Notes under the pieces: generated by a model
Told to the model about the DNA's origin: nothing
Seen by the model: the letters and a program-made list of their open reading frames with translations, nothing else
Database searches by the model: none
Translations under genes and position numbers: made by a program
DNA from: Phycisphaerae bacterium
GTDB lineage: Bacteria; Planctomycetota; Phycisphaerae; Sedimentisphaerales; Anaerobacaceae
NCBI GenBank assembly: GCA_017993835.1
Contig: JAGOLX010000022.1
Span: forward strand, 1 to 64,000
DNA length: 64,000 bases
Direction: 5' to 3'
In this document: piece after piece, positions 1 to 64,000 of the stretch
Position numbering within the stretch: the first letter of the stretch is position 1
Layout of the letters: each line of letters opens with the position of its first letter

Positions 1-659
1 GTCCAGAAGTTCGGATTGAAGTGGACGTTCTCGACGCGCCCGATGTCCGTGCACTGGTCGATGAACACGCCGATCTTCAATGGGCAGGCGAAGACGTTAC
101 GGATCAGGTGCAGCTCGTTCCAGCAGGTGCCGAAGTCGAGGGCCTGGTAGGGATTTGTGATCGTGATGTCGAGGACCTGGCACAACTCGCCGTCGCCGCG
201 AATGGTCCAGGGATAGGCGACGACCTCGGGCAGGGTCTGCTCGGGGTAGTGGATGACGAGGTTTCGGATCACCGCGTTGGGCTTGAGCGTCACGAGGGGC
301 TGGCCGTCGGCGCTGCCCTTGCCGCCGTAGGCGAGAAGGACCGTGCCGATGGGGTGCTCGGAGTGTGGGACGCCGCCGGAAGAGCCGCAGAGCGTCACGC
401 CGGGCGGGACGACGAGCGAGCCATCGAGTCGATACTGGCCTGCGGGCAGGTAGCAGACGGGACCAGACTTCTCCGCAGCGTTCAACGCGCGCTGGATCGC
501 CTGCGTATCGTCGGTTTGGCCGTCGCCGGTCGCGCCGTGGTCCTTGGCATTGACCATCGTTCCCGCGGGGCTCGTCGCAGGCTGGGGCGTCTGGCCCATC
601 GCGACGGAGCAGACCAGCGTCATCAATACAGCGATCGTCTTCATCATCCTGCGGTCCAT
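1..659 (-). CDS. Secreted pectate-lyase-fold (right-handed beta-helix) protein, 3' end outside the window
   Basis: The first 219 codons are visible and the frame stays open to the window edge. Residues 1-22 form a signal peptide (hydrophobic stretch ending CSVAMGQ). Residues 40-56 read DHGATGDGQTDDTQAIQ, the N-terminal hallmark of Pectate_lyase_3 / GH28- and GH55-like beta-helix proteins, followed by a run of short hydrophobic turns (VVPPGVTL, VIRNLVI, LHLIRNVF) typical of helix coils. The ATG at 659 is chosen because AAGGAG lies about 6 bases upstream. The role is probably exported binding or cleavage of a polysaccharide. The catalytic part would lie beyond the window, so the substrate cannot be named. 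Confidence 0.8.
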   Translation of the reverse strand, partial: MDRRMMKTIAVLMTLVCSVAMGQTPQPATSPAGTMVNAKDHGATGDGQTDDTQAIQRALNAAEKSGPVCYLPAGQYRLDGSLVVPPGVTLCGSSGGVPHSEHPIGTVLLAYGGKGSADGQPLVTLKPNAVIRNLVIHYPEQTLPEVVAYPWTIRGDGELCQVLDITITNPYQALDFGTCWNELHLIRNVFACPLKIGVFIDQCTDIGRVENVHFNPNFW

Positions 660-735
660 GGCAGCTCCTTTCCATCTACTCCCGGCCGGCGGCCGAGTGA
701 TACGAATTTGGAGTACTTCGCGCGCGTCGAGACTT

Positions 736-835
736 GTCATCCTGAGGCAACGCCGAAGGATCTGGGCATCGGACGAGAGGGTTCTCTCGGTCGCAGGCCA
801 GATCCTTCACTCCGCTGCGCTTCGTTCAGGATGAC
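736..835. repeat. REP-like inverted repeat
   Basis: The arms GTCATCCTGAG...CGAAGGATCTGG and CCAGATCCTTC...CAGGATGACA face each other across about 100 bases, with a variable middle. It lies in the 403-base gap (660-1062) between the pectate-lyase-like gene and atpD. I see no gene in this gap; it holds only this repeat, the one at 940-1000 and unassigned sequence. Confidence 0.7.
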
Positions 836-939
836 ACAACTCACGCGAGCATGAATCCGTATGATAACCTTTGCCGCTCAGAGTATGCAGGCTCGCGGCA
901 CGGATGACAAGAAAGAAGTGATACGACTCGTTTCCGGCT

Positions 940-1000
940 GTCGTAGCACGGGCATCTTGCCCGTGGTCAGGGATCATGGGCGGGACGCCCATGCTACGAC
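940..1000. repeat. Compound palindrome with two internal hairpins
   Basis: Outer 9-base arms GTCGTAGCA (940-948) and TGCTACGAC (992-1000) enclose two perfect hairpins: CGGGCA-tct-TGCCCG (949-963) and CATGGGCG-gga-CGCCCATG (975-993). Read through, it gives the peptide-like string MGVPPM...HGQDARAT that I know as a recurrent spurious ORF in planctomycete and verrucomicrobial genomes. I therefore read it as a dispersed non-coding repeat. Confidence 0.7.
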
Positions 1001-1062
1001 AATACACAACGGCGTCACGATGAACACGAGCGACGCGCGACGCGGAAATGGCGGCCGAGCCG

Positions 1063-1680
1063 TCATTTCCGGATGATGTCCGTGATCTTCATCAGGCGGG
1101 TGATGCTGTCGCGTTCGGCCTCGCCCAGCTTGTCGTTGATGAACTTGATCGTCTCGATGATGTCGGGAATGACGACGTGCTCCAGGACGTTCACCCGCCG
1201 GCGGGTCATCTGCAACTCGACCGCCAGCAGGCGGGCCTGCTTTTCCTTCTGGGCCAGCTCGACGAGGCTGTCGATGGCCTTTTCCAGCGACTGGAGGGCG
1301 ACGTCGAGCTCGCCGGAGGTGGAGCCGTAGCCGTAGCAGAGGATGTCGCCTTCGATGTCCTTGGTGAGACGCGGGACCTTGACGTTCATGACCGAGGCGA
1401 ACTCGATGGCCATCTTGAACCGCTTCGTCGGGATCGCCATCGCGGCCTTGACGTCCTCGGGCTCCATCGTTGCGCGGGCGAGCATGAAACGCCGAAAGGT
1501 CAGGAGCAGCGCCTGCTCGACCTTCTGTCGCAGCGGCTGGATGTCCCTCGCGATCTGGATCAACTGGCGGGAGATCTCGTCGCGTTTCTCACTGAGCAGT
1601 CGGTGTCCCCGCTTCGCGAGCGAGATCCGCTTGCGAAGCCGCAGGAGCTCCATTCGGGTGGCGTTTACGTTGGCGAGCAC
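1063..1680 (-). CDS. atpD: V-type ATP synthase subunit D (central stalk)
   Basis: A 205-residue protein matching the ATP-synt_D family: the N-terminus NATRMELLRLRKRISLA and the following RGHRLLSEKRDE are the family's signature long helix, and the C-terminal half is a second long helix, as expected of the rotating shaft in the A3B3 head. The start is GTG at 1680 with GAGG 5-6 bases upstream. It is the last gene of the operon. It is separated from atpB by 555 bases that hold an IVS-like insertion, although subunits B and D are normally adjacent. No terminator is evident downstream. Confidence 0.95.
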   Translation of the reverse strand: MLANVNATRMELLRLRKRISLAKRGHRLLSEKRDEISRQLIQIARDIQPLRQKVEQALLLTFRRFMLARATMEPEDVKAAMAIPTKRFKMAIEFASVMNVKVPRLTKDIEGDILCYGYGSTSGELDVALQSLEKAIDSLVELAQKEKQARLLAVELQMTRRRVNVLEHVVIPDIIETIKFINDKLGEAERDSITRLMKITDIIRK

Positions 1681-1697
1681 GGTGGAACCTCGTTGAT

Positions 1698-2225
1698 GCG
1701 TAGAAGCGTAGATGCGTAGATGCGTTGGCTTCGTTTGTCCATAGCTCTACTTGCCTGCCTGATCGCTTCTGTTCGTCTTCATGTACTTGATCAGATTCAA
1801 TGTCTTGCGACGAAGGGCCTCCACCTCTTCCAGCAGAGGCGTCCCTTTGAGAAACCCGAGCCTGTTCGCGATAACCACCTGCGTTTCCAGCTCCGATAGA
1901 GAGCCAAGGGACACACGGAGGAATTGCGTGTATGCCCGTCTGGACGCCCGCGCGGCGCCCTAGGCAATATTGCTCGGATAAGATACCGCCGCCCTTCTCA
2001 TCTGTGATTTCAGTCCATACTCTTCGTCTTTCGGAAACACCTGAGTCGCCTGATAGATGCGTACAACGAGCTCAATGCCCTGTTTCCAAATCTCCAGGTC
2101 CTTATGCGTATTGCCCATAACCGTTCTCCTCTCCAATCTCGAAACTCGCACTGTTGTGAGCCTTCGCATCCACACATCTACGTTTCAACGCGGTCACACT
2201 TCTTCACGCATCTACGCTTCTACGC
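1698..2225 (-). mobile_element. IVS-like element: perfect 20-bp inverted repeats around a four-helix-bundle gene
   Basis: GCGTAGAAGCGTAGATGCGT at 1698-1717 recurs as its exact reverse complement at 2206-2225. The two arms flank the four-helix-bundle pseudogene, with the outer arm 10 bases after the atpB stop and the inner arm 17 bases before the atpD start. In the operon mRNA they would pair into a 20-bp stem with a loop of about 490 bases. The same layout (long stem, S23-type gene in the loop) is known for intervening sequences in 23S rRNA, where RNase III trims the stem. Arms contain the subrepeat GCGTAGA; degenerate copies lie nearby (1717-1723 and 2175-2190). Mobility is inferred; no target-site duplication was identified. 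Confidence 0.65.
1747..2118 (-). pseudogene. Four-helix-bundle (S23/IVS-type) protein with an in-frame amber stop
   Basis: The ATG at 2118 (GGAGAGGAG upstream) opens 52 codons beginning MGNTHKDLEIWKQGIEL. A TAG at 1962-1960 follows, and the same frame continues for 70 codons (GAARASRRAYTQFLRVSLGS through LNLIKYMKTNRSD) to TAG at 1749-1747. Joined, the 123 residues match the size and order of TIGR02436-type four-helix proteins: DLEIWK, Y(P)SNIA-E-G, SLGSLSELETQ. The stop sits exactly where the family's conserved Glu of NIAEG should be, so one GAG to TAG change explains it. Most likely an inactivated passenger gene, or expressed as a 52-residue fragment. TAG is a normal stop here (atpB ends with it), so recoding is unlikely. 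Confidence 0.8.
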
Positions 2226-2235
2226 TCAAACGCTT

Positions 2236-3624
2236 CTACTTCTTCCTGAACTGCGGCATGTACTTCTCGATGAGCTTGATGTCGATTCGCTTGAGCTCAT
2301 TGTTCTCGAACATGCTCAGCAGTTCCCAGCCGAGATCGAGGGTCTGGAAGACCGTGCGGTTCTCACGGTAATCCTGGCCGATGTACTTGGCCTCGAAGCG
2401 GTTGGCGAAGGTCATGTACTTGCGGTCCTCGTCGGAGAGGGCGGCCTCGCCCATGATGGTCGCGAGTTCCTGCATTTCCTTGCCGCGAGCGTAGGCAGCG
2501 TAAAGCTGATTGTAGAGGTCCGCGTGGTCCTCGCGGGTCTTGTTGCGGCCGATGCCCTTGTCCTTCAGACGCGACAGGCTGGGCAGCACGTCCACCGGGG
2601 GCTTGACGCCCTGCCGCTGGAGGGAACGCGACAGGATGATCTGGCCTTCGGTGATGTAGCCGGTCAGGTCGGGCACCGGGTGCGTCTTGTCGTCTTCGGG
2701 CATCGTGAGGACGGGCACCATGGTGATGGAACCCTTCTTGCCCTTGATGCGTCCGGCCCGCTCGTAGAGGGTCGCGAGGTCCGTGTAGAGGTAGCCGGGA
2801 TAGCCGCGACGGCCGGGCACTTCCTTGCGGGCGGCACTGATCTCGCGGAGGGCTTCGCAGTAGTTCGTCATGTCGTTCAGGATGACGAGGACGTGCATGT
2901 TGCACTCGTAGGCCAGGTACTCCGCGGCGGTCAGCGCGAACCGCGGCGTCGCGATTCGCTCGATGGCCGGGTCATTGGCCAGGTTGATGAACATGACCGC
3001 TCGCTCGATGGCGCCGGTGTTGTGCAGGTCGTCGATGAAGAACTGGGCGGCCTCGAACGTGATGCCCATCGCAGCGAAGACCACGGCGAAGGCCTCGCCC
3101 TTGCCGAGCACGGTCGCCTGGCGGGCGAGCTGGGCGGTCAGGTCGTCGTGGGGAAGACCCGAACCCGAGAAGATCGGCAGCTTCTGGCCGCGGACGAGCG
3201 GGTTCAGGCCGTCGATGGTCGAGATGCCCGTCTGGATGAACTCGTTCGGGTAGTCGCGGGCGAACGGGTTGATCGGGGCGCCGTTGATGTCCCGGCGCTC
3301 GTGCGGGATGATCGCGGGACCGCCGTCCTTCGGGACGCCCAGGCCGCTGAAGACGCGTCCGAGCAGGTCCGGCGAAACGCCCAGCTCCAGCGGGCGGGCC
3401 AGGAAGCGGACGGTGCTGCGCGCGGTGTCGATGCCGCTGGTGCCTTCGAAGACCTGGAGAAGGACCTTGTCGTTCTCGACCTGGAGGATCTGGCCGCGAC
3501 GCACGGAACCGTCCGCCAGCTCGATGTCGACGATGTGGCCGTACTTGGCCTCGTCCACGCTCTCGACGAGCATGAGCGGGCCCTGGATGTTCGCTACGGT
3601 CTGGTACTCTTTCACGGATAGCAT
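2236..3624 (-). CDS. atpB: V-type ATP synthase subunit B (non-catalytic)
   Basis: 462 residues, normal for the family. The N-terminal beta-barrel ([17 protein letters not shown]) is followed by the nucleotide-fold core. The P-loop position reads [10 protein letters not shown], the degenerate form that marks non-catalytic B rather than catalytic [21 protein letters not shown] and the C-terminal LIEKYMPQF are also characteristic. It alternates with subunit A in the hexameric head. ATG at 3624 has GGAG 6 bases upstream; the gap to atpA is 36 bases, so the two are co-transcribed. Confidence 0.96.
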
Positions 3625-3660
3625 GTCACACTCCTGCGTCCTTCGCGACGCGTTGGTTGG

Positions 3661-5442
3661 CTACTTCGCGGCCACGGCCCCTTCGAGCTGTCGGATCTGG
3701 TCGTCGATCTTCGTGCGGATCTGGCGGATCTTCTCGATCTCCGCCTGCGGGATGTACTTGGCGCGGGCGATGTCCTCGCGGACGCTCATCCGGGCGATCT
3801 CGGCGGTCTCGACGCCGGCCTCGATCGCGGCCAGTCCCGCATGGTGGAAGTGCAGCACGGTCTTGAGCATTTCGTACTGCTTCTCCAGCGAGGTGTACGT
3901 GTCCACCGCGTGGAACGCGTTCTGGTGCAGGTAGTCCTCGCGGATGGACCGCGACGTCTCCATCGCCAGCCGATCCCTCGGCGACAGTGCCTCGGCGCCG
4001 ACGAGCCGGACGATTTCCCGAAGCTCTGCCTCCTGCTCCAGCAGGCTCATCGCCTCCTTGGTCATCCGCTCCATCTCGTCGCCCATGTCCTTGTTCTCGA
4101 ACGCCCCCGGCAGATACTGGCCGTAGAACGAGTAGCTGGTCAGCCAGTCGATGGCGGGGAAGTGACGCTGATAGGCCAGCTCGCCTTTGAGGGACCAGAA
4201 GACCTTGACGACGTGGAGGGTCGCCTGGACGACGGGGTCGGAGAGGTCGCCGCCCGGCGGGCTGACAGCTCCGATGACGGACAGGCCACCCTCGCGGTCG
4301 GGCGAACCCTGGCACTTGACGCGGCCCGCCCGCTCGTAGAACGCAGCGATGCGGGCGGCCAAATAGGCCGGATACCCTTCCTCAGCGGGCATCTCCTCCA
4401 GACGGGTCGAAATCTCGCGCATCGCTTCCGCCCATCGGCTCGTGCTGTCGGCCATCAGGGCGACGGTGTAGCCCATGTCGCGGAAGTACTCGGCGATCGT
4501 GATCCCGGTGTACACCGACGCTTCGCGAGCGGCCACCGGCATGTTCGACGTGTTGGCTATCAGCACCGACCGACGCATGAGGGGTTCGCCGCTGCGAGGG
4601 TCCTTCAGCTCGGGGAACTCGGTGAGCACGTCGGTCATCTCGTTGCCGCGTTCGCCGCAGCCGACGTAGACGACGATGTCGGCATCGACCCACTTGGCGA
4701 GCTGGTGCTGCACGACGGTCTTGCCCGTTCCGAACGGCCCGGGCACGCAGGCGGTGCCGCCCTTGGTGATCGGGAAGAAGGTGTCGATGACGCGCTGCCC
4801 GCTGACCAGGACGTTCGTCGGCGCCAGCCGCTTGCTCAGCGCCCGGGGAATCCGCACGGGCCACTTCTGCATGAGCGTCAGCGCGTGCTCGGTCCCATCG
4901 GCGCCGACGCAGACCGCGACGGTCTGCTCGACCGTGTACTCGCCCTGCGAGATGCTCTTGATCGTGCCGCTGATGCCCGGCGGGACCATGATCTTGTGCA
5001 GCACGAGCGAGGTCTCTTTCACCTCGCCGATGATGTCGCCGGCCCCGACCTTGGCGCCCTTGGCAATGGTCGGCTTGAAGGACCATTTCTTCTCGCGGGA
5101 CAGGCCGGGCATCGCGCTGCCACGGCTCATGAAGTCGCCCTCGAGCTTCACGAGCGCATCGAGCGGCCTTTGGATGCCGTCGTAGATGCTCTCGATCAGA
5201 CCGGGCCCGAGCTCGACGCTCAACGGTGCCTCGGTGTCCAGCACCGGCTCGCCCGGCCCGATACCCGTGGTCTCCTCGTAGACCTGGATCGACGCCCGGT
5301 CGCCGCGGAACTCCACGATCTCGCCGATCAGGTTCAGCGACCCGACGCGAACCACGTCGTACATCCGCGCCCCCGCCATCCCCTCCGCAACCACCACGGG
5401 TCCGGCGACCTTCATTACACGACCTTGTCTTTTCTCTGTCAT
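3661..5442 (-). CDS. atpA: V-type ATP synthase subunit A (catalytic)
   Basis: Catalytic head subunit, 593 residues from the ATG at 5442 (AAAGG upstream; a GTG two codons earlier is possible). Counting from that GTG, Walker A GPFGTGKT lies near residues 237-244, the catalytic-Glu loop GERGNE near 265-270 and ADSTSRWAEA near 333-342. The long non-homologous region between barrel and P-loop (about 110-190) separates A from F-type beta. ATP hydrolysis or synthesis here drives the D/F shaft. It is preceded by a 375-base gap holding a palindromic element, where the operon is otherwise tightly packed. Confidence 0.97.
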   Translation of the reverse strand: MTEKRQGRVMKVAGPVVVAEGMAGARMYDVVRVGSLNLIGEIVEFRGDRASIQVYEETTGIGPGEPVLDTEAPLSVELGPGLIESIYDGIQRPLDALVKLEGDFMSRGSAMPGLSREKKWSFKPTIAKGAKVGAGDIIGEVKETSLVLHKIMVPPGISGTIKSISQGEYTVEQTVAVCVGADGTEHALTLMQKWPVRIPRALSKRLAPTNVLVSGQRVIDTFFPITKGGTACVPGPFGTGKTVVQHQLAKWVDADIVVYVGCGERGNEMTDVLTEFPELKDPRSGEPLMRRSVLIANTSNMPVAAREASVYTGITIAEYFRDMGYTVALMADSTSRWAEAMREISTRLEEMPAEEGYPAYLAARIAAFYERAGRVKCQGSPDREGGLSVIGAVSPPGGDLSDPVVQATLHVVKVFWSLKGELAYQRHFPAIDWLTSYSFYGQYLPGAFENKDMGDEMERMTKEAMSLLEQEAELREIVRLVGAEALSPRDRLAMETSRSIREDYLHQNAFHAVDTYTSLEKQYEMLKTVLHFHHAGLAAIEAGVETAEIARMSVREDIARAKYIPQAEIEKIRQIRTKIDDQIRQLEGAVAAK

Positions 5443-5480
5443 TGTCACAACCTTTTCTCGTCAATTCAGGGCGGGCGTTC

Positions 5481-5752
5481 TCTGGGGGCTCTGCCCCCAG
5501 TCCCCCGGCATTTGCCGCTTTGGGCCAATAGCATGAGAAGACGGATTCAACCGCCTCCTGCAGCCAGCATCACCTCTCGTTAGCATAGACGTGCTGCCGT
5601 GGAGGATAGGGCTCTGCTGGCAAGCAACTTGAGCGCCGCGGCAGTCCAGTGGCATGGGCGACACCGGCATCGCGGCGGTATCGCCTTGCTCCAGGTTCAT
5701 GCTGCTGGTGAAAAGCGGAAAATGCCAGGGGTCCGGGGACAGCGTCCCCGGT
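5481..5752. repeat. 272-base element with 40-base inverted ends, each a hairpin
   Basis: The left end (5481-5520) and the reverse complement of the right end (5713-5752) agree at 31 of 40 positions. Each end folds on itself: GGGGGctctgCCCCC on the left, GGGGAcagcgTCCCC on the right. The outermost pair of the two stems differs in a compensating way (G-C versus A-T), so the hairpin itself seems to be maintained. The element fills most of the 375 bases between atpF and atpA. The frame crossing it on the minus strand looks non-coding. Inferred to be a MITE/REP-type repeat; it may also affect read-through. Confidence 0.65.
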
Positions 5753-5817
5753 CGCACGGCATCGTGCTTTCTCAGCAGTACAGAGCGATCTGGCGTATTT
5801 CTATGCATTGTCATTTC

Positions 5818-6141
5818 TCACGCGCCACGCAAGATATCGATCCCGGTCGCCAGCTTCAGGACCCTGCCGAGGGCCTCGCTGGCGAAACCTCCGGATTCCT
5901 GCGTAAAGGGCACGACGACCACGCAGGGCGTCGCCTTGGCCTCGGTGGCCGCGAGGACCTCGTCGGCCGTCGCAGCAATCGTCTCGGCCACCACGAGCAA
6001 CGCGTAGCCGCCGTCGACGATCTGCTCGGCGGCCTTCACGACCTGCTCGCGATCCTGCCCCACGGCGTACGTATCCACCCCCAACGCCGAGAACGGCATC
6101 ACGAAATCCGCGTCACCCAAAACTGCGACTTTGCCTTCCAT
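5818..6141 (-). CDS. atpF: V-type ATP synthase subunit F
   Basis: 107 residues with the ATP-synt_F fold: an N-terminal strand and loop (GKVAVLGDADFVMPFSALG), a middle YALLVVAE strand, and a C-terminal GRVLKLATGID helix. Together with D it forms the central rotor and often regulates ATPase activity. ATG at 6141 has AAGG about 9 bases upstream. It lies 37 bases after atpC. The next gene, atpA, follows only after the 375-base palindrome-containing gap. Confidence 0.92.
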   Translation of the reverse strand: MEGKVAVLGDADFVMPFSALGVDTYAVGQDREQVVKAAEQIVDGGYALLVVAETIAATADEVLAATEAKATPCVVVVPFTQESGGFASEALGRVLKLATGIDILRGA

Positions 6142-6167
6142 CGTTTCATACCTTGTGATGCGTGAAG

Positions 6168-6183
6168 CGTGAAGTGCTTCACG
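6168..6183. repeat. 16-bp perfect palindrome over the atpC stop
   Basis: CGTGAAGTGCTTCACG is fully self-complementary and covers the atpC stop codon (6179-6181). It sits beside GATGCGTGAAG, reminiscent of the GCGTAGA units around the IVS-like element. It could be a small processing hairpin between atpC and atpF, or chance. Confidence 0.4.
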
Positions 6184-7225
6184 AGAGACGATCCAGTATC
6201 AATTTCGTATCCAGCGCATTGCGTTTGGCGGTCAGGATCAGGCGGACCGTCCGAATCTCGTGCTCCTTGGCCAGGAAGAACGCGACCACCGGCTGCGGGC
6301 CGGAGGCGATCTGCGTCGTCTGCTTCAGGTAGCCCGTCAGATAGTCATCGCACTGCTGCTCGGCCTTGAGGAACGAGCCGTTCGCTGCGACGTAGGCGGC
6401 GCCGGCCTCGACGACGTGATGGTACGGCGTCGAGAAGAACAACGCCCCCAGCGCCTCGTACGGCAGGTCCAGCCCCTGACGCAGACGGTCCATCTCGACG
6501 AACCCGCCCCCCAGGAACACGTCGCGAGGATCCGCCTGGAGGAACTTCACTCGCAGCATCGTGCGGAGGTTCGTCAGGTCCGTCTGGATGCGGAACAGAT
6601 TCGTCAGGAAGACGCCGCCGTCCGCGCACCGGGCGACATCCAGCCTGTACGCCGCCTGGGCATGGTCGATCGCGTTGTCGATCTGGCGGACGTTCTTGTT
6701 CTGATAGTACGCCAGGGTCGCCTGGTCGGCGGCCGTCTGCACGTACTCCGGCAGGATCGCGAAATTCTGCTCCTCGAACGCCTGACGCAGCATCGCCGGC
6801 GGGACGTTGCCCTCGTCGCTGTAGTCTTCGCCGACAGGCTTGTCCGTGAGCACACGGCGCAGGATCAGGCGGAGGTTCGCATAGTCGTCCCGGCTGCGGA
6901 ACACCTCGGTGATCCGCTCGTCGAGCATGAGATCCTCGAACAGGCCGCGGACCGCAGTCCGACGCTGCTGGAGCATCGCCTCGATCTCGACCGCGCCCGC
7001 CCCCTGGCCTAGCGTGTACTCGCTACCGCTGAGGGAACCCGCCGCGGAGGCGAAATCCGACGCGTTCGCCATGTCCGTCAGGGTCGTCCGCGTCAGCATC
7101 TGCGTCTCCAGGGTCCGGACCTGAGCGGTCTGGAACATGTAGGCGTAGTCGTCCTCGCCCACCGGCGGGTACGTGAAGAAATCGTGAATCCCGAGGTCCA
7201 TCTTGTCCACTTGCGTCTGGGCCAT
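6179..7225 (-). CDS. atpC: V-type ATP synthase subunit C (rotor-to-ring connector)
   Basis: 348 all-helical residues of the vATP-synt_AC39 family, the funnel-shaped subunit that seats the central shaft on the K ring. The sequence begins MAQTQVDKMDLGIHDFFTYP, so it has an N-terminal extension before the first family-like segment (YAYMFQTAQVRTLE, near residue 28). Family-like features include Y/ANLRLILRR in the middle and the C-terminal EHEIRTVRLILTAKRN. It starts 6 bases after the atpE stop and ends 37 bases before atpF. No membrane segment is predicted. Confidence 0.9.
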   Translation of the reverse strand: MAQTQVDKMDLGIHDFFTYPPVGEDDYAYMFQTAQVRTLETQMLTRTTLTDMANASDFASAAGSLSGSEYTLGQGAGAVEIEAMLQQRRTAVRGLFEDLMLDERITEVFRSRDDYANLRLILRRVLTDKPVGEDYSDEGNVPPAMLRQAFEEQNFAILPEYVQTAADQATLAYYQNKNVRQIDNAIDHAQAAYRLDVARCADGGVFLTNLFRIQTDLTNLRTMLRVKFLQADPRDVFLGGGFVEMDRLRQGLDLPYEALGALFFSTPYHHVVEAGAAYVAANGSFLKAEQQCDDYLTGYLKQTTQIASGPQPVVAFFLAKEHEIRTVRLILTAKRNALDTKLILDRLS

Positions 7226-7231
7226 GTTTCG

Positions 7232-7843
7232 CTACCGGGACCGACCCGCGTCGGCGTCATTGGAAAAGAGGTCTTTGGCCACCTCGATCTCGAGGTCCTT
7301 GCGGGCCTGCTCCACGAGCACGGTCAGCGAGACGTTCGTGCGGACCCTGCCCCGCTGGAGGAGGAACCCGCCACCGAAATTGTGCTTCTCGTCGGCCAGC
7401 GTCAGCTTGCCCTTGTCCTTCAGACGCGCATTGACGTCGGCGACGAGCTTGGCGTCGATCCGGGCGTCGTTCCTGCCCGCAATCACCTTCTCGCTGCCTG
7501 TTTCGACCGCGGCCGCCATAAGCTTGGCCATCAGCTCGCGGTACTCGTTGTCCGGGAGCTTCTCGAGCTTCTGACGGGCCTGGGTGAAGACCTCGTCGAG
7601 GAGCGAAGCCTTGGCGGAGGCATACTCCTTGGCCGCTTCCATCCTCGCCACCGCCAGTCGCTGCGAGCGTTCGTCCGCCGCGGCTTTCTCGGCCAGGGTC
7701 TGGGTCTGCTGCTCGAACCGGGCAAGGTCCTCGTTGACCTTGGCCATTTCCGCAGCTTCGCGCTCCTCGGCCTGCTTCTTGATCGCCTCGGCCTGCGCCC
7801 GCGCGTCCGACAGTATCTTTTCGACTACCTGTTCTGCTTGCAT
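7232..7843 (-). CDS. atpE: V-type ATP synthase subunit E (peripheral stalk)
   Basis: 203 residues from ATG 7843 (MQAEQVVEKILSDARAQAEA). The first half is a charged, Ala/Glu/Lys-rich coiled coil and the second half a globular domain with the family's late GGGFLLQRGRVRTNVSL turn. With subunit H it makes the stator. An in-frame ATG at 7897 would overlap the end of atpK and is rejected. The Shine-Dalgarno (GGG about 9 bases upstream) is weak, so translation may depend partly on coupling to atpK. Confidence 0.92.
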   Translation of the reverse strand: MQAEQVVEKILSDARAQAEAIKKQAEEREAAEMAKVNEDLARFEQQTQTLAEKAAADERSQRLAVARMEAAKEYASAKASLLDEVFTQARQKLEKLPDNEYRELMAKLMAAAVETGSEKVIAGRNDARIDAKLVADVNARLKDKGKLTLADEKHNFGGGFLLQRGRVRTNVSLTVLVEQARKDLEIEVAKDLFSNDADAGRSR

Positions 7844-7886
7844 CTCGTATACCCTGTCACAAGGGATCGGTGTTTCTTCAGAGTTC

Positions 7887-8408
<522 letters not shown>

Positions 8409-8430
8409 CTACCTTTCTGAGAATCTGTTT

Positions 8431-10386
8431 TCATGCCTTCTCGATGTAGATATGTCGGTAATCCTTGGCCAGCGGAACGAACTCCCTGCCGCCGCTCGCC
8501 AGGAACTTCGGGAAGAACTCCACGTACTGCAAGCGCAGCGTGTGTACGAACGCGCTGAGGATCGCGAGGATCAGGTTGAAGACGTGGCCCCCGACGAAGA
8601 TCAAAATCGCGAGGATCGGGCCGATCCACGGGATGCCCCCCGCAACTTGGGCGATAACGTTGATCGCCATCGCCAGACCCGCGCCCACCATGCCCAGCGC
8701 CATCAGCCGCAGGTAGCTTAGCACATCGCCCAGATAGAAGATGCTGCTGAACACGTTGTAGAACCCCATGCCCAGGCGGGCGGCGATGCCGCCTTCGCGA
8801 TGACTGAACAAGAAGATCGTTCCCGCTGCGACGAGCGCGACGTATCCGAACACCCCGCCGACCGCGGAGGGGATCATCCCGGTCACGCCCAGCGCGAACA
8901 CCACAATCGAATTGAGCAGGACAATCCAGTTCAACTGGTCGAAAGCCGCTGCGACATAGTTCCGCATCCTCAGGTTGTGGGCAAACCCGATGATCAGGCC
9001 GCTGACGAGCTGGATATATCCCAAGCCCAGCGCAACGCCGAAGAACACCAGCGGCGCCTTGAATGGATCGAACGCCAGCGCGAGGTTGGCGTCCCTGCGA
9101 AGGATGAACTTCTGGATGGCGTCGCCGAACCAGCCGCCCGTCAGCGCGCCGACGACCACGGTCGCCACCGCGCACAAGGCCAGCATGACGAGCAGCTTCT
9201 TGTCGCCCTGCATCTTCTTGATGAAGAACGCCAGGATGCCGAGCATCAGAAGTCCATATCCGGCATCCGCGATGCACATGCCGAAGAAAATCGCAAAGAA
9301 CGGCGCCAAGTACGGCGTCGGATCCACGCTCAGATGGTGCGGCATGCCGTACAGGCGAGTCACCACCTCGAACGGCCTGACCGACTGACGGTTCTGGATT
9401 TCGACCGGGGCTTCCTCGCCCTCGGCCGGCTCGATCTTCCCGATAGTCGCCGCATCGAACCGGGCCACCAGTTGCTCGAGCTGCGGGTAGTCCTGCTCTC
9501 GGCACCAGCCCTCCAGGATCATCGTCTGCTCGGTGGCCGGGACGCTGTCTCGGGCATGCTCCCGCCCGAGGATATTCCGGTAGTGGTCGTACAGGATCTC
9601 CACCTTCAAGAGGTCGGCCGCCAAGGCCTGGGCGGTCGCTCTGCATTCGTCGAGCCGCTTTCGCAGGTCCCGGAGCTGCTGCTCGCATTCCGCGACCCGC
9701 ACAGCGACCGTGCCGGTCATGCCCTCGAAGTTGACCACCTCGAATTCGTACGACCGGAGTCGTTTCTGGACCTGTTCCGCCTGGTCTCGCAGCGCCACGA
9801 CAATACAGGCTTCCTTCGTTCCTCGCGTGCTCACCTGCTGGATGGCGCCCCCCATTTCCAGCAGGCCGGCCTGGAACTCTGCGAAATGCTGCTGGGGCAC
9901 CAAGCCCGGCCAGCAGACGCTGTGACGCAGTCGCGTCAGCTCCTCGATGGGCGTTTGCAGCGTCTTCCACGGCCCGAGTAGATCCAAGACCCCTTCGGTG
10001 TGGTCGATCTCGGTCCGCGTCTTTTCCATCGTCGCCTGGAGCTTGTCCGTCTGATCGATGATCTTGAGAACATCGCGATCAGAGACGACTTCATCGTAGG
10101 AACGACGGCCGACGACGGGACGCGGAGCCAACATGCTCGCCAGACCCTTTCGCGGCGCCGCGTGCTCTTTCAGGAAGCTCGTGCCTCGCTCCAGACGGAC
10201 CACGAGTTCCTCCAGGTCCTTCGGGCGCTCTCGCGAAGCAGCCAATCCCGGCGTCTCCTTGCTGACCGTCGCCTCGTCGGCGTCGAGGACCTGGAAAACG
10301 CCGGCGTCCTGCAACACCTCAAGCAGGTCGGAAACCTGCGAGCGATGGCTCACGATCATCACCTTGGCCATTGGGGTAATCGCCAT
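8431..10386 (-). CDS. atpI: V-type ATP synthase subunit I (a subunit, ion channel stator)
   Basis: 651 residues of the V_ATPase_I family. The N-terminal half is soluble and coiled (KVMIVSHRSQVSDLLEVLQ, then long heptads to about residue 340) and forms the stator arm. From about residue 355 (YLAPFFAIFFGMCIADAGYG) the C-terminal half has seven to eight membrane segments that carry the half-channels, with the conserved late LRLQYVEFF motif. ATG at 10386 follows the atpH stop by 3 bases. Together with K it translocates the coupling ion. Confidence 0.95.
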   Translation of the reverse strand: MAITPMAKVMIVSHRSQVSDLLEVLQDAGVFQVLDADEATVSKETPGLAASRERPKDLEELVVRLERGTSFLKEHAAPRKGLASMLAPRPVVGRRSYDEVVSDRDVLKIIDQTDKLQATMEKTRTEIDHTEGVLDLLGPWKTLQTPIEELTRLRHSVCWPGLVPQQHFAEFQAGLLEMGGAIQQVSTRGTKEACIVVALRDQAEQVQKRLRSYEFEVVNFEGMTGTVAVRVAECEQQLRDLRKRLDECRATAQALAADLLKVEILYDHYRNILGREHARDSVPATEQTMILEGWCREQDYPQLEQLVARFDAATIGKIEPAEGEEAPVEIQNRQSVRPFEVVTRLYGMPHHLSVDPTPYLAPFFAIFFGMCIADAGYGLLMLGILAFFIKKMQGDKKLLVMLALCAVATVVVGALTGGWFGDAIQKFILRRDANLALAFDPFKAPLVFFGVALGLGYIQLVSGLIIGFAHNLRMRNYVAAAFDQLNWIVLLNSIVVFALGVTGMIPSAVGGVFGYVALVAAGTIFLFSHREGGIAARLGMGFYNVFSSIFYLGDVLSYLRLMALGMVGAGLAMAINVIAQVAGGIPWIGPILAILIFVGGHVFNLILAILSAFVHTLRLQYVEFFPKFLASGGREFVPLAKDYRHIYIEKA

Positions 10387-10389
10387 GGA

Positions 10390-10698
10390 TCAGCCTTTCT
10401 TGAGGTACTCGACCACCTTGGCGACCGCGTTCGGGACCTTGCGCTGCACCTGGTCCCGCAACTGCTTTCGCTGCTGCTCGGCCTGCGCCTTGAGGGTCTT
10501 GATCTCGCCCTGGGCGTCGGCCTTGGCCTTCTCGACCGCCGCGTCGAGGACGCGTCGTCGATTCGTCTCGGCCTGCTCCTGGCGCTGCTTGCGGTCCTGG
10601 CGGCCCTTGTCGGCCGCCGCCACGGCGTCGGCCTTGGCCTTCTCCACGATCTGATGGGCCTCGGCCTCAGTCTGTTTGATCTTGGCTATCAGTTCCAT
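10390..10698 (-). CDS. atpH: V-type ATP synthase subunit H/G (peripheral stalk)
   Basis: 102 residues from ATG 10698 (MELIAKIKQTEAEAHQIVEK), nearly all Lys/Glu/Ala/Gln-rich heptads: a single long helix like AhaH/NtpF, the partner of subunit E in the stator. A TTG nine codons upstream would give an N-terminus (MQEKGAQPH) unlike the family. It is the first gene of the operon, with a plausible promoter about 50 bases upstream (10747-10774). Confidence 0.85.
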   Translation of the reverse strand: MELIAKIKQTEAEAHQIVEKAKADAVAAADKGRQDRKQRQEQAETNRRRVLDAAVEKAKADAQGEIKTLKAQAEQQRKQLRDQVQRKVPNAVAKVVEYLKKG

Positions 10699-10746
10699 GT
10701 GCGGTTGTGCCCCTTTTTCCTGCAAACCGTATCCAAAGTCGCGTAG

Positions 10747-10774
10747 GTTATATCATCCGCCCGAGCAAACACAA
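10747..10774 (-). promoter_or_regulatory. Possible promoter of the V-ATPase operon
   Basis: Reading the minus strand: TTGTGT, 16 bases, TATAAC, placing transcription start near 10740, about 40 bases before atpH. The -10 is good and the -35 is weak. The rest of the gap up to mdh (10775-10974) shows no gene. Confidence 0.45.
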
Positions 10775-10974
10775 GGCAAAAAAAGCGATTCCGAACGCAA
10801 AACCCACCCTGCCGACGCAGCGTTCTCAGAACCCCCAATCAGACGGCGGCTCAGAAGCCCTGAAGGTCCGAGCCGAAGCATACCAACTCCACCAGGCGGG
10901 CAATTCTGTTTCGGCCATCAAAGCATCTGTTCCTTGAATTTATTTTGGATTTCGCCGTTCGAGTTTCGGTTCTC

Positions 10975-11916
10975 TCACTGCTGATCGAGCAGTTGGTCCA
11001 CTCGCACGACCAGCTCCCTGACCCGCCCGAGCGACGCGTCGAACTGCGACTTCTCCGATGCGTCGAGATCCAGCTCGATGATCCGCTCCACGCCGGCCTT
11101 GCCCAGGACCGCGGGAACTCCCACGAAGCAGCCGCCTGCGCCGTACTGCCTGTCGCACCAGGCACAGCAGCTGATGACGTTCTTCGTGTCCCGCAGGATG
11201 GCCTCGGCCATCTTTACCGCCCCCGCCGCCGGAGCGTAATAGGCGCTGTAGCCCAGCAGATTGACGATCTCGATGCCGCCCTTGCGGGTGCGGTCAACCA
11301 ATGCGTCGATCCGATCTTTGTCGAGAAGATGGGAAATAGGGATTCCGCTGACCGTGGTAAACCGGGTAAGAGGGACCATGTCGTCGCCATGGCCACCCAT
11401 GAGGACGCACTGAATGTCCTCGACGTTGACGCCCAGCTCGGCGCCGAGGAAAGAGCAGAACCGCGCGGAGTCCAGTTCGCCGGCCATGCCCATCACGCGG
11501 TTCTTCGGGAAGCCGGTGACCTTGCCGGCCACGTAGACCATGACGTCGAGCGGATTGCTGACGACGATGACCGCGGCATCGGGCGAGAGTTCGGCCACCT
11601 TGCGGCTGACATCGCGGACGATTTTCGCGTTGGTCGCCAGCAGGTCGTCGCGGCTCATGCCGGGCTTTCGCGGCACGCCGCTGGTGATGATGACCACGTC
11701 GCTGCCCGCGGTCGCACCCCAGTCGGTGGCGCCCCGGACCTCCTGCTGCGAGAGCTGGATCGGGCTCGATTCCGCCATGTCGAGCGCCTTGCCCTCGGGC
11801 AGACCCTTGACGATGTCCAGCAAAACGATCTCGCCCAACTTGCGGTTGGCGGCTATGAATGCGGCGGTCGCGCCGACGTTGCCGGCCCCGACCACAGTGA
11901 TCTTCTGTCTTGCCAT
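10975..11916 (-). CDS. mdh: Malate dehydrogenase (LDH-like type)
   Basis: 313 residues interconverting malate and oxaloacetate with NAD. The nucleotide loop is GAGNVG (residues 10-15). The substrate loop GVPRKPGMSR places Arg83 and Arg89 where malate enzymes have Arg and lactate enzymes have Gln. Asp149/Arg152 and the catalytic His176 (GGHGDD) are in place. The start at 11916 (MARQKITVVGAG) has GGGGA 8 bases upstream; a longer frame to 11982 lacks this. It has its own strong promoter (12000-12028) and lies upstream of the ATPase operon, separated by 276 bases. Confidence 0.96.
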   Translation of the reverse strand: MARQKITVVGAGNVGATAAFIAANRKLGEIVLLDIVKGLPEGKALDMAESSPIQLSQQEVRGATDWGATAGSDVVIITSGVPRKPGMSRDDLLATNAKIVRDVSRKVAELSPDAAVIVVSNPLDVMVYVAGKVTGFPKNRVMGMAGELDSARFCSFLGAELGVNVEDIQCVLMGGHGDDMVPLTRFTTVSGIPISHLLDKDRIDALVDRTRKGGIEIVNLLGYSAYYAPAAGAVKMAEAILRDTKNVISCCAWCDRQYGAGGCFVGVPAVLGKAGVERIIELDLDASEKSQFDASLGRVRELVVRVDQLLDQQ

Positions 11917-11999
11917 CGGCAGTTCCCCAAACCCGATACCACGCGAAGCAACTCTCGGCAGGCAGACCTCCCACTGAAGCACTTCGTCGAAGACGTGGA

Positions 12000-12028
12000 A
12001 TCATATAGTGACGCGAATCACATGTCAA
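12000..12028 (-). promoter_or_regulatory. Sigma-70-type promoter for mdh
   Basis: Minus strand TTGACA - 17 bases - TATGAT: a perfect -35, optimal spacing and 5 of 6 in the -10. Predicted start near 11993, about 75 bases before the mdh ATG. Confidence 0.8.
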
Positions 12029-12111
12029 GAATTCCTCGCGATTCAAAGGCAAGAGAGGCGTCTTTCTGTTGTGACACGAGCCTCGTTGAGAGAACCACAA
12101 GGCCAACGCCA

Positions 12112-13212
12112 TCACGACTCGGCGTCGTTTCCTCGCTCCGGCGGGTTTGGGTCGTTGTTCCCTGGCGTCAACAGACGCCGGAGTGTTGCATCTTCCGGCC
12201 CGTCCACGTAGTCCAGGGGAGTCCTGCCCTCCGCATCCTTGGCGCTCACATCCGCGCCGCTCGCAACGAGGGCCGAGACCGCTTCCAGATGGCCCCCCTG
12301 GGCAGCCATGAGCAACGGCGTGCGCTCGATCCAGTCCCTCGCGTCGAGGGAGGCGTGGCAAGCGACCAGGGCCTCGATCACATTCGCGTGCCCTTCGCGG
12401 GCCGCGATGTGCAAAGGCGTCCGCCCGTCGTGGAGCGGCTGGTTCGGATCGACACCCGCCCGCAGGAACGCCTCCACTTTGGCGCGATCCCCCGCGAACG
12501 CAGCCAGGTGAATCGACGCGGTCTCGGCGCCGGCCTGAATCAAGGCTTGGACCGTCTCGCGTTTGTAAGGTTCCATGTAGAGCGGCATCCCCAGCGCGGC
12601 GAAATCCAGGGCCAGCACAACCGGGGTCTGACCGGCATCATCCCTGGCGTTGACCTCAGCGCCGTGTCGAAGAAGAAGGCCGACAAGCTCGGAGGAGCCA
12701 TATGCCGCGGCGTAATGCAGCACCGTGGCACCCTGTGGTCCGCGTGCCTTGACGTCCGCGCCGTAGGCGACGAGTAATTCGGCGATCTCACCTCCATGTG
12801 AACGAAGCAACAGGGACGTCAGGACCTTGCGCCGGCCGTCTGGCGTTCCGTCGTCACCCGCCCCACGTTCCAGAAGCATCCGTGCGACATCCACATGCCC
12901 ACACCTCGTGGCGTTGTCCAGGGGCGTTTCACCAGAGTAATTGGCTGCGTTGACATCCGCGCCGCAGGCAATCAGGAACTCCGCGACGGTCGTACGCCCG
13001 TACAAAACAGCTCCATGGAGGGGCGTATCACCCGATTGGTCCCGCCCATTGATGTTCGCGCCACGCGCCAGGGCCCTCTGAACGCCTGCCCCGTTCCCCT
13101 GCTCTGCGGCCCGACGCAACGCCTCATTCGGCGGCACCGGTGTGCTCTTTCTACACCCGCCGGACAGTAATGCCAGCACTAGAACCGCCCAAACCCATCG
13201 CCTTGCTCCCAT
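12112..13212 (-). CDS. Ankyrin-repeat lipoprotein
   Basis: 366 residues. The N-terminus MGARRWVWAVLVLALLSGGC is a signal peptide with lipobox LSGGC, so the protein should be lipid-anchored outside the cytoplasm. The rest is about nine ankyrin repeats (for example SGDTPLHGAVLYGRTTVAEFL and DGRTPLHIAAREGHANVIEA), some degenerate in the middle. Such stacks bind other proteins; the partner is unknown. The start at 13212 is preferred over an upstream GTG because AGGGAGG lies 8 bases upstream. It is probably monocistronic with its own promoter (13285-13313). Confidence 0.88.
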   Translation of the reverse strand: MGARRWVWAVLVLALLSGGCRKSTPVPPNEALRRAAEQGNGAGVQRALARGANINGRDQSGDTPLHGAVLYGRTTVAEFLIACGADVNAANYSGETPLDNATRCGHVDVARMLLERGAGDDGTPDGRRKVLTSLLLRSHGGEIAELLVAYGADVKARGPQGATVLHYAAAYGSSELVGLLLRHGAEVNARDDAGQTPVVLALDFAALGMPLYMEPYKRETVQALIQAGAETASIHLAAFAGDRAKVEAFLRAGVDPNQPLHDGRTPLHIAAREGHANVIEALVACHASLDARDWIERTPLLMAAQGGHLEAVSALVASGADVSAKDAEGRTPLDYVDGPEDATLRRLLTPGNNDPNPPERGNDAES

Positions 13213-13284
13213 GCCCGTCGCCTCCCTTGCACGCACGTACGGTCAGCCCCCCCCCGTTGATAAGGCACCGGGGGCCGGGATGGT

Positions 13285-13313
13285 AACATACCCGCAATAA
13301 GGAACTTCGGCAA
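13285..13313 (-). promoter_or_regulatory. Probable promoter of the ankyrin lipoprotein gene
   Basis: Minus strand TTGCCG - 17 bases - TATGTT, predicting a start near 13278 and a 65-base leader. Confidence 0.5.
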
Positions 13314-13402
13314 TGGGCGCGGAGCCTGCTCGCAGTGACGCCGTGAGGCATTCTGCGTCTCATCCGAGGGCAGGATGCCCGCGACACACTACCGCGGTCG
13401 TA

Positions 13403-13449
13403 TCCACCATGTCAAGGTGGACGGCGTAGTAGGGTGTGCCGGGCACACC
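13403..13449. repeat. Paired small hairpins downstream of the GH106-like gene
   Basis: TCCACC-7-GGTGGA (13403-13421) is followed by the perfect palindrome GGTGTGCC-g-GGCACACC (13433-13449). The linking sequence TGGACGGCGTAGTAGGGTG is found again near 34193-34211 beside the MATE gene, so this belongs to a dispersed repeat family. It could also act as a terminator for the gene ending at 13457, although there is no T-run. Confidence 0.55.
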
Positions 13450-13456
13450 ATCTTCT

Positions 13457-15475
13457 TCAGGTTTCGACAGCGAGGACCCACATCGCGTGCCCCGCCAGAC
13501 GCACGGGATCGTCACTCGATAGGGCCTCACCGCGTCCGGTCATTGGGTCGAGCACAACCCAGCGTCCCTTTGCAGAGAGGGTCAGCCTGCATTCCAGATC
13601 GGCGGATGCCTCGTTGAAGAACAAGTAGTAGTCCGTCCCCGTCTTTCGCATGTGGCGCACCCGCAGATTTGGCGACGCCGGCAAGACCTGGACGTCCGGC
13701 GAGATCAGCTTGTCAACCTGAGCAACGAGTGTCGCAGCGTCCATGGACTCGGTCCAGCGGATGACCCGCCCTGCCTGGGCGAGCGCGTCCACCGCGGGCT
13801 TGGCCTTGGCTGGCGGTTCCTCTTCGAGGATCAACGCCCGGTAGTGCATGCCTGCGAGGTGGATTCCCTCCGCATCGACTCGGGCGTCCTCCCACAAGTG
13901 CCGCGCTTCGAGATAGTTGAAATCCCGCTGGTTCTGGAAACACACTTTGGCCGCCCGCCAGGGCAACCAGTCGTTCAGGCCCAGGATGGCCAGTTCGCAC
14001 ACGTGCGTGCTGTCCGTATTGAGCCAGCAAAGTCGGGAGGTCGCGAGCGCAAAGGGCTTGAACTCGGGCCACCACGTGTTGTTGGGCCCAACGTCCGGCG
14101 GTCGCTCATCGATCCGCGGGCCGCGAATTGAGTAATAGAACGCGTGCGGCACGAGCGTGTTGCAGCCGCGAACGAGCAGCCAGTTCGCCAGCCACTTCAT
14201 TTCTTCGAAGGTGAAGTTGTGCCCGAAGGCGCCGCAATACTCGTTGAGATTCCGCCGACGACCGAGGTGAATCATCGCGGACGAGGCGCACTTGGCCTGT
14301 GTGGACTGCTCGCCCTCGAGGGCGGAGGGCTTGTCCGGCTCGATGTACCGCCAGACGATGTCCTGGCCGGGGATGTGGAAGTGGCGCAGCGGTCCGATGT
14401 CGTCGCCGCCGGCTGGGTGGCCGCACAGGCTGATCCGGTGGGTCAGGCACCATTCGGAGATTTGATGGTAGAACGTCTGCTCCAGGCGGGCCTCTATCGC
14501 CCGATTGTAGTTGCGCCGATGCGTCGCGGCGTCGGGCTCGTCGTCGTACCACAGCGCCGGCAGGTGCGGCGTGAAGTCGTAACCAAGGAAGGCGTTCACG
14601 TGTTCGAGAATACCGGTCGTCCCCGGGACCATGCCGCGCTCGCCACCCCGAGCCAGCAGCGAGGGCTCATCGGTGAAGATCGCCCTGACCGTCTTGCCGA
14701 AGTGCAGGCCGAACTCGTCGTAGTACTTCTGATAGACCATGCGGATGAAACAGGCGACGGATTCAGGATTCAAGATGTCGGCGCCGGGCGGCTGATTCTC
14801 GGGCACTTCCCGGTGGTCCGCACGGCGCGGCGGATCGTCCTGCGTGAAGTGCAGGCCGCGAATGACGGAGCGTCCCTCGCGAGCCGCCCGATCCACGACC
14901 GCGATACGATGACCGTTTGTTCGTTCCACGATGGCGACGAGCGTCTGTCCCGCCGCCAGTTCCGGTCCCCCACCGCCTCCGATCCGCACGCCCTGCACCT
15001 CGGTCTGCGGCTGGGCCTCGTCGAGATCGACGCAGACCAGGCCGCGTGTGCGGAAGGCGGGATTGGCCGCGACGACCTGTCCGCTCGACGATCCGCTCGG
15101 GTACATGCCCTCATCGTACAGGATGACCCACATGTCCCGTTGTGCGGCCTGCTCGATGGCAAATCGCATGAAGCCGATCATCCGCTCGCCCAGCCAGGGG
15201 AGGGTCTTCGGCAGGCCGGCCCGCGGATGGATCAGAAAAGCGTGGACGCCGTGAGCCTGGAAGTCCTCGATCTGGCGGAGCAATTCCGCCTCGGAGAGAT
15301 CGTCGTTCCAGAACCAGAACGGCGCCTGGGAGAACTCATGCGGCGGGTCGAGCCATTCTGTCGGCAAGTCCGCGGCGGCGCCGGCAGCGAAAGATTCGGC
15401 AGGGGAAAGAGCCAGCCCTGCGGCAGCGCCCCCTATCACTTCCATGAATCGGCGGCGGCTCCATTGGATTTTCAT
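13457..15475 (-). CDS. Tat-exported glycoside hydrolase, GH106-like
   Basis: 672 residues. The N-terminus has a twin-arginine signal (SRRRFM at residues 6-11, then a hydrophobic stretch and an Ala-rich cleavage region), so the folded enzyme would be exported. The following [20 protein letters not shown] and [20 protein letters not shown] segments resemble the start of the barrel in GH106 alpha-L-rhamnosidases and relatives. At 672 residues it is shorter than typical GH106 (about 900-1100), lacking most C-terminal beta domains. A substrate of rhamnose-containing pectin is a guess. It starts 24 bases after the tolC-like gene (AAAGGAGG upstream) and so looks like the last gene of the RND operon. 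Confidence 0.75.
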
Positions 15476-15499
15476 ATCGTCCTCCTTTGTGCGCGCGTG

Positions 15500-17056
15500 T
15501 CACTTGCCCTCGTCGAGTTCGACAGGCTCCGCGCCGGGGGCTCCGATGCCCCGGCGTTCGAGGAGCGAGCCCTCCAGTTGGTACAGCGAAACCAGCGCCT
15601 TCAGGTAGTTGACGACCACCTGCACCTCGGCGATCTGGCTGACCATCAGGTCCCGCTGGGCCTGAGCAACGAGCAGCGAGGTGGACTTGCCCACGCGGAA
15701 CTTCTCGGTCTCGACGCGGAGCTTCTCTTCCTGGAACGTCCGCGTCGCGGCGGTGGCGGCGATCTGCTCTCGCGTGCGACCCACCTCGACATACGCGGAA
15801 CGAACATCCACCTGGGCAAGCTGGATGAGGTTCTCCAGAGCCTTGATCGACTGCTGTTTCGTGATGACCGCACGACTGCGGCGGGCCTTGGCCGCACGGT
15901 TGCCCGCGGGGAACTCGAGAATCAGACCGGCCTCTACGTCGTAGCTCCTCTCGTCGATGTCGTCGGTTGCGTCGGCAAACGTGCGGGCATAGCCGGTCTT
16001 GCCGTACGTGACGAACGCGTCCAGTCGCGGGAGCAGGCCGTTGCGGGTCCGCACAACGTCCAGCTCGCCCCGACGGATCAACAGGCGGGCCTGGTTCAGA
16101 TCGGGACGCATCTTCAGGGCCACGTGCACATGGGCTTCCACCGGATCGAGCGGAATGTCCGGCAGGGCCGTCAGGTAGTCGAGCACGATGTCGGTGTCCC
16201 AGTTAATGGTCTCGGAGGGGTTCAGCAGACGCAGCAGGTTCAGCCGCCTTGTGGCCACGCTGGCGCGGGCGTTGATGAGGTTCTCTCGGCGCAGCGCGAC
16301 CTCTGCCTTGGCCGCAGCCAGCTCCGTTTCGCCCAGCGCGCCAAACTTGATGCGCTCCTGCGTCTCGTTCATCTGCTGCTCGGCGAGGCTCAGCGAGTTG
16401 GTGTAGATCTCGATCTGCCTCTTGGCCAATGCGTAATCCCAGAAGCCCTCCTCAACCGCCTGCACGAGCGCCTCGGTGAACCCTCGCAGCTCGTACTCGG
16501 AGATTTGTGTGTCGATGGCCGCCTGATGGACGCTCGCCAGGTTCACGCGGACGTCGCGTCCCTGCAGGAGCGACTGCGTGACCGAGGCCGCCAGCCGATT
16601 GGCGACGAACGTGTCGCTGTACAGGGACGAATCGGTGTAGCTCGTGCTGGCCGCCAGGCCCACCGTGGTGCCGCTGGGAAACAGTTTCTCCAGGGAGATC
16701 GACCCCGTAGCGGTATCGGCAATGGAACTCTCGACGCCGGAGCCGGCGCGAGACAGCCGGTCGGCGACGGTTCGCTTCTGCGAAGCCTGGCCGCTGAAGG
16801 TCGGATCGAAGATCGCGCGTTCCTCCGTCTCGCCGGTTCGGATGATGTCCGGAGTCATCTTCTGAACGATGAGGGACCGGTTGTTCTCCATGGCCAGCAG
16901 GATGGCTCGCTGGATATCGATCCTGAGCAGCTCCGCTTTGTCGGAGTCAGCGGCGAAGGCGGCGCGCCCCATGCCCACGGCCAGCAAGGACGCGAGGAAC
17001 ATCGTGTACACCGCCCGCCGCATCGCGCCGGCCCGTTCTCTGCACTCTCCAGTCAT
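15500..17056 (-). CDS. TolC-family outer-membrane efflux channel
   Basis: 518 residues: a signal peptide near residues 12-36 ([19 protein letters not shown]...AFA), then two repeats of long amphipathic helices with short beta segments, the OEP/TolC architecture ([30 protein letters not shown]). It forms the exit duct for the RND pump encoded 17 bases upstream. An ATG at 17023 is an equally possible start because neither ATG has a convincing ribosome site. Confidence 0.88.
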
Positions 17057-17073
17057 ATGAACACCACCACAGA

Positions 17074-20000
17074 CTACCCATTTGAAACACTCTTTGCGGC
17101 GCCCTGGTCCCGGGCCTCCGTTCGCCAGGCGTGCCGCTCGAACAGCGAGTACACAACGGGCACAAAGACAAGGGTGATCAGGGTCGAACTGACCAGCCCG
17201 CCGATCACCGCGCGCGCCATGGGAGCCTGGGCCTCGCCGCCTTCGCCCAGTCCCAGCGCCAGCGGCACCAGGCCGATGATCGTGGTCAATGCGGTCATCA
17301 GGATCGGACGCAGACGCCTGCGCCCGGCCTCCTCGATCGCGTCGCGGATCGGCAGCCCATCCCGGCGACGGAGCAGATTCGTGTGATCAACGAGCAGGAT
17401 CGCGTTGTTGACCACGATGCCGCCCAGCATGATGCACCCGATGAACGACTGGATGTTGAAGGTCGTCCTCGTGAAAAACAGCGTCAGGATCACGCCGATG
17501 GCCGCCAGCGGGACCGAGAACATCACGACGAACGGGTCCCGCAGTGACTCGTACTGGCACGCCATGACCATGTACACGAGCACCAGCGCCAGGATGCAAC
17601 TGAACAACAGCTCGCGGAACGACTTCTGCTGCTCCTCATAGTCGCCGCCGTAGCCGATGGTGAAGCCCGACGGCACGGGCACCGACCGCAGTTTGTCCTG
17701 GATATCCGCGATGACCGAGCCCATGTCCCGACCGCTGATCTCCGCGGTGACCGTGATGATCCGCTCCTGGTCCTTCCGCTCAATCAGCACCGGCCCGCTT
17801 CGCGGGACTGTGTCCACGACATTCCGCAGGACGACCGGATCGCCGTCGGAATTCGTGAGCGTCAGGTCGAGGATATCGCGCAGGTCGGACTTCTCCGCGT
17901 CGCGGAGCTTGACGAGAATCGTGAACTCATCGCCCGCCTGGCGATAGTAGCCGGCCTCGGTGCCGGAGAGGATCGTCTGGAGCGCATTGGCGATGCGGGA
18001 GACGGTCAGGTGCATGTCCGCCGCCTTCTGGCGGTCGATGACGATCAGTTCCTCGGGGCCGCCCGGGTCCCGGCTGATGCGGGTGTCCGCGACGCCCTCG
18101 ATGCCGTCCACAATCTCCTGGATCCTCGCGGCCAGCAGATCGGCCGTCTGGAAATCGTGGCCGCGGATCTCGACGATGGCCTTGTTGGCCTCGGTCGTCC
18201 CCATCCGCATGATGAACAATCCCTGCCCGGCCCGCGTCCGGGCGGTCGTCCCGGGAATGCCGCTGAGCTTCTTGCGGAGGTCGTCGGCGATCTGCTGGCT
18301 GGACCGCGTCCGCTGCGATTGCGGCACCAGGGCGATCCGGATGTCGCCGGTATGACCGCCGCCGCCGTACCATCGGGAGCCGCCCACGTTCACGACGACG
18401 CTGCGAATCTCAGGGACGTTTTCGTTGACGATTTGCTCGATGACTTTGAATTTATGGTCCAGCAGGTCCAGTCGTGTGCCGACCTGCATCTCCACCTCCA
18501 CGCGGACCTCGCCTTCGTCCGACGCGGGCATCAGTTCGGCGCCGACGTACGGAGCCAGCATCAGAGTCGCCCCCAGAATCACTGTAGCGGCAACAACAAC
18601 CAAGACTCGGTGCCTCAACGCCGTGTGAAGAAGGCCCTTGTAGTCGATTTCCAGGCGAGTCAGAAGCCGGCCCGTCGCCTCGTACAATCGGTGGTTGAGC
18701 GTCCGACGCGTCGTGGCAGCCCACGGGCCCGTGGACAGGATCTTGGCACACAGCATCGGAATGAGCGTCAGCGCCACCGCCAAAGAGCACAGCAGAGAGA
18801 ACGTCACGACGATGGAAAGCTGCTTGAACATGACGCCGGACATGCCGCGCATGAACACCAGCGGCAGGAACACCACCACGGTCGTCAGCGTGCTGGCGAT
18901 CACCGCTGCGGTGACCTCGTTAGCCCCGTTCACCGCGGCCCCTTCGATCGGCTCACCCCTCTCGTGCAGGCGGTAGATGTTCTCCAGCACGACGATGGCG
19001 TTGTCGACGAGCATGCCGATCCCGAGCGCCAGTCCGCCGAGCGTCATGATATTCAGAGTCAGGTGGCTGAAGTACAACAAGGCGAACGTCGCGATGATGG
19101 AGACGGGAATCGCGGTGGCGATGATCACGGTGCTGCGGATATTGCGAAGGAACAGCAGCAGAATGGCGATGGCCAAGAGACCGCCATACGCGGCGGAGCT
19201 TCCGACATTCTGAATCGATCTCTTGATGTAGTCGGAGGTGTCGATGATGGGGACGATCCGGATCTGCGGGATCTCCTGATTGATCCGTTCGAGTTCTTTC
19301 AGGGCCCCGCGGGCGACGTCCACCGTGTTCTTCCCCGACTGCTTGCTGACCGCCAGTCGGATTCCCGGCTCGCCGTCCACCCGGACGATTCGCGTGACCT
19401 TCTGCCAGGAATCCTCGACCCTCGCGATTTCCTTCAGTTGGATGGGGACGCCCTGTCGCATCGCGATCACCGTATCCTGCAACTGGCGAAGGTCCGTGTA
19501 CTCGCCGGGGGTGCGGATCGTGATCTCGAAGTTGCCCTTCTCAATCGTGCCGGCGGGGATGTTCACGTTGCCGTCGCGGACCTGCGAGACGATCTGATCG
19601 AGGGGGATCGCCAGGGCATTGATCTTGGCGGGATCGAGACTGACGTGGATCTCACGCTCCAGGCCGCCGAAGATGTCCACCGCCGCGACGCCGGGGACGC
19701 GCTCGATGCGGTACTTCACCTGGTCCTCCAGGATCAGGCGGGTCTGCACCGGATCGAGCCGGCTCGATGCGCCCAGGATCAGGATGGGGAAACTGGCCAG
19801 ATCGAACTTCCGCAGCGTGGGCCGATCCGCCTCCTCGGGCAGTCGCGTCGCGACGCGGTCCAGGCGGTCGCGGATGTCGTTCGACGCGGTGTCCAGGTCG
19901 GTCCCCCAACTGAACGTCACGCGGACGCTGCCCTGGCCTTCGACGGAGGTGGAGGTCATCTCCTCCACGCCCGGCACGGCGCTCATCGCCTCCTCGATGG

Positions 20001-20196
20001 GCCGCGTGATCAGTTCTTCGATTTCCTCCGGCCCGGCGTTCTCGTATCTGCATGAGATGCTGATAGTCGGGTAGGAGATATCGGGCATCAGGTCGATGGG
20101 CAGTCGCACGAGCGAGACTCCGCCCAGCACGAGGACCATCAGGACCACCATGATCGTGAAGATCGGGCGGTGAACGGAGAACTGTGAGATCTTCAT
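17074..20196 (-). CDS. RND-family efflux pump (AcrB/MexB-like)
   Basis: 1040 residues, the usual length. [20 protein letters not shown] is the first membrane helix. Two large periplasmic loops follow TM1 and TM7, with the central helices around [20 protein letters not shown] (TM4, with the proton-relay Asp) and the C-terminal [16 protein letters not shown]. The proton-driven pump expels small molecules from the periplasm. Its ATG overlaps the adaptor's TGA (ATGA), indicating translational coupling. The substrate cannot be deduced. Confidence 0.95.
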
Positions 20197-21479
20197 TGCG
20201 AGCCCTCACGTTTCGCTTCGCCGCTGCCGGAGGCCGGGGGCCCCTGCTTGTCTGCGGGCGACGATGCCGGCAGGATCACCCTCGATCCGTCCTCCAGCAG
20301 GTGGTTCCCGAGCGTCACGACCGCGCCCGAGATCGCGGGCTGGACCACTTCCGCCATCTCGCCGCTGACGATGCCGGTGGTCACCGGGATGAAGCGAGCC
20401 AGGAAGGCGGGTGTGCCGGGCGGCGATCCTTCGGCCGCCGACTTCTCCACGGCGAAGACCCCCTCTTTGCCGTCCCGCCGCACCAGAGCGGTGATCGGGA
20501 CGAGCGTCACCTCGGCATGGCTGGCGAACTCCACCTGCGCCCGCACGAACATGCCGGGCTTGAGCAGGTGGTCCGCGTTGGGGATCTCGATCTCCACGCG
20601 GGCCTGGCGAGAGCTCTCCTTCAGGAGCGGCGCGATCCGCCGAATCACGCCCGGGAAGGTTTTGCCGGGGTAGGCGTCCGTCGTCACCGTCGCTTCCTGC
20701 CCGATGCTCATCTTGGGATAATCCCGCTCGATCACGAAGACCACCGCGGTCAGCGGATTGTTCTCGAGAATGGACACGATCTGCTGATTGACCGAGACGA
20801 GCGCCCCCTCGTCCACGAACCGCTCGCCGACGACGCGGTTCGGATCGCCGCCCTCCCAGAACGCGCGGACCTTCGTATAAGACAGTTGCAGCTCGGCCAC
20901 TTTCAACGCGGCCTCCTTCTGCTCCGCCTGGGCCTGGGCGACCTTCAACTGCGTCTGGGCGGCGCTGTACGCGGCCGAGACCGTATCGAGTTCGGCCGCG
21001 GAGGCAATCTGCTTCTCGCGAAGGGCTGTGACTCGCTCATACTCTCGCTTGGCCAGATCCAGGTCGCTCGTCGAGTTCTCGACGTTGGCCTTGGCCACCT
21101 GGAGTTCCGCGGTCGCCTGCTCGACCTGACGTGCGAACTGCTCGTCGTCGAGCACCGCGACGACTTGGTTGCGGCTGACGTTGTCGCCGATATCGACGAG
21201 CAGTTCCTGGAGCCAGCCGGTGACCTTTGGCGCGACGACGAACTGCGATTTGGGGGTCAGCGATCCGGTGAAGACGCCGATGTCGCGAATGCCCCCCCTG
21301 CGGACCGGCTGCGTTTCGACGGCCACGGGACCGCCCGTGCGTTGCGCTCCCTTCTGCACGCCGGCGGCCAGAATCCGCTCATATGCCTGCCAGACGACGA
21401 TCCCGACAACCCCGACGACGACGACCCCCACGACCAGTTTCTTCATCTGTCTTTTCAACCGTCCCTTCGGATTCACCAT
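20193..21479 (-). CDS. RND efflux periplasmic adaptor (MFP/HlyD family)
   Basis: 428 residues from ATG 21479: a membrane anchor (KKLVVGVVVVGVVGIVVWQA), a lipoyl half-motif (GWLQELLVDIGDNVSRNQVVAVLDD), a coiled-coil hairpin (about residues 90-165), a second lipoyl half and beta-barrel (RVVGERFVDEGALVSVNQQI), and a C-terminal membrane-proximal domain. It bridges pump and TolC-like channel. The Pro/Gly-rich tail is unstructured. First gene of the operon; no clear Shine-Dalgarno, and an ATG 11 codons further in is possible. The frame extends upstream without support. Confidence 0.9.
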   Translation of the reverse strand: MVNPKGRLKRQMKKLVVGVVVVGVVGIVVWQAYERILAAGVQKGAQRTGGPVAVETQPVRRGGIRDIGVFTGSLTPKSQFVVAPKVTGWLQELLVDIGDNVSRNQVVAVLDDEQFARQVEQATAELQVAKANVENSTSDLDLAKREYERVTALREKQIASAAELDTVSAAYSAAQTQLKVAQAQAEQKEAALKVAELQLSYTKVRAFWEGGDPNRVVGERFVDEGALVSVNQQIVSILENNPLTAVVFVIERDYPKMSIGQEATVTTDAYPGKTFPGVIRRIAPLLKESSRQARVEIEIPNADHLLKPGMFVRAQVEFASHAEVTLVPITALVRRDGKEGVFAVEKSAAEGSPPGTPAFLARFIPVTTGIVSGEMAEVVQPAISGAVVTLGNHLLEDGSRVILPASSPADKQGPPASGSGEAKREGSQ

Positions 21480-21816
21480 GTGAGCCGACGATTCAGTCCT
21501 TGGCTTCGCCACAGACGGGCCACCCAATAGTAAACCCCCGACCGCGGCTCGTAAATGCCAAATTCGCTCCGGCGTCCGTGCTCTTGACGCAAAGTGGATT
21601 GCACAGCCCCCCTGTGTGCACAGACCACCACCGAGCTTATGCAAAACGACGCACGAAACGACTGGATTATTCCCGGGAAAAGCCCCGGCGGACCCGACGG
21701 CGTGCATTCTCGCTCTGCCCTATCGCGGGCATGGTCCGAGAAACCCGCCGCCTGGCTGGCGGACGAGCGGTTTCGTCTGTGCCGGACGACTGGGAGCCGG
21801 CCAGCGGAGTCGTGCA
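21480..21816. other. 337-base intergenic region
   Basis: Lies between the end of the transglutaminase gene and the RND adaptor gene. It should hold the RND promoter, but I cannot pick out a convincing -35/-10 pair. Short open frames here have no recognisable protein. Confidence 0.5.
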
Positions 21817-23898
21817 TCAGAGCTTCCGGGCAGACTGATGGAGGTCGTCGAGACACTCCGGCGTGATCGTGCCGCAGTAGCGGAGGCTCGCGTACTGGAG
21901 ATACCAGTCGGCGAAGCTGCGTTTGTCGTCGCTCGACGCCGCCAACCGGCGACCGGAGGTCAGGGACGGGCGACGTATCCGGTCCGCAAAGGCGTGCAGC
22001 GTCTCCTGGGGCGGCCGACGGGAGCCGGTGGACTTCGCCTTGCGGTCCACCAAGGCCAGCGCTCTGTGCAGGGCCAGCACCTGGGGGTTCCTGGCCGCTC
22101 GCGCGCCCCTGACGCGGCGGAGCCGGAGGTAGCGACGCCACAGGGCCAGGGACACCGCGGCGACGGAAAACGCCAGCGACGCCGTGATCGCTGTCCGGAG
22201 ACTGTAGACCTCGAAGAACCAGCCGAGCACGCCGAGCAGACCGTAGTCGTACACCGCCTGGACGAGCTGACCGAGCAGCGCGCGGCCCCCGCCCTCGCTC
22301 TCCAGGGACGGACTGAGAAGGGAGTCGTCCGCCAAGTCCTCCTGGGCCGTGGCCTCGACGATCTCCCATGTGCTCTTCTCCTGATCCCACGCTTCGACCC
22401 AGGCGTGGGCGTCCATGTTCCGCGCGACCCAGGAGTTCTCGGTCTCGCCTCGTTCCGTCACGAGAAAACCGGTGACGTAGCGGGTGGGAACCTGCACGAG
22501 ACGCAGCAGGATCGCGGTGCCCGAGGCGAAGTATTCGCAGTATCCGGAAGAACCTTTCAGCAGGAAGTAGGTCAGACTGTCCTGGTCGATCGGCGAGTCC
22601 ACGCCGAGAGAGTACGTGTAGTTCGTCTGAAAGTACCGGGTCACCGCGTCGATCTTCTGGGCCGTCGTACGGCAGCCCCGGAAGACCCTGCTCGCAAGCT
22701 GGCGCACCCCAGGATCGAGCTGCATGGGCAGCTTGAGCATCCGGCTGATCTGGTCGGCCGAGGGCGGATTGCCACTCAGCGAGGTCGTATAGGTCACATG
22801 GTACGTCAAGTTATTGCGACGATCGGAGGGTTTGATCGTTCCGTCGTCGCCATCGCGCTGCAGCGTGCCAAAGGGGGCCTCGACGGAGCACACTCCCAAC
22901 GGGGTGAACATCGCATCGATCACGACGTTTTCGTGGCGGATGGTCATCCCCCGATTGGGCTGGCGATCCGACAGGCGAAAGAGATTCGTCCGGCCGAACA
23001 GGCGGGTCTGCTCCGGGTGAATATCCTCCCCATATGTGGCATCCATCCACTCCGACTGGCGGTACGAGAGAAAGGCCATGCCGCGCAGATAGCCGGGACA
23101 GGCATCGCTCGTGATCTTCAGCACGGGCTCCGTGTCGGCCACATCCTTGATGGCCAGGAGATTCGAGAGCCGTCCGCTCGTGGTGAACCCGATCCGCGAG
23201 ACGCCCACCACGGCCGAATCCACAGGCACGTTGGATCGCGAGAGCCAGTTGGGCAGCAGGCTGATCGACTGGATGTGGCCGTACATCAGGGAACCGCCGA
23301 TCCAGCCGAGATTCACCGCCGCGATCAGAAGCACGGCACACAAAATGCCTCCCGCCAGACGGAGGCGGCCTATGGCTGGCAAGCGGCCTCGCACCAGGTA
23401 TCCGGAACAGATGGCGTAGAGCACCGCCAACGTCCCGCTGGCCAGTTCCACGAGTCGAAAGGCGATGTACCGGTCGTCGAGCAGCAGGACCTGTCCGCTC
23501 GCCAAGGCGCTGCCCAGATGAAACAACCCGAGCGATGGAGACAGGGGCGTCGCGTCGCTCTCCATGTCCCCTGCCGGCCGACGAGACCGCAGAAACAGGA
23601 TCAGAATCATGGACGCGAGGAAATACCGCGCGATGGTCTGCCAGGCGAAGGGCGCCATTCTCTCGCCGCCCGGGTGGGCGTATTCACAGTGGATCGAGAA
23701 GAGCACCGCCAGCAGGAGCAACAGCAGCGCGGTCACGTAGTGCCGCTCCGGGCGGATGTCCCACTTGAACCGTCCGAGCACCCCCACCATGCCCAGCATG
23801 GAGAGGATCGCCGGGAAGGCGATATCGTCGGAGACCCACGCAATCAGCAGCGAGCTGCCGAGGATCATGACCGCCGCGATGGCTCTCTGTAATGTCAC
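21817..23898 (-). CDS. Membrane-anchored transglutaminase-like protein (TgpA/DUF3488 type)
   Basis: 693 residues starting at GTG 23898, whose GTGA overlaps the DUF58 gene's TGA. The first ~200 residues have about six membrane helices. A periplasmic transglutaminase-core domain follows with Cys454 (SSGYCEYFASGTAILLR) and His498 (MDAHAWVEAWD). Near residue 525 a last helix precedes a basic cytoplasmic tail. The third triad residue, normally Asp in a W..xDPT motif, reads WEIVEATA with Glu515. In known MoxR-DUF58-TgpA clusters the enzyme is thought to process or cross-link envelope proteins; the substrate here is unknown. Confidence 0.88.
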   Translation of the reverse strand: MTLQRAIAAVMILGSSLLIAWVSDDIAFPAILSMLGMVGVLGRFKWDIRPERHYVTALLLLLLAVLFSIHCEYAHPGGERMAPFAWQTIARYFLASMILILFLRSRRPAGDMESDATPLSPSLGLFHLGSALASGQVLLLDDRYIAFRLVELASGTLAVLYAICSGYLVRGRLPAIGRLRLAGGILCAVLLIAAVNLGWIGGSLMYGHIQSISLLPNWLSRSNVPVDSAVVGVSRIGFTTSGRLSNLLAIKDVADTEPVLKITSDACPGYLRGMAFLSYRQSEWMDATYGEDIHPEQTRLFGRTNLFRLSDRQPNRGMTIRHENVVIDAMFTPLGVCSVEAPFGTLQRDGDDGTIKPSDRRNNLTYHVTYTTSLSGNPPSADQISRMLKLPMQLDPGVRQLASRVFRGCRTTAQKIDAVTRYFQTNYTYSLGVDSPIDQDSLTYFLLKGSSGYCEYFASGTAILLRLVQVPTRYVTGFLVTERGETENSWVARNMDAHAWVEAWDQEKSTWEIVEATAQEDLADDSLLSPSLESEGGGRALLGQLVQAVYDYGLLGVLGWFFEVYSLRTAITASLAFSVAAVSLALWRRYLRLRRVRGARAARNPQVLALHRALALVDRKAKSTGSRRPPQETLHAFADRIRRPSLTSGRRLAASSDDKRSFADWYLQYASLRYCGTITPECLDDLHQSARKL

Positions 23899-25100
23899 AA
23901 TCGCTCCACTCGTCCCGCGAGAACATCCTGCGCCGACACGAAACGGATCTCCCCCGCCCACTCCTGAGCGAGGATCTCGGCGTCCGGCTCACCGATGACG
24001 ACCACCGTCACATGGCAACCTGCCCGGTCCGCCCACTCCACGAGACGCCGGTACATATCGTCCCAGTGAAGCAGGATGAACACGATCTCGGAGATCTCCG
24101 TCAGCCGGCCCTCGAGCAATGGGCCGATCCGATCGATCGCATACCCCGCGGACGGCTCAACGCCGGCAAGCACCTCGTGGACCCGTTCCAGTCGCACGGT
24201 CTTCGGCCACGCTCCAAACTCGTGCAGGTCCGGCCCGGCCAACAGCATGTCGATCAGGCAATCCCGATGGATCGTATATGCCACAGAGGCACACAGACTG
24301 ACGGCTGCCTCCAGTTCCTCGATCTCGCCGGACTTCGCCTTCGCCCGGCCCGACGGGATCCGCGTGTCCAACACGAATGCCGCGTAGTCATCGAGGTCGT
24401 CGTCGTACTCCTTGGTGGCCGGAGCCGCCAGGCGTGCCCAGGCGCGAACGTCGATCCTCCGCGGGGAATCGCCCGACGCATAGGGCCGGCTCCCGATATA
24501 CTCCGGCGAGCCCCCGATCCGTCCAGCGGGACGGAGATTGCTCGCGTTGACGTGCCGGCTGACATACTGCATGGGAATGCGCAGCCACGAGAAGGCCGGC
24601 AGGACGAGCAACGTCTCCTGCTGGCGCTGCACGACGCCGAGGCAAAACAGGTTGAACGGGAAACTCGATTCGCACACAGGCAGCCCGATCCGGTAGCTGC
24701 CCCGGCGTCTGGGACGGATCGAAAGGGTGATCTCGGCCGTCTCGCCGGGACCCAGCCGCGACGGCGCTTGGGCATGGCCCACCGGCTCGATCGCGTCGGG
24801 CAACGTGCGGAAACGCAGCGAGAGGCTGTACGCGGGCAGACGCCCGACGTTTCGCAAACGATAGGTCAGGGGCGCAGTCTGGCCGGCGATGACTCGGTCG
24901 GGCAGGTTGCCGCTGATCTCGACTCGAGGCCGGAAAACGAAACCGGCGACCAGGGCCACGAGAGAAACGGAAGCCAGGATCGCAAACACGCCGAACGAGG
25001 GGACCACGAGGCTCGCCAGGAGGACGAAGCCGATGCCGCGAATGAGCACTCGGCCAGCCTCGGTCGCGCGAATTCGCCATTTGCCTCGGACCTTCGCCAT
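23895..25100 (-). CDS. DUF58-domain membrane protein
   Basis: 401 residues from ATG 25100 (MAKVRGKWRIRATEAGRVLI). Two adjacent membrane helices (about 18-58) are followed by a beta-rich extracytoplasmic part (VEISGNLPDRVIAGQTAPLT...) and the DUF58/von Willebrand-like core with the signature EYIGSRPYASGDSPRRIDVR. Always found beside MoxR ATPases, which are thought to act on it as chaperones. It starts 11 bases after moxR and overlaps the transglutaminase start. A longer open frame upstream is only the shadow of moxR. Confidence 0.9.
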   Translation of the reverse strand: MAKVRGKWRIRATEAGRVLIRGIGFVLLASLVVPSFGVFAILASVSLVALVAGFVFRPRVEISGNLPDRVIAGQTAPLTYRLRNVGRLPAYSLSLRFRTLPDAIEPVGHAQAPSRLGPGETAEITLSIRPRRRGSYRIGLPVCESSFPFNLFCLGVVQRQQETLLVLPAFSWLRIPMQYVSRHVNASNLRPAGRIGGSPEYIGSRPYASGDSPRRIDVRAWARLAAPATKEYDDDLDDYAAFVLDTRIPSGRAKAKSGEIEELEAAVSLCASVAYTIHRDCLIDMLLAGPDLHEFGAWPKTVRLERVHEVLAGVEPSAGYAIDRIGPLLEGRLTEISEIVFILLHWDDMYRRLVEWADRAGCHVTVVVIGEPDAEILAQEWAGEIRFVSAQDVLAGRVERL

Positions 25101-25111
25101 GGCGCACCCTG

Positions 25112-26083
25112 TCACACGGGAACCTTGATCCGCCCGACGATGTCGGCAATGATCTGCCTGGTCGTGGCGCCGCTGTATCGCGTCTTGGACGTCGGGATGA
25201 TCCGGTGCGGCAGCACGTGAGGCACACACCACAGCACGTCGTCCGGGATCACGTAGTCCCGCCTTTCGTAATAGGCGCGTGCCCTGGCGGCCCGGGAGAG
25301 CATCAGGGTGCCCCGTGTGCTGATGCCAAGCTGGAGCCGATTGTCGTGCCGCGTCGTGTGGACGATCTCGACGATGTACTCCAGAATGCCCTCGTCGACG
25401 TGGATCTGGGCCACCTCCTGCTGAATTTGGCACACCTTCTCCAGATCGAGGACCGCGTCGATCTGATCGAGCGGCTGGGCCTTTGCGTGGGATCGGAGGA
25501 TATCGACCTCGACCTCGGCCGCGGGATAGCCCAGAGCCAGGCGGACCAGGAAACGGTCCAACTGGGCCTCGGGCAGTGGATAGGTCCCATGAAACTCCAG
25601 CGGATTCTCCGTAGCGATCACCAGGAACGGCAGGGGCAGCGGGTGCCGCTGGCCCTCGATGGTCGCCTGGTTCTCGTTCATGGCCTCGAGCAAGGCCGAC
25701 TGCGTCCTGGGCGAGGCCCGGTTGATCTCGTCGGCCAGCAGGATGTTGCAGAAGATCGGTCCCGGCTCGAAGCGGAACTCGCCGGTGACCGGGTTGTAGA
25801 TCGAGGACCCCAGGATGTCGGCCGGCAGCAGGTCGGGCGTGAATTGAATCCGCCGGAACTTCGCGTCGATGCTCTTGGCCAGCGCCTTGGCCAACGTTGT
25901 CTTGCCGACGCCCGGCACGTCCTCGATCAGGATGGATCCCCCCGCCAACAAGGCGACGATCACGACGTCGATGCACTCGCTCTTGCCGTAGATGACAGTC
26001 TGCAGGTTCTCCTTCAACCGCGTCAGTTGCGGGTCCTCGGTGCGAGCGGTCGTCACGTCCGGCCTCCTGAATCGCCATTCCAT
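25112..26083 (-). CDS. MoxR-family AAA+ ATPase
   Basis: 323 residues, standard for the family. Walker A DVPGVGKTTLA (about 55-65), Walker B LLADEINRASP (about 115-125), sensor 1 IATENP, and the C-terminal lid beginning near ISTRGTLMLSRAARARAYYE. A cytoplasmic chaperone-like ATPase that remodels the von Willebrand-type partner encoded next. First gene of the three-gene operon; promoter at 26221-26249 leaves a leader of about 130 bases. Confidence 0.95.
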   Translation of the reverse strand: MEWRFRRPDVTTARTEDPQLTRLKENLQTVIYGKSECIDVVIVALLAGGSILIEDVPGVGKTTLAKALAKSIDAKFRRIQFTPDLLPADILGSSIYNPVTGEFRFEPGPIFCNILLADEINRASPRTQSALLEAMNENQATIEGQRHPLPLPFLVIATENPLEFHGTYPLPEAQLDRFLVRLALGYPAAEVEVDILRSHAKAQPLDQIDAVLDLEKVCQIQQEVAQIHVDEGILEYIVEIVHTTRHDNRLQLGISTRGTLMLSRAARARAYYERRDYVIPDDVLWCVPHVLPHRIIPTSKTRYSGATTRQIIADIVGRIKVPV

Positions 26084-26220
26084 TCGTTCGCAGGTTTCAT
26101 CAGAATGTCCCTTTTCCTACGTCCTTGTCTCACGCCGTGTTCTACCTGCCGACGCGCCGAAAGCCCCTGGATAGCCGTCCGCCCGTCGGCGCCACAGACA
26201 CCTCCGCGATCTCCCTCCTC

Positions 26221-26249
26221 AGTATACCCATCGCCACCCTACTCCACAA
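26221..26249 (-). promoter_or_regulatory. Promoter of the moxR-DUF58-transglutaminase operon
   Basis: Minus strand TTGTGG - 17 bases - TATACT; the -10 is near perfect. Confidence 0.6.
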
Positions 26250-26288
26250 GCGGCATCCGCCTGTGATCCTCCGATGACGCCTCGAAGC

Positions 26289-27533
26289 TCACGGACGCGC
26301 CACGGAGACCCGTCCGCCGCCGTCCTGCCGTCCGACGGTGACGATGACCTCCTTTTCGCAGGCAGTAACCCGGTGCCGACCGAAGAAAACGGGGAGTTCG
26401 CAGCGACCCTGCTCATCCGCCCGCCCCTTCCAGTTCGTCCACCACTGTCGGTAGATCAGGTCGCGATACGCCTGGGCCGCGGGCGTCGGCGACCAGTCGC
26501 GCCGGTAGAGGGAGGACACCGGGATCCAGTTGGCCCCCTCCCAAAACCCCCACATCAGAATGCCCTCGACCGCGGGATGGGCAAAGCAGACGCGGTAGTA
26601 GTCCACGATGGCCTTGGCTTTCGCCTGCTCCTGCTCGTCGGACAGGCGGGCGCCTCGCTGCTCGTAGTGCCTCGACCGCTGGCCGGGGAAATTGAACTCC
26701 GTGACGCGGATCGGCAGCTTGAACTCGGCAAGCCGGTCCAGCGAGGCCCGCAGGACGACCGGGTCGAAGGAATCGCCATGCAGGTGCCCCTGCACCCCGA
26801 TGCCGCCGATGGGGACTCCTTGTTCGAGCAACTGGCGAATCTGGGCAATGTAGTCATCGAGCCGCCTGCCGGTCAGGATGTCGTAATCGTTCAGGTAGAG
26901 GACCGCTTGCGGGTCCTCCTGGCGCACCCAGGCGACCATATCCCGGGTGATGTCCGAGCCGAGCCGGTCCGCGTAGTAGTTGCCGTGGATCATCTCGTTG
27001 TTCAGATCGTACTCGGCAAACCGCCCTTTGTACCTGCGTCCGACATCCCGAGCGCGGGCTTCGAGCGTCTTGCGGAGGGTCGCGTCGTCCATCGCCTTGA
27101 GCCACGGCTGCACCCGATTCGGGATACCCCAGAAGATGTTGTGCCCGCGAAGCGGGATCTCGTGTTCGCGGGTCCATTGGAGGATGGCGTCCGTGATCGA
27201 GTAATCCACCTGCCCCTGGCGAGGCTCCATGGCGTGCCATTTCAGGGCGTTTTCCGTCACCGCGGCGTTGAAGTTCTCCAGGAAGACCTGCTTGTACTTC
27301 GCCGCATCGGCGGGATTGCCCCATGGGGCGAAGACGTGGCTCGCCAGCGCCGCGCCGAACCAGAACTCATGACGCAACTGCTCGACGCGGACCTCCGCGC
27401 CGGGCGTCGTCTCCACCACAAGCGTGCCCATGCGGACCTTGCGGATCGCCTCATCGAGGTCGTCCGCCCGGACGCCTCCAACGCCAAGACAAATCAATGC
27501 TGCCGCAAAGAACAGAACGCCGCAAATGCGCAT
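26289..27533 (-). CDS. Secreted GH10 endo-1,4-beta-xylanase
   Basis: 414 residues from ATG 27533 (AAAGGAG upstream). Signal peptide to about residue 23. A short beta module (RMGTLVVETTPGAEVRVEQL) leads into the GH10 barrel: TENALKWHAMEP, RGHNIFWG, the acid/base Glu180 in YDLNNEMIHG and the nucleophile Glu279 in RVTEFNF; GILMWGFWEGANW is the last barrel strand. The enzyme cuts xylan internally. About 45 C-terminal residues form a small beta appendage. No carbohydrate-binding module. Monocistronic, with a near-consensus promoter. Confidence 0.95.
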   Translation of the reverse strand: MRICGVLFFAAALICLGVGGVRADDLDEAIRKVRMGTLVVETTPGAEVRVEQLRHEFWFGAALASHVFAPWGNPADAAKYKQVFLENFNAAVTENALKWHAMEPRQGQVDYSITDAILQWTREHEIPLRGHNIFWGIPNRVQPWLKAMDDATLRKTLEARARDVGRRYKGRFAEYDLNNEMIHGNYYADRLGSDITRDMVAWVRQEDPQAVLYLNDYDILTGRRLDDYIAQIRQLLEQGVPIGGIGVQGHLHGDSFDPVVLRASLDRLAEFKLPIRVTEFNFPGQRSRHYEQRGARLSDEQEQAKAKAIVDYYRVCFAHPAVEGILMWGFWEGANWIPVSSLYRRDWSPTPAAQAYRDLIYRQWWTNWKGRADEQGRCELPVFFGRHRVTACEKEVIVTVGRQDGGGRVSVARP

Positions 27534-27600
27534 GGGGATAACTCCTTTCGAAGGGGTCGTTGCCGCACCGTGATGACGCTCCTGCGCCTTCATTCGGCAG

Positions 27601-27629
27601 ATCGTATGCTCCCGCCAGGCCAACGTCAA
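27601..27629 (-). promoter_or_regulatory. Promoter of the GH10 xylanase gene
   Basis: Minus strand TTGACG - 17 bases - TACGAT; predicted leader about 60 bases. Confidence 0.75.
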
Positions 27630-27681
27630 CTGCGAGGAAGCTGGAGAAGTGCTCGCCCACCGGCGACAGTAACCCCTCCCC

Positions 27682-27710
27682 TTGAATCCCCGCGGCCCAG
27701 GCGGTACAAT
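27682..27710 (+). promoter_or_regulatory. Promoter of the 595-residue secreted protein gene
   Basis: TTGAAT - 17 bases - TACAAT, divergent from the xylanase promoter; predicted start near 27717, about 48 bases before the ATG. Confidence 0.65.
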
Positions 27711-27764
27711 TCCATCGGTCAGCAGAAGCCGGGTGTTCTTTCGTTCATCACGATGGGAGGTCCC

Positions 27765-29552
27765 ATGAGTACCGTTGCGTCATCTCGACGTTGGCTGTGC
27801 AGTGTGGTCTTGTTGGCGAGCGTTGCGAACGGCAGTCTTCAGTCGTCGCCGGGCAAGGGCTGGCCCGACGAGCGGCCTGCCAATCCCCCGGCGGCTGTCG
27901 GCGCTCCGGCCACGCGGACGACGGACCCCGAGGCGCTGGCCAAGGACGTGATCGCCAGGATGGACAAGGCCTACTATCAACTGTGGGATGATCCCGTAAT
28001 CGGCTTCGACGCAGTCTACGACGTGAACGAGGACGGCCGCAAGCTCGGGCCTCTCCAGGTCGCCTTCAGCATCGACGCGAACGGCGGGCACTTCGCCTCG
28101 AAGCTCCCGGAGGAGACTGCCTCTTCCCCGACGATGTACGGCTACTTCGAGAACGCCTGGCTGGAATCCCTGTTCAAGTCGTTCCCCGCCGAGAAGGGCA
28201 GCGCCACACGGAACGGGGACGCCTTCAATCTCTTCTACAAGGACCCGAGTCAGGACATTCGATCGCGGACGCTCTCGGTCTCCGGCGATTACCAGCTCGG
28301 CTACGTCTACGAGGCGGGGACAGACCTGAGCCAGAACAAGCTGACGTACAAGGTCCAGACCCTTGATGGCAGGCATTTCGTCGAGTCGTTCAAACGGGAC
28401 TTCGCGGCGATCATGCCTCCCAACCGCGGACGCTTGTTCCTGACCTATCTGTACACGTATGCCCGCCAGGACGGCGTTCCCTTCATCCAGACGCTCCATA
28501 TCGATTACCAGGCTGAGTCCGGGGAGACGACGACCGAGTACAAGTGGGACTTCCGGCTCAGGAGCGTCGCGATCAAGAAGTCGCCGGCGCAGAGCCCGGC
28601 CGCAACCGCGGCGGCGACGGACACGGGCCGTGACGCAGGTGCGACGCCCGAACGCCCCAAGAAGCCGAACAAGATAACCACGCAATGGGATGAACTGTCC
28701 CAGGAGGTCATTGCGGGCATCTGCCGCTCGAACGCCGACTTCGGCGCGATGCCCACCTTTGCCCGCAGCTTGCGGTGCGATATCGACGTGCAGATCACGT
28801 CCCCCCTGTTCGCGCCCGCTTCCGGCACGCTGAACTACTGGTGGGAAGACGCCGACGACAACGGCCTGCTGGTCGGAGAGGAGATCCAGATCGAGACGGC
28901 CTTCGCGTCCAGTCCGCAGATGCGTCTGCTGATGAAGGACATCGAGCGAGCGCTGATCCTCCAGACCGCCACGGCGGGCGCCAACGTCTTCCGCGATCAC
29001 TTCATCCAGACCGTCCGGATCGCCGAGGGGTACAAGATGAAGCTCGTCCCCACGGAAAAGGACAAGCCCGTCAACGAGAGGGCCCGAGAGGACAAGAACA
29101 ATCTCCTCGCGAATCGCGGCTACGACGTCCTGTATCTGACGGTGAGCCCGGACTTCCGGATACAGCGGATGCGCGCCGTCAAGGAGGCGACGGAAACGGA
29201 AATGGTGCTGAACGCCGAGTACGAGAAGATCGCGGGGGTGTGGACTCCCACCAGGTACTACCGGGAGGTCGCACAAGGCGGACGACGCACGAGCACCGAG
29301 AACATGCGATGCGAATACGCCATGATCAACGGGTTCCCCACGATGAAGAAGCTGACCATCGACCTGGGACTGATCACCAGCCAGGGCACCATGTCGATGA
29401 AACAGGAATACACCGTCCGCAATCCCCAAATCGCCTGGCGGAACCAGCCGCTGGACGCCAGCAAGTTCGTCGGCGGCCAGGACGACGAGGCCTTGTTCCA
29501 GGCCAAGCCAAAGAAGCCTGGCGTGGATGAAGACGCCGCTTTGTTCCGGTAG
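27765..29552 (+). CDS. Secreted protein of unknown function with two similar halves
   Basis: 595 residues from ATG 27765 (GGAGG 4-5 bases upstream); an ATG four codons earlier lacks this. Signal-like N-terminus (RRWLCSVVLLASVANGSLQ). The two halves, about 50-265 and 310-580, end alike: DGVPFIQTLHIDYQAESGET versus NGFPTMKKLTIDLGLITSQG, each followed by an aromatic-ended strand. The joining segment is a Pro/Ala/Lys-rich linker. The long alternating strands and the final DGxPxxxxLxID pattern suggest a tandem LolA-like beta fold, but I do not recognise the family. The open frame runs on far upstream without coding character. Confidence 0.8.
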   Translation: MSTVASSRRWLCSVVLLASVANGSLQSSPGKGWPDERPANPPAAVGAPATRTTDPEALAKDVIARMDKAYYQLWDDPVIGFDAVYDVNEDGRKLGPLQVAFSIDANGGHFASKLPEETASSPTMYGYFENAWLESLFKSFPAEKGSATRNGDAFNLFYKDPSQDIRSRTLSVSGDYQLGYVYEAGTDLSQNKLTYKVQTLDGRHFVESFKRDFAAIMPPNRGRLFLTYLYTYARQDGVPFIQTLHIDYQAESGETTTEYKWDFRLRSVAIKKSPAQSPAATAAATDTGRDAGATPERPKKPNKITTQWDELSQEVIAGICRSNADFGAMPTFARSLRCDIDVQITSPLFAPASGTLNYWWEDADDNGLLVGEEIQIETAFASSPQMRLLMKDIERALILQTATAGANVFRDHFIQTVRIAEGYKMKLVPTEKDKPVNERAREDKNNLLANRGYDVLYLTVSPDFRIQRMRAVKEATETEMVLNAEYEKIAGVWTPTRYYREVAQGGRRTSTENMRCEYAMINGFPTMKKLTIDLGLITSQGTMSMKQEYTVRNPQIAWRNQPLDASKFVGGQDDEALFQAKPKKPGVDEDAALFR

Positions 29553-29606
29553 CACACGAGCGAGCCGTGCAAGCCATCGAAGCCTAGTGGGAAGGGAGAA
29601 CAGATC

Positions 29607-30113
29607 ATGCATTCGCCGAGGTCAGGCTTGAATTGTCGCGGCGGCACAATCGCCAACATCGTGACGGCAGTCCTCTTTTTCGGTCTCTTGGCCGCCGGCG
29701 CCTTCTGGGTCATCAAGACCGCAGGCCACGCGAGCAAGCAGTACACCACGGAGGTGATTCACGCACAGAAGAGCTCCACGACGCTGAGCTGTCAGATGAA
29801 TTTCCGCTCGATAGCACAGTGTTTGCAGGCCTTCGCCATCGGCGGCGAGGGTTTTCCCGCCGATCAGCAGGAATTCATCAGCGCCTGCGGCGGGCGTTCG
29901 AAGCTGCTCCGCTGCCCCGATCCTTGCGGCGTAGAATACATCTACATTCCCGGCGCGAGGCCCGACATGCCTGAGACCACCGTCCTGGTGTACGAGGCCA
30001 AGCCCGTTCACGAGGGTCGCTGCAACGTCCTGTTCCTGGGCGGGCAGATCGAGGCCCTCACGCCGGACAAGCTCCAGCCGTACCTCGACGCGACACTGGC
30101 CCAGCGTCGTTGA
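29607..30113 (+). CDS. Pseudopilin-like / H-x9-DG-type membrane protein
   Basis: 168 residues: a short basic N-terminus, one membrane helix (about 14-38, IVTAVLFFGLLAAGAFWVIKT), then a small extracytoplasmic domain with four Cys. The end, VLVYEAKPVHEGRCNVLFLGGQIE, resembles the H-x9-DG motif of planctomycete prepilin-like (DUF1559-type) proteins, although there is no classical prepilin peptidase site. It follows the 595-residue gene by 54 bases on the same strand and is probably co-transcribed. Confidence 0.7.
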   Translation: MHSPRSGLNCRGGTIANIVTAVLFFGLLAAGAFWVIKTAGHASKQYTTEVIHAQKSSTTLSCQMNFRSIAQCLQAFAIGGEGFPADQQEFISACGGRSKLLRCPDPCGVEYIYIPGARPDMPETTVLVYEAKPVHEGRCNVLFLGGQIEALTPDKLQPYLDATLAQRR

Positions 30114-30138
30114 AGGCTCGTCACAACTATCGATTGTC

Positions 30139-30158
30139 ATTCCCGCGTAAGCGGGAAT
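30139..30158. repeat. ATTCCCGC hairpin repeat
   Basis: ATTCCCGC-gtaa-GCGGGAAT, preceded by GTC and followed by CCACTCTC. A second, longer member of this family lies at 59344-59430. It falls between convergent genes and may double as a terminator. Confidence 0.65.
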
Positions 30159-30253
30159 CCACTCTCTGGGACGCGACACACGCCAGATCCTCCGAATTCC
30201 TGCCGTTGATGTCACGCCTTTGCAGTGCGCAAGTGGCAGCGCCCCCTGTACAG

Positions 30254-31120
30254 TCAGAACTCCAGCAGCTTCAGGACGTCCTCGATAGTCCCCTCCTTGG
30301 TGACCCGACGGCCCGGCTCATCGGCTTTGTCGAAGACCAGCCATTCCTTCTTCGCCTGGATGGGCAGCGAGAGCTTGTAGGGTTGGCATTCCCCGATGGC
30401 TGCCATCGCCCGACGAGCACCTTCGTACAGCGCCTGGCGAGTCTCTTCGAACGGATACAGCTCCGCCGATTCCCTCGCGATGCCCCGCTTCGTGGCAACC
30501 GTGACACATTCGGGTCCGAAGAACCTGGTTGCCTCTCGACAAGTCGCCTCGTCGCCCGTGACCAGAATGGTCGGGATACCGTAGCATCCAGCGATAGCAG
30601 CGCACTGGACCAGTTCGCCCGACTCGACGCCGTTGTACCAATAGCGGTTCTCCGACCGCGACGACTGCGTATGGCAGAGCACGCCGTCGGGCGTTCCCAT
30701 CATGGCGTGTGCACCGAGTTGTACGAGACCCGCGAAGGAGCCGTCGAGACCCGTGAGCGGGCCGGGTCGCGGGATACCGGTAATGTACCTCGCGCCGGGC
30801 TCCATCAGGTGGGGGACGAAGGCCTGTGACCCGTGCCCGTCCAGGACGACGATATCGGTCGCGCCACCCGCCCGCAGGCCGCGGACGACCGCCGCGATGT
30901 CGCCCATGAGGTACTCCTTGGCTGTTTCGCCCAGCGGATTGCCCGGCTCGCGGGTCTGGGCGAACTTGTACACCCCGCTGGCCCCTTCCAGATCGGTGAC
31001 AATATAGATCCGCAGCGGCTTTGCCGCCCCCGCCGACGTGAGGCAGGTCGGCGCGAGCATCGCACACGCCAGAGAAATGAGCATCGTTCGCGCTAGCAAA
31101 GTCAGTCTCGATTGGCTCAT
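30254..31120 (-). CDS. Exported M55-family D-aminopeptidase (DppA-like)
   Basis: 288 residues from ATG 31120 (GGAGGTG 6 bases upstream). Signal peptide to about residue 33 (ISLACAMLAPTCLTSAGAA). The M55 metal ligands are present: D43-L-E45 in VTDLEGASGV, His in DGHGSQ, His in GAHAMMG and Glu in GDEAT. The family releases D-amino acids from peptides with a two-zinc centre; the characterised Bacillus DppA is cytoplasmic, so a secreted form is unusual and may act on peptidoglycan peptides. Monocistronic. Confidence 0.88.
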   Translation of the reverse strand: MSQSRLTLLARTMLISLACAMLAPTCLTSAGAAKPLRIYIVTDLEGASGVYKFAQTREPGNPLGETAKEYLMGDIAAVVRGLRAGGATDIVVLDGHGSQAFVPHLMEPGARYITGIPRPGPLTGLDGSFAGLVQLGAHAMMGTPDGVLCHTQSSRSENRYWYNGVESGELVQCAAIAGCYGIPTILVTGDEATCREATRFFGPECVTVATKRGIARESAELYPFEETRQALYEGARRAMAAIGECQPYKLSLPIQAKKEWLVFDKADEPGRRVTKEGTIEDVLKLLEF

Positions 31121-31172
31121 CGTTCGCACCTCCATCATCCAGGTTGGTTGCACAGCCGTTTGGGACAGACAG

Positions 31173-31202
31173 ACTGTACCGCCAAGCCAACGGCAATTTC
31201 AA
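31173..31202 (-). promoter_or_regulatory. Promoter of the M55 peptidase gene
   Basis: Minus strand TTGAAA - 18 bases - TACAGT, about 50 bases before the ATG. Confidence 0.55.
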
Positions 31203-31283
31203 GCATCATTCCCGCTTGAAATCGGTGCTCCTCTGTCGTATCCTCATCGCGTTCGGAGATGATACCGGGTATGTGTCGCTGGT

Positions 31284-32024
31284 ATGAAGACGGAGGTGCG
31301 GAATCATGGGGCTTCCATGGATGCGACGGCAAAAGCGTTTCAGGGCGACAAGAAACTCCCGCTAAGGTCTCCTCTGGCGAAGGCGGAGAAACGGCTGATC
31401 GACTGGCTCGTGCCTCGGTTCCCGCGATGGATCGAGGGCTATCATCTGACGCTGACGACAATCCTGTGGAGCGCCGGGCTCATCCTCTTCGGATACCTGG
31501 CCCGTTGGAGTCTTCATTGGCTTTGGCTGGCGTCGCTCATGCTGGCCCTCCAGTGGTTCACGGATTGCTTCGACGGGGCGCTGGGCCGCTACCGCGACAC
31601 CGGCATCCCCAAGTGGGGCTATTTCATGGATCACTTCCTCGACTTCGTCTTCATGTGCTCGGCCCTGCTCGGCTATGCCTTGCTGTTCGACGGCCTGCAC
31701 CGCCTGTTGTTCCTGATCCTGATCCCGATCTTCGGGGCATTCATGGTCAACTCCTACCTGTCATTCGCAGCGACCAGCGAGTTCAAGATCACTTTTCTGG
31801 GGACCGGCCCGACGGAGCTTCGTCTGGCACTGATCGTTCTGAATACGGCCATCATTCTCTTCGGCGCCGGCTTCGTGCGGAAGGCTCTGCCTTTCGCCTT
31901 GCCGCTGGCGGGGATCGTGCTGGTCGTGGTCGTCTTCCGCACACAGAAGTACATCTGGCACATCGACATGGAAGACAGACGCAGAAGGACGTGTCTCGTC
32001 GGAGGGAGGAAATCCATACCTTGA
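31284..32024 (+). CDS. CDP-alcohol phosphatidyltransferase family protein
   Basis: 246 residues with about six membrane helices. The family motif reads D94-CFD-G-ALGR...G112-YFM-D116-HFL-D120, matching DxxDGxxAR-x8/9-GxxxDxxxD except that the Ala of AR is Gly. All catalytic Asp residues are kept. It should transfer a phospho-alcohol from a CDP donor such as CDP-diacylglycerol in the inner membrane; the acceptor is not predictable. An ATG 11 codons downstream is an alternative start. Single gene between convergent and tandem neighbours. Confidence 0.85.
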   Translation: MKTEVRNHGASMDATAKAFQGDKKLPLRSPLAKAEKRLIDWLVPRFPRWIEGYHLTLTTILWSAGLILFGYLARWSLHWLWLASLMLALQWFTDCFDGALGRYRDTGIPKWGYFMDHFLDFVFMCSALLGYALLFDGLHRLLFLILIPIFGAFMVNSYLSFAATSEFKITFLGTGPTELRLALIVLNTAIILFGAGFVRKALPFALPLAGIVLVVVVFRTQKYIWHIDMEDRRRRTCLVGGRKSIP

Positions 32025-32127
32025 GACCGTGACTTCTTGACCCTTGGGTGTTGCCGACGTTCCCGGCGTATGATAGGATAGTCCCCACGTGACAAACGTA
32101 TAGGACTCAACCGTTAGGAGGCCAACC

Positions 32128-33957
32128 ATGCTGCAATTCCGTGGGTACAACCGTATCGTGGTGCAAATCGTAACTTGCGCGCTGGGCGTCGCGGTTCTGG
32201 CGGGCACACCGGCTCTCCAGGCGGCTCAGCCAGCCGATCTGGTCCGCCAGATCGAAACAAAGCTGTCCAGCGTACAGCGCCAGACCGTCACGGCGCCGAG
32301 TCAGGCCGAAAAGGACCTGCTCGCAACCCGCGACCTGCTCGGTCAACTGAAGGCGGCGTCCCCCAGTCATGAGAAGCTGGCCGCCCTTCAGAAGCGATTC
32401 GACGACCTCCAGGGAAAGCTCGAGAAGCGACTGGGACGACCGGTCGGCGGCGCCCCTGAGGCCCCGAAGCAGGAAACGGCGCCCGCACAGTCGCAGGCCC
32501 CTGCTTCCGATCTGCCCAGCGCGGTCGTCTCGCAACTGAAGAAGCTCGATACCGCGTTGACCGCCGCGAGCACGGCTCTGGAGAAGAGCCAACTCCAAAC
32601 CGCAAACCGTCGGCTGGGCGAGGCCAAGAAGGTGATGAACGAGATCCAGAGCCGATACGGGACGAAGATCCCTGCCGGCAACGAGCAGATGAAGACCGCC
32701 ACTGAGCGTCTGAACGCGGTATCCGCCAAGGTGGCGGACGCCAATGCCAATGCCGCGGCAATCGCCGCGGCCGAGGCCGCCGCGAAGGAGAAGAGAGAGG
32801 CCCAGTCCAAGGAGTGGATCGCGAAGTTCGCATCCTTCTTCGACTACAAAGGCGACCTGTACCTGCGGATGGGCGCGGAGTTCAACAGCGCTTCGCCGGA
32901 GGATCAGCAGAAGACCCGGCAGGCCTACGCCAAGGCCAACGAACTCCTCCCGACCTACCGGGCGACCGAGTTCCCCAATGGCAAGACGCAGGAACTGATG
33001 TGGCTGGAGCAAAGGCTGACGGGCTATGTGACGATCTACAACGAGGACGAGGCTCGCAGCAAGCAGGAGCAATCCTGCCGCAAGTGGGTCGACGCGTTCC
33101 GGCCGTATGTGGAGGTCGGCGCGGGCAGCCCGAAATACCTCGTCGTCGGCGTGACGGTCGATCAGGACGAGATCACCCAGCGTGCCGCCCTGCTGGAGGA
33201 GGCCAAGACCCTTTGGCAGAGCTACGAGGGTGGCGGCGAGTTCCCGCACGGCAAGAGCCGCGAGTTGCTGGCACTCGAAGCACAGATGCAGCAACGACTG
33301 GCGGAGATGCCCGAGTCGCTGCGTCAGAGCCGGGCGCTCGTTTCCGCGGATGTCGATAAGGAGTTCACGCGGGTTCTGGACTACCTCACGGCCGACACCG
33401 GCTGGAAGGAGGATATCACCAAGAAACCGAACCTCGTCATGGAGCGCGATCTGGCGCCCTTGCGCGAGGCATTGCAGCGATATGCCAACATGGCCGGCGC
33501 GGATGCCGCCAAACTGGCGACCCTCCGCGAGACGATGACCAAGATCGAGCAGCAGGACCAGGCGAACCGCGCCGTGCGGGCCGAGCGGACGTACATGGAG
33601 CCCGACCAATACGAAGGCGACGACGCCGACGACCTCCGCCGCAAAGCGGGCCAAATCGTGAAAGACAAGGTCGCCCAGGCCCAGGTCCTCCGCACGACGC
33701 TGCCCGCTGAGGACTGGAAGCAGGAGAGCGTGGTCGAGTGGACGGACACCACGCACACGGCGTTGCGATACCGCAACACGCGGTTCATGACCGCCCACGT
33801 GGCCGCCAAAGGCGCGGACGGCAAGGTCTACCTGCACGCAGTACACCTGGCTGCAGACCGCCAGACCGACGGCAGTTGGGGCTCGCTCTACGGGCACATC
33901 ATGTGGTCCGACTGGATGGCCGAGAAGAACGTCAACGAAGACCCGCCCAGCCCGTGA
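32128..33957 (+). CDS. Secreted coiled-coil protein of unknown function
   Basis: 609 residues with an ideal ribosome site (AGGAGG, 6 bases). Signal peptide ends near residue 33 (PALQAAQ). Residues 35-235 are Ala/Lys/Glu/Gln-rich heptads broken by a Pro-rich linker (about 110-130). The rest is mixed, with a repeated short motif: TEFPNGKTQELMWLEQRL and GEFPHGKSRELLALEAQM, about 95 residues apart, pointing to an internal duplication. It ends in a Trp-rich segment (GSWGSLYGHIMWSDWMAEK). No known domain recognised; location is probably periplasm. Confidence 0.8.
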   Translation: MLQFRGYNRIVVQIVTCALGVAVLAGTPALQAAQPADLVRQIETKLSSVQRQTVTAPSQAEKDLLATRDLLGQLKAASPSHEKLAALQKRFDDLQGKLEKRLGRPVGGAPEAPKQETAPAQSQAPASDLPSAVVSQLKKLDTALTAASTALEKSQLQTANRRLGEAKKVMNEIQSRYGTKIPAGNEQMKTATERLNAVSAKVADANANAAAIAAAEAAAKEKREAQSKEWIAKFASFFDYKGDLYLRMGAEFNSASPEDQQKTRQAYAKANELLPTYRATEFPNGKTQELMWLEQRLTGYVTIYNEDEARSKQEQSCRKWVDAFRPYVEVGAGSPKYLVVGVTVDQDEITQRAALLEEAKTLWQSYEGGGEFPHGKSRELLALEAQMQQRLAEMPESLRQSRALVSADVDKEFTRVLDYLTADTGWKEDITKKPNLVMERDLAPLREALQRYANMAGADAAKLATLRETMTKIEQQDQANRAVRAERTYMEPDQYEGDDADDLRRKAGQIVKDKVAQAQVLRTTLPAEDWKQESVVEWTDTTHTALRYRNTRFMTAHVAAKGADGKVYLHAVHLAADRQTDGSWGSLYGHIMWSDWMAEKNVNEDPPSP

Positions 33958-34013
33958 TGCGGGCGGGATCACCGAATAGTCTCGGCGTCAGAGCGCCCCG
34001 CGCAGCGGAGTTG

Positions 34014-34221
34014 GCGCGTGATACGCACCCTACACGGCACGTCGTCCGCGGTTTGCAGTGCCTCGTCCACTCTTGAATAGTGGGCGAAGGCCATGGACAT
34101 CGTTCGGAGTTCCGCCTTTAGGCGGCTCAGGACCGCGTAAACTCGGAACTCCGAACAGGCCATTCGCCGGAACGCCACCCACCAGAACAAGATGGACGGC
34201 GTAGTAGGGTGCATATCACGC
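34014..34221. repeat. 208-base nested inverted-repeat element overlapping the MATE stop codon
   Basis: Outer arms GCGTGATACGCACCCTAC (34014-34031) and GTAGGGTGCATATCACGC (34204-34221) are complementary at 17 of 18 positions. Inside is a second pair, GTTCGGAGTTCC (34102-34113) and GGAACTCCGAAC (34145-34156), with a CCGCC-ttta-GGCGG hairpin. The right outer arm covers the stop codon (34216-34218) of the MATE gene, so the last codons of that protein come from the repeat. No protein gene is recognisable in the element. Confidence 0.65.
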
Positions 34222-35556
34222 ACCGCTTCCACTTGCCTTCCCGCACGCCCGGCGGACCCAGAGAAAGCCCAGAACGCCGGCCAGCAGGTCGGTGAGCAGA
34301 CGACAGGCAAAGACGCCGGGCACGGCCCAGAAATGGGCGCCCAGCAGGGACAACGGGATCAGCAGGACCAGGACGCGCGTACCGTTGATCAGGGCCGACG
34401 ACATGGGTTTGTGCAACCCCGTGAGGATGATGCCAGAGTACCGATGCACTTCCATCATGCCGTAGCCGAACGACACGACACGGATGTACAGGACGAGGGT
34501 CTCGACCACCTCGGGGTCCTTGCTGAAGATCGAGGCCAGCAGCGGCGCGCTGAAGAAGAACGTCAGGGCGATGCCCCCGCCGTAGAGCATGGCAAACCGG
34601 GCCGACAATCTGCGGCACTCGCGGATGCGATCGAGTCGGCCGGCCCCGAGATTCTGGCTGACAAACGGGGCCAGCGAAATGCCCAGAGCCATGGGGATGA
34701 TGAACGCGAACATCTCGATCCGCTGGGCGGCGCCGATAGCCGCAACCGCGGCGTTCCCGAAGCCGCTGAGGATCTTCGTCACCACCGTCGCGGAGATCGG
34801 CATGAGAATCATGCTCAGGATGCTCGGAACTCCCAGACGCAGGATGCTCTGGAAGGAAAGGCAGTAGACGTCGGGACGCCAGCGATGGACGACCAGGAGC
34901 CGGTGCTTGCGGAACAGCAGATGGAACAGCCACGCGGTGGAGACGCCTTGTCCGATCACGGTCGCCCAGGCGGCGCCTCGCATTCCCATCGCGGGACATC
35001 CGAGGTATCCGAACATCATGATCGGGTCGAGGACGACGTTCACGACCGGTCCGACCATCATGAACCGCCCGGCTGCTCTGGAGTCGCCTGCGGAGATCAG
35101 CAGTCCGTTGCCCAGCATGGGCATCGCCATGAAGGGAGCCCCGAGGTACCAGATCTCCATATACTGTCGCACCACCGCCAGCGCCGTCGCGTCCGCGCCG
35201 AGTGCCGCGAATACAGGGTCTATGCTTAGATAGCCCGCGATCGCGATGACGACGGCGACCGCGAGCGTCAGCAGCAGGCCGTGGGTGGTGATCCTCGCGG
35301 CGTCGGCCGAATCCCGCCGCCCGACGGCATGCGACATCAAGGTCGTGACGCCCACGCCCAGGCCGCCGGCCACGCAGGTCAGGAGCATGACAACCGGGAA
35401 CGTGAACCCCATGGCCGCCAGCGGCAATGTCCCCATCCACGAGACGAACCACGTATCCGTCAGGTTATAGGCGTTCATCGCGAACGTGCCCGCCAACATG
35501 GGGAAGGCCATGTCGAACAGGGTGCGCTTCACGCTTTTCTGGACGAGGACGCTCAT
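34216..35556 (-). CDS. MATE-family efflux transporter
   Basis: 446 residues, 12 membrane helices in two pseudo-symmetrical halves. Family segments include MAFPMLAGTFAMNAYNLTDTW at the start and GVPSILSMILMPISATVV opening the second half. A Na+- or H+-driven exporter of organic cations or drugs. It begins 9 bases after the formylglycine-enzyme-like gene, so it belongs to that operon. The C-terminal ...GKASGSGA is short and its stop lies in a dispersed repeat. Confidence 0.92.
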   Translation of the reverse strand: MSVLVQKSVKRTLFDMAFPMLAGTFAMNAYNLTDTWFVSWMGTLPLAAMGFTFPVVMLLTCVAGGLGVGVTTLMSHAVGRRDSADAARITTHGLLLTLAVAVVIAIAGYLSIDPVFAALGADATALAVVRQYMEIWYLGAPFMAMPMLGNGLLISAGDSRAAGRFMMVGPVVNVVLDPIMMFGYLGCPAMGMRGAAWATVIGQGVSTAWLFHLLFRKHRLLVVHRWRPDVYCLSFQSILRLGVPSILSMILMPISATVVTKILSGFGNAAVAAIGAAQRIEMFAFIIPMALGISLAPFVSQNLGAGRLDRIRECRRLSARFAMLYGGGIALTFFFSAPLLASIFSKDPEVVETLVLYIRVVSFGYGMMEVHRYSGIILTGLHKPMSSALINGTRVLVLLIPLSLLGAHFWAVPGVFACRLLTDLLAGVLGFLWVRRACGKASGSGA

Positions 35557-35565
35557 TCCGCCAAC

Positions 35566-36417
35566 TTACCGTCGTGGGGCACTGCGGACGCAGCGGAAGC
35601 CGTAGATGTCATAGCCGAAGCAGACGTCGACGTAACCGGGGTTTTCGTTGTAGCGGTATCCGCAGCGGCAGTTGTCGCCGCTGAATTTCCACGCGCCGCC
35701 GCGAACGACCCGCGTATCGCCTTCCGTCGGGCCTCGCGGGTCCTGCTGAGGGGATTGCCCGTAGTAATCCACGCCGTAGAAATCATTGCACCATTGCCAG
35801 AGGTTGCCGCAGATGTCGTACAGGCCCCATGCGTTGGCCTTCTTCTGGCCTACCGGCTGCGGATGCCCGCCGGAGTTCTTGTCGAACCAGGCGTAATCCG
35901 CCAACTGCGCCGCACTGTCGCCGAAGAAGAACGCGGTCTTGGCCCCTGCCCGGCAGGCACATTCCCACTCCGCTTCCGTCGGCAGGCGATAGCCACTGGC
36001 GTCGAAATTGCACTCCCAGGTTTCCAGGTTGTAGCAGGGTTCGAGACCCTCCAGTTTGGAGCGGGCGTTGCAGAACTTGACCGCGTCGGACCATCGCACC
36101 GACTCGACGGGGTTCTTCGGCTGCTTCCACCGCGAGGGATTGTCCCCCATCACCTTCTGGTACAGTTCCTGTGTGACCAGGTGCTTGTCCATGTAGAATG
36201 GGCTCACGACCACTTCATGCGGCATTGCGTCCGGCTCATCCTTGTCGCCCATGGTGAACCGGCCGCTGGGAATCTCAACCAACTCGCCCGAGGCACCGAC
36301 TCCGCCCACGGAACTCTTTGCGGAGGCGTTTGGGTCTTTCACGGGGGCCTTCTTGCAGCCGGAAAGCAGGGCCAAAACCCCGCACAGGGTCAATATGGTC
36401 GTGGTGATGTTCTTCAT
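35566..36417 (-). CDS. Formylglycine-generating-enzyme-like (SUMF1) lipoprotein
   Basis: 283 residues from ATG 36417. Signal peptide with lipobox LLSGC at about residues 14-18. The FGE-sulfatase fold is clear: EIPSGRFTMGDKDEPDAMPHEV, the VESVRWSDAVKFCNARS turn, GYRLPTEAEWECACRAG, and the closing RVVRGGAWKFSGDNCRCGYR ... YGFRCVRS. The Cys in NCRCGYR is retained but the active-site Cys pair of true FGE is not convincing, so it may be a structural or binding relative. It lies between an unknown secreted protein (22-base gap) and a MATE exporter. No sulfatase is encoded in the window. Confidence 0.85.
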   Translation of the reverse strand: MKNITTTILTLCGVLALLSGCKKAPVKDPNASAKSSVGGVGASGELVEIPSGRFTMGDKDEPDAMPHEVVVSPFYMDKHLVTQELYQKVMGDNPSRWKQPKNPVESVRWSDAVKFCNARSKLEGLEPCYNLETWECNFDASGYRLPTEAEWECACRAGAKTAFFFGDSAAQLADYAWFDKNSGGHPQPVGQKKANAWGLYDICGNLWQWCNDFYGVDYYGQSPQQDPRGPTEGDTRVVRGGAWKFSGDNCRCGYRYNENPGYVDVCFGYDIYGFRCVRSAPRR

Positions 36418-36439
36418 CGTTGCGAGTTTCCTCCACATT

Positions 36440-38269
36440 TTAATAGTCGGGCCAGATTTCATAACCGTCCGGGTTCCGGAGGCACTGCCGGCAGAAGGCG
36501 CGAAAATTCCTCGTGTCTTTGGTCTGCCCAGGCTGGGTCAGGCAGCCGTAGCCTGCCTCCTGAGACAGCCTGCGAACGATCATGTGGTACTCGGCGAGAA
36601 GCCCATCCTGGGCGCCGCCCATTCCTCGCCATTCCTTGCCCAGTTCCAAACAAGTTTGCAGGTTCTTCGGATCCTTCTTCCGAGTCAAGGCAATCGTCCT
36701 GGCGGCCAGCTCGTCGGCATAGGCTTTGGACTTGATGTTCTCCTTCTGCACCTCGTACTGCGCGGGGATCTGAGCCGCGATCTGCTCCAAATTGTCAAAA
36801 TAAGGCTTCAACTCCGGCGAATACTTCTTGCTCATCTGAAGGCACTTCAGCATGGTATCGGCAAATGTTCGATACTCGTCGATCCTGTCCATGTGCCGCG
36901 TGACAAAGTAGACCATGTCGCCGACGGCCCCTTCGATGTACTGCCTCTTCTCGACCTCCTGGCCTTCCTTGAAGACAGCCTCAATGGCCTCGGTGCAGCC
37001 GCATGTGCAGGCGCGACGGATGCCCTCGGCGCCCCTGCGGTGGTGGGTTCGCAGCCTCCGGCCGGGCAGATCGAGGATCGCGTCGCACGTCGGCCGACCC
37101 AGGGTCGATTGCATGATGTCCACAGGGGACCGGGTCGGCGCAGATGCCTCTTGCCCTTCGAGGAAGTAGATCAGCGAATCGCCCTTGGGCGCGACCTTCT
37201 TGCTCAGTCGATAGCAGGTCTTGTCCCCGTCGAACCACACGGGGTACGTATACATGCCGGGCACCCCGCGCCAGATCTGACCCTTCGTGTCGCGGAACGG
37301 AAACCGGGTCTTGAGGCCCGACTCGTCCAACTGCGTAACCCACCGAGCGGCGAAGGGCCGTTTCCAGCCGATGGTCACGTCCTTCTCCAGGAAGGACGCG
37401 GTCAGCGGCTCCCTATGCCAGATGCCGGGTGTCTCCAGGACGGCCAGGTAGACGCTCGCCCCATCGGCCTCGAATTCGATGGACTGAATGCATCGCGCCC
37501 CCTGCTGGGGACCGCCCAATCCAAGCCGCATTTGCTCCTCTTCGTGCTCGCCCTTCGGCCAGGTCATGACCAGCACGCGGTTCTCGCCCGTGAGCAATCC
37601 AAGAAAGAGACTCTCCGCCGGGACATGCAACGTGCTCGCCGAAGGGTATTGGGCCGGAGCGATGATGAGGTCGTCGGCGATGAAGTCCGGCGCCACCCCG
37701 TAGTCAATCGAACTCTGTACGCGGATTCCCTTCGCCTTCGCACCAGGCGTGATCGCGATGGTCTCTGTCCTGTCGAACGCCACGACCGCAGACACGTCCT
37801 TGCCGGACAGAATCTCCAGAGCGACTTCCCCGTCGGTATTGCGCAGAACTGCACAACGATCGCCGTCGGCCTGGAGCAGAGAGATTCCCATGACTTCCTG
37901 GCTTGGGTCGGTTCTCGAATAGACTGCTATCCGTCCCTTGGCCGACTGGAAGACCGCGGTCAGAAGGCCGTTCTCGACGACCGCGTCTCCCCCGAAGGCA
38001 TACTCGCGACCGTAGTAGCCTGGATCGGAGAAGGCCTTGGCGGGATCGGCCTCGAGTGTGAACGGATCGGTGGGCACCGCCTTCCACCTGGTCCTGTTGC
38101 CGATATCGATGGTGTCCCCGAAACGCGACGATGTGTCCCAGACAACGACATTCGTCGGCGTCACACCGGCGCAGACCGCGGACGCTTCAATGACAACAAC
38201 CAACAGAACAGTCCACAAGGTCCCGTACGGCGGGAGCACACGCGACAGAACGCACCGACTCGACTTCAT
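36440..38269 (-). CDS. Large secreted protein of unknown function
   Basis: 609 residues from ATG 38269 (AAGGGA 8 bases upstream). Signal peptide ends near residue 34 (VVVIEASAVCAG). The first ~400 residues are beta-rich (WKAVPTDPFTLEADP, GGDAVVENGLLTAVFQS), resembling a glycan-binding or hydrolase-like sandwich. A TCGCTEA Cys-rich spot (about residue 435) precedes a helical C-terminal part with several Cys (CLQMSKKY, CRQCLRNPDGYEIW). I do not recognise the family. First gene of an operon with the SUMF1-like lipoprotein and MATE. Confidence 0.8.
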   Translation of the reverse strand: MKSSRCVLSRVLPPYGTLWTVLLVVVIEASAVCAGVTPTNVVVWDTSSRFGDTIDIGNRTRWKAVPTDPFTLEADPAKAFSDPGYYGREYAFGGDAVVENGLLTAVFQSAKGRIAVYSRTDPSQEVMGISLLQADGDRCAVLRNTDGEVALEILSGKDVSAVVAFDRTETIAITPGAKAKGIRVQSSIDYGVAPDFIADDLIIAPAQYPSASTLHVPAESLFLGLLTGENRVLVMTWPKGEHEEEQMRLGLGGPQQGARCIQSIEFEADGASVYLAVLETPGIWHREPLTASFLEKDVTIGWKRPFAARWVTQLDESGLKTRFPFRDTKGQIWRGVPGMYTYPVWFDGDKTCYRLSKKVAPKGDSLIYFLEGQEASAPTRSPVDIMQSTLGRPTCDAILDLPGRRLRTHHRRGAEGIRRACTCGCTEAIEAVFKEGQEVEKRQYIEGAVGDMVYFVTRHMDRIDEYRTFADTMLKCLQMSKKYSPELKPYFDNLEQIAAQIPAQYEVQKENIKSKAYADELAARTIALTRKKDPKNLQTCLELGKEWRGMGGAQDGLLAEYHMIVRRLSQEAGYGCLTQPGQTKDTRNFRAFCRQCLRNPDGYEIWPDY

Positions 38270-38306
38270 ACTCAATGTCCCTTCATTGGGCTATGGATAG
38301 CACTGC

Positions 38307-38334
38307 ATCGTAGCCCAAATCCGGGAAGAATCAA
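38307..38334 (-). promoter_or_regulatory. Promoter of the unknown - SUMF1-like - MATE operon
   Basis: Minus strand TTGATT - 16 bases - TACGAT, start about 30 bases before the ATG at 38269. Confidence 0.6.
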
Positions 38335-38346
38335 GAGCAAGGTGCA

Positions 38347-38961
38347 TTATGCGGCGTCTCGCGTCCGGCGCCGCAGGTGCAATCCGGCGTACCCCAGGCC
38401 GATGCAGCCGAGGAGCACCGCGCCGGGGACAGGGACAACGGAGCAGACACCTGCATTGTCAAGAATCACCGTAGACCACGACAGATCATCACGGCCCATG
38501 AGACGGAACTCGAGTCCATACGAGCCTGTAGCATCCACCGGATCGGTCTGGGCCCACGTGAACTCGTCCAAGGGTCCGTATCGTGATGAGTACTCGAAGA
38601 CCTTCTCTGCGTCCAACCAGACCTGAAACAGGTCACACTCCACCGATTCCCCTATGAAGACGAACTCGAAACATATCGCCTCCCCTTCGCTCAGAGTGAC
38701 CGCAGTCTCATGGGTGAAGCGGACCGTGCTCCAAGCGTCATCGTAGTCGATGTGATTCTCCTCAAGTCTGACAACATGATTGCCTTCGTCACCCAACTCA
38801 AAGAAGACATGCTCGGAACTATCCGCGGGAACAGTCCAGCCAGTACCCCCGTTCTCGAAGTTCCCATTCTCTATCAGGTCCGCCTGAACCAACGTTGTGC
38901 AGACGAGAAGAATTGCCAGTGCGGAGGCGAGTACCCAGTTCGTCATCCTTGACCGTTTCAT
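38347..38961 (-). CDS. PEP-CTERM-like secreted protein with a jelly-roll domain
   Basis: 204 residues from ATG 38961 (GGAAGGAG upstream). Signal peptide to about residue 27. The middle begins DLIENGNFENGGTGW, the usual opening of carbohydrate-binding-like jelly rolls, and runs as alternating strands. The C-terminus VPVPGAVLLGCIGLGYAG then a hydrophobic helix and RRRTRD is a P-x-PGA-type sorting tail. Exosortase-like enzymes remove such tails and anchor the protein; none is encoded in the window. Own transcript likely. Confidence 0.85.
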   Translation of the reverse strand: MKRSRMTNWVLASALAILLVCTTLVQADLIENGNFENGGTGWTVPADSSEHVFFELGDEGNHVVRLEENHIDYDDAWSTVRFTHETAVTLSEGEAICFEFVFIGESVECDLFQVWLDAEKVFEYSSRYGPLDEFTWAQTDPVDATGSYGLEFRLMGRDDLSWSTVILDNAGVCSVVPVPGAVLLGCIGLGYAGLHLRRRTRDAA

Positions 38962-39164
38962 CTTGTCTCCTTCCGTTTGCGGCAACCACCGTTGTCCGAG
39001 TCTCCGGCCGCAAGAACCGGCATTCACACAGCGCCCCGCTCGACGCCGCGGGACGGTATGCGACAAATGACATTCCGAACACATGTTCCGCCGTATTATC
39101 GGGCATGTCAAGGAGCATTTCACAGAAAATGTGAACAAATCCTGTGTGCCGCGAGGGTCGCGCC

Positions 39165-42100
39165 CTATTCGTACCGCGCGGCGATTTCCTGCGGGCCTCG
39201 GAGCGTACCCGGAAGAATGATCCACTCCTTCTCGCGGTCGATCCGGTCATAGGGCTTGCCGTTGAGCAGGACACTCAGCAGCGGCTTGTCCTGGGGATGG
39301 CGGATGCGGAGGTAAATCATCCTGGGCTCGTTTCGAGCGGGCGGGTCGAGCGTGACCTTGACGACCCCCTCGGCCGTCCGCGACTCCCACTGGGCCGAGA
39401 GCGGGCCAAAGTGCGAGGCTGCCCGCTCGATGCCGATCCTGTTTCCATTCGCCAGCCAGTAGCGAGGGATCGCCTGGCCGAGGTAGAGGTCGTTTCCCCG
39501 CTCGTTCACGAACATCAATCGCAGCCAGTAGGTGGACTGGGCCTCGTCGGAGGTCTTGAAATGGTCGCCTCGCGGGTAGCCCAGTTCGGGCAGCGAGTGC
39601 TCGTTGCACATGCGGATCTCGGGGTAGAACGCGGAGGCAAAGCCGTTGAAGTAGGCGCGGAGGTAGTGCTTGACGTCGTCGCGCCACAGGTAGGGCAACG
39701 GGCCGTCGAGCAGATTCGCCTGCATGGAGAAGCCGCCGCGGGAGAACCAGAAGGCATCGTAGGCGGGGATCGCGTAGCCGTAGCGATCCGAGATATAGAG
39801 ATTGTCCTCGTAGTCCTTGAGCACCCAACGGGTCTCCGGGGCGTCGGGGGCCAGCAGGCCGTAGGCAGGCAGAAAGAGCGGTCCTTCGAGCGTCTCACGG
39901 AGCCAGCCGTGCGCCCGTCCTCGCTCGTAGAGCCGCGAGGGGATCTTCGGGACATAGGTCCCGTCCCGCAGCCGGACCACCGGGCAGAGAACCCGCGATT
40001 CCGTGATGCCCCGCATGAAGTCTTCATAGTAGGCTCGCGCCTCGGTCTGCAATCGCCTGCCCTCAGGATGGCCGAAATCCGCCAGGGCGTCGGCGAGGGC
40101 GCGGAATCCCCAGACCGTCGCGCTGTTCGTCGCCAGCCAGTTCCAGTAGTCGGTGACGTCTTCCAGCGAGCCGGCGGGCAGCCACCCGTATTCAAGCGGC
40201 CGACTCCCGTCCGGCCTCGCGGTCATGGAGGCTCGTCGTTCGCGAATGACCCATTCGCACGACTTGACCAGGCCCGGCGCAGCCCTGTCCATCCACTCCC
40301 GGTCGCGGGTGAACTGCCAGTGCTGGGCCATACCCCACATGACGTAGCCGTGGCTCTTGTTGTAGCCGCCGGTCTCGTGGCCGCCGGCCCCGTAGAACTG
40401 GCCCTCGGCGCTCTGGAAATTGCCGGGCATGGCGACTGTGCCCTGGTAGTGCAGAAAGGCATCGTAGTTGCGCCGTGCCTGATCGTGGTAACCCCGCCGA
40501 TCGAGGTCGCTGACCATCATGATCGACTCGTTCGGGTAGACGCCATAGTGGAACGTGCCCACGTGCGCGTGGAGGTAGTCGGTGTCCAGCTCCTTGAAGC
40601 AGTTGACGAGCAGGTGCCGCAGATGGGACTTGTAGAAGTCGTTCAGCCAGGGTTCGGGCGTCGTGATCTGCGTCCCCTCGGCGGTTAGATCCCGCCAGAA
40701 TGCACACACCCGCTTCGTTTCGGCCGCGAAATCGAGGCCGCGGACGGCCTGGATCTCCTCGTCTCCGGCTAATGTGATGGAGGGAATTGCCACATGGAGT
40801 GTCCTGCTCTGACCGGGCTTGAGGTCCGCGGTCCATTTCACCGCCCGCCCCTCCTGCACGAGGCTCCCCTGCCCGCCGATCAGGAAACGAAGCCGCTCGC
40901 CCGCCCCGGAGACAGCAAGGACACGATCCTCCTTGAGAATCAGCTTCTCGCTGCCGCCGGCATCGGTGTCAAATCGCAAGGCAGCCACGGCCTCCTGCGA
41001 TTCGGACGTATTGACCGCTCGCACCTGCACGAGAAGGACCGTGGGCGTATCCAGGGCAATGTCCCCCAGTTTGGGGGCGGTCAGGACCGTCTTCTGCTCG
41101 TAGTAGAGGGGCCCCTCCTGCCACCAGGTCCGCAGTACGGGCAGGAAACCTTCCGCCAGTTCGCGCCCGCCGCGAAGCTCCTCGCGGGGAAAGCCGAACG
41201 AGACCCGCAACCAGTCGCCCTTCCAGAGTTTGCGATCGCTGTCGCGAGGGCTCCGCTGCACATCGAACCACCGGCGGACCGAGGTGAGTTCGATCTCGCC
41301 ATTGGGACTCTGACGCACCGTGTTGCGGTTGCCAGGCAGGCCGTGTACGAAGTACAGTGGACGCTTGAGCGGCATGTCGTCCCAGGCCTGCGAGAGCGTC
41401 TGCTCCTCTTCGGCGGCTACCCGGTCGTAGACAGTCTGGCCACCAAATTCACGTTTGACGGCATCTCGATAGCCTTCAAGAGAGATGGAATCGTCGGCGA
41501 TCGTCACGAGCATCCCAAGGTCGTCCACGAGAATACGATCTCCTCTGGCGATCTCGTCGGCCGCGAAGGAGAAGGGTCTCGTGCTCGAACGGATCGTGAC
41601 GACCGTCCGGTCATAGCGGCCGTCGATGGGATCGGCGGCCATGACGAGATCGGCTTCGATCCCCACCGCCTCCGATTGCTTCAACGTCCATCCGAAATCG
41701 GCACCAACTTCGGCGGTCCCATCGATGGCCCGGGTGCCAAGAACCCGCCCGTTGAACACCTCGATACGCCCCGATTCGATGCCGCTTGTCCGGAAGGTCG
41801 GTTCCTGCGGCCGACCGAACTGGATTCGCACCCGCAGCGGCCTGCACACGGCGTCCGTGTACACGCGGAACCGCGAGGGAGCGGATGTCCCCATGTTGCA
41901 CACGCGAATCGCGAGGGTCTTGCGGTAAGAGACACCCTGGTCACCGACTTGCTCGATCTCGTCCGAGGAAACTGGTGCAAAGGTGAACTCGCGCCCACCC
42001 GGCGTCTTCTTGACCTCGCCCTTGGCTGTGATCCACCGTCCGTTGGTCCAGTCGTCCATGGCGTCCCAGCCGACGCCGCCGGCACCGCGTTCGACAATCA

Positions 42101-42371
42101 GCGGATCGGCCGTGCCGTCCCAGACCCGATGCCAGTACTGAAGGCGAAGACTCACGGCATCCGCAGGCGCCTGCCCCGCATCGAACTCGACGACCACCCG
42201 ACGGATCTTGCGAGGCTCGGCCCAGCGTATGCCGTACGCAGAGTCCTTCGCGTCAGCCGTGCGGAAACCGAACGGCGCGATGTCGAAAGGAGCGACGGGC
42301 GAGTAGTCACTGGCCAACAACCCTGCGGGAGCGAAAAGCAACATCGACGTGTACACCAGAGCGGTTCTCAT
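39165..42371 (-). CDS. Large secreted six-hairpin (alpha/alpha-6) glycosidase-like protein
   Basis: 1068 residues from ATG 42371. Signal peptide to about residue 21 (LLFAPAGLLASDYS). About 20-560 are beta-rich domains. From about 580 (PEPWLNDFYKSHLRHLLVNC) the repeated helix pattern with conserved aromatics and acids (FHYGVYPNESIMMVSDLDRR, GYVMWGMAQHWQFTRDREWM, YGWLPAGSLEDVTDYWNW) matches six-hairpin glycosidases, followed by a C-terminal beta domain. Asp/Glu pairs fit acid/base roles, but I cannot place it in a named GH family. Likely acts on plant or algal glycans. An ATG 10 codons upstream is an alternative start. Confidence 0.8.
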   Translation of the reverse strand: MRTALVYTSMLLFAPAGLLASDYSPVAPFDIAPFGFRTADAKDSAYGIRWAEPRKIRRVVVEFDAGQAPADAVSLRLQYWHRVWDGTADPLIVERGAGGVGWDAMDDWTNGRWITAKGEVKKTPGGREFTFAPVSSDEIEQVGDQGVSYRKTLAIRVCNMGTSAPSRFRVYTDAVCRPLRVRIQFGRPQEPTFRTSGIESGRIEVFNGRVLGTRAIDGTAEVGADFGWTLKQSEAVGIEADLVMAADPIDGRYDRTVVTIRSSTRPFSFAADEIARGDRILVDDLGMLVTIADDSISLEGYRDAVKREFGGQTVYDRVAAEEEQTLSQAWDDMPLKRPLYFVHGLPGNRNTVRQSPNGEIELTSVRRWFDVQRSPRDSDRKLWKGDWLRVSFGFPREELRGGRELAEGFLPVLRTWWQEGPLYYEQKTVLTAPKLGDIALDTPTVLLVQVRAVNTSESQEAVAALRFDTDAGGSEKLILKEDRVLAVSGAGERLRFLIGGQGSLVQEGRAVKWTADLKPGQSRTLHVAIPSITLAGDEEIQAVRGLDFAAETKRVCAFWRDLTAEGTQITTPEPWLNDFYKSHLRHLLVNCFKELDTDYLHAHVGTFHYGVYPNESIMMVSDLDRRGYHDQARRNYDAFLHYQGTVAMPGNFQSAEGQFYGAGGHETGGYNKSHGYVMWGMAQHWQFTRDREWMDRAAPGLVKSCEWVIRERRASMTARPDGSRPLEYGWLPAGSLEDVTDYWNWLATNSATVWGFRALADALADFGHPEGRRLQTEARAYYEDFMRGITESRVLCPVVRLRDGTYVPKIPSRLYERGRAHGWLRETLEGPLFLPAYGLLAPDAPETRWVLKDYEDNLYISDRYGYAIPAYDAFWFSRGGFSMQANLLDGPLPYLWRDDVKHYLRAYFNGFASAFYPEIRMCNEHSLPELGYPRGDHFKTSDEAQSTYWLRLMFVNERGNDLYLGQAIPRYWLANGNRIGIERAASHFGPLSAQWESRTAEGVVKVTLDPPARNEPRMIYLRIRHPQDKPLLSVLLNGKPYDRIDREKEWIILPGTLRGPQEIAARYE

Positions 42372-42431
42372 CTTTTTTGCGTCCTTTCGACGAATAGTCA
42401 CTGGTCCCAGGCTCGTGTGATGCCGAGCACC

Positions 42432-42459
42432 ATACTACCGGTTTGTCAACGCGGATCAA
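42432..42459 (-). promoter_or_regulatory. Possible promoter of the six-hairpin glycosidase-like gene
   Basis: Minus strand TTGATC - 16 bases - TAGTAT, start about 55 bases before ATG 42371. An overlapping TTGACA in the spacer is too close to the same -10 to be its partner. Confidence 0.5.
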
Positions 42460-42532
42460 GATCGCACATCCAGGGGCTTGCGGACACCGACGCCGGCGGC
42501 TACTCTTTGGAGATTCAAAGGAGGTCGTGATT

Positions 42533-43483
42533 ATGAATATCAGACTCATCGGTCTGTCGATGTCGGTGGTTATCGGCTGGTCCTGCGCAGCGATGGCCGC
42601 GGGTCCGTCCGACGCTGTCGCTGCCAGGAAGAAGGTCGTGTTCCTGCCGGGCCGCCAGAGTCACGGCTGGAGCGGCCACGCCTACACCGCTGATTGCAGG
42701 CTGCTGGCCGGAATCCTCAACGAGAATGTGCCGCAGATCACGGCACGAGTAATCGAAGGCGGCTGGCCGAAAGACGTTAAGGTCATCGAGGACGCCGCCG
42801 CGATTGTGGTCGCCTGCGACGGCAACGGCCTGCTCGGTCCCGAATCGAACTGGAAGACTCTCGACGATCTGGCCCGAAAAGGCGTGGGCATCGCCTTCCT
42901 GCACTATGCCCTCGACCCCGGCGACGAATATGGCAAGTACCTCCTGGACTGGATCGGCGGGTACTACAGGCAGCACTGGTCGATCAACCCGTCCTGGCGT
43001 GCCGAGTTCAAGGCATTACCCGAGCACCCGATCACGCGAGGCGTCAAGGCGTTCCGCATCCATGACGAATGGTACTATCACATGCGGTTCCGCGACGAGA
43101 TGACAGGCGTTACCCCCATCCTGACCGCCGTGCCGCCCGACAGCACCCGCAAGGGCGAGGATGGTCCCCACAGCGGCAACCCGACGGTTCGCGCTCGTAT
43201 GGGCATGGCCGAGCACGTCGCGTGGGCGTATGAACGCCCGGAGGGCGGCCGGGGCTTCGGCTGCACCGGCGGCCACACCCACTGGGTCTACGCACAGAAC
43301 GACTTCCGCAAGCTGATGCTCAATGCGGTGTGCTGGATCGCACGTGTCGACGTCCCGCTGGAAGGGATTCCTACGAGAACACCGACCGTGGAAGAAATGG
43401 AGTCCGGCCTGGAGGGCGACCGCCCACAAGACTGGACGCGTGAAAGGACCCGCGAGGTCATCGAGCAGATGAATCGGCCATGA
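42533..43483 (+). CDS. Secreted ThuA-like (trehalose-utilisation type) domain protein
   Basis: 316 residues from ATG 42533 (AGGAGGT upstream). Signal peptide to about residue 23. The ThuA fold, a class-I glutamine-amidotransferase-like alpha/beta domain, begins RKKVVFLPGRQSHGWSGHAY and continues with AAIVVACDGNGL, GVGIAFLHYALDPGDEYG and CTGGHTHWVYAQNDFRKLML. In planctomycetes such proteins occur with sugar-degradation genes, but their reaction is unproven. It is divergent from the large glycosidase gene, which suggests a shared theme. Confidence 0.88.
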   Translation: MNIRLIGLSMSVVIGWSCAAMAAGPSDAVAARKKVVFLPGRQSHGWSGHAYTADCRLLAGILNENVPQITARVIEGGWPKDVKVIEDAAAIVVACDGNGLLGPESNWKTLDDLARKGVGIAFLHYALDPGDEYGKYLLDWIGGYYRQHWSINPSWRAEFKALPEHPITRGVKAFRIHDEWYYHMRFRDEMTGVTPILTAVPPDSTRKGEDGPHSGNPTVRARMGMAEHVAWAYERPEGGRGFGCTGGHTHWVYAQNDFRKLMLNAVCWIARVDVPLEGIPTRTPTVEEMESGLEGDRPQDWTRERTREVIEQMNRP

Positions 43484-43520
43484 CAGGGGAATTCGCCTCG
43501 CAGCCCTGCGCGATTAGCCC

Positions 43521-44192
43521 TCAGAACTCGTTGTCGGCCGGCCCTTGGATCCCCGCCGGGTTCCCGTAGGCCACGACGCGGTCCGGCAAATCCCGCACGA
43601 CCACGGATCCCGCGCCGACCAGAGTGGCGTCCCCAATAGTCAGCTTGTCTCGCAGCGTGGAGCCAATGCCGATCCAGCTTCTCGCTCCAATGCGGGTCCG
43701 TCCTCCGATGGAAACGCCTGGACAGATGTGCGTGCCGTCGCCCACCGTACACTCATGACACACGATCGCGCCGCTGTTCACAATACAGGCGCTGCCAATA
43801 CGGCAAGCCGCGGAGATAATCGCGCCGGGCATGACAACCGTTCCCTCTCCGACCACGGCCGTCGACACAACAACGGCCGACGCGTGGACGAGCGTGGGCA
43901 GTGCGAAGCCCATGGCCCGAACGCGCGTCGCCACCGCCAGTCGCCCCGAGCAATGCCCGAATCCCAAGGCAATATGGAGAATCCCTTGGGACTTCATCCA
44001 GTCCAAGGCTTCCTCTCCACCGAGAATCGTGCTGTCGCAGAACGCCTCGCCCTTGCGCGATGGGTTCACATTGTCGATGAACCCTGCGATCTCGTACGGG
44101 CTGTGCTGTCGCACGATCTCGGCCACAACGAGTGCGTGCCCTGATGCGCCCCAAATGACCAAGGGTACTGTGGTCGTACTACGAATCGTCAT
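43521..44192 (-). CDS. NeuD/PglD-like sugar O- or N-acyltransferase
   Basis: 223 residues. The N-terminal Rossmann-like part (VPLVIWGASGHALVVAEIVR) and the left-handed beta-helix of hexapeptide repeats (about 105-205: VVGEGTVVMPGAIISAACRIGS, GARSWIGIGSTLRDK) are the architecture of NeuD/PglD acetyltransferases that modify nucleotide sugars for surface glycans. The catalytic-site segment with His (AIVCHECTVGDG) is present. Stands alone, convergent with the ThuA gene; the nucleotide-sugar dehydrogenase 2.4 kb away could be in the same pathway. Confidence 0.88.
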   Translation of the reverse strand: MTIRSTTTVPLVIWGASGHALVVAEIVRQHSPYEIAGFIDNVNPSRKGEAFCDSTILGGEEALDWMKSQGILHIALGFGHCSGRLAVATRVRAMGFALPTLVHASAVVVSTAVVGEGTVVMPGAIISAACRIGSACIVNSGAIVCHECTVGDGTHICPGVSIGGRTRIGARSWIGIGSTLRDKLTIGDATLVGAGSVVVRDLPDRVVAYGNPAGIQGPADNEF

Positions 44193-44277
44193 AGCTCACT
44201 GTCCCTGTATCTGCATCAGCTCCTCGCTCGGGATCATCCCAAGGGCCCGATCCGACTCCGTGGAGAGGATCGGTGGG

Positions 44278-44306
44278 ATTCTACAGGTCCCGGATTGTCG
44301 TGTCCA
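44278..44306 (-). promoter_or_regulatory. Promoter of the NeuD-like gene
   Basis: Minus strand TGGACA - 17 bases - TAGAAT, leader about 80 bases. Confidence 0.55.
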
Positions 44307-44395
44307 GTTCCTGCACAGGTTAATCTGTGACGGCAAATGGTCGATAACCAACTGGACGAATTCGGCCATACTGTACTGAATCGAAGGAACAAGTC

Positions 44396-44758
44396 GTGGA
44401 GACAATGCTGCTGGAACCGAGGAGTTGTGCCTCGCAAAGCAAGAAGTGCCCCTTCTGTGCGGAGGACATCCAGTCGGAGGCGATCAAATGCCGTTTTTGT
44501 GGCGAATTCCTGGATCACCCGCACCCATCGCGGCGGGGGTCGAAATGGTACTTTTCCACCTCGGCGGTGGTCATGGCGGTCCTCTGTCTTGGGCCGTTCG
44601 CCCTGCCGCTGGTCTGGCTCAATCCACGCTATCGAATGGTGTCCAAACTGCTTGCGACAGTATGCATCCTCGGCCTGACCGTCGGTCTGTGCTACCTCAC
44701 GATGAACACGTATGCGAGACTCACCGAGCAGATCCGGGCCCTGGGTACAGGCGGATGA
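44396..44758 (+). CDS. Small membrane protein with an N-terminal zinc ribbon
   Basis: 120 residues from GTG 44396 (AAGGA 7 bases upstream); an ATG at 44405 is possible. Residues 18-38 read CPFCAEDIQSEAIKCRFCG, a CxxC-x11-CxxC zinc ribbon of the kind found in UPF0547-type proteins. Two membrane helices follow (about 55-75 and 83-102). The ribbon would face the cytoplasm. Function unknown. Single gene with no close neighbour on the same strand before the tRNA. Confidence 0.8.
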   Translation: METMLLEPRSCASQSKKCPFCAEDIQSEAIKCRFCGEFLDHPHPSRRGSKWYFSTSAVVMAVLCLGPFALPLVWLNPRYRMVSKLLATVCILGLTVGLCYLTMNTYARLTEQIRALGTGG

Positions 44759-44906
44759 TCGCCCGAGTGGCTGTGTCCGGCGTGTGTGCACTCCGGGAGC
44801 AGTAGAGGTCCTTCTCGTTCGTAACTGCTTACCCTCCAAATGTTTGCGACCATTCTGGGTCGTCCCCCGTTATCGGCATATCCCCGTTCGCCAGCGGACG
44901 ATGGAC

Positions 44907-44935
44907 TTGCAGAAACTCCGCTGGTGGTGTAGAGT
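44907..44935 (+). promoter_or_regulatory. Promoter of the tRNA-Ser gene
   Basis: TTGCAG - 17 bases - TAGAGT, about 57 bases before the mature tRNA 5' end. Confidence 0.55.
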
Positions 44936-44998
44936 AGCAGCAGGCTCGCCGGGGGCGGGGCCTCCAGTGCGTCGCCGGCATCCCCGGTAGTCCAGAAT

Positions 44999-45083
44999 GG
45001 AGCAGTGGCCGAGTGGCTTAAGGCGACGGTCTTGAAAACCGTTGTGTCGAAAGGCACCGGGGGTTCGAATCCCTCCTGCTCCG
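44999..45083 (+). tRNA. tRNA-Ser (anticodon UGA)
   Basis: An 85-base cloverleaf: acceptor GGAGCAG/CTGCTCC with discriminator G, D-stem GCC/GGC, anticodon stem ACGGT/ACCGT around loop CTTGAAA (TGA at 45033-45035), a long class-II variable arm, and T-arm GGGGG-TTCGAAT-CCCTC. The long variable arm and UGA anticodon identify serine. CCA is not encoded. No integrase or att-like repeat is next to it. Confidence 0.97.
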
Positions 45084-45144
45084 ATCGCGGGACAGCACAA
45101 GTGCAGGCAGCCGCAAAATGTGCGATTGAATCTGCAAAAAAGAC

Positions 45145-45174
45145 TTGACATCGGATCGCACCACTCGCTATACT
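45145..45174 (+). promoter_or_regulatory. Sigma-70-type promoter with a long leader to the PEP-CTERM-like gene
   Basis: TTGACA - 18 bases - TATACT. Predicted start near 45181, leaving a leader of about 265 bases before the ATG at 45448. The 364-base gap (45084-45447) otherwise holds only that leader, which has an unused GGGAGGAGG (45186-45194) but no start codon after it and no riboswitch I can name. Confidence 0.8.
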
Positions 45175-45447
45175 AGGGGCGCTTCAGGGAGGAGGTCCAA
45201 GTAACCTGGGGCTGGCACAAGGGATTGCGCGTGTAGGTGGGTTCACGGTCTGCACTCGGATTCTTCGTGTCGAGCCGCTGCTAAGGCGGGCAGCGTTCAT
45301 CGAGAAAACGTAAGAGCCAGTTGCTGAGCCCAGAGCAAGAAGGAGATTGCTGCGAGGCCCAGACGCTGGGGCGGGAGAAATTGTCGAAGTGGCCAGGCTT
45401 CGAACGTAGAAAATCGTGTTTTGTGGAATCGAAGGTGAGGTGAAGAA

Positions 45448-46152
45448 ATGAAGAAGACAAGTGTGTGTGTTCTATTGGCCTGTCTCTTGATGGCCAGTTC
45501 CGCGGCGGCGACCCCGGCGGTCTCCGTGAAACGGAACGTTGGGTACTTTGCCGGGGATGGCGGGGAGTTCACTCTCACGCCCAATTCAGAGCTCGCGGCA
45601 TTGCTGGGGAGTGCCGCGAAGTTCGGGAGCTTCTGCCTGGAGATAGAGGAGCCCGTCGGCTCCAAAGGCCAGAAGTACAACGTCGAGATCAACGACGAGG
45701 CGCTGGGCGGTGGCACCATCACGGACGAGCCGCTGGGCGATGAGGGCGGCGATACACTGAACGATCTGACTGCCTACCTGTACTCCGAGTTCCGTGCCGG
45801 CACATTGGCAGGCTACAACTACGTGGCTGGCGATGATCGGGCGGCCTCAGCAGGAGCCCTGCAGAACGTGGTCTGGTATCTCGAAGACGAGGCCGGAATG
45901 ACCTGGACCCCCGACGATGGGTCGCTCGAGGATCAGTTCTACAAGAACGCCTCGGATGCCGTCGCAGCAGGCTGGACCAATGACGGCAGCGTTGTTGTCC
46001 TGAACCTGTACACGGTGAATGTGGATGGCTCGATCACTCCGAATCAGAGCATGATCGGACTCATCCCGACGATTCCGGCTCCGGGCGCCATTGTCCTCTG
46101 TGCTCTGGGCAGTTGCGTCGTAGGTTTCCTCCGACGGCGCCACATGATGTAA
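45448..46152 (+). CDS. PEP-CTERM-like secreted protein
   Basis: 234 residues. Signal peptide to about residue 21. The body has the FCLE...YNVEIND...LTAYLYSEFRAGTLAGY...ALQNVVWYLEDE pattern that I know from a family of PEP-CTERM proteins of unknown role. The tail IPAPGAIVLCALGSCVVGFLRRRHMM is a P-A-PGA motif, membrane helix and Arg cluster: a sorting signal. GGTGAGGTGA lies upstream of the ATG. It is followed by a terminator, so the gene is monocistronic, with a long leader. Confidence 0.88.
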   Translation: MKKTSVCVLLACLLMASSAAATPAVSVKRNVGYFAGDGGEFTLTPNSELAALLGSAAKFGSFCLEIEEPVGSKGQKYNVEINDEALGGGTITDEPLGDEGGDTLNDLTAYLYSEFRAGTLAGYNYVAGDDRAASAGALQNVVWYLEDEAGMTWTPDDGSLEDQFYKNASDAVAAGWTNDGSVVVLNLYTVNVDGSITPNQSMIGLIPTIPAPGAIVLCALGSCVVGFLRRRHMM

Positions 46153-46179
46153 AACCCGCTTCACAGGGATGATTGCCAC

Positions 46180-46213
46180 AGGGCTGCGAGAACTCTTGCA
46201 GCCCTTTCCTTTT
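46180..46213 (+). terminator. Rho-independent terminator after the PEP-CTERM-like gene
   Basis: AGGGCTGC-(10-base loop)-GCAGCCCT followed by TTCCTTTT. The rest of the gap to 46553 has no recognisable gene. Confidence 0.85.
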
Positions 46214-46437
46214 GTACGTGCTGGGCAGTTGCCCGTCGGTACCCAACCCCACCACGCGGATCGCATGCGGCACGAACCGGCGCGGGACATCCGAAGGCAG
46301 ACGGCCGACCGTCCCTCGGAGCGGCATCTGTGTCCCTCATCTGCTGCAGAGTTGCTCCCATATCACCTTTACGGTTCAAGCACATACCCCGTATTGCCGA
46401 TTCATTTTGACCGGGTGCGTCTGGTCGAAGAAAGGTC

Positions 46438-46465
46438 TTGCGAAGGGCCGCCCGGTTGCTAAACT
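46438..46465 (+). promoter_or_regulatory. Possible promoter of the nucleotide-sugar dehydrogenase gene
   Basis: TTGCGA - 16 bases - TAAACT, about 80 bases before the ATG. Modest match. Confidence 0.35.
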
Positions 46466-46553
46466 CGTGGCATCCGTCCGGTCAGGGCCGACGTCGCCGG
46501 CCTGTCCAGGGCGGAGGGGCCCGACAATCAACGCGATCTGTGAGGAAAAGAGA

Positions 46554-48203
46554 ATGAACGAGCATTCTGTCAGTCCGTCCGGGGAGAGATTTCCGCTGCC
46601 GCAGCCACAGGAGTACGCGGCCGAACTCCAACGTTTGGAATCGCTGACCCAGGCGGCCAGGCACGAAGGCAAGGAGATCGTCGTCGTCATGGGCGTCGGG
46701 TTCGTCGGCGCGGTCATGGCCGCGATTGTCGCCGACACCCTGGACAAGAAGACAGGCAAGCCCGGCAAGTTCGTCATTGGCTGCCAGAGGCCCAGCCCCC
46801 GCAGCTTCTGGAAGATCCCGATGCTCAATCGCGGCGAGTCACCCGTCAAGGCGGAGGACCCCCACGTCGATCCCATGATCGCCCGCTGCGTCAAGGACAA
46901 GAAGACGCTGGTGGCCACGTACAACAGCGACTGCCTGAGGCTGGCCGACTGCGTGGTCGTGGACGTCCAGTGCGACTACAGCAAACAGGAACTGGGCAAC
47001 ATGCGAACCGGCGAGGCCGAGATGGCCGCACTGGAGGCCACGATGCGGACGATCGGCGAGAAGATCGATCCGAGGTGCCTCGTGCTCATCGAGACGACGG
47101 TCGCCCCCGGTACGACGGAATTCGTCGCCTGGCCGATCATGAAGAAGGCTTTCGCGGCGCGCGGTCTCAAGTCGGTGCCGCTGCTGAGCCACAGCTTCGA
47201 GCGGGTCATGCCCGGGCGGGAATACGTATCGAGCATCCGTGACTTCTGGCGGGTCTGCTCCGGCTGCACCCCGGAGGCCCGCGACCGCGTCGTCAAGTTC
47301 CTCACCGAGGTGCTCAACACCGAGAAGTTCCCCCTGACGGTCATGGACCGTCCCATCGAGTCGGAGACGACCAAGATCGTCGAGAACTCGTACCGCGCGA
47401 CGATCCTGGCGTTCCTGAATGAGTGGAGCATCTTCGCGGAGCGCAACGGCGTCGACCTGACCAAGGTGATCAAGGCCATCAAGGTCCGACCCACGCACAG
47501 CAACATGATCTTCCCCGGCCCCGGCGTCGGCGGCTACTGCCTGCCCAAGGACGGCGGCCTGGGCTACTGGGCCTACAAGCATATCCTCGGCTTCGAGGAC
47601 GGCGACGACGTGTTCAAAATCACGCCGACCGCCATCGACATCAACGACACGCGAGGACTTCACGTCGCGGAACTGACCCGTGACGCCCTTCGCAACATGG
47701 GCCGCTACATCGCGGGCGCCGAGGTCCTCATCTGCGGCGCCAGCTATCGCCAGGATGTCGGCGACACCCGCTACAGCGGCAGCGAGATGGTCGTTCGCAA
47801 GCTCACCGAGATGGGTGCCGAGATGCGGGTCCACGACCCCTATGTGGACCACTGGTACGAACTGGAACAGCAGGACGTCTATCCCTCGCCCGGCAGTTCC
47901 TGGTCGCGGTTCTTCCGCAATCAAGGCCACCTGACGAACCTGACCGTTCAGAAGGACCTCGCCAAAGCGATCTACGGCGCCGAGGCCGTCATCCTGGCGG
48001 TTCCACACGAGCCCTACCTGGCGCTCCAGCCCGACCAGGTCGTCCAGTGGGCCGGCGCGCCGCTGGCGGTGATCGACTGCTTCGGCATTCTGTCGGATGA
48101 TAAGATCCGGCGCTACTTCGAGCTGGGCTGCGAGGTCAAAGCCCTCGGGCGAGGCCACATCCAGAGAATCAAGAAGGAAGTGAAAGGCGCCTGTGCAGGC
48201 TGA
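46554..48203 (+). CDS. UDP-glucose/GDP-mannose-type nucleotide-sugar dehydrogenase
   Basis: 549 residues from ATG 46554 (GAGG upstream). NAD loop MGVGFVGAVMA (about 46-56), middle helix with ETTKIVENSYRATILAFLNE (Lys274 and Asn), and the catalytic Cys329 in GPGVGGYCLPKD. It oxidises a nucleotide sugar to the uronic acid (UDP-GlcA or UDP-ManNAcA type) for surface polysaccharide. It is about 100 residues longer than usual, with a 40-residue N-terminal extension and an insertion after the NAD loop (about 60-130). Terminated by a strong hairpin. Confidence 0.92.
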   Translation: MNEHSVSPSGERFPLPQPQEYAAELQRLESLTQAARHEGKEIVVVMGVGFVGAVMAAIVADTLDKKTGKPGKFVIGCQRPSPRSFWKIPMLNRGESPVKAEDPHVDPMIARCVKDKKTLVATYNSDCLRLADCVVVDVQCDYSKQELGNMRTGEAEMAALEATMRTIGEKIDPRCLVLIETTVAPGTTEFVAWPIMKKAFAARGLKSVPLLSHSFERVMPGREYVSSIRDFWRVCSGCTPEARDRVVKFLTEVLNTEKFPLTVMDRPIESETTKIVENSYRATILAFLNEWSIFAERNGVDLTKVIKAIKVRPTHSNMIFPGPGVGGYCLPKDGGLGYWAYKHILGFEDGDDVFKITPTAIDINDTRGLHVAELTRDALRNMGRYIAGAEVLICGASYRQDVGDTRYSGSEMVVRKLTEMGAEMRVHDPYVDHWYELEQQDVYPSPGSSWSRFFRNQGHLTNLTVQKDLAKAIYGAEAVILAVPHEPYLALQPDQVVQWAGAPLAVIDCFGILSDDKIRRYFELGCEVKALGRGHIQRIKKEVKGACAG

Positions 48204-48266
48204 CCTGCCCGCCAAACGAAAGACGCCACACCCGGCATCCGCCTGCCGGGAACGATACGTCATTGA

Positions 48267-48306
48267 CAGGCCCGGACGGCAATTTATCGATTGCCGTCCG
48301 GGCCTG
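48267..48306 (+). terminator. Long perfect hairpin after the dehydrogenase gene
   Basis: A 17-bp perfect stem, CAGGCCCGGACGGCAAT and its complement, around a 6-base loop. The tail GCCGTATTCTATACT has few T's, so it may be a processing or attenuation hairpin rather than a simple terminator. It lies 31 bases before the next start codon. Confidence 0.6.
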
Positions 48307-48336
48307 CCGTATTCTATACTTTGCCTGGAGGTGCTC

Positions 48337-48546
48337 ATGAAGACCTTCTGGCAGCACGCAAATGGCAAGGTATACGCAGTCGAAAGCGACACTTTCGGAC
48401 GGATCATTGGAGCCGCCGGTCCCTTCGAGATCGACGAACTCCGCGATCCGGACGAATACACGTACCGGTGTGGCCTGGTTGGCTGGCTCAATCGGGCCAT
48501 GATGCAGCACACACTCCACCGAATCAACCCCCTCCCACACCGGTGA
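48337..48546 (+). CDS. Small soluble protein of unknown function
   Basis: 69 residues from ATG 48337 with GGAGGTG 3-4 bases upstream. MKTFWQHANGKVYAVESDTF is followed by GRIIGAAGPFEIDELRDPDE and an acidic-to-basic end (RINPLPHR). No signal peptide or membrane helix. I do not know the family. It is bounded by strong hairpins on both sides (48267-48306, 48564-48589), so its mRNA may be independently regulated or processed. Confidence 0.7.
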   Translation: MKTFWQHANGKVYAVESDTFGRIIGAAGPFEIDELRDPDEYTYRCGLVGWLNRAMMQHTLHRINPLPHR

Positions 48547-48563
48547 CGGCGCCCCTCCACAAT

Positions 48564-48589
48564 AAAAGTGCATGATCTCGCACTTTTTT
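48564..48589 (+). terminator. Rho-independent terminator after the 69-residue gene
   Basis: AAAAGTGC-8-GCACTTTT with a continuing T-run (six T's). Confidence 0.85.
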
Positions 48590-48590
48590 C

Positions 48591-48618
48591 TGGACAAACC
48601 ACACCGGACACGTATACT
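48591..48618 (+). promoter_or_regulatory. Probable promoter with a long leader to the 425-residue secreted protein
   Basis: TGGACA - 16 bases - TATACT directly after the terminator; predicted start near 48625, leader about 240 bases. The 318-base gap 48547-48864 otherwise holds only the terminator and this leader. Confidence 0.55.
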
Positions 48619-48864
48619 GGACTCTGTTGGCTGGCGGGATAGTCAGCATTGAGTTGGCGACGTGACATAACAGCGAGAAGAACGCCACGAACAGGCTCGT
48701 GCGATGAAGCCGTTCTGTGGATGCGTGACCGTGTCGGCAGATGATTGATCTGGTGGACGCCTGCTGGACGAACAGGCCAGGCAGGTTGGGCGATGGGTGT
48801 GTGCCCACCGCTCGCTGGCAGCCACGCGACCCTGTGAAGGGACAGAAAGAAGGAGGGACACCCC

Positions 48865-50142
48865 ATGTCCAGATTGCATCTTGCACCTGCAATCCTCGTC
48901 GTTATCCTGTCGTCGTCGGCGACGGCCGAAGTGCAGGTCAATGTCCGAACCAGCGACGCCCAGGCCAATTGCGCGATCGCCCTGGATCCAAACGGAGGCG
49001 CCCTGGTCGTCTGGAGCAGCTACTATTCCACACCCGGGCGGTCTCATGACATCCTCGCCCGCAGGCTCGACGCGACCGGCGTCCCTGTAGGCGACGAGTC
49101 TATCGTGAACACCATCGACGAGGGGAGCCAAACGGAACCCGCCGTGGCCACGGATCCCCAGGGTCGTCTTGCCGTGGTCTGGCAAGGCGCCGGGACCCAG
49201 GAGGATGTCTTCTCAAGGCTGTACGACTCCCAAGGGATTCCCCTTACAGACGATCTGCTCGTCAATCTGGCGACTGCGGGCCGACAGCTCTATCCGTGCA
49301 TCACAACGGGCGACGCCGGCATCTTCCTGGTCGCCTGGGAGAGTCGAGAAACCGTCGCAGACCAAGACCATGCCTTTGTATACGCCCATCGCTTCGACCT
49401 GAACGGCGCCGGCCTTGGCGGCGACATTCTCGTCGATCCCAACAAGTACGATTGCCGCTATCCGGATGTCGCCATGGATGCTCGCGGCAACTTCGCTGTG
49501 GTGTGGATGCGCGACAGGTCGATCCACCCGATCATGGCCAGACTGTTCGATCCAAACGGCGCCCCACGCACCGATGTCTTCACAGTCAATGCGACGAGCG
49601 TCGCCTCCGTCACGCGTCCATCCGTTGCGATGAACGCGCGTGGATACTTCGTCATTGCCTGGGACGGCGATCCAAACGCAGCGGCCCAGGACGATATTCA
49701 CGCGAGGTTCTACGATCCGAGCGGGATCCCCAGGGGCGAGCCATTCGTCGTCAATACGACCCGCGCCGGCGCCCAGCAGTGGCCACAGGCGGCAATCAAC
49801 GATGCCAACGAATTCGTCATCGTCTGGGAGCACGACAGCGATGATCCGAATACAGCCACCAATGTCTTCGCTCGTCGCTTTGACGCGGATGGCCAGCCCA
49901 TGGGCGAAGAGACCCGGCTCAATGCCCATACGCTAGACAAACAGCGGTATGCGGATGTCGCGATGACTGCCGATGGCTCCTTCTTCGCTGTCTGGGAAAG
50001 CAACAACCAGGATGGCTCCGGCTACGGCGTCTTCGCCCACTTCGAGCCGCCGGCGGACCCCAACGAATCCATGATGGATGCGGACGCCTTCCAGGCCGTC
50101 CCGGACGAGTCTCTGGAATCCCCAGGTAACTGTCGGCCCTGA
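48865..50142 (+). CDS. Secreted beta-propeller-like repeat protein
   Basis: 425 residues from ATG 48865 (GGAGG upstream). Signal peptide to about residue 21. The rest is six to seven repeats of about 55 residues, each built as ...VNTxxxG.QxxPxVAxDxxGxFxVVWxxxxxDxxxxxIxARxFDxxGxP...; for example AMNARGYFVIAWDGDPNAAA and AINDANEFVIVWEHDSDDPN. This alternating pattern suggests a propeller, probably calcium-binding (many Asp). No sorting tail is present and it ends in an acidic segment, so it may be released. Long leader upstream. Confidence 0.8.
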   Translation: MSRLHLAPAILVVILSSSATAEVQVNVRTSDAQANCAIALDPNGGALVVWSSYYSTPGRSHDILARRLDATGVPVGDESIVNTIDEGSQTEPAVATDPQGRLAVVWQGAGTQEDVFSRLYDSQGIPLTDDLLVNLATAGRQLYPCITTGDAGIFLVAWESRETVADQDHAFVYAHRFDLNGAGLGGDILVDPNKYDCRYPDVAMDARGNFAVVWMRDRSIHPIMARLFDPNGAPRTDVFTVNATSVASVTRPSVAMNARGYFVIAWDGDPNAAAQDDIHARFYDPSGIPRGEPFVVNTTRAGAQQWPQAAINDANEFVIVWEHDSDDPNTATNVFARRFDADGQPMGEETRLNAHTLDKQRYADVAMTADGSFFAVWESNNQDGSGYGVFAHFEPPADPNESMMDADAFQAVPDESLESPGNCRP

Positions 50143-50246
50143 CGACGCAGTTCCTTCAGACCTCGCTTGGCGGCGACAGCATCTGTTGTTCCTCTGAGAA
50201 CTCACACCTCCAAGTCGTCGTCCCGTGCCGGGCACACCAAAAGAAA

Positions 50247-50320
50247 AGGACATCGTGAGCCCGGCCCGCTCGTGCAGAGTCCTGAAACGACTCCTCACAG
50301 CGGCGTGCTCACGATGTCCT
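50247..50320. repeat. 74-base long hairpin between convergent genes
   Basis: Outer arms AGGACATCGTGAGC and GCTCACGATGTCCT pair perfectly (14 bp). Inside, CCGCT/AGCGG and GTGCAGAGTC/GACTCCTCAC (8 of 10) extend the stem to a 7-base loop. It lies in the 313-base gap (50143-50455) between convergent genes, with no T-run. It could be a bidirectional RNA-processing or termination structure, or a mobile palindrome. No gene is visible in the gap. Confidence 0.7.
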
Positions 50321-50455
50321 GTACTATTCGCGCTGCTTTCGACTGACGCGGGGCAATCACGCGGATACGTCACAAGGGCCGAGAGTGACGATCCTGCGAC
50401 GACCGGCGCGTCGTGTCATCCCAGGCGAGGTTCGCACCAAGCCTGACTCATCGGC

Positions 50456-51505
50456 TTACTCCTCGACGGGAACCAGGGTGCCGAACAGTTGGATTTCGGC
50501 AATCTGCATCGAGTTGTCCGTGGCGTCCTTCACGGTCTCAAAGATGACCTTGTAGGAGGCGAAGGGCTCCGCCTGGTTGGCGACGACGTACACCAGACCC
50601 GCCGTGAAGCGTTCAGCGGGCAGTGCCAGCGTGCCGCCGCAAATCAGCGTCCAGTTCTCGCTGAGGCCGTCGCCATTGTCCGGGGTGACGATCACATCGT
50701 TGGTGCCGTAGATCATCCAGACGACCGGGTCGCGCTGCGGATGATCGTTGGCGGTCGTGATCTGGAAGCTGTCGAGCATGGAGGGACCGACCAGCGGGGT
50801 GACGATGAAGCCCGAGTCATCCTCGCCGAAGTTGAGGTACTTGGTGTTCACGTCGCCATCGATGCACTTGGCCGGGGCTTCATTCGCCGGATACCGGCTC
50901 TGCCAACCCTGCTCGACCGCGAGGATGGCGTTGCCGACCGCCAGGACGTTGCCGCCCACGGCATCGGGCAGCGGGTAGAATGCCACGTCGGCGATCTGCA
51001 TTGAGCTGGCGCCCTTCGTCGTCGGGAAGAGCATCTTGAAGGACGTGTAGACCTCGAAGCTCTCGAACGAGACCACCGGGCCGACCGTCAGCCGCTCTGC
51101 AGGCAGCGCGATGGTGCCCGAGGCGATGAGCGTCCAGTTCTCGGCCGTCCCTGTGCTGTTGTCGGCGCTGGTGATCGCATCGTTGGTCCCGTAGAGCTCC
51201 CACGTGGCGGGGTCACGAGTCTCTGAATCGTTGGCGGTAGTGATGACGAAGCTCTGCACCATGATGCCTTGCGCGGGCGTGACGATGAAGCCGCTGCCGG
51301 GTCCGCCGCCGTTGAAGTACTTGGTGGCCGAACTGCCATCCAGGATGTTGGCGGGCGACTCGGCCGCCGGGTAGCTGCTGCTCGAAACCAGCCCGTCGGA
51401 ATCGACCGCGATCAGGAGATCATTGGGACCCAGGATAGCCTCTCCGAACACCGGACTGGCCATCACCGACGCCGCCAGAAGAACAAGAATCATTCCGCGT
51501 CTCAT
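50456..51505 (-). CDS. Secreted protein with two discoidin-like (F5/8 type C) repeats
   Basis: 349 residues from ATG 51505 (GGAGG upstream). Signal peptide to about residue 22. Two tandem domains (about 27-180 and 185-345) share a pattern: NDLLIAVDSDG / GNAILAVEQGW, AxxxPAxxxDGxxxTKYxNxG, SGFIVTPxxGxxMxxSFxITTANDxxxRDPxxWxxYGTND and a final MQIAxxxFxxxP. F5/8-type folds bind glycans on a cell surface. No CTERM tail. Monocistronic. Confidence 0.88.
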   Translation of the reverse strand: MRRGMILVLLAASVMASPVFGEAILGPNDLLIAVDSDGLVSSSSYPAAESPANILDGSSATKYFNGGGPGSGFIVTPAQGIMVQSFVITTANDSETRDPATWELYGTNDAITSADNSTGTAENWTLIASGTIALPAERLTVGPVVSFESFEVYTSFKMLFPTTKGASSMQIADVAFYPLPDAVGGNVLAVGNAILAVEQGWQSRYPANEAPAKCIDGDVNTKYLNFGEDDSGFIVTPLVGPSMLDSFQITTANDHPQRDPVVWMIYGTNDVIVTPDNGDGLSENWTLICGGTLALPAERFTAGLVYVVANQAEPFASYKVIFETVKDATDNSMQIAEIQLFGTLVPVEE

Positions 51506-51624
51506 TGTGGTACACCTCCATCTTTCCAATTTTCTCTTCTTCAGGACCAGCACACCTCATCCATGACATGCACTGTCCCCACACTGCCACACCTCGGAGC
51601 CTACGATCCATAGCTTCTGGCTTT

Positions 51625-51653
51625 AGTATAGGGTCCGCCATATACGGCGTCAA
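51625..51653 (-). promoter_or_regulatory. Promoter of the discoidin-repeat gene
   Basis: Minus strand TTGACG - 17 bases - TATACT; leader about 110 bases. It lies back-to-back with the promoter at 51692-51720. Confidence 0.8.
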
Positions 51654-51691
51654 GCCAAATCCCCGAATAGCCCAGTTCCTCCATTTTTTCA

Positions 51692-51720
51692 TTGACAATG
51701 GCCGCCGGGCGTCCTACAAT
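51692..51720 (+). promoter_or_regulatory. Promoter of the RCC1-protein operon
   Basis: TTGACA - 17 bases - TACAAT: consensus -35 and spacing. Predicted start near 51727, leader about 270 bases to the ATG at 51998. The 492-base gap 51506-51997 holds the two divergent promoters and this leader; I see no other gene. Confidence 0.8.
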
Positions 51721-51997
51721 CCACGGTGCAATATGGGTGGAACGACGGGGGAACGCGTCGCCAAGCCGTTGGCTGCCCCCGGTCTCAAGGGCAAGGTCGT
51801 TCGGAACGCCGCACGGACCTCCCCACGCACTGACCGCCTGCCCCTGAGAGAATCGCCGATACGCAGGAAGGATGGGTGGTGCAGCAATCACGCAGGGATC
51901 GGGCCTCCGAAGAGACAACACGCACTGGGTAATAATCGCATTCATAGCCATAATCTATGTGTTCGAGTCCGGGTGAATCGTTGAAGGAGGAGAAGAC

Positions 51998-54900
51998 ATG
52001 TCCGCCGGTCATGAAGCATCAATCTGTTCCCTTGTATCGCTCCTTCTGGCAGCCGCAATAGGCGGCACGGGTCTGGGCGCCGGCGCTGGCCAGATGGCCG
52101 GCGGCGATTTCAGCATCGTCGTCAAGCCGGACGGAACCGCCTGGGCCTGGGGGTACAACGCCGATGGAGAATTGGGCAACGGCGCCACGGTCAGCAGTCC
52201 CGTACCTGTTCAGGTCGGAAAGACAGTCTGGGCGGGCAGGAAGGTCGTGGCCGTAGCGTCAGGGCTGTGCCACACCCTGGCGATTGTGGACAACGGCGAC
52301 GGAACCTCCTCCATCTACGGCTGGGGAGATGACTCCCACTCGCAAATCGCCCATGGAGGCATCGATTCCAGCACCCCTGTTCTGATTTCGGATTCGACCT
52401 GGAGCGGCAAAGAGGTCCTCGCCGTCGCGTGCGGAGACTACCACAGTCTCGTTCTTCTCACAGACAACGGTGCAACGGAGGTGTGGGCCTGGGGTCGGAA
52501 TGTCAGCGGACAACTCGGTCTGGGCGTGTTCAGCCTCGCCGTCTCCACACCCACGCGGATCACAGGCCTGGACGCTCGAACGATCACGAGCATCGCCGCT
52601 GGAGCGGACTACAGTCTCGCCCTGGACGACGGCGGCCTGGTCTACACATGGGGGAACAACTCGCATGGCCAGCTTGGAGACGGCTCGCATACGGATCGGA
52701 GCGTCCCGCAGAGCATGGCGGGCCTGTCCGGTATCGACGGCGTGGGCGCGGGGGGAGATTTCTGCGTCGCCTGGTCCCTCCGAACGAATACGGCGTGGGC
52801 CTGGGGACGCAACGACCGCGGTCAGCTCTGTCTGGGCAATGATACCACCGACAAGCTGACTCCGGTCTACGTGGCGGACCTTGACGTCATCGGCACCATC
52901 ACGGACATTCGGGCGGGCCAGTCTCACGCCATCGCCTTGATCGCAGGCGGCGTCTACGCCTGGGGGGACAATACCGCCGGCAAGCTGGCCTTGCCGTCGG
53001 ATTCGACTCCCTACAGATCAACGCCCGTTGAGGTCATGGGCGGCTGGTCGGAGGTCGCCGCCATCGGGGTCGGAAAAGACCACAGCTTCGTCAGGGATGC
53101 CAACGGCCTGGTCTGGACGTGGGGAAGCAACACGTATGGGCAGTTGGGCACTGGGAACGCGGGGACCCTCGTGACGGCGGAGTCTCTCGGACTCTCCGAT
53201 ATCAAGGATGTCCCCGCAGCCGGAGGCAAGCACAACCTCGTGCTGGTCACGGACGCGACGGACGGGAAGAAGAAGGTCCAGTCCTGGGGAGACAACGCCT
53301 GCGGACAGCTTGGCATCGGTCCGGCGCCGAGCGTCGTGTCGGCGCCTGTCTTGACGGCGCCTGAACAAGAGGCGGATTCCGTGGCGGCGGGAGACAACCA
53401 CAGTCTCGCCCTGTTCAAGTCCCGAGTGTGGGCCTGGGGCGACAACACCTATGGGCAACTGGGTCTGGGCACACACGTCGGCGTTGACACCCCCACAGCG
53501 ATCGCAGGGTTGAGCGCGCAGACCATTGTGAGTATCGCCGCGGGAGCCGACTACAGTGTCGCTGTGGACGACAGCGGCCTCGTCTACACCTGGGGCGACA
53601 ACTCGCACGGTCAGTTGGGAGATCCCTCCCGGGCGGATGGGAGCATTCCGCAGAGCATCGCGAGCCTGTTCGGCGTCGAGGGCGTGGCCGCAGGGGCCGA
53701 TTTCTGCTTTGTCTGGTCCACCGCGACGAATGCCGTGTGGGCCTGGGGCAACAACGACCATGGCCAGCTTTGCCTTGGCAATACGACGAATGAGCCGGCT
53801 TGCGTGTCCGTGACGGAACTGCCCGCTCTCGGGACCATCACGGACATTCACGCGGGCCAGTCCCACGCACTGGCCCTGGTCGAAGGCGTCGTCTATGCCT
53901 GGGGGAACAACGCCGCCGGCCAGTTGGGCCTGCCGAACTCGACCGCGCACCGCACGACGCCGATCCCGGTCAGCAACCTGCCGAGCGACATCGTCAAGAT
54001 CGCGGCGGGCTCCAATCACAGTCTTGCCATCGATTCGACGGGACGACTCTACGGCTGGGGCGACAACAGCTCGGGACAGCTCGGCGCAGGCGTCCTCGTC
54101 GTGGAAACGCCCAGAGAGATCGCGCTTCCCTCGGGAACGATTGCCGCGGACGTCGCCGCCGGAAGTGAGTTGACTCTCGTCCTGGCCGACACCGGGGAAG
54201 TGTTCGTCTTCGGAAACTGGCTGGGGCATTCCGACGACACAGGCGTCGATTCCGTGCACAGCTTCCCGGCCAGCCTGGAACTGGCGGTGAACCCTGCCGA
54301 GGGGGGGACCATTGACGTGACCAGAGGGCAGATCTTCTTCGGGGAGACAATTGAAGTGGCCGTTACGCCCAGCGATCCATACCGGCTTGACAGTTGGACG
54401 GGCAGCGCGGTGACAGCCGGCCTGGTCGACGCGAACGCTCCCGAGGTCGTGTCATTCCCCATTGACCGGGACGGCTACACCCTCCAGGCGAACCTGATCA
54501 ATACGTGTACGCTGACGATCCAGGTTCAGGGCCATGGTACGGTGGTTCCCGCTGCGGGCAGTCATAGCTATGTCATCGGCACCACGATTTTCTGTACGGC
54601 CAAACCTGACCCAGACTACCATGTGATGTGGCAGAGCACCTGTCCTATCGCAGGGCAGGAAACCAGCAAGACCGTGTCGTTTGAGATCACGGGCGATTGC
54701 ACCTTGACCGCCGTGTTCGATGTGAACATGCCGACGTTCGTCGATCCGAATCTCAAGGACGCAGTCGCAGCAACGCTCGGCGTCGCTGAACCCAATGTGA
54801 TCGACATGTCGAACCTCACGAAACTCATCGCGACCGGCAACGGGATCGTGGACTTGACGGGACTCGAGTCCGCGACGAACCTCACCTGGCTCGACCTCAA

Positions 54901-55207
54901 AACCAACCGCATCACAGATATCTCCCCGCTGAGCCAGCTCACGAAGCTGAAAGTCCTGAATCTGAGGGACAACCCCCTTGCGGACTCCGCCTTCCCTCAG
55001 ATCAGCGGCCTGACGAGCCTGCTGGAGCTGGTGCTCAGGAATACGAACGACAGCGTACAGGACGTTCCCAACGCATGGCCGACGAGTCTCACGAGGCTGG
55101 TGAACCTGGACCTGCGAGGCAACGACGGCCTGCGCCTGAGCGATACCCATGTCGGGTTGATGAAAACGATCTGTGTGAGCAATGGCGGCACACTCGCGGT
55201 GGACTGA
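51998..55207 (+). CDS. Secreted multi-domain protein: 14 RCC1 repeats, two B-repeats, leucine-rich repeats
   Basis: 1069 residues from ATG 51998 (GGAGGAG upstream). Signal peptide to about residue 25. Residues about 30-755 contain exactly 14 W-G-x-N/D repeat marks (AWGYN, GWGDD, AWGRN, TWGNN ...), fitting two seven-bladed RCC1 propellers. The second copies the first: SIAAGADYSLALDDGGLVYTWG recurs as SIAAGADYSVAVDDSGLVYTWG about 313 residues later. Then come two InlB-type B-repeats (NPAEGGTIDVTRGQIFFGE, VQGHGTVVPAAGSHSYVIG) and a C-terminal leucine-rich repeat block (LTWLDLKTNRITDISPLSQL). It looks like an adhesion or surface-binding protein. No sorting tail. Co-transcribed with a beta-barrel gene 25 bases downstream. 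Confidence 0.9.
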   Translation: MSAGHEASICSLVSLLLAAAIGGTGLGAGAGQMAGGDFSIVVKPDGTAWAWGYNADGELGNGATVSSPVPVQVGKTVWAGRKVVAVASGLCHTLAIVDNGDGTSSIYGWGDDSHSQIAHGGIDSSTPVLISDSTWSGKEVLAVACGDYHSLVLLTDNGATEVWAWGRNVSGQLGLGVFSLAVSTPTRITGLDARTITSIAAGADYSLALDDGGLVYTWGNNSHGQLGDGSHTDRSVPQSMAGLSGIDGVGAGGDFCVAWSLRTNTAWAWGRNDRGQLCLGNDTTDKLTPVYVADLDVIGTITDIRAGQSHAIALIAGGVYAWGDNTAGKLALPSDSTPYRSTPVEVMGGWSEVAAIGVGKDHSFVRDANGLVWTWGSNTYGQLGTGNAGTLVTAESLGLSDIKDVPAAGGKHNLVLVTDATDGKKKVQSWGDNACGQLGIGPAPSVVSAPVLTAPEQEADSVAAGDNHSLALFKSRVWAWGDNTYGQLGLGTHVGVDTPTAIAGLSAQTIVSIAAGADYSVAVDDSGLVYTWGDNSHGQLGDPSRADGSIPQSIASLFGVEGVAAGADFCFVWSTATNAVWAWGNNDHGQLCLGNTTNEPACVSVTELPALGTITDIHAGQSHALALVEGVVYAWGNNAAGQLGLPNSTAHRTTPIPVSNLPSDIVKIAAGSNHSLAIDSTGRLYGWGDNSSGQLGAGVLVVETPREIALPSGTIAADVAAGSELTLVLADTGEVFVFGNWLGHSDDTGVDSVHSFPASLELAVNPAEGGTIDVTRGQIFFGETIEVAVTPSDPYRLDSWTGSAVTAGLVDANAPEVVSFPIDRDGYTLQANLINTCTLTIQVQGHGTVVPAAGSHSYVIGTTIFCTAKPDPDYHVMWQSTCPIAGQETSKTVSFEITGDCTLTAVFDVNMPTFVDPNLKDAVAATLGVAEPNVIDMSNLTKLIATGNGIVDLTGLESATNLTWLDLKTNRITDISPLSQLTKLKVLNLRDNPLADSAFPQISGLTSLLELVLRNTNDSVQDVPNAWPTSLTRLVNLDLRGNDGLRLSDTHVGLMKTICVSNGGTLAVD

Positions 55208-55232
55208 CCGCGGAGGCAAAAGGAGAGAATTC

Positions 55233-55907
55233 ATGAAACGATCCGTCTTTGTGTGTTTGGTGCTGGCGAGCCTGTTTTCGGGGAGCGCCTTGGCTGGGGA
55301 GTGGGAGTTCACAGGCGCGATGAACAACTTCTTTCCCAGCGACGACGTCTGGGAGGGCTATGCCATCGGGGGCGAGGTCCGCGGCGCCTACTGGCTGACG
55401 CCTCAATGGGGTGTCGGACTCGCGGGTGGACTGACGAACTGGGACGCAGACGACAATACCGAAGTGATCTCCCGAAATGAGGAGCTGGGCACACAGGTCA
55501 GTCTAACGTCAGGGGGAGATGTCACGTACCTCCCGTTTGGAATCTCCGCCATGGCGAGGTTCGGGACGACCGCCAAGAACAGACTCAACGGTTATGCCGA
55601 GGTCGGCCTGCGATACATGTTCAGTGATTCAGACATGCAGGTCAAGCGGACGGCAACCTTCGCCAGCGATGATCCCATCGTCGAATGCCACGAGATCGAT
55701 TGCGACGACGGCATCGTGGCTCGCATCGGCGGAGGCGTCGAGTGGGCACTGAACGACGCGGACCACCCGGTGAAGCTGGTGCTCGTCGGCGGCTATCAGT
55801 TCGATCTGGACAAGGGCGACGCCACCGAGGACCAGTGGGACATCGACGAGGAATTGAGCCTGGAAGCCTTCTACATCGATCTTGGCCTGGTTGTCCCGAT
55901 TCACTGA
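55233..55907 (+). CDS. Outer-membrane beta-barrel protein
   Basis: 224 residues from ATG 55233 (AAAAGGAG upstream). Signal peptide to about residue 21 (LASLFSGSALAG). The rest alternates hydrophobic and polar residues with aromatic girdles in about eight strands (YAIGGEVRGAYWLTPQWGVG, VGLRYMFSD, VLVGGYQFDLD, LSLEAFYIDLGLVVPIH), as in eight-stranded OmpW/OMP_b-brl proteins. An acidic, Cys-pair loop (VECHEIDCDDG) is probably outside. It may anchor or present the RCC1 protein encoded 25 bases upstream. Confidence 0.85.
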   Translation: MKRSVFVCLVLASLFSGSALAGEWEFTGAMNNFFPSDDVWEGYAIGGEVRGAYWLTPQWGVGLAGGLTNWDADDNTEVISRNEELGTQVSLTSGGDVTYLPFGISAMARFGTTAKNRLNGYAEVGLRYMFSDSDMQVKRTATFASDDPIVECHEIDCDDGIVARIGGGVEWALNDADHPVKLVLVGGYQFDLDKGDATEDQWDIDEELSLEAFYIDLGLVVPIH

Positions 55908-55948
55908 AGCAGGCGCGGACGTCGCGTCTTGGCACGGACGCGGACCCA

Positions 55949-56521
55949 TCAGCGACCCGCCAGGTCGGCCAGCAGGCGTTGGAGAAGCTCCATCGGCATG
56001 CCCATCACGTTGGTGAAGCTGCCTTCGATCCGTTCGACGAAAGCGTCGCCCACCTCCTGGATGGCGTAGGCGCCGGCCTTTCCCTCCCACCCGCGGCCTG
56101 CGACATGCGTGGCGATCTGCGACTCCGTGAGTCGGCGGGGATAGACGGTGGTAACCTCGGAGCAGATGATCTCGATCCCCCTGCTGAGCCCAATGAGGGC
56201 AAGGCCCGTGATGACAAGGTGCGGCTTGCTGAAGAGCGATCTAGTGATCTGCTCGGCCGTCCGGGCATCGGCCGCCTTGCCGATCACCTGGCCGTCGAGG
56301 TCGCACAGCGTGTCGGCGCCGATGACCAAGGCGTCGCGAAAATCCGGGGCAACGCTCCGAGCCTTTGCCGCCGCCAATTCCTCGGCGTATCCCCTCACCG
56401 TCGCCGCCGTGCGAGGGATCGTGGATTCGTCGATCTTCGGCGCGACGGCCCGAAAGGCATAGCCGGCCTCCGTGAGGAGTTGCCTGCGCCGCGGGGAGGT
56501 CGAGGCCAGAATCATCTGCAT
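55949..56521 (-). CDS. maf: Maf-family nucleotide pyrophosphatase
   Basis: 190 residues. Family motifs: ILASTSPRRRQLLTEAG at the N-terminus, the KIDEST acidic patch, VIGADTLCDLDGQVIGKA, and the YAIQEVGDAFVERIEGSFTNVMGMP end. Hydrolyses (d)NTPs, probably non-canonical ones, to monophosphates. Cytoplasmic. A promoter TTGACG-N18-TATATA lies upstream with a leader of about 110 bases. Convergent with the outer-membrane protein gene. Confidence 0.95.
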   Translation of the reverse strand: MQMILASTSPRRRQLLTEAGYAFRAVAPKIDESTIPRTAATVRGYAEELAAAKARSVAPDFRDALVIGADTLCDLDGQVIGKAADARTAEQITRSLFSKPHLVITGLALIGLSRGIEIICSEVTTVYPRRLTESQIATHVAGRGWEGKAGAYAIQEVGDAFVERIEGSFTNVMGMPMELLQRLLADLAGR

Positions 56522-56635
56522 GACGTCAAACCCGAATCACCAAACGTGGAAGCCCGAACGAACCCGATGACCGAAACCGAAGGCTCCAGGCGAAGTCAGC
56601 CGCCGGCCTTGGCGGTTTCTGTCACGGAGCACTCG

Positions 56636-56665
56636 TATATAGACGCATTTGCCCTCCGGCGTCAA
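56636..56665 (-). promoter_or_regulatory. Promoter of maf
   Basis: Minus strand TTGACG - 18 bases - TATATA; predicted start near 56629. Confidence 0.65.
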
Positions 56666-56689
56666 GTCGGACCGCGCCGGCGCGCTCTT

Positions 56690-57793
56690 TCACCTGCGTC
56701 CCGATTGGGTGGCCACGTACCGGTCGTCTCCCACGACCGGCGCAAAGGACAAGTTGTCGACGAGCCGGTGGCAGAAGGCCAGATACTCGCGATCGAGCTG
56801 TTCGACGTCGCTCGCGACGTAGTGTGCGAACAGTTGCGTTCCGACCGTCCGATTCCAGGGGATTGTCCGCGGAATGTTGCGGTTCTCCGCGGTCGCCTGA
56901 TTCGCACCGTCGAGGGGCCAGTTCCCCAGGAGCCCGTCGTGGAGGAGCCGGCGGTACGTCTCCAGACGCCGGCCGCAGTCCGCCTCGCGGAGAAAACGGA
57001 TCAAGGCATAAGACTGGCTGTAGAACGCCATGACCACCTCGGCCTGGTCCGTCGCGAGCACCTCGCCAGGACTGGTTGAGATCAGGTCGTGCAGGGGGAT
57101 CTGCTTCGAGTGCTTGAGGGTCTCCTTAAGGGCTCCGAGACGCTGGACATTCGCCCCCGGCTCGAAGCGGAACAAGCCCTGCTCGTAGACACTGGCTTCG
57201 AAGAGCATGGCGACGCCCTCATCCAGCCAGCTTGGCAGGCGGTATTTGAAATGCCGGTTGTTGAACTGGTGCCAACCCTCATGCCCGATGGCGGCCAGCG
57301 TCCGCCTGGGACCGATGTCATAGACGACGCAGGCGCCGTTGAGGTAATAGGCGCCCGTCTGGATCTTGCAGAACACGGGAGCCTGCTCGCCTGCAAAGGC
57401 GTAGGTGAAATCCTCCCATTGCTGACGGTCGGCAAACAGGTAGATGGTGAACCTGCTGGAGGTCTCGATGGGTTGGGCCAGTTGGTCGTTGTAGCCGCGG
57501 TAGGCCGACTCGACGAAGCCGGGGACCATCCGCAGGATCAACGGCTGCTGGATCGTGGTGAAGATCTCGTAGTGGTCCGTCAGGAGCTTCAGTCCTGGAC
57601 CGGACTGGCCGTTCCAGGGTTCGACCGCCACGAGCGCCGGCAGATTCTCGCTGTGCAGATGGTCCAACACCGTGGGGGCGACTTGCGACGAACCAGTGCC
57701 GCGCGCAATGTCGACGCGATCAGCGCCCCTCCCGGCGCAGCCCGCCAGCGCGAACGCCGCCACGATGGCGACGGATACCCACGTCCGAGCCAT
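56690..57793 (-). CDS. Zinc-protease-like lipoprotein (DUF1570-type)
   Basis: 367 residues from ATG 57793 (GGGAGGAGGG upstream). Signal peptide with lipobox LAGC (Cys19). The HExxH metal site is HEGWHQF (His171, Glu172, His175) and the third ligand is probably Glu192 in LPSWLDEGVAMLFE, the gluzincin spacing. In planctomycetes DUF1570-like proteins are exported putative peptidases of unknown substrate. Lipid-anchored to the periplasmic side. The gene is followed by maf with a 168-base gap that contains the maf promoter, so it is transcribed separately. Confidence 0.85.
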   Translation of the reverse strand: MARTWVSVAIVAAFALAGCAGRGADRVDIARGTGSSQVAPTVLDHLHSENLPALVAVEPWNGQSGPGLKLLTDHYEIFTTIQQPLILRMVPGFVESAYRGYNDQLAQPIETSSRFTIYLFADRQQWEDFTYAFAGEQAPVFCKIQTGAYYLNGACVVYDIGPRRTLAAIGHEGWHQFNNRHFKYRLPSWLDEGVAMLFEASVYEQGLFRFEPGANVQRLGALKETLKHSKQIPLHDLISTSPGEVLATDQAEVVMAFYSQSYALIRFLREADCGRRLETYRRLLHDGLLGNWPLDGANQATAENRNIPRTIPWNRTVGTQLFAHYVASDVEQLDREYLAFCHRLVDNLSFAPVVGDDRYVATQSGRR

Positions 57794-57930
57794 GTACCCT
57801 CCTCCCTGTTTCCATGCTTCTCGATCACCCTGAGGTCCGCTAATCACGCAGACCTCGATCTATCCAAAGTATAACAAATCGGAGCGTCAGGAGCACGTCC
57901 GCGGCCGGCGTATGCGCCGACCAGTTCGCA

Positions 57931-58491
57931 TCAGAGACTCCTCGCAGGCGCGTCGAAGACCTCGGCGGTGAAGAGGTACACTTCGGTGTCGGGGTCCTTC
58001 CAGGCGTCCGCAGGCAGTCCTGCCTTGTGGAAGCAGCAGTAGGACAGGAACTCCTCTCGGGTCCAGCCAGTCTCCGTAGCCACCTGCGGGAGGAAACAGC
58101 CGGAGGCGAAGCCCCGCTTGATATAGACCCCATGCACCCCGAGTTCAAGGCTCAGCGGGTCTTCCGTCCGCTCGAGCGGCGATAAGACGGAAATCTCGAT
58201 GTGCAGATCGTCCAGTTCGCGGGCCGCAATCCGTCGCCCGGAGAAACGCGGGTCCCGGGCCACCGAGGCTTCCGCCATTTCCGACACCAATTCGATCAAG
58301 GGGCGATCCGAGGTGAACTGGCCGATACAACCCCTCAGATTGTCGTGGGTCTTCAGGGTGACGAAACACCCGCAGGGAGCGTTGAGCACAGGATCGTCAG
58401 ACGACGCTTGAGGTAGCGGCGTCCCGCAGACCACCGCCCGCACGGTATCCCGCGCGATTCGCAAGAGCGTGTTCTTCTGTGCCTCATCCAT
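57931..58491 (-). CDS. AMMECR1-domain protein (AmmeMemoRadiSam system protein A-like)
   Basis: 186 residues from ATG 58491 (MDEAQKNTLLRIARDTV). The AMMECR1 fold shows CGCFVTLKTHDNLRGCIGQF, EMAEASVARDPRFSGRRI, LHIEISVLSPLE and the late GFASGCFLPQVATETGWTRE. Members accompany Memo and a radical-SAM enzyme in the AmmeMemoRadiSam set, whose reaction is unknown; neither partner is in this window. It follows the yqaA-like gene by 62 bases. Weak ribosome site. Confidence 0.9.
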   Translation of the reverse strand: MDEAQKNTLLRIARDTVRAVVCGTPLPQASSDDPVLNAPCGCFVTLKTHDNLRGCIGQFTSDRPLIELVSEMAEASVARDPRFSGRRIAARELDDLHIEISVLSPLERTEDPLSLELGVHGVYIKRGFASGCFLPQVATETGWTREEFLSYCCFHKAGLPADAWKDPDTEVYLFTAEVFDAPARSL

Positions 58492-58553
58492 GGCAGTTGT
58501 ACCCCAAGCTGCACCCCTGCTGGGGTCCTGAAAAACGCAGGGTTGGGCCCTGC

Positions 58554-59201
58554 TCAATGGACCCATTTTATCACGAGGAACCCGCCGATCAAGAGTGCGA
58601 CGAAGGCCAGCGAGAACCAGTTGAAATACTTCTCGATGACAGGACGGATCGCTTCGCCCTTCCAGCCCATCAGGCCGGCGACTATAAAGAACCGGGTGGA
58701 CCGGCTCAACGCCGAAGCCACGATGAAGCCGGGGAAGCTGATGCCCGCCACACCGGCGGAAATCGTGCAGACCTTATAGGGCAGCGGCGTGAACCCGCAG
58801 GTGAAAACCACCCAGAAGTCATACTTCGCGTACCAGCCCTGGAACTTGGCGAAGTTCTCCGGCGTCAGACCGACGGATCCCAGATGGGCGAAGACCCACG
58901 GTCCGATCGCCTCCCAGAGGAAGGTGCCGATCCCGTAGCCCAGAATGCCCCCGAGAACCGAGGCAATCGAGCAGGCCAGCGCGAACCGCACCCACTTGCG
59001 AGGCGATCCCAGAGACAAGGGGGCCAGCAGGACATCCGGCGGAACGGGGAAGAAACTCGACTCCGCGAAACTCAGGACGAAAAGCGCGACCGTGCCGTAG
59101 GGCGTGTTCGCAAAATGGATCACCCAGTCGTAAAGCCGTCGGTGCCAATGCCACCACACGACCTTGTCCCCACAGATGGATTCCCTGGCAGTTTCAGTCA
59201 T
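58554..59201 (-). CDS. YqaA-like DedA-type membrane protein
   Basis: 215 residues with four to five membrane helices. Re-entrant motif FAESSFFPVPPDVLLAPLSL, GGILGYGIGTFLWE, and FTPLPYKVCTISAGVAGI with the Pro/Gly-rich turn of the VTT/SNARE-associated (DedA, YqaA) family, implicated in lipid flipping or ion homeostasis. The N-terminus (MTETARESICGDKVVWWHWH) is cytoplasmic. Near-consensus promoter at 59232-59260; co-transcribed with the AMMECR1 gene. Confidence 0.9.
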   Translation of the reverse strand: MTETARESICGDKVVWWHWHRRLYDWVIHFANTPYGTVALFVLSFAESSFFPVPPDVLLAPLSLGSPRKWVRFALACSIASVLGGILGYGIGTFLWEAIGPWVFAHLGSVGLTPENFAKFQGWYAKYDFWVVFTCGFTPLPYKVCTISAGVAGISFPGFIVASALSRSTRFFIVAGLMGWKGEAIRPVIEKYFNWFSLAFVALLIGGFLVIKWVH

Positions 59202-59231
59202 TCAAGCCTCATCTGCATCGATAAAGCATTG

Positions 59232-59260
59232 AAGATACGAGGCGATCCGTGTAATGTCAA
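59232..59260 (-). promoter_or_regulatory. Promoter of the yqaA-like - AMMECR1 operon
   Basis: Minus strand TTGACA - 17 bases - TATCTT; predicted start near 59225, leader about 25 bases. Confidence 0.8.
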
Positions 59261-59343
59261 CACGCGACCACGCGGGTGGCGCAAGCCGGGTGCATAACGG
59301 TAGTTGCAGCCTCCCGCAGAGTGACGAAGTGTTGCCCCGACTC

Positions 59344-59430
59344 TGTCATTCCTGCGCCAAGCAGGAATCCAGGGACCGTGGGACCGGGCGCGACCTGGAG
59401 AGTGGATTCCCCGCTTCGCGGAAATGACAC
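59344..59430. repeat. ATTCC-type compound hairpin repeat
   Basis: TGTCATTCCTGC-gccaa-GCAGGAATCCAG faces CTGGAGAGTGGATTCCCCGC-ttc-GCGGAAATGACA, so each arm is a hairpin and the arms also pair with each other. It belongs to the same family as 30139-30158; a further half copy (GGGAATGAC) lies at 59441-59449. The 356-base gap 59202-59557 otherwise holds the yqaA promoter and the palindrome at 59475. Confidence 0.7.
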
Positions 59431-59474
59431 GACGGGAGGCGGGAATGACGTTCCAGGGTTTGCATGAACCCTTG

Positions 59475-59488
59475 TTGCACGCGTGCAA
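59475..59488 (+). promoter_or_regulatory. 14-bp perfect palindrome upstream of ispE
   Basis: TTGCACGCGTGCAA, about 70 bases before the ispE ATG. Its size and symmetry suit a dimeric repressor's operator. No regulator is encoded nearby, so this is a suggestion only. Confidence 0.35.
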
Positions 59489-59557
59489 ATGCGGTCATGC
59501 ACACGTGGAAGGCGGACACCGGACGAAGTCCCCCTGCTGTTAGGATGCAATTGATTC

Positions 59558-60457
59558 ATGAGTGACGTGCGACAATTCGAGCCTTCCGGCGACGGGCTGC
59601 TGGTCCGGGCCCCTGCCAAGATCAACCTGAGTTTGCTGATCGCCGGAAGGCGGCCGGACGGCTACCACAACATCGAGACCGTGATGGCCAAGATCGACTG
59701 GTTCGACGAAATCTCGATCCAGTCGGGAGAAGCGGGCGTCGAGTTCGCCTGCCAGGGTCCCTGCTGGGCGCCGGGGGACCAGACAAACCTCGTCTACAAG
59801 GCTGCTGATCTGATTCTGAGCGATTGCGGCAGGAAAGCCAACGTGCGTTTGACCTTGACGAAGAACATCCCTGCCGGCTCGGGGCTCGGCTCCGGCAGCA
59901 GCGATGCCGCCGCGACATTGGCGGGCCTGAACACATACCTGAACCTCGGTCTGCCGAAACCTCGGCTGATCGACCTCGCCTCCCGTCTCGGCAGCGACGT
60001 CGCATTCTTTCTCAACAGGCCGCTGGCCTACTGCACAGGGCGCGGGGAGAGGATTTCCGAACTGCCGGGCGAATTCGCTTTCGCGGTCGTGCTGATTCTG
60101 CCAAACATAAACTCTTCCACGAAAGAGGTTTACGCTCACTATACTCACGATCCAGTCCTCTATCGCAAACTGCGCGATCGGATCGCGACTCATATCGACG
60201 AAAACAGGATTGATTTATTGGCCGGGATGTGCGCAAATATGCTGGAAGGCAGTTGCTTTCGCCTGTACGAGGAACTTGGAGACGTAAAGGAAGCTGTCCA
60301 GCGACTTGGCTTGGGGCCCGTTTGCCTTAGTGGCAGCGGTTCTGCTATGTTCTGCCTGCCTGCCAGCACGGATGCGCACAGACTCGAATCGCTGCGGGAC
60401 CTCATCGCCGAGAGGACAGGCTGCAAGACCATTGTTGTGAGGAACAACCCATGGTGA
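59558..60457 (+). CDS. ispE: 4-diphosphocytidyl-2-C-methyl-D-erythritol kinase
   Basis: 299 residues of the GHMP-kinase superfamily. N-terminal APAKINLSLLIAGRRPDGYH with the catalytic Lys and His region, the glycine-rich ATP loop PAGSGLGSGSSDAAA (about 107-121) and the C-terminal CLSGSGSAMFC motif. It phosphorylates CDP-methylerythritol in the MEP route to isoprenoids. It precedes spoVG by 21 bases, recalling the ispE...spoVG neighbourhood of Bacilli. A poor ribosome site is present at ATG 59558 (no clear AGGAG). Confidence 0.95.
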   Translation: MSDVRQFEPSGDGLLVRAPAKINLSLLIAGRRPDGYHNIETVMAKIDWFDEISIQSGEAGVEFACQGPCWAPGDQTNLVYKAADLILSDCGRKANVRLTLTKNIPAGSGLGSGSSDAAATLAGLNTYLNLGLPKPRLIDLASRLGSDVAFFLNRPLAYCTGRGERISELPGEFAFAVVLILPNINSSTKEVYAHYTHDPVLYRKLRDRIATHIDENRIDLLAGMCANMLEGSCFRLYEELGDVKEAVQRLGLGPVCLSGSGSAMFCLPASTDAHRLESLRDLIAERTGCKTIVVRNNPW

Positions 60458-60478
60458 CCTTTTCGGCGAGGCGCAGAC

Positions 60479-60934
60479 ATGAGAATAACGGAGGTTCGCG
60501 TCAGGCTCGTCACCAACGGTGAGAACCGGCTCAAGGCGTTCTGCTCCATGACGCTCGACCACGAGTTTGTGGTTCGGGACATCAAAGTCATAGAGGGAAC
60601 CGGCGGGTACTTCGTCGCCATGCCGTCGCGGAAGATGTGCGATCACTGTCAGACCTGCGGCGGCAAGAACCATCTCAAGGCCAGGTACTGCAACGGTTGC
60701 GGCAAACCTCTACCGCCCAACCGCATCCAGAGGAACCCCGCCGGCGAGGCCGTGCTGCACGCGGACATCGCACATCCCATCAACGCAGAATGCCGCCGGA
60801 GGATACACGAGCAACTGGTTGCCGCCTATGAACAAGAAGTGAAGAAGTCCAAAGAGCCGGGATATAGGCCCCCAGAATTGGACGAATCCGACGACGACGC
60901 GATGGGGTCGCCTCAATGGGAAACACAGGTCTAG
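60479..60934 (+). CDS. spoVG: SpoVG-family protein with an inserted zinc ribbon
   Basis: 151 residues; ordinary SpoVG is about 95. The N-terminus MRITEVRVRLVTNGENRLKA with DHEFVVRDIKVIEGTGGYFVAMPSRK is the SpoVG fold. Immediately after it, Cys57/Cys60 and Cys71/Cys74 (CQTCGG...CNGCGK; Cys54 may also bind) form a ribbon, then LHADIAHPINAECRRRIHEQ resumes the SpoVG C-terminal helix, followed by an acidic tail. SpoVG proteins bind DNA or RNA and act as global regulators; the ribbon may change specificity. Downstream of ispE. Confidence 0.9.
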   Translation: MRITEVRVRLVTNGENRLKAFCSMTLDHEFVVRDIKVIEGTGGYFVAMPSRKMCDHCQTCGGKNHLKARYCNGCGKPLPPNRIQRNPAGEAVLHADIAHPINAECRRRIHEQLVAAYEQEVKKSKEPGYRPPELDESDDDAMGSPQWETQV

Positions 60935-60935
60935 G

Positions 60936-61217
60936 TCAGGCAATCAGGTCCTCCAAGACCTTGTCAAGTGCCATATCGAGCCGATCCGCCACGTCGTATC
61001 GGCCCTCGGTGATCTGACGACGAAGACGAAGGACCTTCTGGCGACGCACTTCAGGTAAAGAGGCTATCCTCTCCAGCACTTGCCCCAGCGGTGTATGATG
61101 TATGTTCTCGAGGATCTGCTCCATGACCATATCCTTGTCCTGAGAAAGCCCCATATCGAGAGGATTCGACCATTGCCGGCCTTCTTCCGCGAAACCACCT
61201 GAACCATGCTGCCGCAT
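60936..61217 (-). CDS. FlgM-like (anti-sigma-28) small protein
   Basis: The conserved part is the C-terminal ~55 residues: ERIASLPEVRRQKVLRLRRQ and EGRYDVADRLDMALDKVLED, resembling the sigma-28-binding half of FlgM (xLPxVRxxKVxxLRxxIxxGxYxV...). The start is uncertain: ATG 61217 (GGGTGG upstream, 93 residues) is taken here, but ATGs at 61265 and 61130 (AGGA 7 bases upstream) are open. No flagellar gene is in the window. It ends only 1 base from the convergent spoVG stop. Function as an anti-sigma factor is inferred from the pattern alone. Confidence 0.6.
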   Translation of the reverse strand: MRQHGSGGFAEEGRQWSNPLDMGLSQDKDMVMEQILENIHHTPLGQVLERIASLPEVRRQKVLRLRRQITEGRYDVADRLDMALDKVLEDLIA

Positions 61218-61613
61218 GTGCGCCACCCTGCCAAAAACCTTGCTCGACCTGGGTCGCCCTATCATTCCGGGCAGAACCCTGTTTCATACTACATGTTGTG
61301 TGCTCGATCTTTCTCCATCAAGCTCATGTCGCTACTGATATCGACATAGTCATTTGGAAAACTTTAGAGAAGTTCCCTTATAGGCAAGCGACTTTGTGTG
61401 GAAAATGCAGGGCTCTGCAGGCATCCACAGGACTGGCATGACGGTTCAACGCGAGAGAAGTGATGTTTGAGTCGCCCCCGGCCCAGTCTCGCGGCCGCCC
61501 GATTGTGGAAAATGGGGGACCTACTACATATAGTGATACGCACGCACTGAAGGGTGTTAATCAAGGTCGTTTCGGCAAGAAGCGTACCCTGGGAATCGGC
61601 TGGTTGAATCCCC
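61218..61613. other. 396-base intergenic region
   Basis: Between the FlgM-like gene and the end of the type II secretion operon. It holds the sigma-28-like motif (61338-61366), and otherwise AT-richer sequence than its neighbours with no recognisable gene. Confidence 0.5.
61338..61366 (-). promoter_or_regulatory. Sigma-28-like promoter motif upstream of the FlgM-like gene
   Basis: Minus strand TAAAGTTT - 13 bases - GTCGATAT. The enterobacterial sigma-28 consensus is TAAAGTTT - 11 - GCCGATAA; the -35 is identical and the -10 matches 6 of 8, but the spacer is 2 bases too long. Confidence 0.3.
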
Positions 61614-62114
61614 TCAATAGTAATAGATAAAGTTGAGATCCACGTCCCACTGGTCGGGCATGCCCTTCTTCTTGGACAACTCGATCTTGTCGCACGTCAG
61701 GTTCACCCAGGTCGATTGCATGGTTGAAAGGAACTTCGCCGCCTGCACGATGCCCACGTCCTTGAGTTTGACCATGGCGTCTTGTCGTTTCTTGCCGGCC
61801 ATCACGATGATGTTCTGCACGCTCAGGCTGTGGTTGCTGGGCAAGATGCCACACAGGTTGGCCTCCCGGTCGACCGCCCTGGCGTAGGCGAATTCCCCCG
61901 CGACGTGATTGGGATCGCCCTTGTTCATTCGCTGCGGGTCGATCGTCAGGATCTCCTGGATGTTCACCGCGCCCTCAATCAGCAGGTCGCAGTCGGCATC
62001 GCAAGCCCGTTCCGCAGTCGGCAGATACACAGCCCACACCAGCAACGGCCACAGGCCGACCAATACCGGGATCAAGACGTAGTATAGAATCGGATTTCGG
62101 TGAATATCGCGCAT
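61614..62114 (-). CDS. GspM/PilO-like type II secretion assembly protein
   Basis: 166 residues: a short N-terminus, one membrane helix (about 10-30, YYVLIPVLVGLWPLLVWAVY), then a periplasmic alpha/beta domain ending KIELSKKKGMPDQWDVDLNF. The position after gspK- and gspL-like genes and the one-helix-plus-ferredoxin-like layout fit GspM/PilO, which couples the cytoplasmic platform to the pseudopilus. Primary-sequence similarity is weak. It begins 2 bases after the gspL-like stop. Confidence 0.65.
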   Translation of the reverse strand: MRDIHRNPILYYVLIPVLVGLWPLLVWAVYLPTAERACDADCDLLIEGAVNIQEILTIDPQRMNKGDPNHVAGEFAYARAVDREANLCGILPSNHSLSVQNIIVMAGKKRQDAMVKLKDVGIVQAAKFLSTMQSTWVNLTCDKIELSKKKGMPDQWDVDLNFIYYY

Positions 62115-62116
62115 GG

Positions 62117-63580
62117 TTACTTCCCTTGCACCTGCTTCTTGGGGGCCAGCGTCATGGAGAACTTGTCGTGATCGCCCTCGCGGTCAATCCGGTTCCCTCG
62201 AACCTGCAGGCCCGCCTTCTCCATCGCAGGCATCAGCACGTTGGCGGCATTGTGGTGGCCCGACGTCGTCCCCTCCACGGTGATCGTCGTCGCAGTGATC
62301 GTGATCGACTGGACGCCAAGGCCGGCTTCTTTGGCACAGGCAACCAGCGCCCGCAGGACGAGGGTCAGCTTCGCAGAAACCGAGTCCTGATCTGCGCCGA
62401 TGCCGGTCTTCTCAGCCTTGAGAGTCCTCAGAGCCCTTTCGAGATCCCCGACGGCAGTTTTCATCGTATCCGGGAGTTTGGCCTTGCCCGGCATGACAGC
62501 CAGGTAGTCCGGCTCGAACTTCAGACGCAGCGCCTCGCGATTGTGATTCTCTCGAAGCAGCTTGGAGTGGAAGAAAACCCCCAGCGCCAGCAGGAGAATC
62601 GTGACAGAGACGCTCAGGAACCGAACGGCCTTCTGCTGCCGCATCCTCTTGCCCAGAAACGGCATATGGTCGTTACGGAGGTTTGCGCTGCTGGCTTTGT
62701 CCGCCAAACCCAGGGCCGCCCCATAGGCGAGGGCGAAATCCACCGCGCCGGAGCAGTCGGCAATACCGCCCTGCTCGACGCCCGCCAGAGCCGCCAGATC
62801 ACACGTCTCCACGGGAAGACCGGTCTTCTCGCTAATCGATTGTCGCTGAAGGTCTCCGGCGGCATCGAACACCAGAAGCCGTCCAACGGGATGGTTGGCA
62901 ACGAGCGCTGCGGTGACCAGGGCCTCTCTGGCCAGCAGCGGCGCCTTGTCTTGAGACGCGCCGACCAGAAATGTCCGATAAGTCAGTATCTCGCCCTGGG
63001 CGGACACTGCAACCAGGTAGCCACGTCCATCCGCAAGCGACGCGTATAGTGTGCCCGCCTGCCCGTCCTGCTGTGTCGGCGTGTGGTCAGCCAGGTACCG
63101 CGACAGGCAGCAGACGTCGGGGTCGATCGACACCGGGTCAATGCGATGACCCTGGAGGGACTCGATGATCTCCGTCAGGGTGGATCGAGGGGCCGTGAAG
63201 ACATCGAGGTTGGCCCCTTCCTCGTTGCGTGAGGCGATCCGGAACGAGACCGCCTGGTCCGTAATGTCCGTGGCCAGTGCCTCCTCCGTGTCGAAACGCA
63301 CGGTGGCTGCCACCTTCTTGGGGTCGCTGAACTCACTGTGCACCGCGTGCTGCATGACGGCGGCGCAGTCGAGGGCGACCGCCGCCTCGACGAAGCGAAC
63401 CTTGCGTTCCTCACAGGCGAGAGCGACCCGATCGTATAGGACCTTCGGGTCGGATTCGTTCCCTTCTACCCGGACCGAGAAGCAATCGAGGAGCTTGCGC
63501 TCGCGGCCCTGACAGGCAAGGTATATGACCGTGGCCCGGTCTTGTCTGAGATAGATTCCCAACTGCTGTCCAGATTGCAC
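62117..63580 (-). CDS. GspL/PilM-PilN-like inner-membrane protein of type II secretion
   Basis: 487 residues. The first ~320 are an actin-like cytoplasmic domain (MQSGQQLGIYLRQDRATVIY, VAATVRFDTEEALATDITDQ, GHRIDPVSIDPDVCCLSRYL). One membrane helix follows (about 323-340, SVSVTILLLALGVFF), then a periplasmic coiled coil and ferredoxin-like domain, i.e. PilM and PilN joined in one chain as in GspL. It recruits the secretion ATPase. 78 bases after gspK. Confidence 0.75.
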   Translation of the reverse strand: MQSGQQLGIYLRQDRATVIYLACQGRERKLLDCFSVRVEGNESDPKVLYDRVALACEERKVRFVEAAVALDCAAVMQHAVHSEFSDPKKVAATVRFDTEEALATDITDQAVSFRIASRNEEGANLDVFTAPRSTLTEIIESLQGHRIDPVSIDPDVCCLSRYLADHTPTQQDGQAGTLYASLADGRGYLVAVSAQGEILTYRTFLVGASQDKAPLLAREALVTAALVANHPVGRLLVFDAAGDLQRQSISEKTGLPVETCDLAALAGVEQGGIADCSGAVDFALAYGAALGLADKASSANLRNDHMPFLGKRMRQQKAVRFLSVSVTILLLALGVFFHSKLLRENHNREALRLKFEPDYLAVMPGKAKLPDTMKTAVGDLERALRTLKAEKTGIGADQDSVSAKLTLVLRALVACAKEAGLGVQSITITATTITVEGTTSGHHNAANVLMPAMEKAGLQVRGNRIDREGDHDKFSMTLAPKKQVQGK

Positions 63581-63658
63581 GATTCATGCTCTCCAAAAAA
63601 CGGCACGAGCGCCATTGCTCTTTCGACCAAAGCCACACGGGCATTCAGTAATTGACGG

Positions 63659-64000
63659 TCAGTCACAGACCACCGCAATCTGCTGGACCTTGTTGCCCTC
63701 CTTCGTCACGGCGGCGAGTGCGGTGGCCCGGGCCGCTCCGCTGACGGCTGTCACCCGGATGGTGAAGACCGTGCTGGATGTGACGAGGAAGTCCCGGCAA
63801 TCCTCGATGGAATCGGAGAACGCCAGGCTCGCCTGCTTGATCTCATTGACGTCCGTCACCGGCTTGATCTTCCGCTGCTGGATAATCGCCTCCGCGATCC
63901 TGGGGGCATTGGCGATGCTGCCGAACGCCATCGCCGCCTCCAGAACGTGCCGGGGAGCCGTATTGACGTTCACGTGCCGCGTGCCCCACAGGCCGAGATA
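63659..64000 (-). CDS. gspK: GspK-like minor pseudopilin, C-terminal part (5' end outside the window)
   Basis: 114 codons are visible, open to the window edge. GTRHVNVNTAPRHVLEAA is the GspK hallmark, followed by a helix-hairpin-helix-like stretch (IAEAIIQQRKIKPVTDVNEI) and the closing beta sheet (STVFTIRVTAVSGAARATA). GspK caps the pseudopilus tip. The gene runs in from outside, so the operon probably has the order ...K-L-M reading leftwards and ends at 61614. Confidence 0.85.
   Translation of the reverse strand, partial: YLGLWGTRHVNVNTAPRHVLEAAMAFGSIANAPRIAEAIIQQRKIKPVTDVNEIKQASLAFSDSIEDCRDFLVTSSTVFTIRVTAVSGAARATALAAVTKEGNKVQQIAVVCD

Follow-up and report, generated by a model that had tools for sequence, protein, structure and literature searches.

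In two-partner secretion and in inverse autotransporters, a passenger protein is paired with an outer-membrane barrel. A second relevant group is formed by the RCC1/BLIP-II beta-propellers (UVR8, RPGR, HERC2 and BLIP-II), whose repeat signature, units of ~52 aa and seven-bladed fold are shared by the protein described below. Amplification of blades, mostly bacterial, has already been described in this group (PMC9218822), and an RCC1-repeat protein was reported among the outer-membrane-vesicle proteins of Myxococcus xanthus (PMC4158809). Proteins of such kind are usually annotated domain by domain, and the way in which they are held at the surface is often unknown.

The window analyzed here, that is, the whole stretch of 64,000 nt from a Phycisphaerae bacterium, contains at 51998-55207 (+ strand) a genuine ORF that has a good ribosome-binding site, starts with ATG and codes for a protein of 1069 aa. 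In Pfam searches, RCC1 repeats were followed by two divergent InlB B-repeats and then by leucine-rich repeats (LRRs). A preliminary description of this DNA had called the domain series uncommon, and the scan of relatives agreed: among 84 other RCC1 proteins, B-repeats were found in two and LRRs in none (as several records were clipped by short flanks, this zero is an estimate). Some of the 84 carried domains of other kinds that serve at the surface or in sorting (Por_Secre_tail, SLH and dockerin, among others). RCC1-LRR fusion as a known widespread architecture was ruled out by the same scan (0/84, several clipped by short flanks). In addition, no orthologue of the whole protein was detected among eight congeners, where the best matches were weak.

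At the N-terminus, a hydrophobic helix was predicted at residues 6-21, and the leader is atypical in that the stretch ahead of this helix has neither Lys nor Arg. The earlier designation as a secreted protein thus found support in the helix but not in the residues preceding it, and export, judged from sequence, is plausible rather than certain. A promoter-like TTGACA-17-TACAAT element (51692-51720, + strand), which is a consensus match only, agrees with 11 of 12 consensus positions and lies ~280 nt ahead of the start codon. Two other leader-bearing proteins are encoded in the window: one of 365 aa (50456-51553, - strand), whose two halves resemble each other and which matches F5/8 type C weakly, and one of 425 aa (48865-50142, + strand), in which AVVW-like segments recur and Pfam matched nothing. 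Features of the locus and of the related loci discussed below are listed in the table.

Table. Features of the RCC1-LRR locus (positions in the window) and arrangement of the four LRR-barrel gene pairs
Feature	Position or gap	Strand	Basis
Shine-Dalgarno-like AAGGAGGAG	51984..51992	+	ahead of ATG at 51998; read in sequence
1069-aa protein: leader, two RCC1 propellers, B-repeats, LRR	51998..55207	+	ORF; Pfam
Hydrophobic N-terminal leader, likely export signal (residues 1-31)	51998..52090	+	predicted helix 6-21; inference
Predicted propeller 1, RCC1 units 1-7 (residues 32-401)	52091..53200	+	AF2 model; UVR8 match
Copied block, first copy, late unit 3 to unit 6 (residues 148-345)	52439..53032	+	sliding identity; DNA repeats D1 + D4
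Predicted propeller 2, RCC1 units 8-14 (residues 402-762), unit 14 degenerate (FGNW)	53201..54283	+	AF2 model; RPGR match
Copied block, second copy, late unit 9 to unit 12 (residues 467-657)	53396..53968	+	sliding identity; DNA repeats D1 + D4; spacing 939-942 nt
Two divergent InlB B-repeats (Flg_new_2), residues 764-909, probable spacer	54287..54724	+	Pfam E 3e-17, two stretches
C-terminal internalin-like LRR domain, residues 910-1069	54725..55204	+	LRR_4 (Pfam); internalins among PDB sequence matches
Shine-Dalgarno-like AAGGAGAG	55220..55227	+	ahead of barrel gene; read in sequence
224-aa small outer-membrane beta-barrel-like protein with leader	55233..55907	+	25 nt downstream of 1069-aa gene; OMP_b-brl match below cut-off; hhalign
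G000 (here): RCC1-B-LRR upstream of barrel	gap 25 nt	same strand	
G021: GLUG-DUF11-LRR upstream of barrel	gap 20 nt	same strand	
G052: GLUG-B-LRR upstream of barrel	gap 77 nt	same strand	
G053: LRR end clipped by contig edge, upstream of barrel	gap 39 nt	same strand	

The RCC1 array consists of 14 units. Exactly 14 W-G-x-N/D marks had been counted initially; the repeat number stands, but only 13 of the marks are strict (residues 51, 109, 165, 218, 269, 322, 375, 430, 480, 532, 583, 635 and 687), and unit 14 has a degenerate F-G-N-W at residue 738. Pfam RCC1 matched 13 stretches (E 4e-136) and WD40_RLD was also found (E 7e-151), and the protein scored above the curated cut-offs for RCC1-like beta-propellers (PF00415, 444 bits vs 21.7; PF25390, 503 vs 150). 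In an AlphaFold2 model built from an alignment with 31 related arrays, which had themselves been selected for 14 repeats, the array formed two separate, side-by-side seven-bladed propellers (residues ~31-401 and ~400-762) with a border near residue 401. The pLDDT was mostly 80-97 across residues 34-740, and the LRR was modelled with middling confidence only. In VIA-align comparisons, propeller 1 matched UVR8 (6xzl; Z 54.8, rmsd 1.6 over 354, model residues 28-399) and propeller 2 matched RPGR (4jhn; Z 46.0, rmsd 1.8 over 325, model residues 399-732). Neither the model nor these matches point to one 14-bladed or irregular ring. Two rings of seven blades each, as proposed in the preliminary description, are what structure prediction returned as well. 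Repeat counts among relatives cluster at 7, 14, 21 and 28, and arrays with 14 repeats occur commonly in Myxococcota, Bacteroidota, Bacillota and others; since such arrays are frequent across bacterial phyla, tandem seven-bladed propellers as such are ordinary.

The B-repeats were assigned to Flg_new_2 over two stretches (62.8 bits vs a cut-off of 23.6). The LRR that follows resembles those of internalins; however, the protein as a whole scored 39.6 bits with NCBIfam internalin_H, far under the cut-off of 1050, and by this comparison is not an internalin. The LRR tail of our protein and that of G021 are reciprocal best matches (47% over 156 aa, extending to the final residue). Those of G052 and G053 are further removed, with neither being closest to these two, so that only the G000 and G021 tails are clearly orthologous. 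An adjacent pair of LRR plus B-repeat genes elsewhere in the same genome (L137:2675-7764, contig C62) shares long stretches that are almost identical (98% over 300 nt, spacing 2552) and has the look of a recent tandem duplication.

Immediately downstream lies the gene for the barrel-like protein. Its match to Pfam OMP_b-brl (E 9e-4, 19.8 bits) is below the cut-off of 28.7, and the other three members of the barrel-like family had no Pfam barrel match. A profile of four relatives, compared by hhalign with an OMP_b-brl set from the same genomes, gave a probability of 93.9% over 181 columns; the wider barrel sets were matched, whereas the A6 barrel pair alone was not. Profile searches of the barrel against solved structures yielded nothing up to E 1, and the single-sequence structure model had a pLDDT of 31. 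We regard the product, with moderate confidence, as a putative small outer-membrane barrel. With 224 aa and no POTRA match in Pfam, it is unlike the large, POTRA-bearing barrels of two-partner secretion (type Vb), and by analogy with them it is probably too small to serve as the export pore.

The barrel gene was detected in 4 of the 161 genomes of the order, representing three genera. No further genome with it was found in samples of 294 genomes of the phylum and 397 of the class, and no relative outside the family turned up in these samples. In all four cases, the same-strand gene immediately upstream ends in an LRR, at a distance of 20-77 nt, although the sample is small and two of the four cases come from one genus. 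The flanks of the four loci are different (FtsX permease, SSF symporter, FtsK/SpoIIIE and Maf). Because LRR_4 matches occur in just ~7-11 reading frames per genome, finding four of four by chance is very unlikely, even with two sharing a genus. Two other LRR proteins (L125 and L128) had no barrel-like gene downstream, and their ends are dockerin-like by eye. A cysteine link between the LRR and the barrel was not apparent: the barrels have one invariant Cys, and no consistent partner position was found in the LRR tails.

We are inclined to regard the two genes as a unit. The first would encode a binding protein that is exported and probably exposed at the surface, and the second its partner, a small beta-barrel of the outer membrane. 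The leader would export the 1069-aa protein, the propellers would bind a ligand, either protein or glycan, and the B-repeats would serve as a stalk. By associating with the barrel, the LRR tail would keep the protein attached to the outer membrane. Such units appear to have exchangeable fronts, as GLUG repeats occur in two related units in place of the RCC1 propellers seen here. From the domain types, a role in adhesion or prey binding is plausible. A bolder and more tentative proposal is that the pairs constitute a compact display system of one bacterial family, in which the barrel may be a dedicated dock for the C-terminal LRR and the fronts might be swapped between lineages while tail and barrel stay together. 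The conserved LRR tail and the barrel gene are, in any case, a concrete candidate for a surface anchor, and the pairing suggests a little-known way to hold exchangeable binding domains at the bacterial surface.

It is possible, if somewhat doubtful, that the protein is an ordinary bacterial tandem-propeller surface protein of the RCC1 type whose barrel neighbor is coincidental or merely co-inherited. The abundance of 14-repeat arrays in other phyla, some with varied add-on domains, fits this explanation; on the other hand, each of the four barrels sits immediately behind a same-strand gene with an LRR end, and both flanks and fronts differ between the cases. Less probable still is a fully released protein, a diffusible inhibitor or binder comparable to BLIP-II, with a separate role for the barrel. 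BLIP-II has the same propeller fold and was among the fold matches (Z 28, 34-35% identity). However, it is a single small propeller that lacks B-repeats and LRR, and the LRR tail and constant neighbor of our protein point to attachment, although neither argument is decisive.

The origin of the two propellers could be addressed from the similarity among their blades. The preliminary description had noted a copied block of high identity ~313 residues apart and taken it as evidence of a whole-propeller duplication. Two stretches (SIAAGADYS...LVYTWG) are indeed unusually alike, but their distance of ~314 residues corresponds to six units, not seven. Identity of the unit pairs in this register was 56% (3/9), 75% (4/10), 58% (5/11) and 63% (6/12). 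In the unit-by-unit comparison, mean unit identity was highest at offset 6 (50%), whereas offset 7 (36%) was at background, all other offsets giving 31-39%. When units 1-7 were rotated over units 8-14 (n=7), one rotation scored 115 and the other six 52-58; rotation 0, the register expected from a whole-propeller copy, scored 52. Upon shuffling of unit order, the observed maximum was reached in 222 of 20,000 trials. In no other array of the comparison was the best offset so far ahead of the second.

In nucleotide sequence, the copies share 75% identity over stretches of 300 and 155 nt, which are spaced 942 and 939 nt apart. The similarity is limited to residues ~148-345 vs 467-657 (50-81% per window of the sliding comparison; 19-50% outside). 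For units 4-6 and 10-12, the counterpart in the other ring is a better match than every unit from the fetched relatives; no such clear preference was seen for units 3 and 9. A whole-propeller duplication is thus unsupported, because the copied block comprises ~four blades at six-blade spacing, which occupy different blade positions in the two rings. The simplest reading of these sequences is that one ring received a copy of ~four blades from the other with a shift of one blade, by unequal crossover or gene conversion, and that the propellers probably diversified in this way. It is also possible that six units were duplicated in tandem and that the ends have since diverged. That a single seven-bladed propeller was copied whole, head to tail, is very improbable: two such propellers are predicted, a copied block is present and offset 7 is the best register in some relatives (e.g., L042, 58% vs 52%), but here offset 6 is far above offset 7, the likeness spans only ~four blades and a forced alignment of units 1-7 on 8-14 falls back into the six-unit register. 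An older whole-propeller copy that was later overwritten is conceivable, though the visible similarity already contradicts the whole-propeller reading. Copying of ~four blades out of register would mean that tandem propellers in one chain can swap blades out of step and still form two full seven-bladed rings. Such exchange fits the view that blades, and not whole propellers, are the unit of amplification (PMC9218822).

Eleven further RCC1 arrays of the same order (L021, L022, L024, L025, L028, L029, L031, L034, L035, L037 and L038) have shorter units of ~38 aa with a mean mutual identity of ~60-78%, suggesting recent amplification of single units. A second RCC1 protein is encoded in the same genome (L138:2254-4014, - strand, contig C111). 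It has 586 aa and short units, and ends in DUF5648, a C-terminal domain different from the LRR of the 1069-aa protein.

The fold and the repeat family are well known, whereas neither the domain order of the 1069-aa protein nor the LRR-barrel pairing was found in the open-access papers searched. Compared with UVR8, RPGR, HERC2 and BLIP-II, the protein has two propellers per chain, is likely exported and is fused to B-repeats and an LRR, and nothing around it points to a Ran, UV or ubiquitin-ligase context. The tandem RCC1 arrays of other bacteria (including Myxococcota, Hymenobacter and Paenibacillus) resemble it in having 14 repeats, with 27-38% identity across the array, but none of the 84 has an LRR, and our protein has the strongest six-unit signal in the compared set. 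With the internalins that contain B-repeats it shares the LRR type and the InlB-type B-repeat, although its LRR is short and C-terminal and NCBIfam internalin scores are far under cut-off. Compared with two-partner secretion and inverse autotransporters, the barrel is small (~200 aa), has no POTRA match and is encoded by a separate gene. It is closest to the small OmpX/OmpA-type barrels (OMP_b-brl) in size, leader and the hhalign match, but differs from them in scoring under the Pfam cut-off and in being tied to an LRR-ended neighbor.
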